Shown here one piece after another: positions 1 to 64,000 of a DNA stretch of 64,000 nucleotides (position 1 is its first letter; each line of letters opens with the position of its first letter). The stretch is taken from contig NZ_JAUSUZ010000001.1 in NCBI RefSeq assembly GCF_030813715.1, forward strand, positions 6,944,001 to 7,008,000, read 5' to 3'. Below the pieces are notes generated by a model that was not told the origin of the DNA, ran no database searches, and saw nothing but the letters and a program-made list of their open reading frames with translations. The DNA is from Catenuloplanes indicus. GTDB lineage: Bacteria > Actinomycetota > Actinomycetes > Mycobacteriales > Micromonosporaceae. The position numbers and the translations under genes were made by a program.

Positions 1-308
1 AGCGTCGCCCGGCCGAAGTCGGTGCGCCCGGGCAGCCGGTGCCGCACCCGCGCGAACACCACGGCCAGCACCAGCGCGAGGCAGACCGCGACCGCGAGCG
101 CGGCCACCATGCCGCCGGCGATCTGCGTGGCGCGGCCGACGAGCGCCTCCTCCGCGGGCTCACCCGCGGTGCGCGCCTCCTCCACGGCGAGCGCGCGCTC
201 GATGACCGGCTCGACGACGACGAAGGCGACCAGCGAGGCGGCCACCCCGGCCGCGACGCCGGCGAGCGCGCCCCGCCGCAGCACGCCGCCCAGCGTGACC
301 GCGCCCAT
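1..308 (-). CDS. cbtA: CbtA-like cobalt transporter subunit (partial, 3' end outside window)
   Basis: Only the first ~102 residues are present because the gene runs off the window start. CbtA is the integral membrane partner of CbtB in predicted B12-regulated cobalt uptake. Two hydrophobic segments are visible (about residues 10-33 and 68-90), separated by an acidic loop, as expected for the N-terminal part of the family. The ATG shares one base with the stop codon of cbtB (TGATG), so the two are translationally coupled and share the upstream cobalamin riboswitch. The assignment rests mainly on this pairing with a clear CbtB; cobalt is the predicted substrate, not a demonstrated one. Confidence 0.8.
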   Translation of the reverse strand, partial: MGAVTLGGVLRRGALAGVAAGVAASLVAFVVVEPVIERALAVEEARTAGEPAEEALVGRATQIAGGMVAALAVAVCLALVLAVVFARVRHRLPGRTDFGRAT

Positions 309-517
309 CAGTGACACGGAACGCCGAGCGCGTGCCGGCCGTCGTGGGTGAACTCGTGCAGGTACTCCGCGACCGCGCCGGTCGTGACCAGCCCGTTCTC
401 CTGCAGCAGCAGGTAGAACACGACGAGCGCGACGACGGCCAGCAGCCAGGCGAGCAGCGGCACCCGGATCGGGGCGACGGCGGGGTCGACGGCCGGTGCG
501 GAAACGTGGGACGGCAT
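308..517 (-). CDS. cbtB: CbtB cobalt transporter subunit
   Basis: A 69-residue protein with one membrane span (about residues 22-40) followed by the C-terminal motif HEFTHDGRHALGVPCH, whose regularly placed histidines and terminal Cys-His are the signature of CbtB; the histidines probably bind the metal. Length matches the family (about 60-70 residues). It is the first gene of cbtB-cbtA and lies about 40 bases downstream of a cobalamin riboswitch, which is the usual arrangement in bacteria that import cobalt for B12 synthesis. Acts in the cytoplasmic membrane with CbtA. Confidence 0.92.
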   Translation of the reverse strand: MPSHVSAPAVDPAVAPIRVPLLAWLLAVVALVVFYLLLQENGLVTTGAVAEYLHEFTHDGRHALGVPCH

Positions 518-554
518 GATGAATGATCCTCTCGTCCATGCCTCGTGGCGATGT

Positions 555-712
555 GATGCGTCGCCATGGCCGGTCTCCTGGCTCCCGGATCATCACGCCC
601 GCCCCGGCCTTCCCAGACCCGCGAGGATCCGGTGGCGAGGGTGGAGCGGGCACTCCCCGGTCACAGTGGCGAGGACCGCGCCGGAATCACACCGGCTTCC
701 CGAGCACCATGG
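555..712 (-). promoter_or_regulatory. Cobalamin (AdoCbl) riboswitch upstream of cbtBA
   Basis: Read on the minus strand the leader contains the conserved cobalamin riboswitch elements in order: GGGAAGCCGGTG and GATTCCGGC near 705-680, the core GCCACTGTGA near 669-660, and the B12 box GAGCCAGGAGACCGGCC at 584-568, ending about 40 bases before cbtB. Binding of adenosylcobalamin is expected to switch off cbtBA when B12 is plentiful. Exact 5' end is approximate. Confidence 0.93.
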
Positions 713-775
713 CCCGCGCAGCGTACCGCCGCCCGAATTCCGCGGACAAGAGCTGGTGATCGATGCCCCACATGA

Positions 776-810
776 TCGAGGCGCCGTGCACAGCGTGCAC
801 GGCGCCTCGA
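776..810 (-). terminator. Strong hairpin terminator after trmB
   Basis: A perfect 16-bp inverted repeat (776-791 and 795-810) with a 3-base loop lies 9 bases past the trmB stop codon. There is no long T-run, as is common for terminators in GC-rich actinobacteria. Confidence 0.8.
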
Positions 811-819
811 TGACCGGCT

Positions 820-1608
820 CTAGACCTGCTCGTCCTCGGTGGGGGAGCGGTGGAAGATCACGTCGTAGATGCGGCGGTGGGCCGCGATGCCACGGCGCTC
901 GAACTTCGTCATCGGACGGTGCTCCGGCCGCGGCGCGAACCGGTCGAACGCGTTGGTCAGGCCCGGTTCCGCGGTCAGCGTCTCCAGCATGGCCTCCGCG
1001 TACTCCGCCCAGTCGGTGGCGCAGTGCAGCGTGCCGCCCGGGCGCAGCCGCGAGCGGAGCAGCCCGACGTGCGCGGGCTGGATCAGCCGGCGCTTGTGGT
1101 GCCGCGCCTTCGGCCACGGGTCCGGGAAGAAGACGTGGATCGCGTCCAGCGAGCCGGGCGCGAGCTGGTGACCGACCAGCGTCAGCGCGTCGCCGAGCGC
1201 GACCCGCACGTTCGTTAGGCCGCGGCGCTCGCTCATGCTCAGCAGGTTGCCGACGCCGGGCGTGTGCACCTCGACCGCCAGGTAATCGCGCTCCGGGTCG
1301 GCCGCGGCCATCGCCACGGTCGCCTCACCCATGCCGGAACCGATCTCCAGCACCGTGGGCGCCTCGCGGCCGAAGAGCGCGGCGAGGTCGAGCGGCAGCG
1401 CCGTGGCCGGGTCGAGCGGCACGTCGACGCCGTGGCTCTCCCACAGCCGCTCCATCGCGTCGTGGTGCTTCGGACTCATCCGCCCCCGGCGGGGATGGAA
1501 CGTCCGCACCCGGGCGGGAGGCAGCGCGTTGATCTGATCGGCCAGCGCCTCCATGTCCGCGGACAGCTGGAGCGCTTCGTCAAGATCAGTGTTCGTCTCG
1601 ATACTCAT
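820..1608 (-). CDS. trmB: tRNA (guanosine(46)-N7)-methyltransferase TrmB
   Basis: Transfers a methyl group from S-adenosylmethionine to N7 of G46 in the variable loop of tRNAs. The protein shows the SAM-binding motif EIGSGMGEAT and the TrmB signature FFPDPWPKARHHKRRL, with the C-terminal region typical of the family. An N-terminal extension of ~45 residues precedes the basic PRRGRMS segment. The ATG at 1608 is chosen; a TTG three codons upstream is also possible and neither has a clear ribosome site, so the message may be leaderless. It stands alone: the neighbour downstream is cbtBA on its own riboswitch and a strong hairpin ends the transcript. Confidence 0.93.
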   Translation of the reverse strand: MSIETNTDLDEALQLSADMEALADQINALPPARVRTFHPRRGRMSPKHHDAMERLWESHGVDVPLDPATALPLDLAALFGREAPTVLEIGSGMGEATVAMAAADPERDYLAVEVHTPGVGNLLSMSERRGLTNVRVALGDALTLVGHQLAPGSLDAIHVFFPDPWPKARHHKRRLIQPAHVGLLRSRLRPGGTLHCATDWAEYAEAMLETLTAEPGLTNAFDRFAPRPEHRPMTKFERRGIAAHRRIYDVIFHRSPTEDEQV

Positions 1609-1694
1609 CAGACCCAAGACAATACCCAGCGGGTACGACAGAAGCGCAGCTCCCGCCGTACCCGTGCTGGGGTTTAGTGGTTGTTTGCGGGTGT

Positions 1695-2846
1695 TTATCC
1701 GAAAGTGCAGGTAGTGGCAGGAGTCGGATTACTCCCCGTCCACGACGCGATGAACCCGGCCGTGGTGGAGGCGCCCGGCGCGAGCACGCCGTTCCAGGAC
1801 GCGTTGCTCACCGTGACATCGACACCCGATTGGGTGACATTCCCACCCCACGCCTGCGACACGGTCTGCCCGGCGCCGAACGCGAACCGCGCGGTCCACG
1901 ACCGGCTGGCCGCGCTACCGCCGTTGGCGATCACCACCTCGCCCTGGAAGCCGCCCTGCCACTGACCGACGATCGTGTACGTGGCGGTGCAGCCCCCGCC
2001 GGAGCCGCCGGTGGGCGTGGGGCTGCCGGTCGGTCCGGGCGTCGGGCCGGCCGTCGGCGACGGGCTGCCGGTGCCGGTCGGCGTCGGCGTGGGCTGGGTG
2101 CCGTTGATGGCCGCGACCAGCGGCGCATACCACCTGTTCGCGATCTTCGCGTCGCCGGCCGCGTTCGGGTGCACGCCGTCGCCGGTGTCGGTCGCCGGTA
2201 CGAAACCGGTCCACTGATCCACCACCGTGATCGGCGACGCGGCCGTGCTCCTCGACGCGGCCCACGCCGGGATCGCCGCGTTGAACGCCACGGTCCGCGC
2301 CGCGCACTCGGTGCAGCTCGGCGGGTCAACCGGGATGATCTGCGCGACCAGGATGCGCATGCCGGGATTACCGGCACGCATCTGGTCGACCAGCGTGGAG
2401 AACGCGGCCAGGATCGTGGCCGGTGCGATGTTGCTCCACACGTCGTTCGTGCCGAGGTGCATCATCACGACGTCCGGGTCGGTCGCGGCCAGCCAGCCCG
2501 GCAGCAGCGACTGGCCGGCGATGTTCGTGGCCAGGTAGCCGCCGTGGCCCTCGTTCTCGCCGTCGTAGGCGAAGCCGCAGCCCTGCGGCGGCAGCGTGCC
2601 CACGAAGTCGGTGTTCGTGACGCCGGCGGCCTGCAGCTTCTGCCAGAGCAGCGCGCGCCAGCAGCCGGGCGAGCCGGTGATCGAGTCGCCCAGCGCCATG
2701 ATCCGTACCGGATCGGCCTGGGCCTCGAGGTCGTTGCCGGCCAGCGCGGGCCGGATGGTGATCAGCGCGAGGACGACCGCGGTGATCGTCACGATGGTGG
2801 CGAGGATGCCGGGAAGACGGGGGCGCCGTCGGCGGTTCACGGGCAT
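1695..2846 (-). CDS. Secreted SGNH/GDSL esterase (CE3-like) with C-terminal CBM2
   Basis: A 383-residue secreted enzyme: basic N-terminus and hydrophobic signal segment (about residues 10-36), SGNH hydrolase domain (about 46-250) with the nucleophile block MALGDSIT (Ser55), the GTNDVW block and the catalytic DGVHPN block, then a Pro/Thr/Ser/Gly-rich linker (about 253-285) and a family 2 cellulose/xylan-binding module with its bracketing cysteines and conserved Trp residues. The order resembles carbohydrate esterase family 3 acetyl xylan esterases, so deacetylation of plant polysaccharide is the likely role; substrate is inferred. It has no operon partner; the TolB-like gene upstream is separated by about 140 bases that hold no gene. 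Confidence 0.87.
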   Translation of the reverse strand: MPVNRRRRPRLPGILATIVTITAVVLALITIRPALAGNDLEAQADPVRIMALGDSITGSPGCWRALLWQKLQAAGVTNTDFVGTLPPQGCGFAYDGENEGHGGYLATNIAGQSLLPGWLAATDPDVVMMHLGTNDVWSNIAPATILAAFSTLVDQMRAGNPGMRILVAQIIPVDPPSCTECAARTVAFNAAIPAWAASRSTAASPITVVDQWTGFVPATDTGDGVHPNAAGDAKIANRWYAPLVAAINGTQPTPTPTGTGSPSPTAGPTPGPTGSPTPTGGSGGGCTATYTIVGQWQGGFQGEVVIANGGSAASRSWTARFAFGAGQTVSQAWGGNVTQSGVDVTVSNASWNGVLAPGASTTAGFIASWTGSNPTPATTCTFG

Positions 2847-2987
2847 GATTCATCTCCGAACGGGTTCGCTGCGGTGGAGAACTGCAGCGTGGCGAGGCTC
2901 CCGGCCGGCTGGTGAGGGGGAGGCTCTGCCCTGCCTCCCGCGCGGCGGGCCCGTACGGCTCCGCGGCTATCTTAGGTCAAAGTTCGT

Positions 2988-4001
2988 CTATGGACGGGGC
3001 TCCGGCTGCGATCCCTGGCGCAGCGCGGTCCGCGTGCTGCCGGACGTGTCCAGCTGGAAGATCCACGAGCGTCCGTCGCGCTCCCCGGTGAGGTACGCGG
3101 TGCGCGCGGTCCGGTAGCTCAGCTCCCGGTCACCGGGCACGCCGAGGGTGCGCTTGGCGCCGGTCGCCGGGTCGTACTCGATCACGGTCAACTTTGCGGA
3201 CGTGCTCGCGGTCCAGGTCAGGCGTGCCCCGTCCGGCCGCCACGACGGCACGGTCGCGGACCCGCTCTTCTGGCCCCCACCGCCGAACGTGGCCACCGCG
3301 CGCTCACCCGCGTCCGCCACGGTCCCGATCGTCAGGCACGCGTCGTAGATCGACTCGCACATCCCGCCCCGGAAGGCGATCCGCTTGCCGTCCGGCGCCC
3401 AGGAGACCGTGTCGTCCACCGCGATCCGCTCACTCAGCGTGCCGCCGCGGGCGGGCTCCGGCTTCTCCGCTGGCAGCGGCTGCCCCTTGCACTCCGCCGG
3501 GAACAGCACCTCCGGCGTGGTCTTCCCGCTGGTCGCGACCCGGTAGACGACCGGACCGCCGGTGCACCCGGGCGCCGCGAACGCCAGCCACTTCCCGTCC
3601 GGCGACCAGTCCGCACCGCCGGACGCGTGCGCACCCAGATCGCGCCGCCCGCTGCCGTCCGCGTTCATGACCCAGATGCGGTTCTTCAACAGGTACGCGA
3701 TGCGCTTGCCGTCCGGCGACCACCGCGGCCGCGCCGCGCCCCCACCGGTGGTGAGCCGCTTCTCCACGGCTCCCCGCAGCAGCATGACGTTCCCGTCCCG
3801 CACGAACACCAGCTCGTGCCCGGCCGCCTTGACGTTGACGGCTGCCTTGACGTTGACGGCCGCCTTGCCCGCGGCCGGTGCGGGCTGCGCGTGGGCGACG
3901 GCGGGCAGTGCGGTCAGAGCCGCGATCGAGAGTGCGGCCGTGAATCCGGCCCGGCCGGCCCTGCGTGCGGCGTGCCGGCAACGGCTGATGGTCCTGCGCA
4001 T
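2988..4001 (-). CDS. Secreted TolB-like beta-propeller (PD40) protein
   Basis: A 337-residue exported protein. A twin basic N-terminus and hydrophobic segment ending ALPAVAHAQ form a signal peptide; the rest holds repeated PD40/WD40-like blades such as PRWSPDGKRIAYL, ADWSPDGKWLAFA, VSWAPDGKRIAF and PSWRPDGARLTWT. It probably folds as a six- or seven-bladed propeller like the C-terminal domain of TolB, but no TolB N-terminal domain or Pal/Tol genes are nearby, so its partner is unknown. The ATG at 4001 has a GGGGGA ribosome site 7 bases upstream. Just after the signal peptide an 18-bp stretch is duplicated in tandem (near 3829-3866), giving AAVNVKAAVNVKA. Confidence 0.8.
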   Translation of the reverse strand: MRRTISRCRHAARRAGRAGFTAALSIAALTALPAVAHAQPAPAAGKAAVNVKAAVNVKAAGHELVFVRDGNVMLLRGAVEKRLTTGGGAARPRWSPDGKRIAYLLKNRIWVMNADGSGRRDLGAHASGGADWSPDGKWLAFAAPGCTGGPVVYRVATSGKTTPEVLFPAECKGQPLPAEKPEPARGGTLSERIAVDDTVSWAPDGKRIAFRGGMCESIYDACLTIGTVADAGERAVATFGGGGQKSGSATVPSWRPDGARLTWTASTSAKLTVIEYDPATGAKRTLGVPGDRELSYRTARTAYLTGERDGRSWIFQLDTSGSTRTALRQGSQPEPRP

Positions 4002-4224
4002 CACGGTCCCCCGAGCTCGTGATTCCGCGATCCTGCGGCGATCGCTGCCGTGCTTCACGGGACACGATCGTCGCAACCGAACGGCACCTGAGTGCTTCCC
4101 GGTCAGCACCTTAGACGGCTTCGCCCGCAAAAACCGGATTTACCGCAAATCGGGCGCGTCCGAGTGACGCGCGGCCCGGCAACCCGCAGCAAGCGGGCCG
4201 CCGGGCCGCGCGGTCGGCGGGCTC

Positions 4225-4258
4225 GTTCAGCCGGCGATGCCGTTCAGCCGGCGATGCC
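4225..4258. repeat. 17-bp tandem duplication
   Basis: The 17-mer gttcagccggcgatgcc occurs twice in a row (4225-4241, 4242-4258), directly before the 19-bp array. Intergenic; no gene is seen between 4002 and 4432. Confidence 0.95.
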
Positions 4259-4273
4259 GGCCACGTGACAGGG

Positions 4274-4357
4274 TCGGCCAGGTGGCGCGATGTCGGCCAG
4301 GTGGCGCGATGTCGGCCAGGTGGCGCGATGTCGGCCAGGTGGCGCGATGTCGGCCAG
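4274..4357. repeat. 19-bp intergenic tandem repeat, 4.4 copies
   Basis: Four identical copies of tcggccaggtggcgcgatg (4274-4292, 4293-4311, 4312-4330, 4331-4349) and a partial fifth. There are no spacers, so this is a minisatellite-like array and not CRISPR. It lies 76 bases past the stop of the unknown gene at 4433-5074. No function can be assigned. Confidence 0.95.
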
Positions 4358-4432
4358 ACGGCCGGGGCGGCCAGCTGGCAGGGGGCGGGTGGCGGGGTCG
4401 GTCAGGCGGCGGGGGTGGTCGGGCCGGAGTGG

Positions 4433-5074
4433 TCAGGCAGCGGTGGACCACATCGCGGCGAACGCGGCGGCCTCGCCGGTGAGCCAGCGGTGGATGTCGG
4501 CGGGCTTGGTGGCCGGGTTGGCGCGGAAGACGTCGCCGCGGCGCACGTCGACCAGCACCGGCTCCGCGTGCGGCAGGATCTGGTCCATGTGGGCGGCCAT
4601 CAGGTGCAGCGTGGCCACCACGGCCTCGTCACCGGGCGGCGCCTCGTCGAAGTGCAGGCGGACGGCCTCGGCGCGGCCCCCCTCGTACCGCAGGCCGAGG
4701 TGGGGGTTGATCTTGACGGGCAGTCCGCCGATCACCGCGAGCGCGTCCCGCGTCTGTGCGAGCCACACCTTGTCCAGGTCGCCGAGCGTCTCCACGTAAC
4801 GCGTCGCACCCGCGGCCGACACCTCGTAGAGCGGTTGCCAGCGCGGCTTGACCGCCTTGACCACGGCCGCGAGATGCGTGCCCGGCGTGCGGAACTGGAT
4901 GTCGGCCTTGAGCGCCTTGACGAGCTGACCGTGTGGGTTGAAGCCCGATTTGGCCTGCCGCGCCCGGCGGAGCCCGCTGACGAAGGAGGCCTTTTTCGGC
5001 CCGGTCCGGCCGACGTAGCGGGTGAACGAGAGCATCGTCGCGTACGGCGTGAGATCGGTCTCGAGAGTGGGCAC
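4433..5074 (-). CDS. Uncharacterised protein (213 aa)
   Basis: I do not recognise this family. The protein is soluble and mixed in composition, with a basic N-terminal third (segment GPKKASFVSGLRRARQAKSG) and an acidic C-terminal half ending in a Trp-containing stretch; no signal peptide or membrane segment is seen. The GTG at 5074 is preferred because a GGGAGG ribosome site sits about 10 bases upstream; the open frame continues upstream to 5356 but that part reads through AT-richer, repeat-containing DNA and looks non-coding. It stands alone, divergent from the DUF4240 gene, with short tandem repeats downstream. Confidence 0.65.
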   Translation of the reverse strand: MPTLETDLTPYATMLSFTRYVGRTGPKKASFVSGLRRARQAKSGFNPHGQLVKALKADIQFRTPGTHLAAVVKAVKPRWQPLYEVSAAGATRYVETLGDLDKVWLAQTRDALAVIGGLPVKINPHLGLRYEGGRAEAVRLHFDEAPPGDEAVVATLHLMAAHMDQILPHAEPVLVDVRRGDVFRANPATKPADIHRWLTGEAAAFAAMWSTAA

Positions 5075-5187
5075 GGTTGAAGATCCTCCCTGGTGGGGTG
5101 GTGTCTTTCGAACACACATACTAATCGACGGGTACGACATTTCCCACCCGCGGTGGCCGTACGGTGATGTCCCGTCCGTCGATAGAT

Positions 5188-5250
5188 GGCCAGTCCGCTC
5201 GAAGTTGGCCATCGGCGTGGCCGCGTCCGCTTGAAGGTGGCCACTGACGC
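5188..5250. repeat. Imperfect TGGCCA-type direct repeats in the divergent intergenic region
   Basis: Two related units, tccgctcgaagttggcca and tccgcttgaaggtggcca, about 32 bases apart, with further ggcca copies between them. The pattern recalls the multiple terminal repeats of IS21-family elements, but no istA/istB is present, so this can only be a suspected remnant. Confidence 0.4.
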
Positions 5251-5327
5251 GGTGCCTGTTGGAGCCCCGCGCTTCCGGGGTGTCGGCGGCGAAGCTTACG
5301 ATCATGCGCTCGGGGACGGGGGCAGAC

Positions 5328-5888
5328 ATGGACATCGACGGGTTTTGGGCGATCATCGAAGGCTCGGGGCGGGGTACCGAGCCCGTCGAGCGGGGAAAGT
5401 GGATCGAGAGGGCGCTGGCCGGGCTGAGCGTGGAGGATCTGGTCGACTTCCAGGATCACCTCGACGAGCAGATGAGCCGGGTATGCGGCGACTTGATGGG
5501 CGAGGCTGCCACCTTGATCCTGTGCGGCTGCGGCGACGACAGTTTCTGTCGGTTCCAAGCGTGGCTTGTCGGTCTGGGGCGGGAGACCCTGGACCGGGTG
5601 GCCGACGACCCGGACCTGCTCGCTGACGAGCCCGAGGTGCGACGGCTGGCTGAACGGCATCCGCGAGACTGGACGAACGAGGAGTACCCCTGGTTCGAGG
5701 AACTCGAGTTCGTCGCCGTTCACGAATACGAGCGGCGTGAACTCGATACGGACAGCATCTACGACGCACTCAGGGCCCGCGATGACGCAGACACCACGCC
5801 ACGCCGAGACCGCGAGGCGGACGACCGCGACCCGGATGAGGCGCTGCCCAGGCTGACCGCCATGTTCGGGGGCCGGATGTGGGATTGA
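5328..5888 (+). CDS. DUF4240 domain protein
   Basis: The start MDIDGFW, the segment DFQDHLDEQMSRVC, the cysteine-containing CGCGDDSF and QAWLVGLGRE blocks match the DUF4240 family, whose biochemical function is unknown; members often occur singly or near polymorphic-toxin immunity genes in actinobacteria. The conserved domain covers about residues 1-125; the C-terminal ~60 residues are highly charged (Asp/Arg rich) and probably disordered. The ATG at 5328 is chosen because the family begins there and a GGGGG tract lies upstream. The gene appears intact, 54 bases before decayed transposase sequence. Confidence 0.8.
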   Translation: MDIDGFWAIIEGSGRGTEPVERGKWIERALAGLSVEDLVDFQDHLDEQMSRVCGDLMGEAATLILCGCGDDSFCRFQAWLVGLGRETLDRVADDPDLLADEPEVRRLAERHPRDWTNEEYPWFEELEFVAVHEYERRELDTDSIYDALRARDDADTTPRRDREADDRDPDEALPRLTAMFGGRMWD

Positions 5889-5941
5889 CCCGGCTGTTGT
5901 CGGCACTCACTGACATCAACCAACCTGTCGGCAGTGGTCGG

Positions 5942-6245
5942 GGTATCGCGTCCCAGCCGTTCTAGCTGTTCCGGGACGAACAGGGTCGCCCCCGATCGCA
6001 CGCTCCCGACTATTTCGCTCGTCTGATCGATGGCAGCGCGGTCGTGGTCGACTGCCGTCCCGCGAATCGGACAAGCCACGCGACGCTGCGGCTGTCGCGG
6101 CGACTCAGCGAGCCCGTGAGCTGGTCGGATGGGGATATCGGCTCACCGGCGAGCCTAATCCGGTTCTGAGAACCAACGTGCGATGGCCGGCAGGATATCG
6201 ACATCCGCGTTACCGCGTTCCCGGCGTCTTCGCGGGGCCGCTCGC
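5942..6245 (+). pseudogene. Decayed TnsA-like heteromeric transposase endonuclease fragment
   Basis: Reading on the plus strand from 5942 gives GIASQPF, an in-frame TAG (5963-5965) where the family has Trp, then LFRDEQGRPRSHAPDYFARL and VVVDCRPANR. A one-base frameshift near 6070 moves the reading to DKPRDAAAVAATQRARELVG, then WGYRLTGEP, NVRWPAGYRHPRYR. These blocks, in this order, are those of actinobacterial TnsA-like endonuclease subunits of Tn7-like heteromeric transposases (including the catalytic-core VVDCRP strand). The N-terminal third and the C-terminus are missing. No TnsB, TnsC or TnsD partner remains. Recognised from family motifs only; boundaries are approximate. Confidence 0.75.
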
Positions 6246-6284
6246 CGATACCTCGGAGCTATCCCTGGCCACGCTGCCAGTCTG

Positions 6285-6600
6285 TGACGCAACATCGCAT
6301 CGAGCGCGATGACCGCCTCGGTCCGGTCCGGGTGGCGCCCGAGATCGAATGCCGTCCGCCCCGGCGTCGTCACCGGCACCCCCGCTCAGCACGACCATGT
6401 CCTCGGCCGGCAGCGTCGCGTGCGTGATCGTCAGTCTCGGCGACCCGCGGAGCCGGCTCGCGGGTGGAATCGTCACGTGCGCCGGCGGCCTCCCGAGCGG
6501 CAGCAGGTCCACCTTCCACAGCCAGGCCGCGGACACGCCACTGATCGCGCTCCCCGGCGGTACGAGCAGCGACGCCGCCTCGCACCACGCCCGATGACCT
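6285..6600 (-). pseudogene. Truncated, frameshifted DUF559/AbiEi-like gene remnant
   Basis: On the minus strand one frame (about 6600-6385) reads EAASLLVPPGSAISGVSAAW, then VDLLPLGRPPAHVTIP, and a second frame (about 6382-6285) continues PVTTPGRTAFDLGRHPDRTE and AVIALDAML. Together they match the middle of actinobacterial DUF559 proteins, which carry an AbiEi-like N-terminal part and a Vsr-like endonuclease C-terminal part. The frames are joined by one extra G in a run of five near 6379-6384; removing it restores a continuous frame. Both the N-terminal helix-turn-helix part and the C-terminal endonuclease part are absent, so the gene is dead even if the frameshift were a sequencing error. Confidence 0.7.
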
Positions 6601-6625
6601 ACGTCGCCGCCGCCGGCCGCACAAC

Positions 6626-8899
6626 TCAGGACGCCGCCGCAGCGCGTTCCTCGGCGAGGACCTTGGAGAGTTCCTCCGGCGGGATCGGGCTGGAGAAGAA
6701 GAAGCCCTGGCCGAACGCGCACTGCAACCCTCGCAACCGGTCCAGCTGGTCGGGCGTCTCCACCCCTTCGGCGATCTGCGAGATCCCGAGCGTCTCCGCC
6801 AGGTTGACCAGTGCCTGCGTGACCGCCGAACTCGTCGAGTCGTCCCCGAGCCGCTGTACGAACGAGCGATCGATCTTGATCGCGTGGATCGGCAGGTTCT
6901 GCAGGTAACTGAGCGACGCGTACCCCGTGCCGAAGTCGTCCAGCGCCACCCGCACCCCCATCTCCGCCAGCTCGGTCAGTGTCACCGCGGCCCCCGCGAG
7001 GTCGTGCAGCAGCGACGTCTCGGTCAGCTCGAGCAGCAGCCGTTCCGCCGGCAGCCCGGACGCGAACAGCGCCTCCCGCACGTCGTGCACCAGCCGCCCG
7101 GACAGCACGTGCCCGGCCGTCACGTTGACGCTGACCGAGAACCCGCTCTCGCCCTGCCATTCGCACGCCTGCCGCGCCGCCTGGTGCAGCACCCAGCGGT
7201 CGATCTCCGGCAGCAGCCCGTTCGCCTCCGCCGCCGGCAGGAACATGGCCGGTGGGAGCAGTCCGCGCTGCGGGTGCTGCCAGCGCAGCAGTGCCTCCGC
7301 GCCGGTGACCCGGCCCGATTCCAGGTCCACCACCGGCTGGTAGTGGATCTTCAACTCGCCGCGGACCAGCGCGTTGCGCAGCTCGCCGTCCAGTTCGAGC
7401 CGGTTGAGCGACTCCGTGATCAGCGCGTCGTCGGCGAACCGGTAGCGGCCCTTGCCGTCCGCCTTCGCCGCGTAGAGCGCCAGGTCCGCGTCCCGCAGCA
7501 TGCGGCCCGGGTCGTCCGGGTAGGCGTCGGCGCCGAGCGTGATCCCGATGCTGGCGCCGACCGCGGCGTCGCCGTTGGGCACGCGTACCGGCCTGGTCAG
7601 GTCGGCCAGCAGGCGTTCCGCGAGGCCGGCCGCGGCGGTCGCGTCCGCGTCCGCGAGCAGCACCGCGAACTCGTCGCCGCCGAGCCGCGCGACCGTGTCG
7701 CCGGTCCGGGTGAGCGCGGCGAGCCGGGCGGAGATCTCCATCAGCAACGTGTCGCCGGCGCCGTGCCCGAGCGTGTCGTTGACCGCCTTGAACCCGTCCA
7801 GGTCGACCATGAGCAGCGCCGGGTTCCCGGCCGCGCCGGGCATCAGCGCGGCCGCGAGCCGTTCGGCGAACACCGACCGGTTCGCCAGCCCGGTCAGCGG
7901 GTCGTGCGCGGCCTGGTGCGCGAGGCGCTGCCGCTGCTCGGTGAGTTCCGCGGTCAGCCGCGCGGTCATCCACAGGCTCAGCCCCTGCCGGGCCAGGATC
8001 GCGATCACCATCAGCCCGGCCAGCGCGAACACCATCAGATCGAGGTCGCGGGTACCGATCACGTGCACCGCGCTGATGACCAGACCGGTGACGGCCGGGA
8101 AGTACGGCATCAGCCAGCCGCCGACCAGTGGCCGCGGCGTCCAGGCCGTGCCGGTGCCCGCGCCGAGCGGCAGCCGGGTGGTGCCCGCGATCAGCAGGAT
8201 CACCAGCAGTATCAGGCCGTCGAGGTACCGGTCGGTGGGCAGTGACGTGTTCATCGTCAGGTACGTGCCGGCCAGGTTGTACAGCGCGGCCAGCGCCATC
8301 GCGCCGCTGAGCACGCCGAGCGCGGGCTGTCCCTGCGCGCCGGAGAACAGCAGCAGCGCCACGGCCAGCACCGCGAGCGAGCCGACCGTGTACGAGATGC
8401 TGACCCACTGGAAGTCACCGCGGGGCCGCAGCGCCGGTTCGACCGCGAGGATCCAGCCCGGCAGCAGCAGCGCGGTGCTGATCTGCACGCCGTCCAGCGT
8501 CATCCGCAGCTTGCCGGCCCAGCCGTCCGGCGCGGTCGGCAGCATCAGCAGCGCGATCAGCGCGCAGCCGAACGTGATCAGCGTGGGCAGCGCGATCAGC
8601 GTGCCCGGCACCAGGTCCCGCCCGGTGATCTCGTTCGCGAGCATCACCAGGTTGGCGCCGCACCACAGCACCAGGCCGAGGCCGGCGATCGCCCACATCC
8701 AGAACCGGCCGTACCGGCGGGTGGCGGCGGCGCGCAGGTAGGCGACGACGGCATAGCCGAGCGCGCCGCACAGCGCGGCCTGGCTGATCGTGGTGGCCCA
8801 GGCGGACGGCCAGGCCAGCAGCAGTGTTTGGACGAACGCGGCGACGGCCACGGCCGTGACCGTGAACCGCGCACCGGGCCTATTGAGCAGCGACGTCAC
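6626..8899 (-). CDS. Membrane GGDEF-EAL protein (diguanylate cyclase / c-di-GMP phosphodiesterase)
   Basis: A 757-residue bifunctional c-di-GMP enzyme. Residues 10-310 form about eight membrane helices (an uncharacterised sensor region), followed by a short coiled segment, a GGDEF domain with intact RLGGDEF (residues 407-411 GGDEF) and an EAL domain beginning EALLRW (535-537 EAL) and retaining DDFGTGY and AEGVE. Both catalytic motifs are intact, so it could make or degrade c-di-GMP; direction cannot be read from sequence. The GTG at 8899 lies inside the preceding TasA-like gene (20-base overlap), so the two are translationally coupled. Downstream is only pseudogene DNA. Confidence 0.93.
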   Translation of the reverse strand: MTSLLNRPGARFTVTAVAVAAFVQTLLLAWPSAWATTISQAALCGALGYAVVAYLRAAATRRYGRFWMWAIAGLGLVLWCGANLVMLANEITGRDLVPGTLIALPTLITFGCALIALLMLPTAPDGWAGKLRMTLDGVQISTALLLPGWILAVEPALRPRGDFQWVSISYTVGSLAVLAVALLLFSGAQGQPALGVLSGAMALAALYNLAGTYLTMNTSLPTDRYLDGLILLVILLIAGTTRLPLGAGTGTAWTPRPLVGGWLMPYFPAVTGLVISAVHVIGTRDLDLMVFALAGLMVIAILARQGLSLWMTARLTAELTEQRQRLAHQAAHDPLTGLANRSVFAERLAAALMPGAAGNPALLMVDLDGFKAVNDTLGHGAGDTLLMEISARLAALTRTGDTVARLGGDEFAVLLADADATAAAGLAERLLADLTRPVRVPNGDAAVGASIGITLGADAYPDDPGRMLRDADLALYAAKADGKGRYRFADDALITESLNRLELDGELRNALVRGELKIHYQPVVDLESGRVTGAEALLRWQHPQRGLLPPAMFLPAAEANGLLPEIDRWVLHQAARQACEWQGESGFSVSVNVTAGHVLSGRLVHDVREALFASGLPAERLLLELTETSLLHDLAGAAVTLTELAEMGVRVALDDFGTGYASLSYLQNLPIHAIKIDRSFVQRLGDDSTSSAVTQALVNLAETLGISQIAEGVETPDQLDRLRGLQCAFGQGFFFSSPIPPEELSKVLAEERAAAAS

Positions 8900-9452
8900 C
8901 GGAGCGCGCCTCCCAGACGAAGTCGACCTGTGCCGGCGTGGGCGTGGCCGCCTCCGCCTCGTACATGAAGCCGTACGGGTGCGACGTCTCGGCACCGGCC
9001 GGCCGCCAGGTGCCGACGCCGGTGCCGTACGCGGTCCGGGTCGCCGCGAAGTCCGCGACCGTGCCGGAGTAGACCGTGACCGCCTCGCCGAACGCGGTGC
9101 ACGACGGCCCACTGCCCGCGGTGATGGTCAGCCGCACCTGGGCGTCGGCAGGGTCGTAGTTCGCGCCGTACAGCCGGACCGCCGCGCCGGCGTCGCCGGT
9201 GTAGTGCACGGTCGCGCAGTGCTCCCGGTCCGCGCCGGGCGTCATGCCGGTGATCTCCAGCCGGGCCGCGCCGGCCTGCCGCGCGGTGACCGAGACCGCG
9301 CCGCGCTGCCAGGCCGCGACCGGCTCCGGCATCGAGGACACGTGTCCGTGCCAGACCAGCCCGCCGGTGGCCAGCAGCCCGAGCACGAGCGTCGCGCCGA
9401 TCAGGTTGAGCCGGGCACTGCCCTCGCTGCTGCCGGCCTCGGTCCGGGCCAT
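8880..9452 (-). CDS. Secreted/anchored TasA-camelysin-like protein
   Basis: A 190-residue exported protein: polar N-terminus, one hydrophobic segment (about residues 15-36), then a predicted beta-sandwich. The blocks ITGMTPGADREHCATVHYTG, AVRLYGANY, a second Cys in GPSCTAF, VYSGTVADF and the late Pro-Gly-rich YGFMYEA region resemble actinobacterial TasA/camelysin-like proteins, which in Bacillus form matrix fibres after SipW processing. No SipW-type signal peptidase is adjacent. It overlaps the GGDEF-EAL gene by 20 bases, hinting that matrix production and c-di-GMP signalling are linked here. Family match is by motif spacing, so moderately certain; a generic secreted protein is the alternative. 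Confidence 0.6.
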   Translation of the reverse strand: MARTEAGSSEGSARLNLIGATLVLGLLATGGLVWHGHVSSMPEPVAAWQRGAVSVTARQAGAARLEITGMTPGADREHCATVHYTGDAGAAVRLYGANYDPADAQVRLTITAGSGPSCTAFGEAVTVYSGTVADFAATRTAYGTGVGTWRPAGAETSHPYGFMYEAEAATPTPAQVDFVWEARSGDVAAQ

Positions 9453-9638
9453 CGTCGGTACTCCTCGCCGCCACCGGCGCGGCGGGGGAGGGCCGCGCTC
9501 GGCAGGTTGTATCGGCGTTGCGGACCGGTACCTGAGCGGTGCCGGAATCCCTCAGCTCGCCGGTGAGCGGGCCGAAGTTGCGGCCAGCCCGGCCCCCCGT
9601 GCCGTCGATCGGGGCCGGCCCCCGGAAGGAGCACGTGC

Positions 9639-11510
9639 ATGCGCATCACTCGAAGGGCACTGCTGTTACTCACGGTGGCACTCGGCGTCACGGCCGTCCC
9701 GGTACCGGCGTCCGCCGCCACGGCCGGGACGCAGCGGCTCCCGCACGTGGCCGGCGGGTACGTGCAGAGCCCGCACCTGAAGAAGGCCGCGGCCCGCGCG
9801 AACGCGGCGGACCTGCCGGTCAGCGTCGACCTGCGCGGGTACGCACCGTCCCCGGGCGACCAGGGCCAGGTCGGCTCGTGCGTCTCCTGGTCGATCGCCT
9901 ACCAGATCATGGGTTACTACGCACAGCGCCAGGGCGGTGCCGGTGCGCCGTACGCGCCGCTCTTCCTCTACATGCGCACGGTCGCGGCCGGCGGCGCCCC
10001 GAGCGCCGGCACGAACCCGGACTACGCGCTGTCCCGCGCGCAGGCCGGTGGAGTGGACACGCAGGCGCACTACTGGCAGGGCACGACCGGCTGGCAGACG
10101 CCGCCGACCGCGGACCAGATCGCGAACGCGGAGAACTACCGGATCACCGGCTGGCAGCGGCTCTGGGTCGGCCCGAACCAGGGCGTGAACGCGCAGGCGA
10201 TGGTCAAGGCGGCGCTCGCCTCCGGCCAGCCGGTCGCGCTCGGCTTCCCGGTCTTCAAGGACTTCATGTACCTGCGGAGCCACACCAACTACACCACCAC
10301 CAGCGGTACGAACCTGGGCGGCCACATGGTCGCGGCGCTCGGCTACGACGCGGCCGGTGTGTGGATCCGCAACTCCTGGGGCACCGGCTGGGGCAACGCC
10401 GGTGACGCGCACCTGTCCTGGTCGTTCGTGCAGTCCGCGGTGAACGGCGCCTACACGGTCAGCGGCATCGACACCCCGGCCGCCGAGGCCGAGCTGGCGC
10501 CGGCCGTGGCGTCGCTGTCCGCGAAGAGCGGCCCGGCCGCGGGCGGCAGCGCCGTCACCATCACCGGCTCCGGGCTGGCCACCGCGACCGGGGTCCGGTT
10601 CGGTGACGCGTCCGCGGCGTTCTCGGCCACCACCTCGGGTGGCGTGACGAAGCTGGTCGCGACCGCACCGGCCGGCACGTCCGGGTCCACGGTGGACGTC
10701 ACCGTCACCAACGGCGCCGGGACCAGCGCGGCCGGCACCGGCACGAAGTTCACCTACACGCCGAACGGGCCGGCCGTCACCGCGATCTCACCGTCCTCGG
10801 CCGTGCTCTACGGCGGCACCACGGTCACGCTGACCGGCACCGATCTGACCGGCGTCAAGTCGGTCACCGTCGGCACCCGGACCGTCGGCTTCAAAGCGGT
10901 CCCGGGTGGCGTCTCGCTCACGTTCGTCACGCCGGCGCTGGCCGCGGGCAGCTACCCGGTGACGGTCACCACGGCGTACGGCAAGAGCACCCCGGTCACG
11001 CTCATCGTCACGCCGCCGGGCGTGCCGTCCGTCGCCGTGGCGTCGGCCACCGGGTCCACGGTCAAGGCCACGCCGCTCGTCATCGCCGGCACGAACCTGC
11101 TGAAGGCGACCATGACGCTGGGCGGGAAGACGGTCGGCGGCAGCGTCACCGACACGAAGATCACGCTGACGCTGCCGGCCCGCCCGGCCGGTGACCTGCC
11201 GCTGGTGATCAAGACGCCGGGCGGCACCACCACGGTCACGGTCACCTACGTGGCGCCGCCCCGGCCGGTTCTCGCGCAGCTGAGCGTGACCAGCGGCCCG
11301 GCGGGCAAGGCCAACTCGGTGATCATCACGGGTACGTCACTGGGCGACCTGACCGCGCTCACGGTCGCTGGCACACGGGTGGGGTTCACGAAGGTCTCCG
11401 CCACGCAGATCAAGGCGACGTTGCCGGCCCGGGCCGCGGGCGTCTACGAGGTGCGGGTGACCGGGCCGGGCGGCGTCAGCGACGCGCTGTCCTTCACCTA
11501 CACGAAGTGA
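9639..11510 (+). CDS. Secreted papain-like (C1) cysteine peptidase with IPT/TIG repeats
   Basis: A 623-residue secreted peptidase. Signal peptide about residues 1-27 (ends PVPASAA); C1A-type peptidase domain about 55-280 with Gln76 and catalytic Cys81 in DQGQVGSCVSWS, His229 in GGHMVAALGYD and Asn245 in IRNSWGTGWG, all intact; no long propeptide is seen. It is followed by four tandem immunoglobulin-like IPT/TIG domains (starting about residues 288, 374, 459, 541), each with the PxSxxSGP / TGTxL pattern, likely used for surface or substrate attachment. ATG at 9639 has a GGAAGGAG ribosome site. Monocistronic, ended by a strong bidirectional hairpin. Confidence 0.93.
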   Translation: MRITRRALLLLTVALGVTAVPVPASAATAGTQRLPHVAGGYVQSPHLKKAAARANAADLPVSVDLRGYAPSPGDQGQVGSCVSWSIAYQIMGYYAQRQGGAGAPYAPLFLYMRTVAAGGAPSAGTNPDYALSRAQAGGVDTQAHYWQGTTGWQTPPTADQIANAENYRITGWQRLWVGPNQGVNAQAMVKAALASGQPVALGFPVFKDFMYLRSHTNYTTTSGTNLGGHMVAALGYDAAGVWIRNSWGTGWGNAGDAHLSWSFVQSAVNGAYTVSGIDTPAAEAELAPAVASLSAKSGPAAGGSAVTITGSGLATATGVRFGDASAAFSATTSGGVTKLVATAPAGTSGSTVDVTVTNGAGTSAAGTGTKFTYTPNGPAVTAISPSSAVLYGGTTVTLTGTDLTGVKSVTVGTRTVGFKAVPGGVSLTFVTPALAAGSYPVTVTTAYGKSTPVTLIVTPPGVPSVAVASATGSTVKATPLVIAGTNLLKATMTLGGKTVGGSVTDTKITLTLPARPAGDLPLVIKTPGGTTTVTVTYVAPPRPVLAQLSVTSGPAGKANSVIITGTSLGDLTALTVAGTRVGFTKVSATQIKATLPARAAGVYEVRVTGPGGVSDALSFTYTK

Positions 11511-11534
11511 CCTGCCTGACGAGGGTGAGGTAGC

Positions 11535-11572
11535 GAAGCGGGGCCGTGCCACGGATGGCACGGCCCCGCTTC
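11535..11572. terminator. Bidirectional hairpin terminator between convergent genes
   Basis: A perfect 17-bp inverted repeat (11535-11551 and 11556-11572) with a 4-base loop between the peptidase stop (11510) and the PAC2 stop (11585), positioned to end both transcripts. Confidence 0.85.
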
Positions 11573-11584
11573 CCGGTGCGCGTC

Positions 11585-12505
11585 CTACTTCTCGTCGTCG
11601 CGAGCCTGCTCGGCCAGGTAGCGCTCCAGCTCGGCGCCCAGCTCGTCCGCGGTGGGCAGCTCCACGGCCGGGCTGGCCAGCAGGCTGTTCGAGGCGCGGC
11701 CGCGGACGAACGCGTCGTACTGCTGCTCCAGCGCGCCGACCAGGTTGCGCCCCTGGTCGTCCTCCGCGATCTGCTGGTCGACCGCGGCCCGCACCTCGGC
11801 CGCGGACGCGCGCAGGCCGTCCAGCGGCAGCAGCAGGCCGGTCGAGTGCGACACGGAGCTGAGCAGCGTCTCGGCCGCGGCCGGGTACTCCGTCTGCGCC
11901 AGGTAGTGCGGTACGTGCACCGCGTACCCCATGGCGTCCTTGCCCTGCTCGCCCAGGCGCAGCTCGAGCAGGTTGCCGATCGCCGCCGGCACCTGCACCT
12001 TCTGCATGAACGACTCCTGGTCGCCGAGCAGCGCGGGCCGGGTGGCGTGCCCGGTGACGCTGGCCGGGCGGGTGTGCGGCACCGCCATCGGGATCGCGGT
12101 CATCCCGATCGTCAGCCGCACCCGGAACCGGTCGATGAGCTGGATCACCGCCGCGATGTACCGCTCCCACTGCAGGTCCGGCTCCGGGCCCGCGAGCAGC
12201 AGGAACGGCGCGGACACCGTGTCGTGCACCAGGTGCAGCGCGAGCTTCGGCGTCTCGTAGCTGACCCAGTGGTCACGGTCGAAGATCATCGAGGGCCGGC
12301 GCGAGCGGTAGTCCATCAGCTGGTCGACGTCGAACGTCGCCAGTTCGGTGCTGTCCAGCGTGCTGAGCAGGTGGTCCACCGCGAGCTGGCTGGCGCTGCC
12401 CGCGTCCACGAAGCCCGTCATCGCGTGCACCAGCACCGGTTCGTCGAGCTCGGCGAGCGTCGGCAGGTCGTCGGTGAGCCGGTAGAGCCCCTCCGGATCG
12501 AGCAC
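11585..12505 (-). CDS. PAC2 family protein
   Basis: A 306-residue protein of the PAC2 family, related to eukaryotic proteasome assembly chaperone 2 and widespread in actinobacteria. The N-terminal part (PVLVHAMTGFVDAGSAS), the central RRPSMIFDRDHW and the block LTIGMTAIPMAVPHTRP are characteristic; the C-terminal ~80 residues are helical and acidic. Actinobacterial members are often linked to the proteasome/Pup system, but none of those genes is here, so the role is unproven. GTG start at 12505 is supported by AGGAGGGGGA about 8 bases upstream. Monocistronic and convergent with the peptidase gene. Confidence 0.9.
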   Translation of the reverse strand: MLDPEGLYRLTDDLPTLAELDEPVLVHAMTGFVDAGSASQLAVDHLLSTLDSTELATFDVDQLMDYRSRRPSMIFDRDHWVSYETPKLALHLVHDTVSAPFLLLAGPEPDLQWERYIAAVIQLIDRFRVRLTIGMTAIPMAVPHTRPASVTGHATRPALLGDQESFMQKVQVPAAIGNLLELRLGEQGKDAMGYAVHVPHYLAQTEYPAAAETLLSSVSHSTGLLLPLDGLRASAAEVRAAVDQQIAEDDQGRNLVGALEQQYDAFVRGRASNSLLASPAVELPTADELGAELERYLAEQARDDEK

Positions 12506-12697
12506 GGGTCTCTCCCCCTCCTGGAAAGAACAAACCGCTTCGGCCAACATCCCGGTTCCGCGGCTCATTCCCGCGTCACCGGGTGTTCCCGGTGAAATTC
12601 TCTCAAATTCCCCCTGTGACGTGTACGGCAGGCACCTCATCTCCCCGGCCGCGCCGCCGATGGGACACGAGTCGGAATCACCGACGGCAGGAGGACC

Positions 12698-14923
12698 ATG
12701 CGACGGTCGACGGCGGCGTTCTACGGCGTGACGGGCGGTGCGGTGGCGACCGCCGCCGCGCTGGCACTGGCCGCGCCACTGCCGGCCGGGGTCCGTACGG
12801 TCGTCGTCCCGCAGACCGCGATGCTGCTGGCGGACCTGCTGGCGATCGGGTTCGCGGTGCGGGCGGCCCGGCGCCCCGGTACGGATCCCGCGGTGCGCCG
12901 TGCCTGGAAGCTGCTGGCCGGTGCGCTGATCGCGCTGTGCGCCGCGTCCGTGCTGTTCGCCGCGTTCCCGAACTCGACCGCGTTCCCGGTCCCGGGTCAC
13001 TGGATGCGCCTCGGCGTGTTCCTGCCGCTGATGCTGGCCGGGCTGCTCTCGATGCCGCAGCGCGCCGGGGGACAGTACACGCGCTGGAAGACGGCCCTGG
13101 ACGTGAGCGCCGTGGTGGCCGGTGGCGCGATGCTGTTGTGGTACCTGGTCACCGGTCCGGCGCTGGAGGCCGGTGCGTCGCTGGGCCGGAACACGGTCGC
13201 GTTCGCGCTGGCGTACCCGATCGCCGACCTGGTTCTGCTCTTCGGCGTGACGCTGGTGCTGGTCCGCGGCGTGGACACCGCCACCCGGCTGCCGATGGTG
13301 CTGCTCGGCACCGCGCTGCTGTTCGAGATCGTCGGCAACACGTACCTGGGTTACCTCGCCGTGCACCCGGGCGGCCCGGCCGTGGTCCAGTGGCTGTTCT
13401 TCGCCTGGATGGCCGCGCACGCGCTGATCGCGGCCGCCGCGTTCGAGGCGTCCCGTGCGGCCGGCACCTCGCTGGCCCGCGAGCCGGGCGCCGCGGTGAG
13501 CCGGCTGCCGTACCTGGGTATCGCGGCCGGGCTGGCGCTGCTGGTGGTGGCCGCGCTGCGGGAGGGCCGGATCTACCCGTGGACCGGGCTGGTGCTCGGC
13601 GCGCTGCTGCTGGTCGGCATCGTGGTGCTGCGCCAGGTCGCCACGCTGCGGGAGAACCACGAGCTGGCGATCACGGACGGGCTGACCGGCCTGGCGAACC
13701 GGTCCCGGCTGCACGACGCGCTCGGCCGCGCGCTGGTCCGCGCGCAGCGCTCCGGGCAGTCGACCGCGGTGCTGCTCGCCGACCTGAACGGGTTCAAGCA
13801 GATCAACGACGGTCTCGGGCACGCGGCCGGCGACCGGATGCTGGTCGAGTTCGCCGGCATGCTGCGCCGTGCCGTGCTCGGCTCGGACGTGGTCGGCCGG
13901 CTCGGCGGAGACGAGTTCGCGGTGGTGCTGCACGACATCGGCTCGGCGGAGAACGCGCAGGCGGTGGTGCGGCGGCTGCGCCAGGAGATGGAACTGCCGA
14001 TCCTGATCGGCGACGTGGTGGTGCAGGTGCGGGCCGCGATCGGTTGCGCGGTGACCGGCCCCGGCGAGCACGACGCGGACACGCTGCTGCGGCTGGCCGA
14101 CGAGTCGATGTACCGGGCGAAACGCGCGCAGCGCGACGGCACCGACCCGGAGATGGAGTCGCTGGCCGCGGACCTCGGCGACGCGGTCCGCAAGGATCAG
14201 CTGCGCGTGCACTACCAGCCGATCGCGACGCTGCCGGACGGCAAGATCGTGGGCGTGGAGGCGCTGGTCCGCTGGGAGCACCCGGAGCGCGGCACGGTGC
14301 CGCCGCTGTCGTTCGTGCCGCTCGCGGAGGAGTCCGGCGCGATCCGGCAGATCGGCGCGTGGGTGCTGGAGCAGGCGTGCCGGCAGGTGGCGGCCTGGCA
14401 CGGCGAGGGCCACCGGCTGCACCTGGCCGTGAACGTGTCGCCGCGCCAGCTCGAACCGGGGCTCGCCGAGCGGGTGTTCGCGGTGCTGGACGCGGCCGGC
14501 CTGCCGTACCGGGACCTGATCGTCGAGGTGACCGAGAGCGTGCCGGTGGAGGACCCGGTCGCCGTCGAGCAGCTGCGCAAGCTGCATGAACGCGGCGTTC
14601 GGATCGCGCTGGACGACTTCGGCACCGGCTATTCCACGCTGCGCTACCTGACCGCGCTGCCGGTGGACATCCTGAAGATCGACCGCTCGTTCGTGGCGAA
14701 GCTGGACGGTACGCCGGAGGGCGCGGCCGTGGCCGAGACCGTGCTGCGGCTGAGCCGGATGATGCACCTGGAGACGGTCGCGGAAGGCGTCGAGTCGTCC
14801 GGGCAGGCCGCGGAACTGGCCGGACTCGGGTGCGTGAACGCGCAGGGCTTCCACTTCGCCCGCCCGATGCCCGCGGCCGCGGTCTCCGATCTCCTCGCCG
14901 AACAGGACCCGGCCAGCGTCTAA
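12698..14923 (+). CDS. Membrane GGDEF-EAL protein, first gene of a polysaccharide operon
   Basis: A 741-residue c-di-GMP enzyme with nine or ten membrane helices (residues 8-312), a GGDEF domain with intact RLGGDEF (403-407) and an EAL domain (EALVRW at 521) keeping DDFGTGY and AEGVE. Ribosome site GGCAGGAGGACC immediately precedes the ATG. It lies 41 bases upstream of a glycosyltransferase that carries an MshEN-like domain (a known c-di-GMP-binding fold), and a membrane protein gene overlaps that, so the three probably form one operon in which this enzyme sets the local c-di-GMP signal for polysaccharide synthesis. The N-terminal membrane region is similar in layout to the other two GGDEF proteins of the window. 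Confidence 0.93.
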   Translation: MRRSTAAFYGVTGGAVATAAALALAAPLPAGVRTVVVPQTAMLLADLLAIGFAVRAARRPGTDPAVRRAWKLLAGALIALCAASVLFAAFPNSTAFPVPGHWMRLGVFLPLMLAGLLSMPQRAGGQYTRWKTALDVSAVVAGGAMLLWYLVTGPALEAGASLGRNTVAFALAYPIADLVLLFGVTLVLVRGVDTATRLPMVLLGTALLFEIVGNTYLGYLAVHPGGPAVVQWLFFAWMAAHALIAAAAFEASRAAGTSLAREPGAAVSRLPYLGIAAGLALLVVAALREGRIYPWTGLVLGALLLVGIVVLRQVATLRENHELAITDGLTGLANRSRLHDALGRALVRAQRSGQSTAVLLADLNGFKQINDGLGHAAGDRMLVEFAGMLRRAVLGSDVVGRLGGDEFAVVLHDIGSAENAQAVVRRLRQEMELPILIGDVVVQVRAAIGCAVTGPGEHDADTLLRLADESMYRAKRAQRDGTDPEMESLAADLGDAVRKDQLRVHYQPIATLPDGKIVGVEALVRWEHPERGTVPPLSFVPLAEESGAIRQIGAWVLEQACRQVAAWHGEGHRLHLAVNVSPRQLEPGLAERVFAVLDAAGLPYRDLIVEVTESVPVEDPVAVEQLRKLHERGVRIALDDFGTGYSTLRYLTALPVDILKIDRSFVAKLDGTPEGAAVAETVLRLSRMMHLETVAEGVESSGQAAELAGLGCVNAQGFHFARPMPAAAVSDLLAEQDPASV

Positions 14924-14964
14924 TTTCCCCGTTTATCTGGTTATTCCCAGCATATCGTGTGGGA

Positions 14965-16851
14965 GTGACGAGGGCGGCGAGCGTGGGCGTGCCGGTCGGC
15001 GATCTGCTGGTGGAGGCCGGGTTGCTGACCCGGCAGCAGATGTCCGACGCGGTGAAGACCCGGGTGCGCACCGGCGCGCGTCTGGAGACGATCCTGATCA
15101 ACTCCGGCGTGGTGCGCCGGCTGGACATCTACCGGGTGCTGGCGCGCGGCTGGGACATCCCGTACATGGAGGACCTCGACCAGTACCCGGTCGACGACCG
15201 GCTGCTGGCCGGGCTGGAGCCGACCGAACTGGTGGCCGGCGCGTGGTTCCCGGTGCAGCGTCGCGACGACGGCACGGTGCTGGTCGCGACCGCGGAGGCG
15301 CCGAGCGAGCGCCGCCGCACCGAGATCTCCCGGCGGCTCGGCGACGCGCCGGTCGAGTTCGCCGCGGTCACCGGTCTGGACATCGACGTGGCCGTGATGC
15401 GCGGCTTCCGCGGCCTGGTGCTGGAGGAGGCGAGCCTCGGCCTGTGGCGCCGCGACGAGAACCGCTCCGCGCGCACCGTGCTCAGCCGCGGTCAGCGCTG
15501 GTTCTTCGGCATCACCGCGGTCGTGCTGGTGGCGCTCTCCGTCCTGTTCCCGCGCTCGGTTCTGGTCGCACTGTCCGCCACCGTCGGCGCCGCGTTCCTG
15601 GTCAGCGTGTGGTTCAAGTTCGCCATCTGCCTGTCCGGCGCGCGGTTCGAGCGGTTCGAGACCGTCACCGCGGCGGACGTGGCCGCGCTGCGCGACGTGG
15701 ACCTGCCGGTCTACACCGTCCTGGTCCCGGTCTACCGCGAGGCGAACGTGGTCGGCGACCTGGTGGCGAACCTCGGCGCGCTCGACTACCCGCCGTCCAA
15801 GCTGCAGATCCTGCTGTTGCTGGAGGAGGAGGACGACGAGACCCGGGACGCGGCCAAGGCGGCCCGGCCACCGCAGACCATCACGTTCGTCACCATCCCG
15901 GCCGGGCAGCCGCAGACCAAGCCGAAAGCGTGCAACGTCGGGCTGTTCCTGGCGAAGGGCGAGTTCCTGGTCATCTACGACGCGGAGGACAAGCCGGACC
16001 CGGACCAGCTGAAGAAGGCCGTGGTCGCGTTCCGCCGGGGCGGGCGCAGCCTGGCCTGCGTGCAGGCGGCGCTGAACTACTGGAACGCGGACGAGAACGC
16101 GCTCACCCGGATGTTCACCCTCGAATACTCGTTCTGGTTCGACTACATGCTGCCCGGGCTGGACGCGAGCCGGATGCCGATCCCGCTCGGCGGCACGTCC
16201 AACCACTTCCGGACGGACGCGCTGCGCCGGCTCGGCGGCTGGGACCCGTTCAACGTCACCGAGGACGCGGACATCGGCATCCGCGCGGCCGCGCTCGGGC
16301 GCACGGTCAGCGTGATCAACTCGACCACGTTCGAGGAGGCGAACCGGGCGTACGGCAACTTCATCCGCCAGCGGTCCCGGTGGATCAAGGGGTACCTCCA
16401 GACCACGCTCGTGCACCTGCGGCAGCCGGTCACGCTGCTGCGGATGATCGGCCCGCGGTCCGCGTTCGGGTTCGCGCTGCTGGTCGGCGGCACCCCGCTG
16501 ATGTTCCTGTGCGTACCGCCGCTGTACGTGCTGTTCGCCGTCTCGCTGTTGTTGCCGCCGGACGCGCTCTCCCCGTACTTCCCCGGCTGGGTGCTGTGGA
16601 GCGGCCTGGTCAACCTGCTGCTCGGCAACTCTCTGATGATCTACGTGTCGATGATGGGGGCGTTCAAACGACGCCGGTACCGGCTCGTCGCCTGGGGCCT
16701 GGTGAACCCGCTCTACTGGCTGATGCACTCGATCTCCGCGTACAAGGCGCTCTGGCAGCTGATCACCCGACCGCACTACTGGGAGAAGACCACCCATGGC
16801 CTCAGTACCGTCGCGGGGCACACACCCGCAGACGGCCCCGTTCACGCCTGA
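14965..16851 (+). CDS. Processive family 2 glycosyltransferase with N-terminal MshEN-like domain (XagB/NfrB-type)
   Basis: A ~628-residue membrane glycosyltransferase. Residues 8-150 resemble the GspE/MshEN N-terminal domain (GDLLVEAGLLTRQQ and RLETILINSGVV repeats), known in NfrB/XagB-like enzymes to bind c-di-GMP. Two membrane helices (about 178-222) lead to a GT2 domain (about 248-480) with DAED near 339, the TED motif at 432-434 and QRSRW (469-473), the set seen in processive cellulose/hyaluronan-type synthases; more helices follow (about 495-600). It should polymerise and export a polysaccharide of unknown sugar. Start is uncertain: GTG codons at 14959, 14965 and 14983 are possible and the ribosome site is weak. 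Sits between a c-di-GMP enzyme and a membrane protein. Confidence 0.88.
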   Translation: MTRAASVGVPVGDLLVEAGLLTRQQMSDAVKTRVRTGARLETILINSGVVRRLDIYRVLARGWDIPYMEDLDQYPVDDRLLAGLEPTELVAGAWFPVQRRDDGTVLVATAEAPSERRRTEISRRLGDAPVEFAAVTGLDIDVAVMRGFRGLVLEEASLGLWRRDENRSARTVLSRGQRWFFGITAVVLVALSVLFPRSVLVALSATVGAAFLVSVWFKFAICLSGARFERFETVTAADVAALRDVDLPVYTVLVPVYREANVVGDLVANLGALDYPPSKLQILLLLEEEDDETRDAAKAARPPQTITFVTIPAGQPQTKPKACNVGLFLAKGEFLVIYDAEDKPDPDQLKKAVVAFRRGGRSLACVQAALNYWNADENALTRMFTLEYSFWFDYMLPGLDASRMPIPLGGTSNHFRTDALRRLGGWDPFNVTEDADIGIRAAALGRTVSVINSTTFEEANRAYGNFIRQRSRWIKGYLQTTLVHLRQPVTLLRMIGPRSAFGFALLVGGTPLMFLCVPPLYVLFAVSLLLPPDALSPYFPGWVLWSGLVNLLLGNSLMIYVSMMGAFKRRRYRLVAWGLVNPLYWLMHSISAYKALWQLITRPHYWEKTTHGLSTVAGHTPADGPVHA

Positions 16852-17941
16852 GTGGCCGCCCCGGGCGCCGTCCACCACCACGCAGCGGCCGCAGCGGGCC
16901 AGAACGGCACAGAGCGAGAGACGCGCGGGGACGGTCCGGCACTGGGCGTTCCGGTTCCTGCTCAGCGTGCCGTACCTCGCGCTGGCCGTGCTGTGGACCG
17001 GCGACGTCTCCGCGAACGAGGCGATCGAGCGGGACGGCGCGATCATCGACTGGGGTTCCGACCGGCTGAACTTCGTCAGCGAGCTGTTCCCGCCGCTGCC
17101 CGCGGCCGTGGCCGGGCTGGCGCCGTACGGCACCCGCGGCCTCGGCGTGGCCGGTGCGCTGCTGGCCGGGGTGACGCTCGGCGTGCTGTGGGACCGCCTG
17201 CGCCGCTACGGGCTGCCGGTCTGGCTGGTCGTCGTGCTGCTGGCCGGACTCGGCGCGATGCCCGGCTTCGGCGCGCTCGCGGTCAGCGATTTCCGCGGCT
17301 TCGCCATGGTGGCGCTGTTCGCCGTGGCGCTGGCCGGGATGGTCCGGTTCGCGGCGGACGGTGACACCGGCGGCGGCTTCACCTGCGGGCTGGCCATGGG
17401 CGCGGCCGTGATGTGCGACGTCTCGGCCGTGCTGTTCACCGTGATGCTGGCCGTCACCTGCGCGGTGATCATCCGCCGGCGTGGCTTCGGCGGCACCGCG
17501 GCGGCGCCCGGGCTGCTCGGCGCGACCGCGCTGGTGATCACGTTCCCGGCCGCGTCCGCGCTGTGCGGCTGGGCGTTCCTGGAGTGGCGGTTCGCCGGCA
17601 CGGTCTTCCAGGGGCTGCGCGAGGCCGGCTGGGGGCCCGACATCATCACCGGCGGGTGGGCCGCGCTGGCCGGGCAACCGTGGCGCGAGCTGGGCGAGGC
17701 GGTGCTGCGTACCCCCGTGTTCGTGGCGGTTCTGGTTCTGGCCCTCGGCACCGGGCGCTGGCTGCTGGCGCTGCTGCTGGTCGGGCTGGCCGTCGCGCTC
17801 GGCATGCCGCTCACGCCCGGCGAGGCGCTGCTCGTGCTCGGCGCGGCCGCGCTGGTCACCCCGATGCCGTCCGGGAGGGTCGCGGTCGCGGTGCTGACGG
17901 TCGCGGCTTTATGTCAAGTGGGCCTCGGATGGCTTTGGTGA
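16796..17941 (+). CDS. Polytopic membrane protein in polysaccharide operon
   Basis: A 381-residue integral membrane protein of no recognised family. A ~48-residue basic, Pro/Thr/Arg-rich cytoplasmic N-terminus is followed by about ten hydrophobic segments. After the first helix comes a conserved-looking loop with NEAIERDGAIIDWGSDRLNF. The layout resembles glycosyltransferase-39/87-like membrane proteins but the catalytic Asp pair of those families is not obvious. Its ATG lies inside the 3' end of the glycosyltransferase gene (56-base overlap) with a GGGAGAAG ribosome site, so it is co-translated and probably works in the same polysaccharide assembly or export step. Confidence 0.8.
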   Translation: MASVPSRGTHPQTAPFTPEWPPRAPSTTTQRPQRARTAQSERRAGTVRHWAFRFLLSVPYLALAVLWTGDVSANEAIERDGAIIDWGSDRLNFVSELFPPLPAAVAGLAPYGTRGLGVAGALLAGVTLGVLWDRLRRYGLPVWLVVVLLAGLGAMPGFGALAVSDFRGFAMVALFAVALAGMVRFAADGDTGGGFTCGLAMGAAVMCDVSAVLFTVMLAVTCAVIIRRRGFGGTAAAPGLLGATALVITFPAASALCGWAFLEWRFAGTVFQGLREAGWGPDIITGGWAALAGQPWRELGEAVLRTPVFVAVLVLALGTGRWLLALLLVGLAVALGMPLTPGEALLVLGAAALVTPMPSGRVAVAVLTVAALCQVGLGWLW

Positions 17942-17987
17942 GGTGGCACGTGGGTATCACCATATGAACCGTCAACAGGAGGCAGTC

Positions 17988-18137
17988 ATGGCACGCATCG
18001 TCGACCGGATCCAGCACTTCCTGCGCTCGCCCGCGGGCCGTAAGGCCACCGAGCGGGTCCAGCGTGAGCTCGCGAAGCCGCAGACCCAGCAGAAGCTGCG
18101 CGGCCTCGTGACCCGCCTGTCCGGCAAGCGCCGATAA
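17988..18137 (+). CDS. Small basic protein (49 aa)
   Basis: A 49-residue, strongly basic protein without Cys or membrane segment, predicted to be helical (IVDRIQHFLRSPAGRKATERV, ending in GKRR). The ATG at 17988 has an excellent CAGGAGG ribosome site 5 bases upstream, better evidence for translation than its length. It lies 46 bases after the membrane protein and 42 before the EcsC-like gene on the same strand, so it may be part of either unit. Function unknown; nucleic-acid binding would fit its charge but is only a guess. Confidence 0.75.
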   Translation: MARIVDRIQHFLRSPAGRKATERVQRELAKPQTQQKLRGLVTRLSGKRR

Positions 18138-18179
18138 TCTCACCCCGTCCCACCACCGCACCTCTCCCGGAGCGCACAC

Positions 18180-18908
18180 GTGACCGTACCGCCGGATGAA
18201 TTCGACAGCCCCGCCGCCGACGACCCGATCGCCGAGGACGAGACGGTCGCCGCGCCGCCCGGCACGCTGTGGGACCGGATGAAGAGCGACCCGCAGTACG
18301 CGCCGGAGCACCTCGCGCTGGAGGCGGTGCGCCGCCTCGGCCCGCAGGCGCGCGACTGGGCCGAGCGGTCGCGCGCGTTCCAGCCGGACGTCCCGGCGGA
18401 CGTGCTGGCGCAGCGCGCCGTCAAGCGCTTCCGCAACCACGCCCGGCTGTCCGGCGCGGTGTCCGGCGCGGCCGGCCTGCCCGGCGCGGTGGTCGACGTG
18501 GGCGTGCTCGCCTGGACCCAGGCGCGGATGGTGCTGCACATCGCGGCCGCGTACGGCATCGACCCCACGCACCCGGACCGCGCGACCGACCTGCTGGTCC
18601 TGCAGAAGGTGCACAAGGTCGCGGAGACCGCGCGGATCGCGCTCGGCGTGGCCGCCGGCCGGGAGCGGGCCAGTGCGCTGTTCGCCCGCTCCGGCGGCAA
18701 GCCGCTGGCCGGTGTGATGCTTCGGCTCGGCGTCCGGCTGGCGCAGATGGCCGGCGTCCGCGCGGCCAAGCGGATGGTCGCCAAGGTCATCCCGGGCGCG
18801 TCGATCGCGCTCGGCACCTGGGCCAACTCCAGCGCCACCACCGCGCTCGCCCGGCGCGCAGTGGAGATCTTCCGCGACACGCCGAGCTCGCTGCCGTCCG
18901 CCTCCTAG
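18180..18908 (+). CDS. EcsC-like protein
   Basis: A 242-residue protein with an acidic N-terminal tail (~25 residues) and a region (about 85-230) similar to the EcsC family: the GLPGAVVDVG block, IAAAYGIDPTHPDRATDL and the C-terminal VIPGASIALGTWANSSATT glycine/alanine-rich hydrophobic helix pair. EcsC proteins are peripheral or integral membrane proteins of unclear role. GTG start at 18180 follows CCGGAG by 7 bases. The gene shares a CTAG tetranucleotide (18905-18908) with the convergent SGNH lipoprotein gene: each uses it for its stop codon, a 4-base overlap that leaves no room for a terminator. Confidence 0.72.
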   Translation: MTVPPDEFDSPAADDPIAEDETVAAPPGTLWDRMKSDPQYAPEHLALEAVRRLGPQARDWAERSRAFQPDVPADVLAQRAVKRFRNHARLSGAVSGAAGLPGAVVDVGVLAWTQARMVLHIAAAYGIDPTHPDRATDLLVLQKVHKVAETARIALGVAAGRERASALFARSGGKPLAGVMLRLGVRLAQMAGVRAAKRMVAKVIPGASIALGTWANSSATTALARRAVEIFRDTPSSLPSAS

Positions 18909-19747
18909 AAGGCGTAGGTCTCCTCCGCGATAGCGGCCTGACCGGCCACGTTCGGGTGGAAGAAGTCGAGGTGATTGACGAGGTCGAGGGTGAACCGGAC
19001 CCGGTGCACGGCGCCCTCGTCATCCCGGCAGCGCTCGCCGAACTCGCGGCAGGCCCGGCGCAGCTCCCGGTTGTAGTCCTCGATCCGCCCGTCCACCGCG
19101 CGGCGGCGGTCCTGGTCCGCGTCCGCGAGCGACGTGGGGTTGCCCAGCATGCTCTGGCAGATACCCCGGTTCCAGACCGCGACCGCCCGCTCGTCGGTGT
19201 GCCCGAGTTCCCACAGCCGGTAGACGTCCGGCACGCTCGCGACCAGCACCTCCGCCTCCGGCAGCCCGTCTGCGATGGTGGCGAGCGCGGCGTCGACCTG
19301 GGCGCGGAAGTCGTCCACCGGCGTCATCGCCCCCGGGTTCGCGCGGCAGGCGTCGTTCGCCCCGATCATGATCGTTACGTACGCCGCGCCGGTCCGTACG
19401 GCCGCGTCCGCCTGGCCCGCCAGGTCGGCCGCGCGCGCCCCCGCCTTGGCGAAGTTGTGCGCCCGATCGGTGATCTTCGGGTTGCCCGCGCGAATCCGCA
19501 GATAGTGGCTGTCCACGTCCGGGTCGAAACCGGTCGACCAGGAGTTCCGGACGCAGACGACGAGCGTGGCGCAGGTGCCGTAGCCCGCGGTGATCGAATC
19601 GCCGAGCGCGGCCATCGACGCGGGGAGGTCGTCGTTCGTCGGTGGGTCCGCCCCGGGCGTGCCGCCTCCGCCGGCCTCTCCCTCGCAGGCGAGCGCGAGC
19701 ACGCTGAGTGCGGTCAGAACCGCGACCTGCCAGCGTCGTACGACCAT
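18905..19747 (-). CDS. SGNH/GDSL-hydrolase lipoprotein
   Basis: A ~280-residue lipid-anchored esterase. The signal peptide ends in the lipobox LALAC (Cys near residue 21), followed by a Gly/Glu-rich spacer and an SGNH hydrolase domain with nucleophile block AALGDSITAGYG, the GANDAC block and the late DFFHPNVAGQ block carrying the catalytic Asp-x-x-His. Two extra Cys pairs suggest disulfides, as in actinobacterial GDSL lipases related to the Streptomyces scabies esterase group. ATG at 19747 with GGAGGA upstream (a TTG one codon earlier is possible). Overlaps the stop of the EcsC-like gene. Confidence 0.88.
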   Translation of the reverse strand: MVVRRWQVAVLTALSVLALACEGEAGGGGTPGADPPTNDDLPASMAALGDSITAGYGTCATLVVCVRNSWSTGFDPDVDSHYLRIRAGNPKITDRAHNFAKAGARAADLAGQADAAVRTGAAYVTIMIGANDACRANPGAMTPVDDFRAQVDAALATIADGLPEAEVLVASVPDVYRLWELGHTDERAVAVWNRGICQSMLGNPTSLADADQDRRRAVDGRIEDYNRELRRACREFGERCRDDEGAVHRVRFTLDLVNHLDFFHPNVAGQAAIAEETYAF

Positions 19748-19900
19748 CAACTTCCTCCGATGCAGTGGACGGCGACGGTCTTGTGACTCTACGTTGTTGG
19801 GGTGCCGGGAAGCATGCCACGTTATCGTTCAGGTGACCCCTGAAAACCGAGCGATCGGCTGTTATTTTGAGCCCTCACCCGCCGGATCGGAGGGCCGTCC

Positions 19901-21253
19901 ATGATTGATCGCGGGCGTCTCGCCACGCTGCTGGCTCGCGAACGCGCCACCTACGCCGACCGCAACCCACGCTCCGCGGCTGCCTACGCCCGCGCCGAGC
20001 ACCTCTTCGGCCGCACGCCGATGACCTGGACGAACCGCACCGCCGCCGGCTTCCCGCTCTACCTGGCCACCGCCCGCGGCGCGCACGTCACCGACCTCGA
20101 CGGCCATGACCACGCCGACTTCAGCCTCGGCGACACCGCCGCCATGGCCGGTCACTCACCCGCGCCGGTCGTCGACGCCGTACGCCGCCGGACCGCCGAC
20201 CTCGGCGGCCTGACCGCGATGCTCCCGACCGAGGACGCGGAAGTGGTCGGCGCCGAACTCTCCCGCCGGTTCGGACTCCCGCTGTGGAGCTTCGCGCTCA
20301 CCGCGACCGACGCGAACCGGTGGGCGATCCGCCTGCTCCGCGCCGTCACCGGCCGCCCACGCATCCTGGTCAACAGCCACTGCTACCACGGCTCGGTCGA
20401 CGAGACCCTGATCGTGATCGGCCCGGACGGCCGCCCGCGCCACCGCGCCGGCAACGTCGGCGCGCCGGCCGACGTGCTCACCACCAGCCGCGTCGCCGAA
20501 TTCAACGACGTGGACGGTCTCGCCCGCGAACTCGCGCACGGGGACGTGGCGGCCGTGCTGATGGAACCCGCGCTCACCCATGCCGGCATCGTCACACCCG
20601 AGATCGGCTACCTGGCCAAGGTGCGCGAACTGACCCAGCGGCACGGCACCTACCTGATCAACGACGAGACGCACACGTTCTCCGAGGGCCCCGGCGGCGC
20701 CACCCGCGCCTGGGAACTCCAGCCCGACGTGGTCACCATCGGCAAATCGATCGGCGGCGGCGTCCCGGCCGCCGCGTACGGCATCACCACCGAACTCGCG
20801 GACGCGCTCGCCACCCGCTCCGACCTCGACCTCTCCGACGCCGGCGGCATCGGCGGCACGCTCGCCGGCGGCGCCCTCTCCATGGCCGCGACCCGCGCCA
20901 CACTGACGTCGGTGCTGACCGACGCGGCCTTCGAGCACATGATCTCCATGGCCCGGGCGTTCGCGGCCGGCGTCCGGCTCGTGCTGGACCGGCACGGGCT
21001 GTCCTGGTCGGTGTGCCAGCTGGGCGCACGCGTGGACTACCGCTTCACCTCACCGGCACCCCGGAACGGCACGCAGTCAGTCGCGGCGGCCGACCCGGAG
21101 CTGGAGGAGTACCTGCACGTGTACCTGGCGAACCGGGGGGTGCTGTTGACGCCGGGCCAGAACATGGCGCTGATGTGCCCGGACACGACGCTGGACGACG
21201 TGGCGCGGCACCAGGAAGCCTTCCACGCGGCCATCAAGGAACTGGTCGATTAG
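19901..21253 (+). CDS. Class III PLP-dependent aminotransferase (glutamate-1-semialdehyde aminomutase-like)
   Basis: A 450-residue fold-type I PLP enzyme. The PLP Lys is K282 in VTIGKSIGGGVP; D255 of INDETHT contacts the pyridine nitrogen; CYHGSVDE and the substrate-clamp GGTLAGG are also present. It is closest in layout to glutamate-1-semialdehyde 2,1-aminomutases, but no haem-pathway genes are nearby and actinomycetes carry several such paralogues used as amino- or aminomutase enzymes with other substrates, so hemL is not assigned. ATG at 19901 with GGAGGG ribosome site. Monocistronic; a short 7-bp hairpin follows. The codon usage is slightly richer in CCGC/ACC than neighbours but not clearly foreign. 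Confidence 0.88.
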   Translation: MIDRGRLATLLARERATYADRNPRSAAAYARAEHLFGRTPMTWTNRTAAGFPLYLATARGAHVTDLDGHDHADFSLGDTAAMAGHSPAPVVDAVRRRTADLGGLTAMLPTEDAEVVGAELSRRFGLPLWSFALTATDANRWAIRLLRAVTGRPRILVNSHCYHGSVDETLIVIGPDGRPRHRAGNVGAPADVLTTSRVAEFNDVDGLARELAHGDVAAVLMEPALTHAGIVTPEIGYLAKVRELTQRHGTYLINDETHTFSEGPGGATRAWELQPDVVTIGKSIGGGVPAAAYGITTELADALATRSDLDLSDAGGIGGTLAGGALSMAATRATLTSVLTDAAFEHMISMARAFAAGVRLVLDRHGLSWSVCQLGARVDYRFTSPAPRNGTQSVAAADPELEEYLHVYLANRGVLLTPGQNMALMCPDTTLDDVARHQEAFHAAIKELVD

Positions 21254-21278
21254 CGCCGCGGGTCGCGTGGAGGGGTGA

Positions 21279-21300
21279 TCGGGCCACTGCGCGCCCGATA
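21279..21300. terminator. Short hairpin between convergent genes
   Basis: Inverted repeat atcgggc/gcccgat (21279-21285, 21294-21300) between the aminotransferase and response-regulator stop codons. Weak stem; candidate terminator only. Confidence 0.4.
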
Positions 21301-21320
21301 TTTCATCGAGCAGCGGCTCC

Positions 21321-21773
21321 TCAGGACCAGGACTGCTTCGGCAGCACCACGATCTGCCCGAAGAACTCGTCGATGTTGCGCACCACGTTCTCGAACTCGT
21401 CCAGGTCGATCGGCTTGGTCACGTACGCGTTGGCCTGGAGCGTGTAGCTGGACAGGATGTCCGTGTCCGCCTTCGACGTGGTCAGGACCACGATCGGGAT
21501 CAGGCGGAGCCGTTCGTCGGACTTGACCTCGGCCAGCACCTGGCGGCCGTCGACGCGGGGCATGTTCAGATCGAGCAGGATCAGGTCGGGGCGGGTTGCC
21601 TCGGCGTGCTTGCCCTCGCGGCGGAGGAACTGGAGCGCCTCCTGGCCGTCGCTGACCACGTCGACGTGCTTGGGGCTGCCGGAGGCCTCCAGGGCCTCTT
21701 CGATCATGAGCACGTCGCCCGGGTCGTCGTCCACCACGAGGATGCGGACCGGCTGGGTGGAGGTGGACATCAT
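21321..21773 (-). CDS. Single-domain response regulator (Rcp1-like)
   Basis: A 150-residue CheY-fold receiver without output domain. The acidic pocket is DDD at 15-17, the phospho-acceptor Asp68 lies in LILLDLNMP, with Thr99 in VVLTTS and Lys120 in YVTKPIDLDEF. The long beta4-alpha4 loop and the C-terminal EFFGQIVVLP are typical of Rcp1-like regulators that are phosphorylated by phytochrome or hybrid kinases. No kinase gene is adjacent, so its partner is elsewhere. A GAGGAA ribosome site precedes three consecutive possible starts (GTG-ATG-ATG); the first ATG is taken. Confidence 0.9.
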   Translation of the reverse strand: MMSTSTQPVRILVVDDDPGDVLMIEEALEASGSPKHVDVVSDGQEALQFLRREGKHAEATRPDLILLDLNMPRVDGRQVLAEVKSDERLRLIPIVVLTTSKADTDILSSYTLQANAYVTKPIDLDEFENVVRNIDEFFGQIVVLPKQSWS

Positions 21774-21890
21774 CACCGGGGATTCCTCGATTCGGGGTGG
21801 CGTGCGGGAGAGCAGTCTACGGCACCACCCGGGTGCCTACCGGGATCCGGGGCGGCCGGAACCGCGTGAAAAAAACGTGAAAAGCGCATG

Positions 21891-21933
21891 AAAAAGCGCG
21901 CCGGCCAGGCACGGGGGAACCTGGCCGGCGCGC
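21891..21933 (-). terminator. Intrinsic terminator after the sigma-factor gene
   Basis: Perfect 14-bp inverted repeat (21896-21909, 21920-21933) with a 10-base loop; on the minus strand the stem is followed directly by TTTTT (21895-21891). This is a classical U-tract terminator, rare in such GC-rich DNA, 23 bases past the sigma-factor stop. Confidence 0.88.
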
Positions 21934-21955
21934 GGTCCGGTGTGTTGCGGTGAAG

Positions 21956-22777
21956 TCAGTAGCCGTCCGGGCCGAAGTGGCCGCGGAGCTTGGTGAGCGC
22001 ACGGGCCAGCAGGCGGGAGACGTGCATCTGCGAGACGCCGATCTGGTCCGCGATCTGCGACTGGGTGAGGTTGCCGTAGAAGCGGAGCGTCAGGATCTTC
22101 TGCTCGCGCTCGTCCAGCGTCGCCAGCGCCGGGCCCAGGGCCACGCGCAGCTCGGCCAGCTCGTACTCCCGGTCGACGCCGCCGAGCGTGTCGCCCAGTT
22201 CGGTCGAGCCGTCCGCGGTGGCCGGGGTGGAGAGCGAGGTGGCCGTGTAGGCGCGGGCGCCCTCGAGGCCCTCCAGCACCTCCTCCTCGGTGACCTTCAG
22301 GTGCGCGGCGATGTCCGCGACCGTCGGCGAGCGGCCCAGCGACTGCAGCAGCGTGCTGTTCGCCTCGGAGATGGCCAGCCGCAGCTCCTGCAGCCGGCGC
22401 GGGACCCGCACGTCCCAGGTCCGGTCGCGGAAGTAGCGCTTGATCTCGCCGATGATGGTCGGGATCGCGTAGCCGGCGAAGTCGACGCCACGCTCGGGGT
22501 CGAACTTGTCGATCGCCTTGATCAGGCCGATCGTCGCGGTCTGCTCCAGGTCGTCCATCGGCTCGCCGCGGCCGGAGAAGCGCAGCGCCAGGTGACGGGC
22601 GAGCGGCAGCCACGCCTCGATCGCCCTGTCGCGGAGCGCCTCGCGGGACGGATGCCCGGCCGGCATCGCGCACAGCGTCTGAAGAAGCTCGGTCGCCTTG
22701 TCCGCCTGGGCGGCACGGGCGATCGGCTGCGGCTTGACGTCGGCCGCTGCCGTGTCCTGCGTCGTCGTCGTGGTCAT
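21956..22777 (-). CDS. SigF/SigB-family RNA polymerase sigma factor
   Basis: A 273-residue group 3 (SigB/SigF/SigG) sigma factor. Region 2 is visible at DLEQTATIGLIKAIDKFDPERG with FAGYAIPTIIGEIKRYFRD, region 3 at RRLQELRLAISEAN to EEEVLEGLEGARAY, and the region 4 helix-turn-helix at LTQSQIADQIGVSQMHVSRL. Such factors direct stress or sporulation regulons and are normally held by an anti-sigma factor under phosphatase control; no anti-sigma or antagonist gene is adjacent. ATG at 22777 has GGGAGGACCACC upstream. A SigB/F-type promoter about 95 bases upstream suggests autoregulation. Confidence 0.92.
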   Translation of the reverse strand: MTTTTTQDTAAADVKPQPIARAAQADKATELLQTLCAMPAGHPSREALRDRAIEAWLPLARHLALRFSGRGEPMDDLEQTATIGLIKAIDKFDPERGVDFAGYAIPTIIGEIKRYFRDRTWDVRVPRRLQELRLAISEANSTLLQSLGRSPTVADIAAHLKVTEEEVLEGLEGARAYTATSLSTPATADGSTELGDTLGGVDREYELAELRVALGPALATLDEREQKILTLRFYGNLTQSQIADQIGVSQMHVSRLLARALTKLRGHFGPDGY

Positions 22778-22871
22778 GGTGGTCCTCCCGGCACCTCGAT
22801 GTCCTCCGTGCCCCGGGGGCGCGAGTCGATGGTTGGTGCACGACATCGACCGGGGGCTCGGCGCACCCTTG

Positions 22872-22897
22872 ATAGCCGCTGGCTCTCCGGCTCAAAC
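22872..22897 (-). promoter_or_regulatory. Candidate SigB/SigF-type promoter of the sigma-factor gene
   Basis: On the minus strand GTTT (22897-22894) and GGCTAT (22877-22872) are spaced by 16 bases, matching the GTTT-N14-16-GGGTAT pattern of group 3 sigma factors with one mismatch. Positive autoregulation is inferred. Confidence 0.5.
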
Positions 22898-23019
22898 CAC
22901 TTTTCTTCAAGAATATTTGCCGTCCACCAATCGAGTTCGCGTACCATGTCGCTCCGTAGTGAATCAACTACCTTAAGTGACGCACTTCCGACTCCACGGT
23001 GGAGCGATGGTTGTCTATG

Positions 23020-23562
23020 ATGTGGACCGTGGCACGGATACTTCTCGTACCCGGGCGCAGCGCCGCCGCACCCGACCACTGGCAGTCCCGCTGGGCCGCC
23101 GCCAACCCCGACTACCAGTGGGTGCCCCGTCCCAGCGGCCCGCTCTTCGACCTCGAGCTGCGCGTCGCCGCGCTGCACCGGGCGATCACCGCCGCGCGCA
23201 CGCCGGCGGTACTGGTCGCGCACAGCGCCGGCTGCATCACCACCGTCGTCTGGGCCAGCCGGCACGCCGGGCCGGTGCGCGGCGCACTGCTGGTCGCCCC
23301 GCCGTACATCGATCCCGAGTGGCGGCCCGGCCCGGACGATCCCGACGAGCCGGCCATCGACGTGCCGCGCACCGCGCTGCCGTTCCCGGCGATCGTGGTC
23401 GCCAGCCGCACCGACCCCTACGCGGAGTTCGAGGAGTCCCGCGACTACGCGCTGGACTGGGGTGCCCAGCTGATCGACGCGGGTGACGCCGGGCACCTGC
23501 ACAGCGCGGCCGGTTACGGTCCCTGGCCGGCCGGCGAACAACTGCTGAAAAACCTTCTATGA
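23020..23562 (+). CDS. RBBP9/YdeN-type alpha/beta hydrolase
   Basis: A ~180-residue small serine hydrolase. The early ILLVPG strand and WQSRWAA block, nucleophile elbow VAHSAGC (catalytic Ser), the Asp in ASRTDPY and the late His in AGHLHSAAGYG with GPWPAG are the order and spacing of the RBBP9/YdeN (DUF1234-like) family. Physiological substrate unknown. Two adjacent ATGs (23017, 23020) and a GTG at 23029 are possible starts; GGAG lies upstream of the ATGs. Divergent from the sigma-factor gene; about 150 bases without a gene follow it. Confidence 0.85.
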   Translation: MWTVARILLVPGRSAAAPDHWQSRWAAANPDYQWVPRPSGPLFDLELRVAALHRAITAARTPAVLVAHSAGCITTVVWASRHAGPVRGALLVAPPYIDPEWRPGPDDPDEPAIDVPRTALPFPAIVVASRTDPYAEFEESRDYALDWGAQLIDAGDAGHLHSAAGYGPWPAGEQLLKNLL

Positions 23563-23713
23563 CATGTACCCGCTTCCGGCGCCGGCACGTTCCGCATGCT
23601 CCCGCGGGCACCGGTCGGCCGCGGGCGGCCTCCCTGCACGATCCGAGGGTGGTGGCGAAAACCCGTCGGCGTCTCCTTGGCCGTCCGTGACCTCGGTTGG
23701 CTAGGGTCGGTGA

Positions 23714-24214
23714 ATGATCACGGTACGGCGGGCGGGCCCATCGGACGCGGCGGAACTGGTGCGGCTGCGGGCCGTGATGATCCGGGACGCGTTCGACGGC
23801 GAGGAGCCGCCGCCGGGGGAGTGGCGGGAGATCGCGGAGCGGCAGTTCCGCGCCCGGCTCGCCGACTCGGCCGGGCTGCTGGCCGCGTTCGTGGTCGACC
23901 GGCCGGACGACCCGCAGCGGCTGGCCGCGTGCGCGGTCGGCAGCGTGGACACCCGGATCGCCAGCCCGCACTCACTGAGCGGCGAGTCCGGCTACATCTT
24001 CAACGTGGCGACCGATCCGGCGTACCGGCGCCGGGGTTTCTCCCGCGCGTGCATGGAGGACCTGATCGAGTGGTTCGCCAAGCGGGGCGTGGCCCGGGTC
24101 ACGCTGCACGCGTCGCCGGACGGCGAGCCCGGCTACCGCGCGCTCGGCTTCACCGCGCCCCGGCACACCGCACTCCAGCTCGACCTGTGGGACCGTTCGG
24201 CTCAGGACGGCTGA
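23714..24214 (+). CDS. GNAT family N-acetyltransferase
   Basis: A 166-residue GNAT-fold acetyltransferase. The N-terminal ITVRRAGPSDAAELVRLR and the acetyl-CoA binding motif NVATDPAYRRRGFSRACMED are canonical, with ARVTLHAS and the GYRALGF motif near the C-terminus. Substrate cannot be told. ATG at 23714 (GGTCGGTGA upstream is a weak ribosome site). Single gene between the small hydrolase and the lipoprotein. Confidence 0.9.
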   Translation: MITVRRAGPSDAAELVRLRAVMIRDAFDGEEPPPGEWREIAERQFRARLADSAGLLAAFVVDRPDDPQRLAACAVGSVDTRIASPHSLSGESGYIFNVATDPAYRRRGFSRACMEDLIEWFAKRGVARVTLHASPDGEPGYRALGFTAPRHTALQLDLWDRSAQDG

Positions 24215-24281
24215 GGCCCGGCCGATCCGTGAGTCACGACCGCCACGGACGGCGGTGTGCCGACCACGGAAGGGCCGGACG

Positions 24282-24896
24282 ATGAACCTCACCCCACGCG
24301 CCACCGGCCTCGGCATCGCCGGGATCGCGCTGCTGCTGGCGCTGTCCGGCTGCAGTCTGCTCGGGCTCACCACGGAGAGCACCACGTCCGGCTCGGGTGC
24401 GGACTCCGGCGCGGCCGCGGGCGAGTGGACCACGCGCGTGCTGGACGGGCCGCGCGCCGCCAGCCCGACCCCGGGCGCGCCGATCACCAGTCCCACGCCG
24501 TCCGGCGTGCTCACGCTCGACCCGCTGCCGTCGGTGTCGGTCAGCCCGCTCCCGCCGGAGTGCCGGGGCAACCTGCGGCCGAACGTACTGAACGGGCTCA
24601 CCGTCACGCCCGGCGCCGGGCAGGCCACGGTCACCTGGGTCAACGTGGGCGACCCGGCCGTGCAGTCGTACCGGCTGGCCGCGATCCCGCAGACCATCTA
24701 CTACGGCGAGCAGGCGCCGGCGAACTGGATGGACGTCCCGGCCGGCGACGGATGCACCACCATCACCCGGACCGTGACCGGGCTGACGAAGGGCGAGCCG
24801 TACATCTTCTGGCTGGATGCGATCGTCAACTCGTACGAGTACGGCCAGGGCCGCGACATCCAGATCGCCCGCTCCACGCCGATCATCATTCGGTGA
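24282..24896 (+). CDS. Lipoprotein with fibronectin III-like domain
   Basis: A 204-residue lipoprotein: signal peptide with lipobox LSGC (Cys at about residue 25), a Ser/Thr/Pro-rich spacer (about 30-100), and a C-terminal FN3-like domain with the pattern VTPGAGQATVTWVN, YRLAAIP and a closing VTGLTKGEPYIFWLDAI. Likely a surface-attached adhesion or spacer protein; no partner is evident. ATG at 24282 with GGAAGG upstream. Its last 11 bases overlap the 3' end of the convergent universal stress protein gene. Confidence 0.8.
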   Translation: MNLTPRATGLGIAGIALLLALSGCSLLGLTTESTTSGSGADSGAAAGEWTTRVLDGPRAASPTPGAPITSPTPSGVLTLDPLPSVSVSPLPPECRGNLRPNVLNGLTVTPGAGQATVTWVNVGDPAVQSYRLAAIPQTIYYGEQAPANWMDVPAGDGCTTITRTVTGLTKGEPYIFWLDAIVNSYEYGQGRDIQIARSTPIIIR

Positions 24897-25263
24897 CCGG
24901 CGCCGCCACGGTCGTCGTGCGGGTCCGCGGTACCCGCTGACCGGGCACCAGAACCAGCAGCGCCGCGTTCGCCGCCGCGTGCGCCAGTGCGAACTCGGGC
25001 TCGCCCAGGATCAGCTCGCGCATGACCGGAGGCCGGGACGGCAGGCCGCGCACGGCCCGTTCGATCGCGTCCGCCTGGGCGCGCTGCAGCCGCTCCCGTT
25101 CGGCCGGCAGTGTCCCGGCCGCCCGCGCCGCGTCCCGGTCCCGGGCCGGCCAGGCGGTCACCACCCGCAGTGCGCCGCGCTGCCGGGCCGCCGTCCGCGC
25201 CGCCCACCGCAGCGCCGCCTCCGACTCCGGTGTGCCGTCGTAACCGATCGCGATCCGTTCCAT
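24886..25263 (-). CDS. Universal stress protein (UspA family)
   Basis: A 125-residue UspA-fold protein: ERIAIGYDGTPESEAALRWA is the classical N-terminal strand-helix (the Asp that positions ATP), followed by LRVVTAWP and a C-terminal half that is shorter than usual. The ATP-binding Gly-x2-Gly-x9-Gly-Ser/Thr loop of nucleotide-binding USPs is not seen; LVLVPGQRVPRTRTT replaces it, so it may not bind ATP. ATG at 25263 follows GAGGAGG. It is divergent from the SpoIIE-type phosphatase and close to the sigma factor, consistent with a general-stress block. Confidence 0.85.
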   Translation of the reverse strand: MERIAIGYDGTPESEAALRWAARTAARQRGALRVVTAWPARDRDAARAAGTLPAERERLQRAQADAIERAVRGLPSRPPVMRELILGEPEFALAHAAANAALLVLVPGQRVPRTRTTTVAAPVTE

Positions 25264-25422
25264 CGCAGCCTCCTCGGGCTCGAACCGAGTCTTGCAACCG
25301 CGCGTGTCTGGGTAACAGGGCCGTTGGTCCCGGGACGGACCTGGACCGCCGGCAAAACCGCTGGCAAGGTGAGGAACGGGGCGCCGCCGCGCGGGTCGAC
25401 GGTCCGGAGGAGGGTGGTGCCG

Positions 25423-26559
25423 ATGGCGGCGGACGACGACTTCGGTGCGCTGCTGCGGGCGACCGCCCCGGACCGCCTGGTCGAGGCCGCCGACGCATAC
25501 CTCCGCGAGTGGTACGGCGTCGAGCGCGTGGACGTGCTGCTGGCCGACTACCGCATCTCCGGGCTCTGGCCGGTGCTGGACGGTCACCAGGACCCGGTGG
25601 GCGGCGTGCTGCGCGACCGCGGCGCCTCCGCCCGCTGCTTCGCCGGCCAGCAGCTGATCATCGAGGACGGCCGGGTGTTCCTGCCGCTCACGGTCTGGGG
25701 CGAGCGGGTCGGCGTGCTCGTGCTGGACGGTGACGACCTCGATCTGGACCGGCTCGCCGAGACCGCGGACGAGCTGGCGATCGCGATCCGTGCCGCGGAC
25801 CGGGACACCGACCGCTACCGCCTGGCCCGCCGCCGGGACCGGCTCACCATGGCCGCGGAGATGCAGTGGGACCTGCTGCCCGGCCGCAGCCTCAGCCACC
25901 CGCGCTTCGAGCTGGCCGGCCAGCTGGAACCGGCCTACCAGGTGGCCGGCGACCACTTCGACTGGGCGGTCACCGGCGAGAAGCTGACGATCACGGTCCT
26001 CAACGGGTACGGCGGCGGCCTGGCCGCGTCCGCGCTGTCCGGGCTCGCGATCAACGCGATGCGCAACGCGCGCCGGTCCGGTGGCGACATCGTCGAGCAG
26101 GCCGAGCTGGCCTCGGACACGGTCTTCGCACACCACGGCGGCGAGAAGCACGTGGCCACGCTGCTGCTCGAGGCCGACCTCAACACCGGGCGGGTCCGGG
26201 CCGTCGACGCCGGGTCACCGCGCGCGTTCCGGATCCGCGGCCCGAAGCTGTCCCCGATCACGCTGGACCAGCAGCTGCCGCTCGGCATGTTCGGCGAGGC
26301 GCGCTACGCCACCCAGTCGTTCCTGCTGGAGCCCGGCGACCGGCTGTTCATCGTCAGCGACGGCGTGCACGCGGCCGCGCCCGGCGAGCGGGAGCCGTTC
26401 GGCGAGGCGGCGATGCTGGCCGCGGTGCGCGCCACCCGGCTGCAGCCACCGGCCGAGGCGGTCGGCTCCGTGATGCGCGGACTGCAGGACTACCACGACG
26501 ACGCGGACCCGGACGACGACGCCGTGATCGTCTGTCTTGATTGGCACGGTACGGACTGA
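25423..26559 (+). CDS. SpoIIE/RsbU-type PP2C phosphatase with GAF-like N-terminus
   Basis: A 378-residue phosphatase. Residues 1-135 form a GAF-like sensor part; about 150-375 is a PP2C_SIG (SpoIIE) domain with the metal ligands in VAGDHFDW, the FIVSDGV block and the final DDDAVIVCL. RsbU/SpoIIE enzymes dephosphorylate an anti-anti-sigma factor and thereby free a SigB/SigF-type sigma factor; such a sigma factor lies 2.6 kb away, though no RsbV/RsbW gene is in the window, so the link is inferred. ATG at 25423 with GGAGGAGG nine bases upstream. The GTG two codons earlier is an alternative. Confidence 0.9.
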   Translation: MAADDDFGALLRATAPDRLVEAADAYLREWYGVERVDVLLADYRISGLWPVLDGHQDPVGGVLRDRGASARCFAGQQLIIEDGRVFLPLTVWGERVGVLVLDGDDLDLDRLAETADELAIAIRAADRDTDRYRLARRRDRLTMAAEMQWDLLPGRSLSHPRFELAGQLEPAYQVAGDHFDWAVTGEKLTITVLNGYGGGLAASALSGLAINAMRNARRSGGDIVEQAELASDTVFAHHGGEKHVATLLLEADLNTGRVRAVDAGSPRAFRIRGPKLSPITLDQQLPLGMFGEARYATQSFLLEPGDRLFIVSDGVHAAAPGEREPFGEAAMLAAVRATRLQPPAEAVGSVMRGLQDYHDDADPDDDAVIVCLDWHGTD

Positions 26560-26573
26560 TTCGTTTTCACCGG

Positions 26574-26597
26574 GTTGAATCCGTGGGACCTGGGTAT
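26574..26597 (+). promoter_or_regulatory. Candidate SigB/SigF-type promoter of the marR-like gene
   Basis: GTTGAA (26574-26579), 12 bases, then a perfect GGGTAT (26592-26597). The expected transcription start (about 26604) lies only a few bases before the ATG at 26609, so the message would be almost leaderless, fitting the lack of a ribosome site. Confidence 0.55.
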
Positions 26598-26608
26598 GCG
26601 CTCGGGTT

Positions 26609-27118
26609 ATGAAGAGCGTGGCTGACTTGGCCGTCGCCGTGGAGGCGGCCGTGGGGCCGTTGCTCGACGTGCTCGACTCCGCCCGGAACGACCCGCGGCT
26701 GCCGGTCTCGGCCACCCAGTTCCGGGTGCTGACCATTCTCGCCCGGCACCCCGGTCTCAACCTCGGCGGGCTCGCCGAGGCGCTGGACGTGGTGCCGTCC
26801 TCGGCCAGCCGGCTGTGCGACCGGCTCGCCGCGACCGGCCTGCTCACCCGCGCGCCCGACCGGCACGACCGGCGTGAGGTGCATCTTACGCTGACGTCCA
26901 CCGCGGTGAACCTGCTGGAGGAGTTGCGGCAGCAGCGGGTGGTGGCGATAGAGGCGGTGCTGACCAGGATGCCGGCCGGTTCCCGGCGTGCGCTGCTGCG
27001 CTCGCTCACCGCGTTCGCGCTGGCCTCCGAGGGCATGATGGCCGAGGCCGCGAAGGCGATCGAGGCCATCCCCCAGGAACCCGCACCGACCTCGGCGGAC
27101 GGTCTCGGCGTCGCGTAG
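26609..27118 (+). CDS. MarR-family transcriptional regulator
   Basis: A 169-residue MarR-type winged helix protein. The DNA-recognition part is LGGLAEALDVVPSSASRLCD, followed by the wing TRAPDRHDRREVHLTLT, with dimerisation helices at both ends. No conserved redox Cys. No ribosome site is seen at ATG 26609, consistent with a leaderless message from the SigB/F-type promoter just upstream. It is convergent with the ole-like operon (15 bases between stop codons); a regulatory link to that operon is possible but its promoter region lies 4.6 kb away. Confidence 0.9.
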   Translation: MKSVADLAVAVEAAVGPLLDVLDSARNDPRLPVSATQFRVLTILARHPGLNLGGLAEALDVVPSSASRLCDRLAATGLLTRAPDRHDRREVHLTLTSTAVNLLEELRQQRVVAIEAVLTRMPAGSRRALLRSLTAFALASEGMMAEAAKAIEAIPQEPAPTSADGLGVA

Positions 27119-27133
27119 TCCCGCGGGCGGCCG

Positions 27134-28018
27134 TCAGCGTGGACCGGCGCCGGCCCCGCCCAGGAAGTCGCCGAGGTGGCGTGCCGGCTCCCAGCCGCGT
27201 GCCCGCGCCCGTCCGATGTCCAGCACCAGGCCGTGGGCCAGTTGTTCCACCGCGTAGCGGGTGACGCCGCGGGCCCGAAGCGCCGCCGCGGCCAGCGCGA
27301 CCGGCAGCGGGATCTCGTGCACCCGTACGCCGGGCAGCACGCGGGCGACCGTCTCGTTCCGCGGGTACGGACGCGAGTCCGCGATGTTGTACGGCCCGGC
27401 CGGCCACGCGTGCGCCCGCAGGCACGCGTCCGCCAGGTTCTCCACCGCGGTGAGGCTCAGCAGCGTGTCCGGTCCGGGCAGCCGGATCACGCCCCGCCGG
27501 ACCGCGCGCCGCAGCCGGGGCAGCAGATGCGGGTCGCCGTGCCCGTAGACCGCCCGCGGCCGCAGCACCACCGCGCCCGCGTTCAGCGCCAGCCGCTCAC
27601 CGGCCGCCTTCGTCCGGCCGTACGCGGTGCGCTGCCCGTCCACCGGATGGTCCTCGGTGACCACGCCGTCGTGCGCCCGGTAGACGCTGCCGCTGCTCAC
27701 CCACACCACCGGCCGCGCTCCGGCCGCGTCCAGCAGCCACCGCGTACCGTCCACGTTGACCGCGTGGAACGCCCGCTCGGCCCGCCGCCCGGGCGCCGGA
27801 TCGCCGACCGCAGCCGCGAGGTGGACGACGAGGTCGGCGCCGCTCAGGTCGGGCGGCCCGGCCGCCGCGTCCCACCGCACGTGCCGGGTCCCGTCCGGCC
27901 CGGGCCGGCGCCCGAGGCACACCACGTCGGCACCCAGCGCCCGCGCGCCCCGCGCCACGTAGCCACCGCAGAACCCGCTGGCCCCGGTCACCGCGACCCG
28001 CACACCTGGCCCGATCAC
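27134..28018 (-). CDS. OleD-like NAD(P)-dependent beta-ketoacid reductase (SDR epimerase fold)
   Basis: A 294-residue extended short-chain dehydrogenase: nucleotide loop TGASGFCGG (residues 11-19), WVSSGSVY with the catalytic Ser, and Y133xxxK137 in TAYGRTKAAGE; PRAVYGHGDPHLLP is typical of the 3-beta-HSD/OleD branch. In Ole pathways OleD reduces the 2-alkyl-3-ketoacid made by OleA to the 2-alkyl-3-hydroxyacid used by OleC. It is the last gene of the operon; GTG start at 28018 forms a GTGA overlap with the P450 stop. No terminator is obvious in the 15 bases before the convergent marR-like gene. Confidence 0.85.
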   Translation of the reverse strand: MIGPGVRVAVTGASGFCGGYVARGARALGADVVCLGRRPGPDGTRHVRWDAAAGPPDLSGADLVVHLAAAVGDPAPGRRAERAFHAVNVDGTRWLLDAAGARPVVWVSSGSVYRAHDGVVTEDHPVDGQRTAYGRTKAAGERLALNAGAVVLRPRAVYGHGDPHLLPRLRRAVRRGVIRLPGPDTLLSLTAVENLADACLRAHAWPAGPYNIADSRPYPRNETVARVLPGVRVHEIPLPVALAAAALRARGVTRYAVEQLAHGLVLDIGRARARGWEPARHLGDFLGGAGAGPR

Positions 28019-29250
28019 GCGCCGGCCTCGGGGGTGGCGCCGCTTGCACCGGGCGGGTGGCTTGCACCGGTCCGAATGGTCGCGGCGGGCACGCCGCGGG
28101 TGGTCGCCTCGATCGTGAGGACACGCCAGCCGGGGAGGGCGGCGCCGCGGTCCGGGCGGGCGGTGACGACCGCCGGGTGCAGCGGGGCGAGGGCCGCGAG
28201 CACGTCGCGCAGTTGTGCGCGGGCCAGCGCGGCGCCCGGGCAGGCGTGCGGGCCGGTGCCGAAGACCAGCTGCGCCACGTGCGGTGGCGCCGGGTCCGCC
28301 GGGTCCGGGTCGCGGTGGTGCGCGCCGGTGGCGTGCCGGGTCACCAGGATCAGGCGGTCGCCGTGCGCCACCGGGCAGCCGCCGATCACCCCGTCGCCGC
28401 CCGCGGCCCGGGGCAGCAGCGGCGTCGGTACGACGACCCGCAGCAGCTCCGAGACCAGCGCGTCCAGCCGCTCCCCGCCCGCGGCGGCGTGCTCCCACAG
28501 CCGGTCGTCGGCACACCAGGCCACCGCCCGCGGTATCGCCGCGACCGTCGTGTTGATCGCCGCCACCGCCAGCATCGAGGCCAGCCCGGTCCCCGTCTCC
28601 GGCCCGGCGTCCGCGCGCGCCACCGGACATCCGCTCCCCGGCCGGCCGGCGCCCGGCCGCGCCACCCGGGGTGCGTTCGCGAGCAGCGTGGTGAGCGCCC
28701 GCGCCGCGGTGGCCGGGTCGTGGCCGCGCCGGGCCGGCAGCCGGATTCCCGGCAGGTGCGCCCGGGCCGCCGCCGCGGCCGCGGTGCGCGCGGCCCGGGA
28801 CAGCTCTCGGGGGTCGGCGTCGATGCCGAGCAGCGCTGCCGCCGTGCTGCCGGCCAGTTCCGCGGTCATGTCGACCAGGTCGGCCCGCCCGCCGTCGCGC
28901 AGCGCGCCGAGCCGCCGGTCCAGCACGGATCGCCACACCGGCCGGAGCCGCTCCACCCCCGCGCTGCTCAGCCGCGCTGCGAGGTCGCGCCGCGCGTTCC
29001 GGTGTGCCGCGCCGTCCTGGTCGAAGAGCAGGTCCGCGTCGGCCAGGTCGCGGGCGATCGCGCCGGTCGTGCCGTCCGCCCGCCGGTCGAGTGGCACCCG
29101 CGTCATCGCCTCGACGAACGCGTCGGTGCCGTTGACCAGCAGCGTACCGCCGAGCCGTGTCACCGCACGGTGGCGCACCGCCGCCAGCAGCGCGAACAGC
29201 ACCGGATGCCCGCTCAGGTACACCCGGCGGTCCCGGGCCCGCGCCCTCAT
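28015..29250 (-). CDS. Cytochrome P450 in ole-like operon
   Basis: A 411-residue soluble P450. The haem-binding motif is FGTGPHACPG (Cys337) and the K-helix ExxR is E268-R271 (SELLRV). The I-helix reads AAINTTVAAI: the usual acidic residue before the oxygen-activating Thr is replaced by Asn/Thr, an unusual feature that could change oxygen activation. The protein is short of the usual N-terminal beta region start and opens with a strongly basic MRARARDRR. ATG at 29250 overlaps the oleC-like stop (ATGA), and its own stop overlaps oleD-like (GTGA). A P450 is not part of the standard OleABCD set; it probably hydroxylates or otherwise oxidises an acyl substrate or the final product. Confidence 0.88.
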   Translation of the reverse strand: MRARARDRRVYLSGHPVLFALLAAVRHRAVTRLGGTLLVNGTDAFVEAMTRVPLDRRADGTTGAIARDLADADLLFDQDGAAHRNARRDLAARLSSAGVERLRPVWRSVLDRRLGALRDGGRADLVDMTAELAGSTAAALLGIDADPRELSRAARTAAAAAARAHLPGIRLPARRGHDPATAARALTTLLANAPRVARPGAGRPGSGCPVARADAGPETGTGLASMLAVAAINTTVAAIPRAVAWCADDRLWEHAAAGGERLDALVSELLRVVVPTPLLPRAAGGDGVIGGCPVAHGDRLILVTRHATGAHHRDPDPADPAPPHVAQLVFGTGPHACPGAALARAQLRDVLAALAPLHPAVVTARPDRGAALPGWRVLTIEATTRGVPAATIRTGASHPPGASGATPEAGA

Positions 29251-30722
29251 CGGGGTGACAGCGCGCGGGCCGCCAGCGCGGACGCGGCGGCACGGTCGGG
29301 TTTGCGGGAGCGCCCGGAGACCGGGACCGGGGCGAAGACCAGGTGGTCCGGGCGGGCCGCGCCCATCCGGGCGAGCGGGCCGCGCAGCGCGACCCGGACC
29401 GCGGACTCGGACGCGCCCGGCTCCAGCTCGATGACCGCGGCCACGGTCTCGTCCTCGTCGAACGCCGGTACGCCGACGATCAGCGCCAGTGCCACGCCCG
29501 GCACGTGCAGCGACGGTTCGTACAGGCCGGGGTAGATGTTCTCGGCCGCGCGCAGGATCATGTCCTTCGCCCGCCCGGAGAGCACCACCCGCCCGGCCTC
29601 CAGTCGCGCGAGGTCGCCGGTGGAGACCCAGCCGTGCGGAGGCTGCCCGAGGTAGCGATGGCACATCTGTGGCCCCCGCAGCTCCAGCACGCCGCCCGCG
29701 TCCTTGCGCGCGGAGATCCCCGGCAGCAGCGCGCCGACCAGATCACCGCCGTCCGCCGAAGCGGACGCGAAGGGGATCTTCTCCCGGGACTCGACCGCCG
29801 CGGCCGGGAAGACCTCGGTCAGCGCGTACACCCCCCACGCCTCGTCCGCGCCCGCCTGCCGGACCCGGGACATCAGCGCGGCCGACACCGGCGCGGAGCC
29901 GCTGTAGACCCGCCCGGTGAACCGCGCGCCCGCGTTCAGCGCCGCCCGCAGCTCCGGCGGCGTCAGGTAGGTGGCCTGCGGCGCCAGCCGGGCGAGCTGC
30001 CGGGCCAGCGTGGCCGGCCGGCCCGCGGGCATGGCGACCGGTGCGCCCTCGGCCAGCGCCGGTGCGAGCACGAAGAACGTGCCACCGGCGACCGGCGTGC
30101 CCGGCACCGGCCGGACCAGCTCGGTGACCGCGCGCATGCCCGCGTCCAGGCCGGCCCGGCCGTGCACGACCGCGCGCGGGCTGCTGGTGGTGCCGGACGT
30201 GAACACGATGACCGCGTCGCCGTCCCCGTCGAAGACCGGCGGCGTACCCCCGGCTGGTATCTCCAGGGACGGTGCGGAGCCGGGCCAGCGGCGGCCGAGC
30301 GTGACCACCGGTGCCAGATCGCCGAGCGTGGGCAGCGCCAGCCGGGCGCGGCGGGCCAGCGGCGCGGCCCAGGACGCGAGCGCCTGCGCGGCGCCGTCCG
30401 CCACGATCAGCGCAGGTGCCGCGAGCCGGAGGCGGGCGAGCAGCACGTCCGGCCCGGCGGCCGGGTCGAGGATCGCGGTGCACACGCCGAGGCGGTGCGC
30501 GGCCAGCATCAGCGCGAGCGCGGCCGGGCCGGGGATGACGGCGACGCCGAGCGTGTCACCGGCGCGCAGGCCGCGGTGGTGCAGCGCCCGCGCGTACCCC
30601 TCGGTCAGGTCGTGCAGGTGCCCGCGCGTGGCCCGGACGCGGGGCCGGCCGGTGACCGTGGTGCCGAGCACGGCCGGGCAGTCGGTGTCGCGGGCCAGCG
30701 CGACGCGCAGCCGGTCCAGCAT
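29247..30722 (-). CDS. OleC-like beta-lactone synthetase (AMP-dependent ligase family)
   Basis: A 491-residue ANL-superfamily enzyme: P-loop VIVFTSGTTSSPRAVVHGR (about 170-188), the A5-type motif YALTEVFPAAA, the A7 block STGDLARL, hinge SGRAKDMI and a C-terminal lysine in GRSRKPDRAA. The TEVxPxA motif is characteristic of OleC-like enzymes and differs from ordinary acyl-CoA ligases. OleC converts 2-alkyl-3-hydroxyacids to cis beta-lactones using ATP. The surrounding OleA- and OleD-like genes support this over a CoA ligase. ATG at 30722 shares a base with the oleA-like stop (TGATG), so expression is coupled. Confidence 0.82.
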   Translation of the reverse strand: MLDRLRVALARDTDCPAVLGTTVTGRPRVRATRGHLHDLTEGYARALHHRGLRAGDTLGVAVIPGPAALALMLAAHRLGVCTAILDPAAGPDVLLARLRLAAPALIVADGAAQALASWAAPLARRARLALPTLGDLAPVVTLGRRWPGSAPSLEIPAGGTPPVFDGDGDAVIVFTSGTTSSPRAVVHGRAGLDAGMRAVTELVRPVPGTPVAGGTFFVLAPALAEGAPVAMPAGRPATLARQLARLAPQATYLTPPELRAALNAGARFTGRVYSGSAPVSAALMSRVRQAGADEAWGVYALTEVFPAAAVESREKIPFASASADGGDLVGALLPGISARKDAGGVLELRGPQMCHRYLGQPPHGWVSTGDLARLEAGRVVLSGRAKDMILRAAENIYPGLYEPSLHVPGVALALIVGVPAFDEDETVAAVIELEPGASESAVRVALRGPLARMGAARPDHLVFAPVPVSGRSRKPDRAAASALAARALSPR

Positions 30723-31726
30723 CAGGCCTTCTCCCAGACCATGGTCATCATGCTGATGCCGCCGCCGAGACCGGCCAGCAGCACCCGGTCGCCGGTGCGA
30801 AGACCGGGAAAGACCCGGGTCAGCTGTACGCCGAGGCTGGCGCTGGCCAGGTTGCCCAGGGTCGGCAGCGTCGGCACCAGCTTCGCCTCGGGTACGCCGG
30901 TGATCTCCACGAACCGCTCCAGGTACGGCCCGGTGACCTGGTGCACGAGCACGTGCCGGTAGTCGTCCCAGTCCAGCCCGGTGCGGGCGGCCACCCGCTC
31001 GAAGATGCCGGCGCCGACCTTCTCGAAGACCGCGCGCAGCGTGTGCCCCTCGCCGCTGAAGTACGTGTGCTCGTCGCCGCGCGGCAGCCGGGAGCCGCCG
31101 CCCGGGATGCCGCCGACCTGCCAGTGCTCGGAGTGCGTCTCCGTGTCGACGTCCAGGATGCCGCCGCGCGGCACCGCCTCGACCAGCACCGCCGCGCCGC
31201 CGTCGCCGAACGTGTACCCGGCGAACGCGTCCCGCAGCTCCTGCATGCCGGTGAGCGCGGGCCGCATCGCGCGGGTCGGCGTCTCGCCGGTGGCCACCAG
31301 CACGCGCCCGGCCCGCCCCGCGATGATCAGTGACCGGGCCAGGTCGATGCCGTTGATGAAGCTGTTGCATGCGTTCGTCACGTCCAGCGCGTGCGCCCGC
31401 GAGCCGAGCGCGGCCTGCACGATGTGCGCGGTGGCCGGCTCGGCCATGTCCCGGCTGGCGGACGCGAAGAGCAGCACGTCGACGTCGAGCGGGTCGAGGC
31501 CGGCGTCGTCCAGCACGCGCCGGGCGGCCGCGGCCGCGAGCGTGGAAGCGTACTCGCCGTCGCCCGCGATCCGGCGTCGCCGTACGCCGGTGAGCTGCTC
31601 GAACATGCCGTCCGGCAGGCGCAGTCCGCTGGCCTCGGAGACCTGCCGCTGCAGGTCGGCGGTTTCCACCTCGCGCTCCGGCAGCGCGGCGGCCGCGGCC
31701 GTGATGCCCACCCGAGTCATGATCAT
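30722..31726 (-). CDS. OleA-like thiolase (KAS III fold), acyl-CoA head-to-head condensation
   Basis: A ~334-residue thiolase-superfamily enzyme of the KAS III/OleA group. Catalytic Cys (about residue 120) lies in DVTNACNSFINGI, His (about 263) in VLVHQVTGPYLERF, and Asn (about 293) in PTLGNLASASLG; the C-terminal glycine-rich GLGGGISMMTMVWEK is typical. OleA condenses two fatty acyl-CoAs without prior malonyl extension to a 2-alkyl-3-ketoacid. It heads the operon oleA-oleC-P450-oleD, all with 1-4 base overlaps. GAGAGG precedes the ATG at 31726; a second ATG two codons on is possible. A FabH-like role is less likely given the OleC/OleD partners. Confidence 0.84.
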   Translation of the reverse strand: MIMTRVGITAAAAALPEREVETADLQRQVSEASGLRLPDGMFEQLTGVRRRRIAGDGEYASTLAAAAARRVLDDAGLDPLDVDVLLFASASRDMAEPATAHIVQAALGSRAHALDVTNACNSFINGIDLARSLIIAGRAGRVLVATGETPTRAMRPALTGMQELRDAFAGYTFGDGGAAVLVEAVPRGGILDVDTETHSEHWQVGGIPGGGSRLPRGDEHTYFSGEGHTLRAVFEKVGAGIFERVAARTGLDWDDYRHVLVHQVTGPYLERFVEITGVPEAKLVPTLPTLGNLASASLGVQLTRVFPGLRTGDRVLLAGLGGGISMMTMVWEKA

Positions 31727-31827
31727 GCGCCGTAGCCTCTCGCAGCCCGCGCCCCCGCCGGATGAGTAGGGGCACTCAAATATCGGCCGCCGGGCCACGC
31801 CGCGAAACCGGGGATCGGACAGATCGA

Positions 31828-31855
31828 GGCGCCGTCCGGCTGACCGGACGGCGCC
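31828..31855 (-). terminator. Hairpin terminator after the debranching-enzyme gene
   Basis: Perfect 12-bp inverted repeat (31828-31839, 31844-31855), 4-base loop, 13 bases past the stop codon at 31869, and about 100 bases before the oleA-like start. It separates the two same-strand units. Confidence 0.8.
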
Positions 31856-31868
31856 CCGTGAGCGCAGG

Positions 31869-33923
31869 TCAGAGACGGTGGCGAATGCGGTTCAGCTCGG
31901 CGACCGAGCGGGCCGAGAACGGGCAGCCGGTGGCCGCGTGCGGTGCGTCACCCTCCGCGGTCTCGCTGACCGACCCGAGCCCCCACTCGCCCAGGTGCGC
32001 CTCCAGGCCGGTGAGCACGCCGTCGGTGGGCAGCCCGGCCGCGATGCACGCGTCCAGGTAGGGGCCGACCAGCCAGGGCCAGACCACACCCTGGTGGTAC
32101 GCGGCGTCCCGGACGATCCGGTTGCCCCGGTGGGTGCCCATGTACCCGTACTCGGACGGCGCCAGCGAACGCACGCCCATCGGGGTGAGCAGCGCGGACC
32201 CGGCCACGTTGATCGGCCGGGGCTCTGCCTCGCCGCGCAGCGGCGCGTGCGGCAGGCTGAACGCGAGCAGCTGGTTGGGCCGCAAGCAGACGTCGTCGTG
32301 CGCGGTGCCGCCGAGCGGGTAGAGCGCGGGCGGCGCGTCCACCACGTCGTACAGCCAGCCCTCCTCCGCGACGAACCGCCGCTGGAACGAGGCCAGCGCG
32401 GTCTCGTGCGCCTTCGTCAGGTCCGGGTTCTCCCGGCCGGCCGCGCGCAGCAGCCCGGTCAGGCCGGCCAGCGCGTTGATCCAGAGCGCGTTTACCTCGA
32501 CCGGCTTGCCGGTGCGCGGCGTCACCGCGACGCCGTTCAGCCGCGCGTTCATCCAGGTCAGGGCGTTGCGCTCGGAGTCGTGCCGGAGCAGGCCGTCGCT
32601 TTCGTTGACCAGCAGCACCGGTGCCTGCCGCTGGGCCGGCGTTATCGGCGTGAGCGCCTGGGTCGGCGTCTGCAGCATCGCGGCCAGCGCGGACCGCGCC
32701 TCCGCCGGCTTCTGCTCGCGCGGTGCCGGCCGGGTGGCCTGGCCCAGGCCGACGTGCCGGAGCAGCAGGTCGGTGAGCGGGTCGGCGAGCGCGGCGGCCA
32801 GGTCGGTGTCACCGAGCCGGGTCACGTGCCGCTCGACCGCGTGCACCAGCCAGAGCGGCCCGTCCACCGGGTCGTGCAGCAGGCCGGCGTCCGCGGCCTC
32901 GACCGCGGCGTTGACCCGCGCCTGGAGCAGCGCGGCGCCCTCCGAGCCGCGGCCGGTGTCCAGGAACAGTCCCTCGTACGCGGTCATGGTGTCGCCGAGG
33001 TAGGCGGTGAACCAGGGGTAGCCGGCGACCACGTCCGGCCCGCTCGCGGTGTCCACGATGAACGCGTCCGCGGCGAGCGCGAGCGTGGCCGCGGTGGAGT
33101 CGGCCGGGTCCGCGCCGGTGACCAGCTTGTGCGCGCGGTCGTGCGCGGCCGCGACGATGGTGGCCGCCGGCGGCGGGCGCTCGCCGAGGTCACCGGCCCA
33201 GGCCGACACCTCCAGCGCCCGGCCGACCTCGAGCGTGGCGGTGAACGAGCCGGCGTGCCAGAGGTCCTCGACCGGGTTCAGCCCGCGCTCCGCCTCGGCG
33301 CGCGCGAACGCGTCCAGGTGCCACTGGCCCGCGGCCGTCCACCCGGGACCGGCCAGCCGGTACGCGTTCTCCACCACGACGCCGTCCGCGACCGTCTCCA
33401 CGGTCAGCGGCGTGCCGTCCGCCCGGCGCTCGCCGTGCGCGTCGCGCCAGGTGCACATCGCGGCCAGCGAGAGGTGCACCGGGCCGGGCGCGGAGATCAG
33501 GCGGTGCACCACGCCGAGCGACGGCTGGCCGTGCGCCATCGCCAGCTCGCGCTCCAGCACCACGTCGCCGATCCGCCAGCGCCAGCGCGGCAGCCCGTCG
33601 GCGAGCTCGAACAGCTCCAGGTACGCGTGGCCGTCCGGCGCGACCGCGCCGGACGCCCACTCGTGCGTGTAGAGCTGGACCCGGGCTCCGGAGGGGAGCG
33701 TCACGGTGGCGTCCAGCGAGGCCAGTGCGACGTGGCGTTCGGTGAGCGCGGCGTCGGCCACCGCCAGCAGGGCGTGGTATCGCCGGGTGCGCAGGCCGGA
33801 TACGGTGCCCATGGCGTAACCCCCGACGCCGTCCGGCACCAGCCATTCGCGGGACGCGCCGGCTCCCTCCGACAGGGAGGCGCACACCTGGGGACCGAAG
33901 ATCAGCGGTGCGTTCAACAGCAC
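31869..33923 (-). CDS. Glycogen debranching enzyme, amylo-alpha-1,6-glucosidase type
   Basis: A ~684-residue protein with the N-terminal GDE domain (REWLVPDGVGGYAMGTVSG, about residues 22-300) and the C-terminal (alpha/alpha)6 amylo-alpha-1,6-glucosidase domain (GYPWFTAYLGDTMTAYEGL; VNALWINALAG; LRPNQLLAFSLP; GVVWPWLVGPYLDA), covering conserved acidic residues of GH133-like enzymes. It should release alpha-1,6 branches of glycogen. The start is uncertain: GTG 33923 follows AGAGGG closely, a TTG two codons later has better spacing, and an ATG at 34052 would add a non-conserved tail. Divergent from glgX-treY-treZ, so glycogen breakdown and trehalose synthesis share one control region. Confidence 0.88.
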   Translation of the reverse strand: MLLNAPLIFGPQVCASLSEGAGASREWLVPDGVGGYAMGTVSGLRTRRYHALLAVADAALTERHVALASLDATVTLPSGARVQLYTHEWASGAVAPDGHAYLELFELADGLPRWRWRIGDVVLERELAMAHGQPSLGVVHRLISAPGPVHLSLAAMCTWRDAHGERRADGTPLTVETVADGVVVENAYRLAGPGWTAAGQWHLDAFARAEAERGLNPVEDLWHAGSFTATLEVGRALEVSAWAGDLGERPPPAATIVAAAHDRAHKLVTGADPADSTAATLALAADAFIVDTASGPDVVAGYPWFTAYLGDTMTAYEGLFLDTGRGSEGAALLQARVNAAVEAADAGLLHDPVDGPLWLVHAVERHVTRLGDTDLAAALADPLTDLLLRHVGLGQATRPAPREQKPAEARSALAAMLQTPTQALTPITPAQRQAPVLLVNESDGLLRHDSERNALTWMNARLNGVAVTPRTGKPVEVNALWINALAGLTGLLRAAGRENPDLTKAHETALASFQRRFVAEEGWLYDVVDAPPALYPLGGTAHDDVCLRPNQLLAFSLPHAPLRGEAEPRPINVAGSALLTPMGVRSLAPSEYGYMGTHRGNRIVRDAAYHQGVVWPWLVGPYLDACIAAGLPTDGVLTGLEAHLGEWGLGSVSETAEGDAPHAATGCPFSARSVAELNRIRHRL

Positions 33924-34275
33924 GAGCCCTCTGTGATCGATTGGATCGCGACACGACCCATCGGGGTCTTCACTGGCAGGTGAGGACCCAACGTTGGCAG
34001 GCGATGCGCTCGACGTTATCAGCTTCTCGGCAAGATTTTGGCTCCCGTCCATGAGGAACTTCAGGGGTACGGCGAGCGAAATCCACTCGTTGCAACTGGG
34101 TGGATTAGCGCGGTGACTCTCGGGGCATAAGCGCCTCGCCCTTCGGCATGCGCACACGTGCGACCCGGGGGTACGGGTGTCCGGGATCACCGTCGCGTGG
34201 CGTGGCGGCGGTGCGGGTCCGATCCGGCGAGGATGGGTTCGCGGGCGTCCGCGACGGCGAGGGGGAGCAGCACAC
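33924..34275. other. Divergent control region between debranching enzyme and glgX-treYZ
   Basis: About 350 bases without a convincing gene. The AT-richer stretch 33990-34100 probably holds the leftward promoter; the rightward one should lie nearer 34100-34250. No clear operator palindrome or riboswitch was recognised. Confidence 0.4.
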
Positions 34276-36396
34276 ATGCAGACATGGCCAGGACGTCGTT
34301 ATCCCCTGGGTGCGACGTACGACGGCACCGGGACCAACTTCGCGATCTTCTCGGAGGTCGCGGAGTCGGTGGAGCTGTGCCTGTTCGACGAGTGGGACAT
34401 CGGGGCGGAGCAGCGGATCGAGCTGCAGGAGGTGGACGCGTTCGTCTGGCACGCCTACCTGCCGGGCGTGCAGCCGGGCCAGCGGTACGGCTACCGCGTC
34501 TACGGCCCCTACGACCCGTCCGGCAGCGGCGCCCGCTGCAACCCGCACAAGCTGCTGCTCGACCCGTACGCGAAGGCGGTCGACGGCGACGTGCAGTGGC
34601 ACCCGGCGCTGTACGGCTACCAGCTGGACGACCCGAGCCGGATGTCGGAGATCAACTCGGCGCCGTACATGCCCAAGGGCGTCGTGGTGAACCCGTACTT
34701 CGACTGGGGCAACGACCGGCCGCCGCGCACGCCGTACCACCACTCGGTGATCTACGAGGCGCACGTGAAGGGCCTGACCAAGCGGCACCCGGACATCCCG
34801 GTGGAGTTGCGCGGCACGTACGCCGGCATCGCGCACCCGGCCATGATCGACCACCTGCAGAAGCTCGGCATCACCGCGATCGAGCTGATGCCGGTGCACC
34901 AGTTCGTGCACGACCACCGGCTGCACGACCTGAACCTGCGCAACTACTGGGGCTACAACACGATCAGCTTCTTCGCCCCGTACCACGGGTACTCCGCCCT
35001 GGGCTATCTCGGCCAGCAGGTGCAGGAGTTCCGCGGCATGGTCAAGGCGCTGCACACCGCGGGCATCGAGGTCATCCTGGACGTGGTCTACAACCACACC
35101 GCGGAGGGCAACCACCTCGGCCCGACCATGTCCATGAAGGGCGTGGACAACGCGGCCTACTACCGGCTCTCCGAGGAGGACCGGCAGTACTACGTCGACT
35201 TCACCGGCACCGGCAACAGCATGAACATGCGCGGCCCGCAGACGCTGCAACTGATCATGGACTCACTGCGCTACTGGGTGCAGGAGATGCACGTGGACGG
35301 CTTCCGCTTCGACCTCGCGGCCACGCTCGCCCGCGAGTTCTACGAGGTGGACCGGCTCTCCACGTTCTTCGAGGTGGTGCAGCAGGACCCGATCATCAGC
35401 CAGGTCAAGCTGATCGCCGAGCCATGGGACGTCGGCCCGGGCGGCTATCAGGTGGGCAACTTCCCGCCGGTGTGGACCGAGTGGAACGGCAAGTTCCGGG
35501 ACACCGCGCGCGACTTCTGGCGCGGTGAGCCCGCCACGCTGGCCGAGTTCGCGTCCCGGCTGTCCGGCTCCGCCGACCTCTACCAGGACGACGGCCGCCG
35601 TCCGTTCCACAGCATCAACTTCGTCACCTGCCACGACGGGTTCACGCTGAACGACCTGGTGTCGTACAACGACAAGCACAACGAGGCGAACGGCGAGGAC
35701 AACCGGGACGGCGAGAGCCACAACCGGTCGTGGAACTGCGGCACCGAGGGCCCGACCGACGACCCGGGCGTGCTGGAGCTGCGCGCGAAGCAGCGGCGTA
35801 ACTTCCTGGCCACGCTGATGCTGTCGCAGGGCGTGCCGATGATCGGGCACGGCGACGAGCTGGGCCGCACCCAGCAGGGCAACAACAACGCGTACTGCCA
35901 GGACAGCGAGATCGCCTGGATCGACTGGGAGAACGTCGACGAGCAACTGCTCGACTTCACCCGTACGCTGGTCGCCTTCCGGAAGAAGCACCAGGTCTTC
36001 CGGCGCCGGCGGTTCTTCACCGGCCTGCCGGTCGGCGGCCGTGGCAGCGGTGAGGCGCTGCCGGACCTGGCCTGGTTCACGCCGGACGGGCGCGAGATGA
36101 ACGACGGCGACTGGGGCAACGACTTCGGCCGCGCGGTCGCGCTGTTCGTCAACGGCGAGGGCATCAAGGAACGCGGCCAGTACGGCCAGCGGCACTCCGA
36201 CCAGTCCTTCCTCCTCTGCTTCAACGCGCACGACGCACCCCTGGAATTCACGCTTCCGCCCACCGAGTACGGGCAGAAGTGGGAGAAGGTCATAGAGACC
36301 GCCGACCCGTCACCCGACAACCCCGTCGTCGCCGAGGCCGGCGGCCGGTTCTGGGTGCCGGATCGTTCGATCGTCGTGCTGGACAGGACGGTGTGA
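34276..36396 (+). CDS. glgX: Glycogen debranching protein GlgX (TreX-type isoamylase)
   Basis: A 706-residue GH13 debranching enzyme: N-terminal CBM48 (about 5-110), catalytic barrel (about 150-550) with DVVYNHT, nucleophile Asp in DGFRFDLA, acid/base Glu in LIAEPWD and third Asp in VTCHDGFT, then a C-terminal beta domain. It hydrolyses alpha-1,6 linkages, releasing linear maltooligosaccharides. It heads glgX-treY-treZ, where these chains feed trehalose synthesis, as in the well-known treXYZ operons. ATG at 34276 with GGGGGAGCAG upstream. TreY begins one base after its stop codon. Confidence 0.95.
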   Translation: MQTWPGRRYPLGATYDGTGTNFAIFSEVAESVELCLFDEWDIGAEQRIELQEVDAFVWHAYLPGVQPGQRYGYRVYGPYDPSGSGARCNPHKLLLDPYAKAVDGDVQWHPALYGYQLDDPSRMSEINSAPYMPKGVVVNPYFDWGNDRPPRTPYHHSVIYEAHVKGLTKRHPDIPVELRGTYAGIAHPAMIDHLQKLGITAIELMPVHQFVHDHRLHDLNLRNYWGYNTISFFAPYHGYSALGYLGQQVQEFRGMVKALHTAGIEVILDVVYNHTAEGNHLGPTMSMKGVDNAAYYRLSEEDRQYYVDFTGTGNSMNMRGPQTLQLIMDSLRYWVQEMHVDGFRFDLAATLAREFYEVDRLSTFFEVVQQDPIISQVKLIAEPWDVGPGGYQVGNFPPVWTEWNGKFRDTARDFWRGEPATLAEFASRLSGSADLYQDDGRRPFHSINFVTCHDGFTLNDLVSYNDKHNEANGEDNRDGESHNRSWNCGTEGPTDDPGVLELRAKQRRNFLATLMLSQGVPMIGHGDELGRTQQGNNNAYCQDSEIAWIDWENVDEQLLDFTRTLVAFRKKHQVFRRRRFFTGLPVGGRGSGEALPDLAWFTPDGREMNDGDWGNDFGRAVALFVNGEGIKERGQYGQRHSDQSFLLCFNAHDAPLEFTLPPTEYGQKWEKVIETADPSPDNPVVAEAGGRFWVPDRSIVVLDRTV

Positions 36397-36397
36397 G

Positions 36398-38662
<2,265 letters not shown>

Positions 38663-38686
38663 GCGGCCGGAAAGCGTGTTGATTCG

Positions 38687-40423
38687 ATGACGAATTTCGC
38701 CGTGTGGGCCCCTGACTCACGCGTCCGGCTCCGCCTCGGCGGCAGCGACGTCCGGGAGATGAAGCGCTCCGACGACGGCTGGTGGCAGCTCGAGGTGCCG
38801 GAGGCCGGGCCCGGCACCGACTACACGTTCCTGCTCGACGACAACGACGACCAGCCGCTGCCCGACCCGCGCTCGGAGTGGCAGCCGGCCGGTGTGCACG
38901 GCCCCAGCCGGGTCTACGATCAGGCCGCGTTCGGCTGGACCGACCGCACCTGGACCGGCCGGCAGCTGCCCGGCAGCATCCTCTACGAGCTGCACGTCGG
39001 CACGTTCACGCCGGAGGGCACGTTCGACGCCGCGATCGCCCGCCTCGACCACCTGGTCGAGCTGGGCGTCGACATGGTCGAGCTGCTCCCGGTGGCCGCG
39101 TTCAACGGCGATCACAACTGGGGTTACGACGGCGTCTGCTGGTTCGCCCCGCAGGAGAGCTACGGCGGGCCGGACGGTCTGAAGCGGTTCGTCGACGCCG
39201 CCCACGCACGCGGTCTGGGGGTGGTCCTGGACGTCGTGTACAACCATTTCGGCCCGTCCGGGGCGTACGCGCCGATGTTCGCGCCGTACCTGCTGGAGGG
39301 CACGCAGACGCCGTGGGGCAGCTCGGTCAACATCGACGGCCCGCGCTCCGGCGAGGTCCGACGCTACATCATCGACAGCGTGCTGATGTGGCTGCGCGAC
39401 TACCACGTCGACGGCCTGCGGCTGGACGCCGTGCACGCGCTCGCCGACCGCGGCGCCGTGCACCTGCTGGAGGAGATGGCCACCGAGGTGGAGGCGCTCG
39501 CCACCCACCTCGGCCGCCCGCTCTCGCTGATCGCCGAGTCCGACCTCAACGACCCGCGCCTGATCACACCGCGCGAGGCCGGGGGCTACGGGCTGCACGC
39601 CCAGTGGGACGACGACGTGCACCACGCGCTGCACACGCTGCTCACCGGCGAGCGGCAGGGCTACTACGCGGACTTCGGCTCGCTGGACTGTCTGGCCACC
39701 GTGCTCACCGGCGCGTTCTTCCACGCGGGCACGTTCTCCAGCTTCCGGCAGCGGCGGCACGGGCGGCAGATCGACCGCTCGCTCGTGCCCGGTCACCGGT
39801 TCGTGGCGTACCTGCAGAACCACGACCAGATCGGCAACCGGGCGATCGGCGACCGGCTCTCCAGCACGCTCTCACCGGGGCTGCTCAAGGTCGGCGCGAC
39901 GCTGTTGCTCACCTCGCCGTACACGCCGATGCTCTTCATGGGTGAGGAGTGGGCCGCGACCGCGCCCTGGCAGTACTTCACCAGCCACCCCGAGCCGGAG
40001 CTGGCCGCGGCGGTGAAGAACGGCCGGCGGCGGGAGTTCGCCAGTCACGGCTGGGCGGAGAGCGACGTGCCGGACCCGCAGGACCCGGAGACGTTCCAGC
40101 GCTCCAAGCTCGACTGGGCCGAGCCGGGCAAGCCCGCGCACGCGGCCATGCTGGAGACCTACCGCAAGCTGATCGCGCTGCGGAAGTCGCGGGCCGACCT
40201 GTCCGAGCCGCGGCTCGACCGGGTGCAGGTGTGGCACGGCAACCAGTACGTCGTGATGCGCCGCGGCGACTGCGTGGTCGCGGCCAACCTGGCGCCGGTC
40301 CAGCAGCGGATCAGCCTGCGGGCAGTGCCCCGGTCCGTGCTGCTGGCGACCGAGCCGGGCACGGTCCTCACCCGCGACGTGGTCGAGCTGCCGCCGGAGA
40401 GCGCGGTCGTCGTCTCGATGTGA
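38687..40423 (+). CDS. treZ: Malto-oligosyltrehalose trehalohydrolase TreZ
   Basis: A 578-residue GH13 enzyme that cuts trehalose off maltooligosyl trehalose. N-terminal beta domain (FAVWAPDSRVRLRLGG), barrel motifs ELHVGTFTPEGTFD, DVVYNHFGPSG, nucleophile Asp in DGLRLDAVHAL, acid/base Glu in LIAESDLNDP, and NHDQIGNRA. Third gene of glgX-treY-treZ, 24 bases after treY. Together the operon turns glycogen into the compatible solute trehalose. ATG at 38687 (weak ribosome site; GGAAAG upstream). A strong bidirectional hairpin follows. Confidence 0.96.
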   Translation: MTNFAVWAPDSRVRLRLGGSDVREMKRSDDGWWQLEVPEAGPGTDYTFLLDDNDDQPLPDPRSEWQPAGVHGPSRVYDQAAFGWTDRTWTGRQLPGSILYELHVGTFTPEGTFDAAIARLDHLVELGVDMVELLPVAAFNGDHNWGYDGVCWFAPQESYGGPDGLKRFVDAAHARGLGVVLDVVYNHFGPSGAYAPMFAPYLLEGTQTPWGSSVNIDGPRSGEVRRYIIDSVLMWLRDYHVDGLRLDAVHALADRGAVHLLEEMATEVEALATHLGRPLSLIAESDLNDPRLITPREAGGYGLHAQWDDDVHHALHTLLTGERQGYYADFGSLDCLATVLTGAFFHAGTFSSFRQRRHGRQIDRSLVPGHRFVAYLQNHDQIGNRAIGDRLSSTLSPGLLKVGATLLLTSPYTPMLFMGEEWAATAPWQYFTSHPEPELAAAVKNGRRREFASHGWAESDVPDPQDPETFQRSKLDWAEPGKPAHAAMLETYRKLIALRKSRADLSEPRLDRVQVWHGNQYVVMRRGDCVVAANLAPVQQRISLRAVPRSVLLATEPGTVLTRDVVELPPESAVVVSM

Positions 40424-40437
40424 GCACCCCGTACGAC

Positions 40438-40472
40438 AGAACGGCCGCCCGGATGTCCCGGGCGGCCGTTCT
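40438..40472. terminator. Bidirectional hairpin terminator after treZ
   Basis: Perfect 15-bp inverted repeat (40438-40452, 40458-40472), 5-base loop, with outer ACGAC/GTCGT also able to pair; placed between convergent stop codons at 40423 and 40499. Confidence 0.85.
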
Positions 40473-40498
40473 CGTCGTGTGCTCCGATCCGGATGGCC

Positions 40499-42151
40499 TC
40501 AGCGTGATGCCAGCACGGTGACCGTGCTGTTCGTCGGGTCGTCGTCGTCCGCATCGGAGCCGGCGGCCGGCTCGTCCTTCTGGCTCGCGCCGACCACCGC
40601 GACCACGCGCGGCGTGACCACGGCGGCGCGGCCGGCCACGACCGCGCCCGGCGCGGTCACCGCGGCCCGCGCGGACACGGTCGGTGCGTCGCCGGTGCGC
40701 TCGTCCGCGGTGCGAGGCACCGGGATGCCCGGCACCGTGCGCAGCGGCACCCGGGCGATGCCCATCACCGGCAGCGACGCCGGCGCGAGCGCGGCCGCGT
40801 CCTCCGGCGAGGCGTCCTCGGTGCGGGACGCGGCCGCTTCGATCTCGGCCTGCGCGGCCGCGACGACCGCGCTCGCCTCGATCTCCCACTCCACGGTCGC
40901 GTCCAGGTCCGGGGTGGTGGCGGACACGGCCTCCGCCTTCTCCGCGCCGGCCCCGGTCTCCGCGGCAGCCGTCGCGTCCGCGACCGCCGTGGCCGGGCTG
41001 GTCTCCACGACCTCCGTGACGTCCGTCGTGGACGACACGGACGTGGTGGACGCGGCCACCTCGGCCGCGATCGCGGTCAGGTCGCCGGTCGCCTCGACGT
41101 CCTCGCCGGACCGCGCCGCGCCGGTGAGCGCCGACAGGTCCGTGGTCGACTCGACGTCCTCGGCCACCACCGGCTGCGCGGCCGGCAGTACGGTCTCCAC
41201 CGTCTCCACGGTCTTCACCGGCTCGGCCGGGATCACCATGCGGCGGATCCGGCCGTCGCCACCCGGCCGCGGCAGGCGCACCGCGCCGACCTTGGCCAGC
41301 ATTGCCGCGAGCCCCTTGGGCGCGGCGGCCTCGGCGGCGGCCAGCGACGCGGTCAGCTCCGCCTCCGTCGCCTCCTGCGCCAGGCTGGTCTTGGCGGCGG
41401 ACGCGGTCGCGGCCACCTCCCACGCGCGGCGCTCGACCCGGGTCGCCTCCTGGTAGGCCGCGGACAGCCGCTCCTGCGCGAGGCGCAGCAGCGACCGCTC
41501 GTGCTCCAGGGGGGACAGACTCGGCGACCACTCACCCTCGAACGAGAGCACCGCGCTCAGCTGGTCGTAGCGGATCTCTCCACGGTGGAACGCCCGGGTC
41601 GCCGCGCGCCGTAGGTGCCGGCGGCGCTCCTCCAGCTCGTCCGCGCTCGGTTCCGCACTGGACTGTTCGATCTCGTCCACCACGGACGGGAACATCGACG
41701 CCTTGTTCGCCCGCTCGGCCGCCTCGGTGGCCAGCTGGAGCGCACGCCAGGCCGACTGCTGGATGCGCTCGGCCGCCTCCCACTCGGTGCGGCAGCGGGC
41801 CGCGGTCTGCTCCGCGTGCAGCGCCGCGGTGGCGACCTCGTTCGCGTACCGCTGGAGTTCTGCGAGCGTCGACACCCGCGTCTCGCCGGGCAGCGGCTTG
41901 GAGACCACGGCCTCGGTCGGGACACCGGTGCGCGCCGCGACGGCACGCGCGGCACGCAGACGCTGGCGGTGCCGGCGGCGGTGCCGCCGGTACGCGCGTT
42001 GTTCCGCGACCGCTTCCCGGTCGCGGCTGAGCAGGGACAGGCCGAAGAGCGCGAGCATCGCGAACGCGAAGAAGGCCAGCCAGGTCAGCGAGGCCGTGCG
42101 ACCGAGCCCGAGGACCTCGTCGATGTTGGCCTGCTGGAAGAAGCCGTCCAT
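40499..42151 (-). CDS. Ala/Glu-rich single-span membrane protein, unknown function
   Basis: A 550-residue protein of no recognised family. One membrane helix (about residues 19-41) follows a short N-terminal MDGFFQQANIDEVLGLG; then a very basic stretch (RRHRRRHRQR), a long alpha-helical/coiled-coil region (about 95-280, rich in Ala, Glu, Arg) and a low-complexity C-terminal half rich in Ala, Val, Thr and Glu. The C-terminal tail ends in a run of acidic residues (DADDDDP). Probably membrane-tethered with a cytoplasmic coiled coil; similar architecture occurs in actinobacterial scaffold proteins. ATG at 42151 with GAGG 8 bases upstream. Likely co-transcribed after the small secreted protein gene 134 bases upstream. 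Confidence 0.75.
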   Translation of the reverse strand: MDGFFQQANIDEVLGLGRTASLTWLAFFAFAMLALFGLSLLSRDREAVAEQRAYRRHRRRHRQRLRAARAVAARTGVPTEAVVSKPLPGETRVSTLAELQRYANEVATAALHAEQTAARCRTEWEAAERIQQSAWRALQLATEAAERANKASMFPSVVDEIEQSSAEPSADELEERRRHLRRAATRAFHRGEIRYDQLSAVLSFEGEWSPSLSPLEHERSLLRLAQERLSAAYQEATRVERRAWEVAATASAAKTSLAQEATEAELTASLAAAEAAAPKGLAAMLAKVGAVRLPRPGGDGRIRRMVIPAEPVKTVETVETVLPAAQPVVAEDVESTTDLSALTGAARSGEDVEATGDLTAIAAEVAASTTSVSSTTDVTEVVETSPATAVADATAAAETGAGAEKAEAVSATTPDLDATVEWEIEASAVVAAAQAEIEAAASRTEDASPEDAAALAPASLPVMGIARVPLRTVPGIPVPRTADERTGDAPTVSARAAVTAPGAVVAGRAAVVTPRVVAVVGASQKDEPAAGSDADDDDPTNSTVTVLASR

Positions 42152-42285
42152 GTCATGAACCTCATCAGTGAGGAATGGCGGTGGAGCCCGGGGGGACCGG
42201 GAAGGCAGGGTGGCATCACCGCACGGCGGCGACACAGTCATGTGAGAGTGCAGAGCTGATCACGCGGGGTGACCTCAGCGAGGGG

Positions 42286-42693
42286 TCAAGCCAGACACAA
42301 CGGAGGCGCCCGGTCGCCGCGCGGCCCGTCGAGGGCGGTGCGGGCGGCGGTGCCGCGACACTCCGGAAGCGTGACCAGCAGCAGTGCCGCGACCGCGAAC
42401 AGCGGTAACGAGCCCGGCAGTGCCGGTTGCCGGTCGGCCGGCAGCGGTGCCTGAACGAGGTCGACGGCGGAGCCGGCCGGGGTGATGCCCCCGGTCCTGA
42501 CGGCTCCGGCCGGCACCAGGTCGATGCCGCCCGCCGGGGCGGTGGCGGCGACCCGAGGGGCCGCGGATGCATCCGTGGTACTGGATGGCCACCCGCCGGC
42601 GAAGGCGAGCACGAACAGTGCGAACGCCCCGGCCAGACGCAGCGTGCGCCGGGTCACCCAGGTGAGGCGTCCGGAGCGGCTGGCAACTGGCAC
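42286..42693 (-). CDS. Small secreted/membrane protein, unknown
   Basis: A ~135-residue protein with a basic N-terminus and hydrophobic segment (LAGAFALFVLAFAGGW) that looks like a signal peptide, a Pro/Ala/Gly-rich middle and a second hydrophobic segment (LPLFAVAALLLVTLP) near the C-terminus. No known domain. GTG 42693 is a tentative start and no ribosome site is obvious, so the boundaries are uncertain. Same strand as the Ala-rich membrane protein downstream. Confidence 0.45.
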   Translation of the reverse strand: MPVASRSGRLTWVTRRTLRLAGAFALFVLAFAGGWPSSTTDASAAPRVAATAPAGGIDLVPAGAVRTGGITPAGSAVDLVQAPLPADRQPALPGSLPLFAVAALLLVTLPECRGTAARTALDGPRGDRAPPLCLA

Positions 42694-42851
42694 GAAACAA
42701 CGGTACCGCCGGTTCCCGCCGCTCGCAGAGTTCGTGACCGCCGGGGTGACGACCAGCACTCCGGCGTGTTGCTCTTGGCACCCCGCCGGGCGGCTGATAA
42801 GGGCGAAACGCACAAGCATGATCAAAAACCTTCGCGGGTACGGAGGGGAGC

Positions 42852-43808
42852 GTGACGGTATACGGCATCCACAACTCGCACGAGCAGATCGGCCCGGCCG
42901 CGCTGCTCGACTTCGTGACCAGGGCGGAGTCCGCCGGTTTCGCGGCCGCCATGTCCTCCGACCATTTCTCCCCGTGGAGCGCCCGCCAAGGGCAATCCGC
43001 GTTCGCCTGGACGTGGCTCGGCGCCGCGATGCAGGCCACCTCGCTGCCGTTCGGCATCGTGAACGCGCCCGGCCAGCGCTACCACCCGGCGATCATCGCG
43101 CAGGCGATCGGCACGCTGGGCGCGATGTACCCCGGCCGGTTCTGGGCCGCGCTGGGCAGTGGCGAGGCCAGCAACGAGCACATCACCGGCGACCCGTGGC
43201 CGCGCAAGGACGTGCGTACCGCCCGGCTGCGCGAGTGCGTGGACGTGATCCGCGCGCTGCTGGCCGGCGAGGAGGTCAGCCACGACGGCCTGGTCAAGGT
43301 GGACCGGGCCCGGCTGTGGTCGCGCCCGGAGATCACGCCGCAGCTGGTGGGCGCCGCGGTCAGCGTGGAGACCGCGCGCTGGTGCGCCGAGTGGGCGGAC
43401 GGCCTGATCACCGTGAACGCGCCGGCTGAGCACCTGCGCCGCATGATCGACGCCTACCGGGAGGCCGGTGGCCGCGGGAAACTGCACCTGCAGGTGCACC
43501 TCTCCTGGGACCCGTCGCTGGAGAAGGCCGAGGCGATCGCGCTCGACCAGTGGCGCAGCAACGTGTTCCAGCCGCCGGTCTGCTGGGACCTGGACACCGC
43601 GGAGGCGTTCGACGTCGTCTCCGAGAAGGTCGGCATCGGCCAGGTGCGCGAGGTGGTCAACGTCTCCGCCGACCTCGGCGAACACCTCGACCTCATCCGG
43701 GGGTACGCGGACCTGGGCTTCGACGAGATCTACCTGCACCACGTGGGGCAGGATCTGCGCGAGTTCATCGATACGTTCGGCGCGAAGGTGCTGCCCCAGC
43801 TCGATTAG
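42852..43808 (+). CDS. LLM-class (luciferase-like) oxidoreductase, TIGR03885-like
   Basis: A 318-residue TIM-barrel luciferase-like monooxygenase family protein. The start YGIHNSHEQIGP, FAAAMSSDHFSPW, FGIVNAPGQRYHPAI and RFWAALGSGEASNEHITG follow the pattern of non-F420-proven actinobacterial LLM oxidoreductases, with the closing DEIYLHHVGQDLREFIDTFG. The cofactor (F420 or FMN) and substrate cannot be deduced. GTG start at 42852 with GGAGGGGAGC directly upstream. Single gene; about 150 bases without a gene separate it from the kinase. Confidence 0.88.
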   Translation: MTVYGIHNSHEQIGPAALLDFVTRAESAGFAAAMSSDHFSPWSARQGQSAFAWTWLGAAMQATSLPFGIVNAPGQRYHPAIIAQAIGTLGAMYPGRFWAALGSGEASNEHITGDPWPRKDVRTARLRECVDVIRALLAGEEVSHDGLVKVDRARLWSRPEITPQLVGAAVSVETARWCAEWADGLITVNAPAEHLRRMIDAYREAGGRGKLHLQVHLSWDPSLEKAEAIALDQWRSNVFQPPVCWDLDTAEAFDVVSEKVGIGQVREVVNVSADLGEHLDLIRGYADLGFDEIYLHHVGQDLREFIDTFGAKVLPQLD

Positions 43809-43960
43809 TCGCGTTTGCGACTTCGGATTCACCGGTATGGGGCTACTTGGCGATATGCCCCGATGTGTCGGTTGCATGGTGCTTTCCCATTGGTTAGGAA
43901 TACCGGGCGCAATGACGCGACTCCACTCCGCGTCTTCCCCTCATGCGAAGGAACCCGCCG

Positions 43961-46276
43961 ATGAGCCGCTCCGACTCGCCAGCCACCGACCCGGCCGGGG
44001 TGCCGCCGCCCCGCCGGATCGGTGGCGCCTACGCGCTGCAGGAGGAGATCGGCGGCGGCGCCACCGGCACGGTCTGGCGTGCCCTCGACTCCTCCACCGG
44101 CGAACAGGTCGCGATCAAGCTGCTGCGCGACGACCTGGCCGGCGAGCCGAAGATCGTCATGCGGTTCGTGCAGGAACGCGCGATCCTGCGCATGCTCCGC
44201 CACCCGCACATCGTCGGCGTCCGCGAGCTGCTCACCGTCGGCTCCTCGCTCGGCCTGGTGATGGACCTGATCCCGGGCGGCAGCCTGCGCCGTCGGCTCC
44301 GCGCCGCCGGCACGCTCCCACCCGCGGAGGCCGCCGTCATCCTCGGCCAGACCGCCGCCGCGCTCAGCCACGCGCACCGCCGCGGCGTCGTCCACCGCGA
44401 CCTGAAGCCGGACAACATCCTGCTCACCAGCCCCGGCGCGGCCGACCCGACGGTCCGGCTCACCGACTTCGGCGTGGCCCGGGTGCTCGACGGCGCCCGG
44501 CTCACGACGACCGGCGCCGTGATCGGCACGGCCGGATACCTCGCCCCCGAGGTGATCGCGGGCGGACGCCCGATGCCGGCCGCCGACGTCTACGCGCTCG
44601 GCATCGTGCTGTTCGAACTCCTGCTGGGCCGGCCCCCGTTCGCCGGCGCCACCCCGTACGCCGCCCTCCACGGCTTCACGCTCCCGCGCCCCGCACCGGT
44701 CCCGCTCCCGGCCTGGCAGATCATCGAATCCTGCCTCGCCTCCGACCCAACCCACCGCCCCACCGCCGCCGAATTGATCGACCGCCTCCGCGCACTCGCC
44801 GACGCCACCGCCGGCCTCCCCGCCCTCGACCCGCTCCACGACTCCCTCACCGACAGCCCTCTCCCCGTCCTGCCTCGCCAGAAGCCCGTCCCGCCGCTTC
44901 CGGGCGGGGCCACCGGCCATCCGGCCACGCCGGGTCACGACGCGGTGATCTCCTCCGCGGCGCCGGGTGAGGAGGCCGCGTTCGCGGCTCTGCCGGGTCA
45001 GGGTGCCACGGTCCCGGCCGCGCTCGCGGCCCTACCCGGCCAGGATGCCGTGGTCCGGGCCGCGCCGGATCAGGACGCGGTGGTCGCCTCCGCGGCGCCG
45101 GGCCAGGAGGCCGCGCTTGCGGCCCTGCCCGGCCAGGATGCCGCGATCCCGGCCGCGCCGGGCCGGATCGCCGAGCCGCCGGTCTCGCCGGGTGCCGGGG
45201 GGAGGACGGTCGGCGGGGGAGATGCCGAGATTCCGCTGCGCGGCGGAAGTCCCCATTCACCCGAGCCGCAACCGGCCGCTGTCGCGTCGGCCTCGGACAC
45301 GAGAGCCGATCCGTCTCGTGCCGGCGGTGACGGCGAGGGCCGTGTCGGTGGCGACGGCCACGGTGACAGCGGCGAGGGCCGCGTCGGTGGCGGTGCCGGT
45401 GGCGATGGCGGTGCGGGTGGCGATGGCGGTGCGGGTGGCGATGGCGGTGCCGGTGGCGATGGCGGTGCGGGTGGCGATGGCGGTGCCGGTGGAGACGGCC
45501 GGAACGGCGACGGTGGCAGCACACCGCGCCGGGCGCGTGGGCGTCGCCGAAGCACGACGTCCGGGGCCGGCGGGACGCTGCGGCGGCGGGTGGCGACGCC
45601 GCTGGCCGGGCTGGCCGCGATCGCGGTGATGGGTGGTGCGGTCGCGCTCGCGATCCGGCACAACGCCGCCGAGCACCACGCGGCCGCGGCGCCGCACTCG
45701 ACCACGCCCGCACCGGTCCCGGTCATCGTGCCGGAGCGCAGCTCGGCACCGGCCGTGCACGCACCGAAACCGCAGCCCGCCACGGCCGGCGCGTCCCCCG
45801 CGCCGACCGGTGCGCCGACCAGCGTGCCGGCCCGGCCGATCGCGCGCACCTCCGCGCCGCCCGTCGCCACCAGTGCGGCCGCCACGCCGGAGGCGGTCAG
45901 TTACACCTGGGGCCCGACCCGCTGCGACTCCGTGATGCAGTGGGCGACCAGCCGCCCGGCCGTGATCCAGACCTGTTACGCGGTCGGCCCGGCCGTCCGC
46001 CTCAGCGGCGTGATCTCCGCGCTCCCGGGCACGTCCGTCGTCGCCTCGCTGCACCTGGTGGAGGAGTCCTCCGGTCGTACCGTGGCCGGTCCCTTCACCT
46101 GCCCGACGGCGACCTTCAGCCGTGAGGACATCCAGCAGGCGTGCGGCGGTTTCGACGCGACCGTGCCACGCGGCCGCCGCTACGCGGTGGTCCAGACCTG
46201 GCGTCCGACCTCGCAGTCCCCGTCCCAGCTCGCCCCCGGCACCGCCCGCACTCAGTTCTTCACCGTGCCGGGCTGA
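43961..46276 (+). CDS. Receptor-type Ser/Thr protein kinase with Gly/Asp repeat linker
   Basis: A 771-residue Hanks-type kinase. Catalytic domain residues 24-285: Gly loop GGGATGTVWR, Lys53 in VAIKLL, HRDLKPDN (Asp147), DFG (169-171) and APE, all intact. A long cytoplasmic linker follows with imperfect repeats of the type PGQDAVV/AAP (about 310-410) and a perfect GGDGGA array, then one membrane helix (about 553-570), a Pro/Ala/Thr-rich stalk and a ~110-residue extracellular domain with four cysteines (TWGPTRCDSVMQW to ACGGFDATVP). It lacks PASTA domains, so the ligand is unknown. ATG at 43961 follows GAAGGAA. No phosphatase neighbour here; a PP2C gene lies 18 kb away. Confidence 0.92.
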   Translation: MSRSDSPATDPAGVPPPRRIGGAYALQEEIGGGATGTVWRALDSSTGEQVAIKLLRDDLAGEPKIVMRFVQERAILRMLRHPHIVGVRELLTVGSSLGLVMDLIPGGSLRRRLRAAGTLPPAEAAVILGQTAAALSHAHRRGVVHRDLKPDNILLTSPGAADPTVRLTDFGVARVLDGARLTTTGAVIGTAGYLAPEVIAGGRPMPAADVYALGIVLFELLLGRPPFAGATPYAALHGFTLPRPAPVPLPAWQIIESCLASDPTHRPTAAELIDRLRALADATAGLPALDPLHDSLTDSPLPVLPRQKPVPPLPGGATGHPATPGHDAVISSAAPGEEAAFAALPGQGATVPAALAALPGQDAVVRAAPDQDAVVASAAPGQEAALAALPGQDAAIPAAPGRIAEPPVSPGAGGRTVGGGDAEIPLRGGSPHSPEPQPAAVASASDTRADPSRAGGDGEGRVGGDGHGDSGEGRVGGGAGGDGGAGGDGGAGGDGGAGGDGGAGGDGGAGGDGRNGDGGSTPRRARGRRRSTTSGAGGTLRRRVATPLAGLAAIAVMGGAVALAIRHNAAEHHAAAAPHSTTPAPVPVIVPERSSAPAVHAPKPQPATAGASPAPTGAPTSVPARPIARTSAPPVATSAAATPEAVSYTWGPTRCDSVMQWATSRPAVIQTCYAVGPAVRLSGVISALPGTSVVASLHLVEESSGRTVAGPFTCPTATFSREDIQQACGGFDATVPRGRRYAVVQTWRPTSQSPSQLAPGTARTQFFTVPG
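45398..45487 (+). repeat. 18-bp in-frame tandem repeat inside the kinase gene
   Basis: Five copies of ggtggcgatggcggtgcs (18 bp) encode (GGDGGA)5 in the juxtamembrane linker. Copy number is likely to vary between strains by slippage, changing linker length without breaking the frame. Confidence 0.92.
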
Positions 46277-46360
46277 TCCGGCCGCGCGGCCGGCCGCTGT
46301 CTCGCGCATGTTCGGGCGCGCAGCGCCCGTGCCCGGGATCGGGGTGGATGACCGGCCCGA

Positions 46361-47395
46361 TCAGGCGGAGTCGCGGATGATCAGGCTGGGCTGGAAGATG
46401 ACCGAGCGGGGAAGACGGCCGGGGTCGTCGATCGTGGCGAGCAGCAGGCGAGCCATCTCCGCGGACATCTCCTCGACCGGCTGCCGGACCGTGGTCAGGC
46501 GCGGGCGGCAGGCCAGGGCCGCGCTGCTGTCGTCGAAGCCGACCACCGCGATGTCGTCCGGCACCCGGCGCCCGTGCTCGTGCAGCGTGGCCAGCACACC
46601 CTCGGCCATCACGTCGCTGGCCACGAACAGGCCGTCCAGGTCCGGGTGCCCGGCCAGCAGGTCGTGCGTGACGCGTTCGGCCTGGGCGCGGGTGAAGTCG
46701 CCCTCCACGAACGGCGCGCCCGGTCCGGCCGCGGCCAGGAAGCCGTCGTGCCGGTCGTGGCCGGCCTGCGTGTCGAGCGGGCCGCTGACCGTGCCGATCC
46801 GGGTCCGGCCGAGCGACCGCAGGTGCGCGACCGCGAGCCGCGCCCCGGCCCGCTGATCGACGTCGGTGTGGCTGAGCGGCACCGGGTAGCCCGGCCGGGC
46901 GGACATCACGGTCGGGATGGACAGGTCGGAGAGCTGCCGCGGGATGGGGTCCTCGCTGTGACTGGAGATCAGCAGGACGCCGTCCACGTGGCCCTGCCGC
47001 AGGTAGCGCACGACCAGGTGATGCGCGGGCGGGTCAGCCGGGATGATCACCAGGTGGATGCCACGCGGGCGGAGCACCTCCTGCGCGCCCGCGGTCACCC
47101 GGCCGAAGAACGGGTCCGTGAAGACCCGGTTCAGGAACGGCGCCTCGTACTCCCGGTCCGGCTCGGAGATGACCAGCGCGATCGAGTTCGTGCTGCGGGT
47201 GACCAGCGAGCGCGCGGCCAGGTTCGGCACGTACCCGATCTCGTTGATCGCGCGCTCGACCGCGGCCCGGATCCGCGGGTCGACCGTGGGCACCGCGTTG
47301 ATCACCCGCGACACCGTGGCCCGGGAGACACCGGCGACCTCGGCTACCTCCTCCAGTGTGGGCGGACGGGACTCGGGCGAGGACCGGCGCGACAT
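46361..47395 (-). CDS. LacI-family transcriptional regulator (CebR/BglR-like)
   Basis: A 344-residue repressor: N-terminal helix-turn-helix LEEVAEVAGVSRATVSRVINA with the hinge helix YVPNLAARSL, and a periplasmic-binding-protein-like sugar-sensing domain (about 70-344). It lies downstream of the GH16 and DUF1996 genes on the same strand, and two GAGCGCTC-type palindromes resembling the CebR operator (TGGGAGCGCTCCCA) flank the GH16 promoter, so it probably represses those beta-glucan-degrading genes until a glucan oligosaccharide binds. It is separated from DUF1996 by a large hairpin, so it may have its own promoter. ATG at 47395; no strong ribosome site. Confidence 0.92.
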   Translation of the reverse strand: MSRRSSPESRPPTLEEVAEVAGVSRATVSRVINAVPTVDPRIRAAVERAINEIGYVPNLAARSLVTRSTNSIALVISEPDREYEAPFLNRVFTDPFFGRVTAGAQEVLRPRGIHLVIIPADPPAHHLVVRYLRQGHVDGVLLISSHSEDPIPRQLSDLSIPTVMSARPGYPVPLSHTDVDQRAGARLAVAHLRSLGRTRIGTVSGPLDTQAGHDRHDGFLAAAGPGAPFVEGDFTRAQAERVTHDLLAGHPDLDGLFVASDVMAEGVLATLHEHGRRVPDDIAVVGFDDSSAALACRPRLTTVRQPVEEMSAEMARLLLATIDDPGRLPRSVIFQPSLIIRDSA

Positions 47396-47418
47396 GAACG
47401 TCTTTATACACCGGGCGA

Positions 47419-47481
47419 GCGCTCCGCTCCGTACCGTCGAAGGTCTTTCAAAAGATCTTCCGACGGTACGGAGCGGAGCGC
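47419..47481. terminator. Large perfect hairpin between DUF1996 gene and lacI-like gene
   Basis: A perfect 21-bp inverted repeat (47419-47439, 47461-47481) whose 21-base loop itself contains the near-palindrome TCTTTCAAAAGA (47444-47455). It begins 11 bases past the DUF1996 stop, so it probably ends or attenuates that transcript; the loop palindrome could alternatively be an operator for the regulator starting 24 bases beyond. Confidence 0.75.
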
Positions 47482-47491
47482 GGAACGACCG

Positions 47492-48754
47492 TCAGGGACG
47501 CCCGTCGGCACCGCACTTGATGATCGGGCGGATGCAGTCGTTGACCCGCCGGGCCATCTCCGCCTCCGGCCAGGCGTTGAAGAAGTCGCCGTGCATCGTG
47601 AACCCGCCGCCGGACGCGAGCCGCAGCCGCGCCGGGTCACCGTTCACCGGGTAGCGCAGCACCTGCCGCAGCTTCGGCACCGCGACCGGGTGCGTCGCCG
47701 GGCAGGCCTGGTTCACCGGGTACGCCATGTGCGACTTGTGGTCCGGCGAGTCCAGGTCCCGGCCGTTCCAGCACTGCGGGAAGTCCAGGTAGGACTCCAG
47801 CATCGTGCCGGACGGGCAGTTCACGAAGTCGTGCGACGCGCCCACGTGCCCGGCGTGCAGGCAGGACCAGCGCGAGATCGTGTTGTCGCCCGGCCCGGTC
47901 GCGCGCGCGTTCCCGGCCACGATCCGCAGGCCCAGCGGGATCGGCTGGGTGTTCGCGATGATGTCGTCCCGGACGCCCTCGCCCAGGTAGTAGAACGTGA
48001 CGATGGTCGGCTCGACCGGCACGTCGTCCTGGTACAGCGTCGGCACCCAGTACGAGCTCTTGTCCTCCCGCGGGTTGCAGGTGGTCTGCGAGTTGAGCAG
48101 GTCGGCCAGGTTCGTCATCGCGTTCGTGACCGTGGCGCCGAAGAAGCTGTGCATGTGCGACGCGCCGGGCAGCCCGGGGAAGATGATCGGGTCGTCCGGC
48201 AGCCGGTGCGAGTACGGGCAGTCGGCCAGGAACTCCGCGACCCGCACCACGTTCGGCGGCAGCGACGTGGCCGGTGCCCCGCCCGCGCCGAAGACCTCGA
48301 ACTCCCAGAGCGAGACGCCGTACGCGGTGCCCCGCGCGGTGGTGTACACCCGCACGTACCGCCCGGTGCCGTTGATCGTGATGTTCTGGCTGCCGCCGGT
48401 CGCGTTCGCGGCCGTGTGCACCGTGGTCCAGGCGTTGCCGTCGTTCGACACCTGGAGCTGGAAGCCGCGCGCGTACGCCGCCTCCCAGCTCAGCGCGACC
48501 CGGGTGATCGTGGCGGACGCGCCCAGGTCGACGCGCAGCCACTGCGGGTCGGCCGCGGCGGACGACCAGCGGGTGCCGCCGTTGCCGTCCACGGCCGCGC
48601 TCGCCGGGAACGCCCCGGACTCGACGGACGAGGCCGCCGCGGTACGCCCCCGGGAGAGCAGCGCCTCGGCCGCGCTCGCGGTGGCGGAGGTGACGATCAG
48701 GTAGGTGCTCAGCAGGCCCAGCAGCGCGACCCCGAGCGTGAGCAGACGTTTCAT
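47492..48754 (-). CDS. Secreted DUF1996 protein with discoidin (F5/8 type C) domain
   Basis: A 420-residue secreted protein: signal peptide (about 1-28), an F5/8-type C/CBM32-like domain (about 35-160; ESGAFPASAAVDGNGGTRWS, WLRVDLG, YVRVYTTARGT), then a DUF1996 domain (about 168-410; ADCPYSHRLPDDPIIFPG, SHMHSFFG, YWVPTLY, SCLHAGHV, LDFPQCWNGRDLDSPDHKSH). DUF1996 is common in fungi and actinomycetes beside carbohydrate-active enzymes, function unproven. Starts 15 bases after the GH16 gene, so one operon; the discoidin domains of the two are close to identical in places, suggesting recent duplication. Confidence 0.9.
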   Translation of the reverse strand: MKRLLTLGVALLGLLSTYLIVTSATASAAEALLSRGRTAAASSVESGAFPASAAVDGNGGTRWSSAAADPQWLRVDLGASATITRVALSWEAAYARGFQLQVSNDGNAWTTVHTAANATGGSQNITINGTGRYVRVYTTARGTAYGVSLWEFEVFGAGGAPATSLPPNVVRVAEFLADCPYSHRLPDDPIIFPGLPGASHMHSFFGATVTNAMTNLADLLNSQTTCNPREDKSSYWVPTLYQDDVPVEPTIVTFYYLGEGVRDDIIANTQPIPLGLRIVAGNARATGPGDNTISRWSCLHAGHVGASHDFVNCPSGTMLESYLDFPQCWNGRDLDSPDHKSHMAYPVNQACPATHPVAVPKLRQVLRYPVNGDPARLRLASGGGFTMHGDFFNAWPEAEMARRVNDCIRPIIKCGADGRP

Positions 48755-48769
48755 GTGCGGTGCCCTCCC

Positions 48770-50458
48770 TTACTGGTAGACGCGGACGTAGTCGACGTAC
48801 ATCCGGGACGGGAACGGCGTGGTGGCGTCCACCGGGCCGGGGAAGTCACCGCCGACCGCGAGGTTGAGGATCAGGTAGAACTGGTGGTCGAAGACCCACG
48901 GGCCACGCGTGGACTCGACCGTCGCCTTGTCGGCCGTGAAGACCAGCCGTCCGTCCAGGAAGAAGCGGATGCCCTTGCTGTCCCACTCCGCGGCCCAGAC
49001 GTGGAAGTCCTGCGACAGGTCCACGGTGGCGTATTTCTGCCCGTACCCGGCGGCACCGTTGTAGGCCGGTGCGTGCAGCGTGGAGTACGCCTCGGAGGTG
49101 TTGCGGCCGAGGACCTCCATGATGTCGATCTCGCCGTTGTACGGCCACGGCCGCCCGGTGAGGAAGTCCGCGCCCATCATCCAGAACGCCGGCCACAGCC
49201 CGTTGCCCTTCGGCACCTTGACCCGCGCCTCGATCCGGCCGTACTGCACATGGAACGTGTTGCTGGTGTTCATCCGGTGCGAGGTGTAGTCACGGCCGCC
49301 CGCGGTCTGCCGCCGCGCCTCCAGGACCAGCACGCCGGTGCCGTCCAGCGACGCGTTCTCGTTGTTCGTGTAGAACTGGACCTCGTTGTTCTGCCCGGTG
49401 CCCGGGTCGATCGTCCACTTCGCCGGGTCCGGCTTGCCGCCCGCGGCGCCGGTGAACTCGTCCGACCAGACCAGCCGGGTCGCCGGGAAGACCGGGTCGG
49501 CCGGCTGCGGCGGGAGCGGTACCGGGTCGCCGCCGGTGCCGTACACCTGGAACTCGTGGAGCGAGTAGCCGTAACCGTTCGACCGCGCGGTGCCGTAGAC
49601 CCGCACGTACCGCCCGGTGCCGCTGACGGTCAGCGTCTCCTTGAAGCCGCGCCCGGCCGTGGTCGAGTAGACGCTGGTCCACGCGGTGCCGTCGGCGCTG
49701 GTCTGGATCTGGTACGCGGTGGCGTACGCCGGGTCCCACTGCAGCACCACCCGCTGGATCTGCGCGGTGGCACCCAGGTCGACCGCGATCCAGCCCGGGT
49801 CGACCCAGCCGTTCGCCGCGCTGGTCGCCCACCGGCTCGCCGGGTCGTTGTCGAAGGCCTTGTCCGGCGTGCACTCCCAGCAGCTGCCGTCGCTCTGGCT
49901 GGTCGACGCGGTGCCCGGCTTCCGGTACGACAGCAGCGTGGACGTGCCCGCCGTGCCGCCGTCGCCGAACGCCTGGAACTCCCACAGCGAGACGCCCCAC
50001 TGCGTGGCCCGGGCCGTGGCGAGCAGCCGCAGGTAACGTCCGGTGCCGGTGACCGCGATGCTCTGATCCCCGCCGGCCTGCTGACTCGCGCCGTGGATCG
50101 TGGTCCAGGCGTTGCCGTCCGCGCTGGTCTGGAGCTGGAACGCGGACGCGTACGCCGCCTCCCAGCGCAGCGCGACCCGGCTGATCGTGACGGACGCGCC
50201 CAGGTCGACGCGCAGCCATTGCGGGTCCGCGGCCGCGGACGACCAGCGGGTGCCGGCGTCCCCGTCCACGGCCGCACTCGCCGGGAACGCGCCGGACTCG
50301 GTGGACGAGGCGGTGACCGGCCGGCCCTGGGACAGCAGCGTCTCCGCTCGGGCGGGCACGCCGGCCCGGGCGGCCGGGCCGGCGACGACGAGGTAGCCGC
50401 CGAGCAGGGCGGCGACGGCAGCGGCGATCCCGGCCGCGCGCCATCGGGGTGGGGGCAT
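48770..50458 (-). CDS. Secreted GH16 beta-glucanase with two discoidin domains
   Basis: A 562-residue secreted enzyme: signal peptide (about 1-33), two F5/8-type C/CBM32-like domains (about 38-170 and 178-320), a Pro-rich joint and a GH16 catalytic domain (about 335-562) with GEIDIMEVLG carrying the nucleophile and acid/base Glu (E-x-D-x-x-E), WPAFWMMG, and WDSKGIRFFLDG. The domain is of the laminarinase (endo-beta-1,3-glucanase) type. First gene of the operon with DUF1996. ATG at 50458 with GGAGGAGTT upstream. Regulated probably by the LacI-type protein through operators at 50508-50519 and 50576-50589. Confidence 0.93.
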   Translation of the reverse strand: MPPPRWRAAGIAAAVAALLGGYLVVAGPAARAGVPARAETLLSQGRPVTASSTESGAFPASAAVDGDAGTRWSSAAADPQWLRVDLGASVTISRVALRWEAAYASAFQLQTSADGNAWTTIHGASQQAGGDQSIAVTGTGRYLRLLATARATQWGVSLWEFQAFGDGGTAGTSTLLSYRKPGTASTSQSDGSCWECTPDKAFDNDPASRWATSAANGWVDPGWIAVDLGATAQIQRVVLQWDPAYATAYQIQTSADGTAWTSVYSTTAGRGFKETLTVSGTGRYVRVYGTARSNGYGYSLHEFQVYGTGGDPVPLPPQPADPVFPATRLVWSDEFTGAAGGKPDPAKWTIDPGTGQNNEVQFYTNNENASLDGTGVLVLEARRQTAGGRDYTSHRMNTSNTFHVQYGRIEARVKVPKGNGLWPAFWMMGADFLTGRPWPYNGEIDIMEVLGRNTSEAYSTLHAPAYNGAAGYGQKYATVDLSQDFHVWAAEWDSKGIRFFLDGRLVFTADKATVESTRGPWVFDHQFYLILNLAVGGDFPGPVDATTPFPSRMYVDYVRVYQ

Positions 50459-50507
50459 GAGAACTCCTCCGGGGTGCGGATGTCGGCGGTGTTTCTGGGA
50501 TGTGTCG

Positions 50508-50519
50508 GAGAGCGCTCTC
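50508..50519. promoter_or_regulatory. CebR-like operator 1, at the GH16 transcription start
   Basis: Perfect 12-bp palindrome gagagcgctctc just downstream of the candidate -10 element, where a bound LacI-type repressor would block transcription. Confidence 0.65.
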
Positions 50520-50525
50520 TTGTCC

Positions 50526-50557
50526 AGTACTGTGACGGTGCGCACCGGGCATGTCAA
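50526..50557 (-). promoter_or_regulatory. Candidate promoter of the GH16-DUF1996 operon
   Basis: On the minus strand a perfect -35 TTGACA (50557-50552) and a weak -10 around CAGTACT (50532-50526), spacing 18-19. Operators lie on both sides. Confidence 0.55.
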
Positions 50558-50575
50558 TAGCTATGAGTCGATATC

Positions 50576-50589
50576 GGGGAGCGCTCTCC
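50576..50589. promoter_or_regulatory. CebR-like operator 2, upstream of the GH16 promoter
   Basis: GGGGAGCGCTCTCC matches 11 of 14 positions of TGGGAGCGCTCCCA and lies ~19 bases upstream of the -35 element. It could also affect the divergent reductase gene. Confidence 0.6.
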
Positions 50590-50647
50590 TGGGTGCCTGA
50601 TCCGGATCCCGCTGCCGCCGGCCCGCCGGGCGGGCATGATTGCGGGC

Positions 50648-51679
50648 ATGGCTACCGAGTCGCAGCAGGGCGTCTACGTCAACCCCACCGGCGAGTTCGA
50701 CCGCGACCAGCGGTACATCACCACCCGGATCACCCGCGACGGCGCCGAGGGCTGGCCGGTCGAACCCGGTCGTTACCGCCTGATCGTCAGCCGCGCGTGC
50801 CCGTGGGCCAACCGGTCGATCATCGTCCGCCGCCTCCTCGGTCTCGAGGACGTCATCTCGATGGGCATCGCCGGCCCGACCCACGACGCCCGCAGCTGGA
50901 CGTTCGACCTCGACCCCGGCGGCGTCGACCCGGTCCTCAAGATCGAGCGCCTCCAGGAGGCGTTCTTCAAGCGCGTCCCGGACTACCCCCGCGGCATCAC
51001 GGTGCCGGCCATCGTCGACGTCCCCACCGGCCAGGTCGTGACGAACGACTTCCCCCAGATCACGCTGGACATGTCGCTGGAGTGGGCGCAGTTCCACCGC
51101 CCCGGCGCACCGATGCTCTACCCCGAGGACCTGCGCACCGAGATCGACGAGGTCAATCGCCGGGTGTTCAAGGAGGTGAACAACGGCGTCTACCGCTGCG
51201 GTTTCGCCGGCACCCAGGAGGCCTACGAGTCCGCCTACACCCGTCTCTTCGACACGCTGGACTGGCTGTCGTCCCGGCTGGAGTCACAGCGCTACCTGGT
51301 CGGCGACACCATCACCGAGGCCGACGTGCGCCTGTTCACCACGCTGGCCCGCTTCGACGCGGTCTACCACGGTCACTTCAAGTGCAACCGCAGCAAACTC
51401 TCCGAGATGCCGGTGCTGTGGGCCTATGCCCGCGACCTCTTCCAGACCCCCGGCTTCGGCGACACCACCGACTTCGTCCACATCAAGCGCCACTACTACG
51501 AGGTCCACCGCGACATCAACCCCACCGGCATCGTCCCGGCCGGTCCCGACCTCTCCAACTGGCTCACCCCGCACGGCCGCGAGTCACTCGGCGGCCGCCC
51601 CTTCGGCGACGGCACCCCTCCCGGGCCGCCCTCGGCCGCGGAGACCGTCCCCGCCGGACACAACCCACTGTCCGCCTGA
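50648..51679 (+). CDS. Glutathionyl-hydroquinone reductase-like protein (Xi-class GST)
   Basis: A 343-residue protein of the Xi-class glutathione transferase/ECM4-YqjG family. The catalytic Cys51 is in SRACPWANRS; ITLDMSLEW and the C-terminal helical domain (YLVGDTITEADVRLFTTLAR; RHYYEVHRDINPTGIVPAGP) are characteristic. These enzymes remove glutathione from glutathionyl-hydroquinones by thiol exchange; actinobacteria mainly make mycothiol, so the physiological thiol here is probably mycothiol (inference). ATG at 50648 (weak ribosome site). Divergent from the GH16 gene. Confidence 0.92.
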   Translation: MATESQQGVYVNPTGEFDRDQRYITTRITRDGAEGWPVEPGRYRLIVSRACPWANRSIIVRRLLGLEDVISMGIAGPTHDARSWTFDLDPGGVDPVLKIERLQEAFFKRVPDYPRGITVPAIVDVPTGQVVTNDFPQITLDMSLEWAQFHRPGAPMLYPEDLRTEIDEVNRRVFKEVNNGVYRCGFAGTQEAYESAYTRLFDTLDWLSSRLESQRYLVGDTITEADVRLFTTLARFDAVYHGHFKCNRSKLSEMPVLWAYARDLFQTPGFGDTTDFVHIKRHYYEVHRDINPTGIVPAGPDLSNWLTPHGRESLGGRPFGDGTPPGPPSAAETVPAGHNPLSA

Positions 51680-51694
51680 CGGTCCCGGACACCC

Positions 51695-51733
51695 GTGGTT
51701 CCCTTGCCGCTGCCCGGCCGGCAAGGGAACCAC
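51695..51733 (+). terminator. Hairpin terminator after the reductase gene
   Basis: Perfect 15-bp inverted repeat (51695-51709, 51719-51733), 9-base loop, 16 bases past the stop codon. Confidence 0.82.
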
Positions 51734-51806
51734 CCTCCACGCCGGATCCAGCGGGGGAGGAGCGACCCGGCGACGACCGGTGCCCACAGGAGCGACTCTG
51801 CTGCGC

Positions 51807-51970
51807 GTTCCGCGGCTCACCCTCGCCGTTCTGGCTGACCCTTGCCGTTCTCCGCCTAGCCCTTGCCGTTCTGCGGCTGACCCTTGCCGTTCCGCGGCTC
51901 ACCCTCGCCGTTCCGGCTCACCCTCGCCGTTCCGCGGGTGACCCTTGCCGTTCCGCCGCTCACCCTTGCG
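51807..51970. repeat. 19/21-bp degenerate tandem repeat, about 8 units
   Basis: Units of the form gttccgcggctcaccctcgcc, alternating 19 and 21 bases. Intergenic, between the reductase terminator and the next array. An open frame crosses it but the product is pure low complexity, so I do not call a gene. Confidence 0.88.
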
Positions 51971-51985
51971 CGCCTGACCTTGCTG

Positions 51986-52120
51986 GCCGTGGTCGTGCTG
52001 CCCGTGGTTGTGCTGCCCGCGGTTGTGCTTGCCGCACTCGTGCTGCCCGCGGTCGTGTTGCCCGTGGTCGTGCTGCCCGTGGTCGTGCTGCCCGTGGTCG
52101 TGCTGGTCGCGGTCGTGCTG
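51986..52120. repeat. 15-bp tandem repeat, 9 units
   Basis: Consecutive 15-mers close to cccgtggtcgtgctg, three of them identical (52061-52105). Would encode VVVLP pentapeptides on the plus strand, but no ribosome site, start or conserved protein supports translation. Confidence 0.9.
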
Positions 52121-52205
52121 CGGCCATCGGGCGCTCCGCGCCCGAAATTTCGCGATATCTCACCCGGGTCGGGGGCGCCACCGCCCACGAACGACGCCGC
52201 TCAGC

Positions 52206-52288
52206 CCTGTGTGATCAATCAGTGGAGCGATAGGGATATCAACTTCGCTAGATGACCTCCGTTTCGCTCCACTGATTGATCACACAGG
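52206..52288. repeat. Perfect 25-bp inverted repeat around a 33-bp core (MITE-like or large hairpin)
   Basis: Arms 52206-52230 (cctgtgtgatcaatcagtgg...) and 52264-52288 are exact reverse complements; the core between them is AT-richer than the surroundings. No coding capacity. Could be a miniature inverted-repeat element, a transposon-end relic or a long RNA hairpin. Confidence 0.9.
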
Positions 52289-52394
52289 CTGCGAACCCAC
52301 GGCGGATGCGATCACCAGGGGCGGCGCTGAGGACTTTATCCGGAAAATTCGGGCGGGTAGCGCACACGGCCGCTACGCGGGCCGGGCCGGCACC

Positions 52395-52430
52395 GCCGGA
52401 TGCGCGGCCCACGCGCGCCGCGCATCCGGC
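52395..52430. terminator. GC-rich hairpin
   Basis: Perfect 14-bp inverted repeat (52395-52408, 52417-52430) with an 8-base loop, 136 bases past the DUF3307 stop. Candidate terminator for that minus-strand gene. The rest of 52289-52565 shows nothing recognisable. Confidence 0.6.
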
Positions 52431-52565
52431 GATGCGCGGCCGGCGCCTCAGCGGGAATGGGCGGCAGGGGTCGGAACTTGCGGAAACCCGGACGCCGGCT
52501 CCGGTCCTGGCTCCGCGACGCCCCCCACGAACGTCACGCCGGACGCGGGAAACGGTCCCCGGCGC

Positions 52566-53006
52566 TCACAGCCGGGCCATCAGCAACGCCGAGACCAGCA
52601 GGCAGGCCCAGTGCAGCGACTGGTCGGCGACGTACATCCCGCACACCGGCGTGGTCTGGTCGGCGAACTCGCGGGAGCCGGTGTGCTGCAGGACCAGCCG
52701 GACCACCGCCCGTCGATCGAGAACCGCGTGCGTGACCAGGCTGAACAGCAGCCCCGCGGTGACCCCGAGCCAGGTGAGCTGGAGGTGCAGCGCCCACGCG
52801 GTCACGAACAGCACCGTGCCGACCGTGACGTGGTACGCGGCCAGGTGGCCGAGCATGGCCGTGACCGCGGCCCGCCCCCGGCCCGCCTTGTTGGACGCCT
52901 GGTGATCGGTCTGCATCACGTGATCGCCGAGCTGGTGACCCACGATCAGCGCCAGCAACGTGACCACGAACGTCAGCTGCTGCGCGGCTAGCGGGTACTC
53001 GATCAT
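52566..53006 (-). CDS. DUF3307-like membrane protein
   Basis: A 146-residue integral membrane protein with about four helices. The motif HQLGDHVMQTDHQASNKAG near residue 28-46 (Asp and His in a membrane-proximal loop), an H in the third helix (HLAAYHVTVG) and LVTHAVLDRRAV match the DUF3307 family (function unknown). The ATG at 53006 follows GGAAAGG. Monocistronic and divergent from the Nramp-like gene. Confidence 0.75.
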   Translation of the reverse strand: MIEYPLAAQQLTFVVTLLALIVGHQLGDHVMQTDHQASNKAGRGRAAVTAMLGHLAAYHVTVGTVLFVTAWALHLQLTWLGVTAGLLFSLVTHAVLDRRAVVRLVLQHTGSREFADQTTPVCGMYVADQSLHWACLLVSALLMARL

Positions 53007-53197
53007 GAAAGGGGGCCTTTCCGCCGGGTCAGCACATCGTCCGCGCTCCGGCTCGGTAGCGCTGCGCACCATCCGACACTCGTGACAAATGTGGCGAACA
53101 TCGCGTAATGCCCGAGATCAAGACACCGCTGCGTTTCGGCCGGATTTCGTCGAGGGTATAGAGGGCGACCCATTCCCGCAGCGCGAAAGGGACCGCC

Positions 53198-54619
53198 GTG
53201 ACCCAGACCGCAGCCGATCGTTTCCCGGCTCGCCACCTGCCCCCGGTCGTCGTCAGGGAGCTGCCGCCACCACCCTCGTCGGCCCGGCGGGTGATCGGGC
53301 CCGGTGTGGTGGCCGCGGGCGTCGGCCTCGCCTCGGGCGAGTTCGTGCTCTTCCCATATATAGCCTCGCAGGTCGGGCTCGTGTTCCTGTGGGCCGCCGC
53401 TGTCGGCATCGTGACGCAGTGGTTCCTCAACATGGAGATCGAGCGGTACACGCTGGCTACCGGCGAGACCGCCCTCACCGGATTCTCCCGCTTCTGGCGG
53501 CACTGGGGCCTGGTCTTCGCGATCATGGTGTACTTCGCGAACCTCTGGCCCGGCTGGGCGACCAGCTCCGCCACGATGATCACGTACCTGTTCGGCGGCC
53601 GGGCCAGCTGGATCGCGATCGGCATGCTGGTGCTGATCGGCGTCACGCTCACACTCGCCCCGGTCATCTACACGGTGCTGGAGCGGATCGAAGGCGTCAA
53701 GGTCATCCTGGTCGGACTGTTCATCGTGGTCGCGATCGGGTTCGCGATCACCGCGGACGCCTGGGCCGAGCTGCCGTCCACCGTCACCGCCCCGGAGTTC
53801 CCGACCGAGCTGGGCTTCGCGCTGATGCTGTCCGCGCTGGTCTTCGCCGGTGCCGGTGGCGGCCAGAACCTGTGCCAGTCGAACTGGATCCGGGACAAGC
53901 GCTACGGCATGGGCTCCTACGTCCCGCGCCTGGTCAGCCCGGTCACCGGCGCCGAGGAGGCCGCGCCGTCCACCGGGTTCATCTTCGAGCCCACCGGCGA
54001 GAACATGACCCGCTGGCGCCGCTGGTGGAAGCTGGCCAACCAGGAGCAGGCGCTCACGTTCGGCCTCATCTCGTTCGTCACGATCACGCTGATGTCGCTG
54101 CTGGCGTACTCGACCGTCTACGGCACGCCCGGCCTCGCCAACAGCGTCGAGTTCCTCCGGATCGAGGGCGAGGCGCTCAAGTCCACGGTCGGCGGCTGGT
54201 TCGGCACGCTGTTCTGGGCGATCGGCGCGCTGTCACTGTTCGCCGCGGCCCTGGGCATCGTCGACTACACCAGCCGGCTCGCCGCCGACGTGCTGAAGAC
54301 CTCCTACCTGCGCGGCCGGTCGGAGAACCGGATCTACTTCGCGCTGGTCTGGGGCCTGGTAGCGATCGGCGTCATCATCCTGCTCGCCGGCCTCGACCAG
54401 CCGCTGCCGCTCCTGGTGATCGCCGCGTGCGTCGGCGGCCTGATGATGTTCATCTACTCGATCCTGCTGCTCCTGCTCAACCGCCGTGTCCTGCCGCCGG
54501 AGATCCGCCCCCGTGCGGTGCGCATCGCGGCACTGATCTGGTCGGTCCTGCTCTTCGGCATCTTCTCCGCGTTGACGCTCTGGCAGCAGGGCAGCCGCCT
54601 CATCGCGTGGCTCTCCTGA
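53198..54619 (+). CDS. Nramp-family-like transporter lacking the DPGN motif
   Basis: A 473-residue polytopic protein with about 11 helices, similar in layout to Nramp divalent-metal transporters (first helix GPGVVAAGVGLASGEF; SALVFAGAGGGQNLCQSNWIRD in the middle). In canonical Nramp proteins helix 1 carries DPGN and helix 6 MPH; here these metal-ligand motifs are replaced by VGLASGE and GGQNLCQSN, so manganese/iron transport is doubtful and another cation or substrate is likely. GTG start at 53198 with AAAGGGACC upstream. Followed by ~750 bases without a gene. Confidence 0.8.
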   Translation: MTQTAADRFPARHLPPVVVRELPPPPSSARRVIGPGVVAAGVGLASGEFVLFPYIASQVGLVFLWAAAVGIVTQWFLNMEIERYTLATGETALTGFSRFWRHWGLVFAIMVYFANLWPGWATSSATMITYLFGGRASWIAIGMLVLIGVTLTLAPVIYTVLERIEGVKVILVGLFIVVAIGFAITADAWAELPSTVTAPEFPTELGFALMLSALVFAGAGGGQNLCQSNWIRDKRYGMGSYVPRLVSPVTGAEEAAPSTGFIFEPTGENMTRWRRWWKLANQEQALTFGLISFVTITLMSLLAYSTVYGTPGLANSVEFLRIEGEALKSTVGGWFGTLFWAIGALSLFAAALGIVDYTSRLAADVLKTSYLRGRSENRIYFALVWGLVAIGVIILLAGLDQPLPLLVIAACVGGLMMFIYSILLLLLNRRVLPPEIRPRAVRIAALIWSVLLFGIFSALTLWQQGSRLIAWLS

Positions 54620-54724
54620 AACCAATTCACCCACCCGCTCCCGGCGGCCCCGGTCCCGCATGCTCCCGCGGGCCCCGGTCGTCGCTGGCGCTCCTCCCTT
54701 CCGGTCCCGGCGTGGCCCGCGGTC

Positions 54725-54753
54725 CCCTTGCCGCCCTCGAACAGCGGCAAGGG
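54725..54753 (+). terminator. Hairpin downstream of the Nramp-like gene
   Basis: Perfect 10-bp inverted repeat cccttgccgc/gcggcaaggg (54725-54734, 54744-54753), 9-base loop, about 105 bases past the stop. Same stem motif as the terminator at 51695-51733. Confidence 0.55.
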
Positions 54754-55114
54754 TGCCGCGCGCCGAACACTCCTGCTTCTCCACACGCGACATCCGCCGT
54801 GGCCCCCGTTCCCTGAACCACCCCGGACAGCGGCGAAGCCCAGAAAGCGCGACCGTCGCGGTCCGCGGTGTGCCATCCGCCGGGCCCGCTCTCCTCACCG
54901 CCCATGCGGCGAAAGCGCGCCCGGCCGGGTGTCGCCGCCTTCCGCGGCGCGGCCTCCGCCGTGAATCCCGCTTACCCTCGCCGACCGGTTCAGCGGCGAG
55001 GAAGCGGGCCGGGTGCGGTCGCATTCCGCGGTGCGGCGTTTGCTGTGAATCCTGCCTTCCCTGCCGGCCGGGCAGCGCCAAAGGCCGGAACACGCGTGTC
55101 GCGGCGGGGCCCGC

Positions 55115-55319
55115 CGCGCTTCGCGCTCGACAAGCGGTCCACGGGCGTGACGTGCTCGCGCTTCGCTCACGGGCGGGTGAGGGGCGTGCAGCGGGCGCGC
55201 TTCGCGCGCAACGGGCCGGCCAAGCACGTCAAGCGCCCGCGCTTCGTGCGCGACGGGCGCGTCAAGGGCGTGAAACGCCCGTGCTTCGCGCTCGACGGCC
55301 GGGCCGGGCATGAAAAGGG
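55115..55319. repeat. Degenerate ~42-bp tandem repeat, 5 units
   Basis: Units begin at 55115, 55157, 55196, 55238 and 55280, each opening with cgcgcttcgc or a close variant and measuring 42, 39, 42, 42 and 40 bases. Most lengths are multiples of three, and on the plus strand they would encode RFALD/RFARN/RFVRD-type 14-mers, but no start or ribosome site supports a gene. The remainder of 54620-55374 holds only GC-rich, low-complexity DNA. Confidence 0.75.
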
Positions 55320-55350
55320 CCCGGGGCGGAGCTGGGGCTCCGCCCCGGGC
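55319..55350 (-). terminator. Hairpin terminator after yggT-like gene
   Basis: Perfect 14-bp inverted repeat (55319-55332, 55337-55350), 4-base loop, 24 bases past the stop codon at 55375. Confidence 0.82.
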
Positions 55351-55374
55351 TTACCCAACCCCGGGGAACGACTG

Positions 55375-55641
55375 TCAGATGATCGCCTGGAGCAGGACGA
55401 CGACGGCGAAGACCACGATGAAGGACAGGTCGATGCCGACGGCGCCGAAGCGGACCGGCGGGAGGAGCTTGCGAACCGGGGCCAGGACCGGTTCGGTGAC
55501 CGCGTGCGCGACGCGGGTGGCGCGGTCGCGGAAGGAACCAGGCATCGACGGTCCGGCCAGCACGGCGCTCCAGTCGAGCAGGGCCCGTGCGATGAGCAGG
55601 AACTGGAACAGCAGCAGGACGGCGCTGATCAGGGCGAGCAT
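55375..55641 (-). CDS. YggT family membrane protein
   Basis: An 88-residue protein with two membrane helices (about 3-25 and 68-88) enclosing a loop with the family pattern ARALLDW, TEPVLAPVRKLLPPVRFGAVGIDLS. YggT proteins are often in division/cell-wall (dcw) neighbourhoods, but here the gene is isolated from sepF. Role unknown, possibly osmotic protection or division. ATG at 55641 with CAGGAGG upstream. Confidence 0.9.
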   Translation of the reverse strand: MLALISAVLLLFQFLLIARALLDWSAVLAGPSMPGSFRDRATRVAHAVTEPVLAPVRKLLPPVRFGAVGIDLSFIVVFAVVVLLQAII

Positions 55642-55727
55642 GGTGACCTCCTGGGTACGTCACCCAAGAGTGCGGTAATTTCCTGAACGTCGGCTGTGCG
55701 CGGGACTGAAGAAGTGCTGTGAGCCGC

Positions 55728-56294
55728 TCAGCCCCAGTTGTACGTGTGCCGGAGCACGCCGGCGATCCGGTCGAAGCGCTGCCGGTCCAGGACCGCGCCC
55801 TCACGCCGGATGCCGTCCTCGCGGACCTGGATCACCCGGTCCAGGCGCACGAAGCTGGGCCGCCGGTCGCGGTCCCACTCGCCGGGGCCGAGCGCGAGCC
55901 AGTGCCGCTGGCCCTGACGCTCGCTCTGGCTGGAGAGCATCAGCCCGAGCAGCACCCGGCCGTCCCGCCCGACGACCAGCACCGGGCGGTCCTTGCCCTG
56001 CGACGCGTCCTCCTCGTAGGCGACCCAGGTCCAGACGATCTCGCCCGGGTCGGCCTGGCCGTCCAGCTCCGGCGCGTACGCGAGCTGGCGGCCGCGGCGG
56101 ATGCGCGCGGTGGCGGGCGTGGGCCGGGCGGGGCGGCCCGCACTGCCGGTGCCGGGCCGCGCGGTCGGCCGGCCGGTGAGGCGCCGGCCCAGGTGCGCCG
56201 CGCCCTCCCGCAGGCCGCCGGTGCGCTGCGCCGGTACGGGCGTGGACGACCGGCCGGTGAGCTTGTCCGCGATGCCCCTCAGGATTCCCGCCAT
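55728..56294 (-). CDS. PemK/MazF-like domain protein with basic N-terminal extension
   Basis: A 188-residue protein. The C-terminal ~110 residues (PGEIVWTWVAYEEDASQGKDRPVLVVG..., SSQSER, DRVIQVREDGIRREGAVLD) resemble actinobacterial proteins annotated as PemK/MazF-type growth inhibitors (RNase fold with the GEIVW strand and RPVLVVG). The N-terminal ~75 residues are basic, Gly/Pro/Arg-rich and probably disordered. No antitoxin gene lies upstream or downstream, so it may be a solitary housekeeping paralogue rather than an active toxin. ATG at 56294 has only a weak ribosome site. Confidence 0.7.
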   Translation of the reverse strand: MAGILRGIADKLTGRSSTPVPAQRTGGLREGAAHLGRRLTGRPTARPGTGSAGRPARPTPATARIRRGRQLAYAPELDGQADPGEIVWTWVAYEEDASQGKDRPVLVVGRDGRVLLGLMLSSQSERQGQRHWLALGPGEWDRDRRPSFVRLDRVIQVREDGIRREGAVLDRQRFDRIAGVLRHTYNWG

Positions 56295-56343
56295 GCCGGG
56301 CACACTACGGCCCGCTGGCAAGATCCGCGCGGCGCGGTCCGGC

Positions 56344-57123
56344 CTACTTCGCGGAGTAACCGGTGACGGACGGCGTGTAGGTGGCGATCGAGGTCTGCCC
56401 GTACGCGTCGGTGACCCGGTACCGGATCGGCGGCACCGGCCCGGTCGCGGCGCCGCGCGCGGGCGTGAAGATCACGAAGCCGGCCGCGGAGATCAGCGTC
56501 GGGTCGAACGGCCGGCCCTCCTCGGCCGCCACGCCGGAGATCGCGGCCATCGAGAACTCGCCCTGCGGGACCACCGCGCCCGGCGGCAGCTCGGTGCCGT
56601 CCGGGGCCACGTAGCCGATCCCGCCCCCGGCCGGCAGCGGCACCTGTACGCGCTGCTCCTCACCCGCGCGCCCGGAGCTGTGCAGGTCGTCGACGGCCGG
56701 TGGCGCCGGGCGGGTCACGGTCGGCGTGTACGTGGTGGTGTGCCTCTCCCCGGCCGGGTCGGTGAGCTCGATCGTGACCGGGTCCGCGGTGCCGAGGAAG
56801 CCGAGCGTGGGCGTGTAGCTGATCGTGGTCGCGGACTCGCGCGCGTAGAAGCCGTTCGGCACGACCACGCAGTCGGTGTAGTCCGGGTGCCGGTTCGCCA
56901 GCTGCATCGACCAGCCGGCCGGGAGCGCCAGCGTGACCTGCTGTTTGACCAGGCCGGCCGCGGAGGAGGTGAGCGGTGCCCAGACCGGTGCCAGCTCGGG
57001 GGCCTCGGCGGTCCCGGCGGCCGGTGCGGCGGCCGCGGGGGAGGCGGCGAGCAGCGGCAGCGCGAGTGCGGGCGCGGCGAGCACGGCGGCGGTGGCGAAC
57101 GTCAGCGATCTTGGAGTCGGCAC
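56344..57123 (-). CDS. Secreted protein with CshA-type fibril repeats
   Basis: A ~259-residue exported protein: signal peptide with AAPALALPLLAASPAAAA, then a ~75-residue region and two repeats of about 85-90 residues resembling CshA-type fibril repeats (TISYTPTLGFLGTADPVTIE with DPAGERHTTTYTPTV, and AGFVIFTPA with YRVTDAYGQTSIATYTPSV). Such repeats build surface adhesive fibres in streptococci; here no LPXTG anchor is seen. GTG 57123 is preferred over an ATG at 57144; neither has a convincing ribosome site. Confidence 0.75.
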   Translation of the reverse strand: MPTPRSLTFATAAVLAAPALALPLLAASPAAAAPAAGTAEAPELAPVWAPLTSSAAGLVKQQVTLALPAGWSMQLANRHPDYTDCVVVPNGFYARESATTISYTPTLGFLGTADPVTIELTDPAGERHTTTYTPTVTRPAPPAVDDLHSSGRAGEEQRVQVPLPAGGGIGYVAPDGTELPPGAVVPQGEFSMAAISGVAAEEGRPFDPTLISAAGFVIFTPARGAATGPVPPIRYRVTDAYGQTSIATYTPSVTGYSAK

Positions 57124-57187
57124 AGGCCCAGGATAAACGCCCATAAGCCGCCTACCCGGGCAAACACCAGGGGAGCAGGCCCATAAA

Positions 57188-57232
57188 ACCCGTCCGGGGG
57201 TACGCCGTAGCACGGCGTACCCCCGGACGGGT
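57188..57232 (-). terminator. Strong terminator after the penicillin-binding protein gene
   Basis: Perfect 21-bp inverted repeat (57188-57208, 57212-57232), 3-base loop, followed on the minus strand by TTTT; 18 bases past the stop codon at 57250. Confidence 0.9.
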
Positions 57233-57249
57233 CGTGATCTTCGAAGTTG

Positions 57250-59523
57250 TCAGCGCGGGCGGTTGTTGTTGTTCCCGCGCCCGCTGCCCGGCCGGGCCGA
57301 CGACTGCGGCGCCGGTGCCTGCTCGGGGCGCGCGGCCGACCCGGAGCGGAACGCGATCTTCTCGCTCGGTGCCGGGAAGTTGGCGACCTTCTGGCCCTTG
57401 AGCGTGTCGCGCAGCGTGCGGGCGACCGCGGCGATGATCTCCTTCTGCACCGGCTCGCCGACCGCGTCGCGCGGGTTGTCCGGGTTCACCGCGATGCCGG
57501 CGATGGCCAGCTTCGTGGTCACACCGATGAACGACTCGGTCTCGTTGCCGGAGGAGCTACCGGTCTTGCCGGTCACCGGGATGTTGCCGACGATGTCGGC
57601 CACCTGGATCGACGTGCCGTTGCTGCAGGTGCCCTGCTGCGGGCGCTGGCCGACCGGGCAGCGGCCCGCGTCCGCGGCGGCCCGGGCCACGTCCTTGTCG
57701 ATCGCCTGGGTGCAGTCCGGCTGGGAGACCTTCGCGGCCGCCTCGCTGGACGTGCCGGTGGTGTCCGTGATCGAGACGACCGGCGTGGGCTTGCAGAACT
57801 TGCCGTCGGCCGCGATGGTCGCGTACGCGTTCGCCATGTCCAGCGGCGTGGTGCTGGTGACGCCGAGCGTGAACGTGCCCCAGCTCTTCGCCGCCTCGGG
57901 CTCCGCGTACTGCGCGTCGTTGCCGCGGAACTTGATGCCGAGCCGCTTCGCCATCTCCACGGCCTTGTCCGCGCCGACCGTCTCCTCCAGCTTCACGAAG
58001 TACGTGTTGGAGGACTTGCCGAAGCCGGTCCACATGTTCTGGTAGCCGTCCTGGTAGCTCGGCGCCGCGTTGACCGGGCACCAGAAGCCGCCGCAGTTCG
58101 GCGTGCCGCTGATCGGGTAGATCGACTTGTACGGCGTCTTCGTGGTGAAGCCCCGGTCCAGCGCGATGCCGTTCTCCAGCGCGGCCAGCATGACGAACAT
58201 CTTGAACGTCGAGCCGAACTGGTAGCCGGCCGAGTCCTCGCTGCCCGCGATCAGCTGGTTCACCGTGTTCGGGTACTTCCTGCCGCCCGGGTTGTCCTCG
58301 ATGCTGTAGTGCCGGTTGATCGCCAGCGCCTTGACCTTGCCGGTGCCCGGCTCGATCGCGGCGAACGGCGCCGCCTTCGGGTTGTCGAAGCCGTAGATGT
58401 TCTTCGACTCGTCGGCCAGCTTGTTCTGCACGGCCGGGTCCATCGAGGTGACGATCCGGAAGCCGCCGGTCTTCAGCGCGGCCAGGCGAGCGGACGGCGT
58501 GGAGCCGAACTCCTCCTGCTCGGACCACCACTGCGTGAAGTAGTCGCAGAAGAAGCCCCAGCTGTTGTGCGCCTCGGAGACCGCGGTGCAGTTGCCCGGC
58601 GCCCGGCTCGGCTTGAGACCGAGCGGTTCGGCCATCGTCTTGTCCGCGTCCGCCTGGGTGATCGCGCCGGTGCCGACCATCGCGCCGAGCACGTAGTTGC
58701 GCCGGTTGATCGCCTCGGTCTCGTCGTTGTTGACCGGGTCGTACAGGTCCGGCGACTGCACCAGACCGGCGATCATGGCGGCCTGGCCGAGCGTCAGCTT
58801 GTCCGCCGTGGTGGAGAAGTACGCGTTCGCGGCCGCGGAGATGCCGTACGCCTGGTTGCCGAAGTATGCGATGTTCAGGTAACGGCGGAGGATCTCCTCC
58901 TTGTCCAGCGAGTCCTCGATCGTGACCGCGTACCGGATCTCCTGGAGCTTGCGGCCGGTGGTCTGCTCGGTCGCGGCGAGGCGCTCCTCCTGGGTGATCG
59001 TCGGGTCGTTCTTCAGCACGTTCCGGACGTACTGCATGGTCAGCGTGGACGCGCCCTGGGAGACCTCACCGCCCTGCGCGTTGGACACGAACGCGCGCAC
59101 CAGGCCCTTGACGTCGACGCCGCCGTGCACGTAGAACCGCGTGTCCTCGGCCGCGACGATCGCGTCCTTCATCGTCTTGGCGATGTCCTCGCTCTCGACG
59201 TCGGTCCGGTTCTCCTCGTAGAACTGGGTGATCTGCGTCTTGCCGTCGTTCGCGTACAGGTACGACGTCTGCGCGGTCGGGGGCGTCTGCAACGCGCTCG
59301 GCAGGTCCTCGAACGAGTCGCTGGCCAGCTTCGCCGCGAGACCGGCCGTGGCGCTGGCCGGCAGCGCCGCACCCGCGACCACGGCGCCACCCACCAGGCC
59401 GAGCATGCCGAGGGTGAGGACCTTGCGGGCTATGGAGAGCGTCGTGCGCACCTTGCCGGGGCCCGTGGTGGTTATCGCCACGGTCTCCTCGCCGGGGGCG
59501 GGCGTTCTTGCCGGTACCTGCAT
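57250..59523 (-). CDS. Class A penicillin-binding protein (bifunctional transglycosylase/transpeptidase)
   Basis: A 757-residue PBP1-type enzyme that polymerises and crosslinks peptidoglycan. Short cytoplasmic tail, one membrane helix (about 35-60), GT51 domain (about 80-260) with Glu126 in AAEDTRFY and QGASTLTMQ, and a transpeptidase domain (about 380-700) with S438xxK in FGSTFK, SSN in GKSSNTYF and KTG in VTGKTGSSSG, all intact. The C-terminus is a disordered Pro/Ala/Arg/Asn-rich tail without PASTA domains. ATG at 59523 has only a weak GGAAGGA upstream. Divergent from the GlnH-like gene, with a 280-base region between. Confidence 0.95.
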   Translation of the reverse strand: MQVPARTPAPGEETVAITTTGPGKVRTTLSIARKVLTLGMLGLVGGAVVAGAALPASATAGLAAKLASDSFEDLPSALQTPPTAQTSYLYANDGKTQITQFYEENRTDVESEDIAKTMKDAIVAAEDTRFYVHGGVDVKGLVRAFVSNAQGGEVSQGASTLTMQYVRNVLKNDPTITQEERLAATEQTTGRKLQEIRYAVTIEDSLDKEEILRRYLNIAYFGNQAYGISAAANAYFSTTADKLTLGQAAMIAGLVQSPDLYDPVNNDETEAINRRNYVLGAMVGTGAITQADADKTMAEPLGLKPSRAPGNCTAVSEAHNSWGFFCDYFTQWWSEQEEFGSTPSARLAALKTGGFRIVTSMDPAVQNKLADESKNIYGFDNPKAAPFAAIEPGTGKVKALAINRHYSIEDNPGGRKYPNTVNQLIAGSEDSAGYQFGSTFKMFVMLAALENGIALDRGFTTKTPYKSIYPISGTPNCGGFWCPVNAAPSYQDGYQNMWTGFGKSSNTYFVKLEETVGADKAVEMAKRLGIKFRGNDAQYAEPEAAKSWGTFTLGVTSTTPLDMANAYATIAADGKFCKPTPVVSITDTTGTSSEAAAKVSQPDCTQAIDKDVARAAADAGRCPVGQRPQQGTCSNGTSIQVADIVGNIPVTGKTGSSSGNETESFIGVTTKLAIAGIAVNPDNPRDAVGEPVQKEIIAAVARTLRDTLKGQKVANFPAPSEKIAFRSGSAARPEQAPAPQSSARPGSGRGNNNNRPR

Positions 59524-59638
59524 TGCGGGAAGGATCCCCTCGTACGTCGAAGTGGGCCGTCTTCAAGAGTCGCGCCGTGAAGCGTAGAAGGCCACTCCAC
59601 GGGCGGAAGTCACAGGCTGCTACCGGTGACTGATCGCT

Positions 59639-59672
59639 TCACGGCACGTACATTCCTGTATGCGTGCCGTGA
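59639..59672. promoter_or_regulatory. Inverted repeat in the divergent pbp/glnH-like region
   Basis: Arms tcacggcacg and cgtgccgtga (59639-59648, 59663-59672) separated by 14 bases; candidate regulator site or hairpin. The rest of 59524-59806 presumably holds the two promoters; none was identified with confidence. Confidence 0.45.
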
Positions 59673-59806
59673 TCATTCCTGTCCTTGGTGATCCGGTGCG
59701 GGGACACTCGTCCGAATTGTGGTCTGTCCTCGTGCGGTGTCTTAGGAGAACATGAACGCTCCCGTGATTCAGCACGGGGATCGGTGCTCTGCGGGGGTGG
59801 GGTTGC

Positions 59807-60820
59807 GTGCCGGACGAGGAAGACTCCGGGGAGATCGCCGAGGTTCCGGTGCCCGCTGACGGCAAGCCGACAGTGACCTCGCATCCGTTCTGGATGCGTT
59901 TTCGTTTCGTGACGCTGGTGGGACTGTGCGTACTCGCGGTGGTCATCGCGGTGAGTCTGGTCTTCTTCGGTCGTACCCCGTCCGTGGACGAATTACGCGA
60001 GCAGGCCGGCCTCAACGGCAAACAGTCCCTCCGGATCGGCGTGAAGTTCGACCAGCCCGGGATCGCCGAGCACGAGTCGGACGGCACGTTCAGCGGATTC
60101 GACATCGAGATCGCATACATGGTGGCGGAAGATCTCGGATTCCGCCGCAATGAGATCGAGTTCTACCAGATACAGAGTGAAGATCGCGAGCGCATGCAGG
60201 CGGCGACGCCCGACGGGGCGACCGTGGTCATCGTCGACCTGGTGATCGCCAGCTTCAGCATCACCGAGGAACGGCGGAAGACACCCGGCGTCGCGTTCTC
60301 CGCGCCGTACCTGTTCACCGAGCAGTCCGTGCTCACCCGCGGTGATCACCCGCCGGTCGCCACGCTGGAGGACCTGCGCGGCAAGCGGGTGTGCAGCCTG
60401 GCCACGGCCACCAGCGCGACCGCCGCCGCGGCGGCCGGCAACATCGTGCAGTCCGAGCTGACCATCAGCAGCTGCGTCGAGGCGCTGCGCGCCGGCCGGG
60501 TCGAGGCGATCAGCACGGACGCGGCGATCCTCGGCGGCATCAAGGCGCGCAACCCGGACCTGCTGCACTGGGACATCGGCCTGACCGCCACCGAGGCGTA
60601 CGGGATCAACGTCGGCGAGAACGAGGCGCTGCTCAAGCTGGTCAACCTCAGCCTCTGGCACTCCCTCGAGGACCCGGACGACGCCCGCTGGGAGGACGCG
60701 TTCGACCGCAACATCCGGGTGAACGAGCCGGCGAACCGCGGCGTGCCGCTGGCCCGGCCGGACCAGCCGCACGTGGACAAGCCGGAGGTCCGCGAGTGGT
60801 TCTCCGGGGGCCTCGGGTGA
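59807..60820 (+). CDS. Membrane-anchored amino-acid-binding (GlnH-like) protein
   Basis: A 337-residue protein with a ~30-residue acidic cytoplasmic tail, one membrane helix (about 34-56) and a solute-binding domain of the polar amino-acid type (about 75-310): LRIGVKFDQPGIAEHESDGT, FSGFDIEIAYMVAEDLGF, IASFSITEERRKTPGVAFSA, LRGKRVCSLATATSA and VEAISTDAAILGG. It is not a lipoprotein and no ABC permease or ATPase is beside it, so it looks like a sensor rather than a transporter part, reminiscent of mycobacterial GlnH-GlnX-PknG. GTG start at 59807 after GGGGTGGGG; its stop overlaps the next start (GTGA). Confidence 0.85.
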   Translation: MPDEEDSGEIAEVPVPADGKPTVTSHPFWMRFRFVTLVGLCVLAVVIAVSLVFFGRTPSVDELREQAGLNGKQSLRIGVKFDQPGIAEHESDGTFSGFDIEIAYMVAEDLGFRRNEIEFYQIQSEDRERMQAATPDGATVVIVDLVIASFSITEERRKTPGVAFSAPYLFTEQSVLTRGDHPPVATLEDLRGKRVCSLATATSATAAAAAGNIVQSELTISSCVEALRAGRVEAISTDAAILGGIKARNPDLLHWDIGLTATEAYGINVGENEALLKLVNLSLWHSLEDPDDARWEDAFDRNIRVNEPANRGVPLARPDQPHVDKPEVREWFSGGLG

Positions 60821-61872
60821 CCGTACCGGCGGCCGGCTCGGTGCGGCTGCCGGCCGGCACGCGCGCGCAACAGCAGTGGCTGCTGACGCTGCTGCCCGCG
60901 TTCCCGCTGGTGCTCCTCGTGCTGCGGCTGTGGTACCTCAGCCGGCAGGACCTGGCCACCATGCTGCTGCTGGTGCAGTACGTCAGCCCGCTCGGCCTGC
61001 TCACCTCGCTGACCATCACGCTGGTCTGGGTGCTGCCCGCGGTGGTGCTGCTGATCCGGCTGTTCGGCACGCTGCTGCTGATCAGCGCGCCCAGCCAGGA
61101 CGACGCCTGCCGCTCGCTGCTCGCCGTCGTCACGCTGCGCATGCCGGACTGGACCGTGGTGATCGCGGTGCTGCTCGCCGCGATCACCTGGCAGATGCGT
61201 TTCCTGCCCACGCTGCTGATGCTGACCCTGATGATCGTCGGGCTGACCACCTGGCTGCGCCGCGGCGACGACCGCGCCGTGCTGATCATCATGGGCGTGG
61301 CCGTGCCGGTCGCGGTGGGCGTCCTGGCGTACCTGTGGCTCGGCCCGGCGATCATGGCGGCGCTCCGGGCCGGCGAGACGGTCAACGCGCTGCTGCTCGC
61401 CGTGCCGCCCGCGGTCGCGCCGGTGCTGACCGGCCCGATCCCGGCCGGCGTCGCGCGGCTCGGCACGCACTGGGTCGCGGTCGCGGTGTCGATCGTGGCG
61501 CCGTTCGCGGTCGGCGTGCTCTTCATGCGCGCGCCGATCCTGCCGGACACCGCGATCGAGGCGAAGGCCGGCGCGGTGTTCGTCCCGGACCCGGAGGAGC
61601 CGGCCGGGGAGATCGACGTGTGGCGTGGCCGGCTGATCACGGTCGACGACAGCATGGTCACGCTGATGGACGCGGACGGCCGGGTGCGCTTCATCCCGTC
61701 GTCGGAAGTGCTGTCCCGTACGCTGTGTCCCGAGGCGGAGCAGGTGCCATCCAGCGTGGTCTACGTGCAGGGGTGGTACGCCGAGGACACCGCGCTGGAG
61801 TGGATGGCACCGAAACAGCGACTGACCGAGCCCGACCCGCGGTGTCAGGGGAGACCCGTGCGGGCCGAGTGA
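60817..61872 (+). CDS. Polytopic membrane protein coupled to the GlnH-like sensor
   Basis: A 351-residue protein of no recognised family. About six to seven hydrophobic segments occupy residues 20-235; the C-terminal ~110 residues are soluble and predicted to form a small beta domain (GEIDVWRGRLITVDDSMVTL, RVRFIPSSEV) with two cysteines. The GTGA overlap with the binding-protein gene implies co-translation and a shared complex, with this protein as the likely signal-transmitting partner (GlnX-like in position, not clearly in sequence). The beta domain recalls the MscS ring domain only faintly. PP2C gene follows 100 bases later. Confidence 0.75.
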   Translation: MTVPAAGSVRLPAGTRAQQQWLLTLLPAFPLVLLVLRLWYLSRQDLATMLLLVQYVSPLGLLTSLTITLVWVLPAVVLLIRLFGTLLLISAPSQDDACRSLLAVVTLRMPDWTVVIAVLLAAITWQMRFLPTLLMLTLMIVGLTTWLRRGDDRAVLIIMGVAVPVAVGVLAYLWLGPAIMAALRAGETVNALLLAVPPAVAPVLTGPIPAGVARLGTHWVAVAVSIVAPFAVGVLFMRAPILPDTAIEAKAGAVFVPDPEEPAGEIDVWRGRLITVDDSMVTLMDADGRVRFIPSSEVLSRTLCPEAEQVPSSVVYVQGWYAEDTALEWMAPKQRLTEPDPRCQGRPVRAE

Positions 61873-61972
61873 TTCTCCCGCCGAACCCGGCGCACGACGT
61901 GACCGGTTGGCGGACCATGATGGGATACCACCGCCTGGAGACAGGCCGACGACGATTTGGCAGGCTTCCGCC

Positions 61973-62761
61973 ATGACCTTGCAGCTGCGATCCGCGGCCA
62001 TGACCGACCGCGGCCTCATCCGGAGCGGTAACCAGGACTGTGCCTACGCCGGGCGCTACCTGGCGGCCGTCGCCGACGGCATGGGTGGCATGGCCGCCGG
62101 CGAGGTGGCCAGCCAGCTGACCATCGAGGCAGTGCAACCCTTCGACGCGCTCATCGCCGACGAGCAGCAGGTCGAGGCGCTGCACGCGATGGTGGAGGCG
62201 GCGAACGCGCGCATCCACGAGCACGTCTCGGCGAACCCGACGCTCCAGGGCATGGGCACCACGCTCACCGCGCTGCTCTTCTCCGGCACCCAGTTCGCGC
62301 TGGTGCACGTCGGTGACTCCCGGGCGTACCTGCTGCGCGACGGCAAGCTGGTGCAGCTCACCCGCGACGACACGTACGTGCAGATGCTGGTGGACGAGGG
62401 CGTGATCACCGAGGACGAGGCGACCGTGCACCCGCGCCGGTCCGTCGTCACCCAGGCGCTGCAGGGCGAGGCGGTCGCACCGGCGTACGCGAAGATCCCG
62501 CCGCAGGCCGGCGACCGCTGGCTGCTCTGCTCCGACGGCCTGTCCGGCGTGGTGTCCGCGGAGACCATGGCGCAGACCATGTCCGACTACCCGGACATGC
62601 AGGAGTGCGCGAAGCGGCTCATCGATCTCGCGCTGCGCGCCGGCGGGCCGGACAACATCACCGTGGTACTGGCCGAACTGGTCGACGACACGGCCGACCC
62701 GGACCCGCAGGGAGCCACCTGCGCGTCCGAGCCGGCGACCCCCGCGGAAGCGGTGAGCTGA
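61973..62761 (+). CDS. PP2C-type Ser/Thr protein phosphatase (PstP-like)
   Basis: A 262-residue single-domain PP2C phosphatase. Metal and phosphate ligands are intact in TDRGLIRSGNQD, VADGMGGMAAGE, GMGTTLTALLF, HVGDSRAYLLRDG, CSDGLSGVV and GGPDNITVVLAEL. It lacks the membrane anchor and extracellular part of PstP, so it is cytoplasmic. ATG at 61973 (weak ribosome site); it follows the GlnH-like/membrane protein pair on the same strand and may act downstream of it, opposing a Hanks-type kinase. Confidence 0.93.
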   Translation: MTLQLRSAAMTDRGLIRSGNQDCAYAGRYLAAVADGMGGMAAGEVASQLTIEAVQPFDALIADEQQVEALHAMVEAANARIHEHVSANPTLQGMGTTLTALLFSGTQFALVHVGDSRAYLLRDGKLVQLTRDDTYVQMLVDEGVITEDEATVHPRRSVVTQALQGEAVAPAYAKIPPQAGDRWLLCSDGLSGVVSAETMAQTMSDYPDMQECAKRLIDLALRAGGPDNITVVLAELVDDTADPDPQGATCASEPATPAEAVS

Positions 62762-62850
62762 GACAACCCCGGCCGAATCGCGCGGGCGCGCGACCTGCGG
62801 TAGGTTCTGACCGGTCGCGGAAAACCCCGCGCTGCCCCCGGTGAGTGGTG

Positions 62851-64000
62851 ATGACCTCTACGCGCCTCGCGACGGCGATGCTGCCCCTCGGCGACGCCGC
62901 ACCCACCCGCCCCCGGGCCCGGTTCGGCGCCGTCGCCGCCGGCACGCTCCTCGCCGTCGCGCTCGTCGTCGCGGTGAACAGTCTCGGCGTGCTGCCCGGC
63001 CGGGCCGGCGTCGCGCTGGACAATCTGGCGCAGCTCGCGGCCGGTACCGCCGCCGCGTTCTGCTGCCTGATCACCGCGCGCGGCCTGACCGGACCCGGCC
63101 GCGCCTGGCGCCGGCTGATCGGCGCCGGCATGATCGGCTGGTCGCTCGGCCAGGTCGTCTGGACCGTGCACCAGCTCTTCGGCGGCGCCTACCTGCCCGG
63201 CCCGGCCCCGGCCGAGCTCGGCTACATGGCGCTGCCGGTCTTCGCGCTCTGGGCGCTGCTGACCGTCACCGCGGTCTCACCGCGCCGCGTGCTCGGCCAC
63301 TCCCGGCACACCCGCGTGGTCGCGATGCTGGACGTGGTGGTCGTGCTCGGGTCCGTGGTCATGCTGTCCTGGGCGCCGATCCGCGCGGTGCTGCAGGGTG
63401 AGGGCCCGCCCGGCGCGATGGTCGCCGGCGTCGCCCACCTGGTGGTGGACGCGCTGCTCGGCGCGCTGCTCGGCCTGCTCCTGGTGCTTCGCCGGCCACC
63501 CCGCGCGCTGCGGGCACAACTGCTGCTGCTCGGCGGCGGCCTGCTCGCGCTGACCGTCTCGGACGGCTTCTACGCCTACCTGGTGGCCACGGACGCGCAC
63601 CGGATGACGCCGCTGCACAGCGCGGGCTGGGTGCTCGGCCCGGCGCTGATCGCACTGGCCGCGCTGGCCCGCGCACCCGAGGAACCGGCGGCCGAACAGG
63701 ACGACCTCGACCCGGTCCTGCTGCTGCTGCCGATCCTGCCGGTGGTCGCGACCGGCGTGACCATCGCGATCCGCACGCTGATCGGCCACCCGCTGACCTG
63801 GCCGGAGGTGGCGCTCGGCTGGCTCGGGCTGTTCCTGGTGATCGTTCGCCAGCTGGTGACCATCGTGGACAACCGCGCGCTGCTGCTGTCCGTCGCGGAG
63901 GCCCGGCGCCGGCTCGCCCACCAGGCCACGCACGACCCGCTGACCGGCCTGGCCAACCGCGAGCTGTTCGGCCGGCGGCTGAGCGCGGCCGTGGACGCGC
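62851..64000 (+). CDS. Membrane GGDEF-domain protein (partial, 3' end outside window)
   Basis: Only the first 383 residues are visible. An N-terminal ~35-residue tail leads into about nine membrane helices (about 25-335), then a helical linker ending in the standard entry to a GGDEF domain (ARRRLAHQATHDPLTGLANR ending at residue ~370). The catalytic GGDEF motif and any EAL domain lie beyond the window. The linker is nearly identical to that of the GGDEF-EAL protein at 6626-8899. ATG at 62851; a GTG one codon upstream is possible. Confidence 0.9.
   Translation, partial: MTSTRLATAMLPLGDAAPTRPRARFGAVAAGTLLAVALVVAVNSLGVLPGRAGVALDNLAQLAAGTAAAFCCLITARGLTGPGRAWRRLIGAGMIGWSLGQVVWTVHQLFGGAYLPGPAPAELGYMALPVFALWALLTVTAVSPRRVLGHSRHTRVVAMLDVVVVLGSVVMLSWAPIRAVLQGEGPPGAMVAGVAHLVVDALLGALLGLLLVLRRPPRALRAQLLLLGGGLLALTVSDGFYAYLVATDAHRMTPLHSAGWVLGPALIALAALARAPEEPAAEQDDLDPVLLLLPILPVVATGVTIAIRTLIGHPLTWPEVALGWLGLFLVIVRQLVTIVDNRALLLSVAEARRRLAHQATHDPLTGLANRELFGRRLSAAVDA

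Follow-up and report, generated by a model that had tools for sequence, protein, structure and literature searches.

Gene organization and conservation of the operon

The window, that is, the whole 64,000-nucleotide stretch of DNA analyzed here, spans positions 6,944,001 to 7,008,000 of contig 1 of the genome of the soil actinomycete Catenuloplanes indicus (9.25 Mb in two contigs, rated 100% complete). At positions 27134 to 31726 it carries four genes on the minus strand, and the gene calls bear out both the OleA/OleC/P450/OleD-like order proposed in an earlier sequence-only reading and the overlaps of 1 to 4 bases claimed there, which measure 1, 4, and 4 bases. The first gene (30722..31720, minus strand) encodes an OleA-type thiolase of 332 amino acids, which is predicted to catalyze the Claisen condensation of two acyl-CoAs. 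Its ATG is at 31720, and a second in-frame ATG at 31726 corresponds to the end chosen in that reading. The second gene (29247..30722, minus strand) encodes an OleC-related AMP-forming ligase of 491 amino acids (PF00501), a probable beta-lactone synthetase. It is followed by a cytochrome P450 of 411 amino acids (28015..29250, minus strand) with the heme Cys loop FGTGPHACPG, the motif ELLR, and the I-helix sequence AINTT, and by an OleD-type SDR reductase of 294 amino acids (27134..28018, minus strand), which starts with GTG and contains the motifs TGASGFCGG and YGRTK. A gene for a MarR-family regulator on the plus strand (26609..27118) is convergent with the operon and encodes a candidate regulator of it; its place beside the operon is kept in all five Catenuloplanes genomes.

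The gene order glgX/GDE, OleA, ligase, P450, OleD, marR, and SpoIIE-type phosphatase is identical in the five Catenuloplanes genomes. Measured against the four other genomes of the genus, dN/dS is 0.16 to 0.35 for each of the four operon genes, all of which are coding and under constraint. Because the order is common to all five genomes and the dN/dS values are this low, the operon is considered functional and vertically kept; it is real and conserved.

OleA-type thiolase and OleD-like reductase

The best family match of the thiolase is PRK09258, followed by FabH-type KAS III models, all of them under their cut-offs. The protein aligns with the X. campestris OleA structures 3fk5 and 3row (E about 1e-27), which are outscored by PqsD (E 1e-30). 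Residues E94-P95, C118, H260, and N290 align with the Glu-Pro pair of OleA (Glu117-Pro in X. campestris numbering) and with its catalytic triad of Cys, His, and Asn. The Glu of this pair is described as essential in X. campestris OleA, and the OleA proteins covered in the same report carry Glu-Pro in all except two cases (PMC7064751). In our alignment, Glu-Pro is present at all 43 cluster loci and in none of the FabH-type rows; these loci (the window, L060–L065, L079–L113, and L115, with L078 left out as a duplicate of L063) have OleA identities of at least 46%. With the Glu-Pro pair and the Cys, His, and Asn residues in place, the thiolase is of the OleA type, as first proposed. A FabH identity, which the sequence-only reading had named beforehand as a refuting outcome, is ruled out by the presence of the OleA Glu-Pro.

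The best reductase-family match of the SDR is the OleD model NF042422 (E 3e-17), with a score of 62.9 bits that lies below the 580-bit cut-off, and both Rossmann and YxxxK motifs are present. Its designation as OleD-like is thus upheld.

Distribution and tailoring genes of related clusters

A sampling of 250 Micromonosporaceae genomes turned up OleA relatives (E<=1e-60) in 91, which belong to 13 of 44 genera and mostly to one genus. Among these 91 genomes, the identity is at least 64% in 80 and 45 to 49% in the other 11. Named relatives include those of Actinoplanes, Streptomyces, Kitasatospora, and Pseudonocardia.

A GT2 glycosyltransferase (GT) gene follows OleA in 35 of the 43 cluster loci, and a second GT2 gene is found in 14 (one of these a weak match of 39%). 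The eight loci from which GT2 is absent are the five of Catenuloplanes and three of Micromonospora. Relocation of the cluster GT elsewhere in the Catenuloplanes genome was also considered. A search of the five genomes with the GT of Actinoplanes atraurantiacus returned at best 35–37% identity over about half of its length and no orthologue, while the positive control genome (G011) returned a full-length match of 74%; relocation was rejected on this result.

The three Micromonospora loci (L099, L101, and L107, from M. musae, M. sp. 15K316, and M. avicenniae) have a cluster OleA 64–66% and a P450 55–56% identical to those of the window, but their ligases and SDRs are only 26–28% and 34–36% identical, respectively. 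All three ligases fall inside the OleC clade in an unrooted tree. Family scoring, which covered the M. musae locus among the three, gives its ligase 485 bits with the Xanthomonas-type OleC model NF045786 and a score above the PRK09274 cut-off, and its SDR 215 bits with the OleD model. An A-PCP NRPS protein is encoded next in each of the three loci. As a separate observation, NRPS-sized ligase frames are present in the C. indicus genome.

OleC-related ligase

Several features of the Catenuloplanes ligase are those expected of an acyl-CoA synthetase, which would either load a fatty acid for OleA or re-activate the hydroxy acid, so that the product would be an oxidized 2-alkyl-3-hydroxy (or keto) acid, ester, or glycoside, for example a surfactant, and not a beta-lactone. 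First, several NCBIfam CoA-ligase models outscore NF045786, on which the ligase reaches 46.4 bits; its failure to reach the 900-bit cut-off of that model is a weak test, as none of 296 genomes of the phylum contains a protein that does. Second, its profile scores are about equal, with 84 bits to the OleC set and 86 bits to one FadD-type set. Third, its A8 (GRAKDMILRAAENIYPG) and A10 (GRSRKPDR) motifs are CoA-ligase-like, unlike those of canonical OleC rows, and are conserved across the cluster ligase lineage. The RHNAKI-type C-terminal stretch is replaced by GRSRKPDR in the window ligase; this stretch occurs in 12 of 18 OleC-family loci (L030–L047) and is therefore not universal in OleC.

Phylogenetic placement and gene context argue against an acyl-CoA synthetase. 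An unrooted tree of 82 rows separates cluster ligases, OleC, and other ligases into three groups and does not decide which are sisters. In a tree of 76 rows rooted with NRPS A-domains, from which 8 of the 82 rows (seven long branches and one duplicate) were left out, the cluster ligases are sister to OleC. In a tree of 48 rows rooted with acetyl-CoA synthetase (Acs), consisting of 41 of the 82 rows and 7 outgroup or own-genome rows, the cluster ligases and OleC form one clade with 100/99 support. An ordinary FadD is disfavored by the AU test, which rejects grouping of the cluster ligases with 13 FadD-type rows chosen after tree inspection (p-AU 5e-5). Placement of canonical OleC outside the cluster ligases and all other non-Acs rows is not rejected (p-AU 0.07). 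Among 148 evenly sampled genomes from the class, the ligase lineage was found in five besides that of C. indicus (41–67% identity), the next match being at 32%. These results suggest that the ligase is probably a separate lineage, sister to OleC. Its earlier description as OleC-like stands insofar as it groups with OleC and not with the sampled ordinary acyl-CoA ligases, but by motif and family score it is not a canonical OleC.

The Micromonospora swap, in which the same OleA and P450 are accompanied by a canonical-clade OleC, supports OleC and OleD roles for the divergent ligase and SDR and is the best evidence that these two proteins may do OleC/OleD work; another possibility is that the Micromonospora clusters simply make a different product. 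Considering the rooted trees and this swap, an acyl-CoA synthetase role that leaves the pathway without a lactone is regarded as unlikely, although it deserves to be taken seriously.

Search for oleB

No oleB was found within the operon or its 4-kb flanks, in agreement with the sequence-only reading. The sole alpha/beta-hydrolase nearby, encoded at 22999–23562 and 3.6 kb from the operon, is a PF06821 serine hydrolase. The same reading had proposed a check of the rest of the genome, which was carried out on the C. indicus genome, four congeners, and G011 with two OleB references that are themselves inferred from OleC linkage and share 41% identity. The best match in C. indicus (L118; 36% identity, 4.3 Mb away) is a haloalkane dehalogenase by the curated cut-off (378 versus 241 bits), and the OleB references score 95 and 160 bits on the same model. 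A second match (L124), an unassigned hydrolase, is 35% identical to an OleB reference and passes no haloalkane dehalogenase cut-off. At comparable scores, hydrolases of the L118 kind occur in G000, G003, and G004 and those of the L124 kind in G000, G002, and G004. In G001, a Catenuloplanes genome that also bears the operon, neither kind was found at a comparable score (best E 8e-13), and the one inspected of its 13 matches (L123) has a Ser nucleophile. Neither kind is thus common to all five operon-bearing Catenuloplanes genomes at comparable score. The best OleB match in A. atraurantiacus is 40% over about 106 residues. In summary of this search, a genome rated 100% complete yielded no convincing oleB among the matches inspected. 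The oleB expected of an olefin oleABCD pathway is thus not convincingly present, a result that is not absolute given the close relationship of OleB to haloalkane dehalogenases.

Cytochrome P450

The P450 matches PF00067 weakly (29.5 bits, above the cut-off of 22.8) and has both the heme Cys loop and an ExxR motif. Among 41 P450 rows, the loop is found in 38, the match being split or reaching the contig end in the other three (L100, L103, and L109), and ExxR in 40, with Trp for Arg in L112. The I-helix Asp/Glu is replaced in all 37 main-lineage rows (by Asn in 32 and by Thr/Ser/Ala in 5), and the four outlying rows (L065, L112, L113, and L115) retain the Glu. The window P450 lacks the I-helix acid-alcohol pair of an ordinary hydroxylase, so that plain hydroxylation is not assured. 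Its closest solved sequences are OxyB (E 2e-16) and CYP164A2.

With a P450 inside the operon, no convincing oleB, and an I-helix change that would permit chemistry other than hydroxylation, the P450 might replace OleB and convert the hydroxy acid or the lactone by oxidative decarboxylation into an olefin or an oxidized hydrocarbon. However, the GT2 or NRPS genes of the relatives would require a hydroxyl handle, and neither OxyB nor CYP164A2 as nearest solved neighbors favors such a role, which appears very improbable. That the P450-like protein is a glycosyltransferase helper and not an oxygenase, as might be read from the GT2 genes of most relatives and from the top NCBIfam match of the M. 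musae P450 (TIGR04515, a P450-derived glycosyltransferase activator, scoring 45 bits where the cut-off is 343), is hardly credible for a protein that keeps its heme Cys loop in every row with an intact match and is retained in the Catenuloplanes and Micromonospora loci without a cluster GT.

Comparison with known beta-lactone and olefin pathways

Smith et al. (mBio 2020) described an OleA-glycosyltransferase-OleC-P450-OleD cluster in Actinoplanes (Paractinoplanes) atraurantiacus, in which oleB was reported absent and for which the authors predicted a hydroxylated, glycosylated beta-lactone (PMC7064751). The suggestion in the sequence-only reading that an oxidized beta-lactone had not been described for this arrangement must therefore be withdrawn, as the same gene set plus a GT was published with that prediction (PMC7064751); its interpretation was largely right in kind, but the arrangement, already published in 2020, is not new. 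What is new is that the Catenuloplanes operon has no GT, together with the lineage formed by the ligase, the exchange seen in Micromonospora, and the altered I-helix of the P450. The A. atraurantiacus cluster (L092) has the same gene order, with identities to the window of 71% for OleA, 63% for the ligase, 57% for the P450, and 63% for OleD. Compared to its five genes, Catenuloplanes has four, without the GT2 between OleA and the ligase, and the Catenuloplanes operon is thus a variant of it.

Compared to the olefin oleABCD pathway and oleBC fusions, with which it has OleA, OleC, and OleD chemistry in common, the Catenuloplanes operon has no detected OleB, an extra P450, and a non-canonical ligase. 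The lipstatin operon includes an NRPS, which is absent from the Catenuloplanes operon and added in the Micromonospora relatives. To our knowledge, the nocardiolactone operon has no P450. The nocardiolactone pathway of Nocardia likewise has oleA, oleC, and oleD homologues without oleB in the accounts cited, and yields a dialkyl beta-lactone (PMC7413640, PMC7064751). The lst operon of Streptomyces toxytricini is likewise described as leading from acyl-CoA condensation to a beta-lactone without oleB (PMC7064751). Whereas lipstatin formation is described as involving an LstA/LstB heterodimer (PMC12141560), Catenuloplanes has one OleA bearing both the Cys and the Glu.

Proposed pathway and product

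From the observed gene set, gene order, conservation, and OleA signature, together with the finding of no convincing oleB and no cluster-GT orthologue, we infer every chemical step and the product as follows. OleA would condense two fatty acyl-CoAs into a 2-alkyl-3-keto acid, which OleD would reduce to a 2-alkyl-3-hydroxy acid. The OleC-related ligase would then activate the carboxylate with ATP and close the beta-lactone, and the P450 would oxidize one of the acyl chains. As decarboxylation by OleB would not take place, the reactive four-membered beta-lactone ring would be kept in the end product. Because the ligase departs from canonical OleC and the I-helix of the P450 is atypical, lactone closure and hydroxylation are proposed as putative steps. 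In the relatives, GT2 may link a sugar, or in Micromonospora the NRPS an amino acid, to a hydroxyl made by the P450. As the Catenuloplanes operon contains neither GT2 nor NRPS, an oxidized, unconjugated beta-lactone is predicted. The operon is thus best regarded, with reasonable though not high confidence, as a form of the previously described Actinoplanes-type oleA-(GT)-oleC-P450-oleD cluster that has no GT and makes such a lactone. A contribution in trans from unrelated GT2 genes, or from NRPS genes, outside the operon is conceivable.

A broader proposal is offered tentatively and may well prove wrong. The ligase would represent a second beta-lactone synthetase lineage, with CoA-ligase-like hinge and C-terminal motifs and evolutionarily interchangeable with canonical OleC. 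Its partner would be a P450 family without the I-helix acid that carries out a non-standard oxidation of the dialkyl beta-lactone, and tailoring genes (GT2, GT2 twice, NRPS, or none) would be swapped around a fixed OleA-P450 pair.

Beta-lactones are covalent hydrolase inhibitors, and an anti-obesity drug is derived from lipstatin. Clusters of this type are frequent in some of the Micromonosporaceae and also occur in Streptomyces, yet the literature searched (titles and starts of abstracts, mostly from journals that need no subscription) contained no product of any member and no later work on the A. atraurantiacus-type cluster or its product. The A. atraurantiacus OleA is reported to have been active in a p-nitrophenyl ester screen and to have precipitated on purification (PMC7064751). 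The natural exchange of canonical OleC and divergent ligase offers a direct biochemical test of the latter and of the limits of homology-based OleC calls. Catenuloplanes, with the smallest version of the cluster, is the most straightforward system in which to determine what the core genes make; in C. japonicus, contig NZ_JNXY01000035.1 carries an OleA 86% identical to that of the window.

Genomic neighborhood of the operon

On its upstream side, the operon is adjoined by glycogen/trehalose-type genes (31869–38662 of the window), namely GDE, a glgX-type gene, and a further alpha-amylase-family gene. Among the related loci, six (L079, L081, L082, L083, L089, and L092) likewise have a glgX match no more than about 6 kb from OleA, so that the location of the operon near glgX appears to be old and common to the window and these relatives. 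Genes for a sigma-70 family factor (21956–22846) and a SpoIIE-type phosphatase (24817–26559) are also found near the operon.

Related clusters in other genomes

In a more distant version of the cluster, found in L112, L113, and L115 (Pseudonocardia, Actinocrispum) and in L065, the gene order is OleA–GT–P450–ligase–OleD, where GT is a glycosyltransferase, and the P450 retains the I-helix Glu. All four carry a second P450 match close by on the opposite strand. Three Micromonospora loci have an OleA–P450–OleC–OleD–NRPS cluster (7997–14836 of L099, and the corresponding region in L101 and L107), whose organization resembles that of lipstatin. The N-terminal ~400 aa of the NRPS gave no Pfam match at an E threshold of 0.001. 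A cluster ligase match, 55% identical and containing one TGA, was found in another family (f21) of the same class (G436:C1:1510937-1512280).
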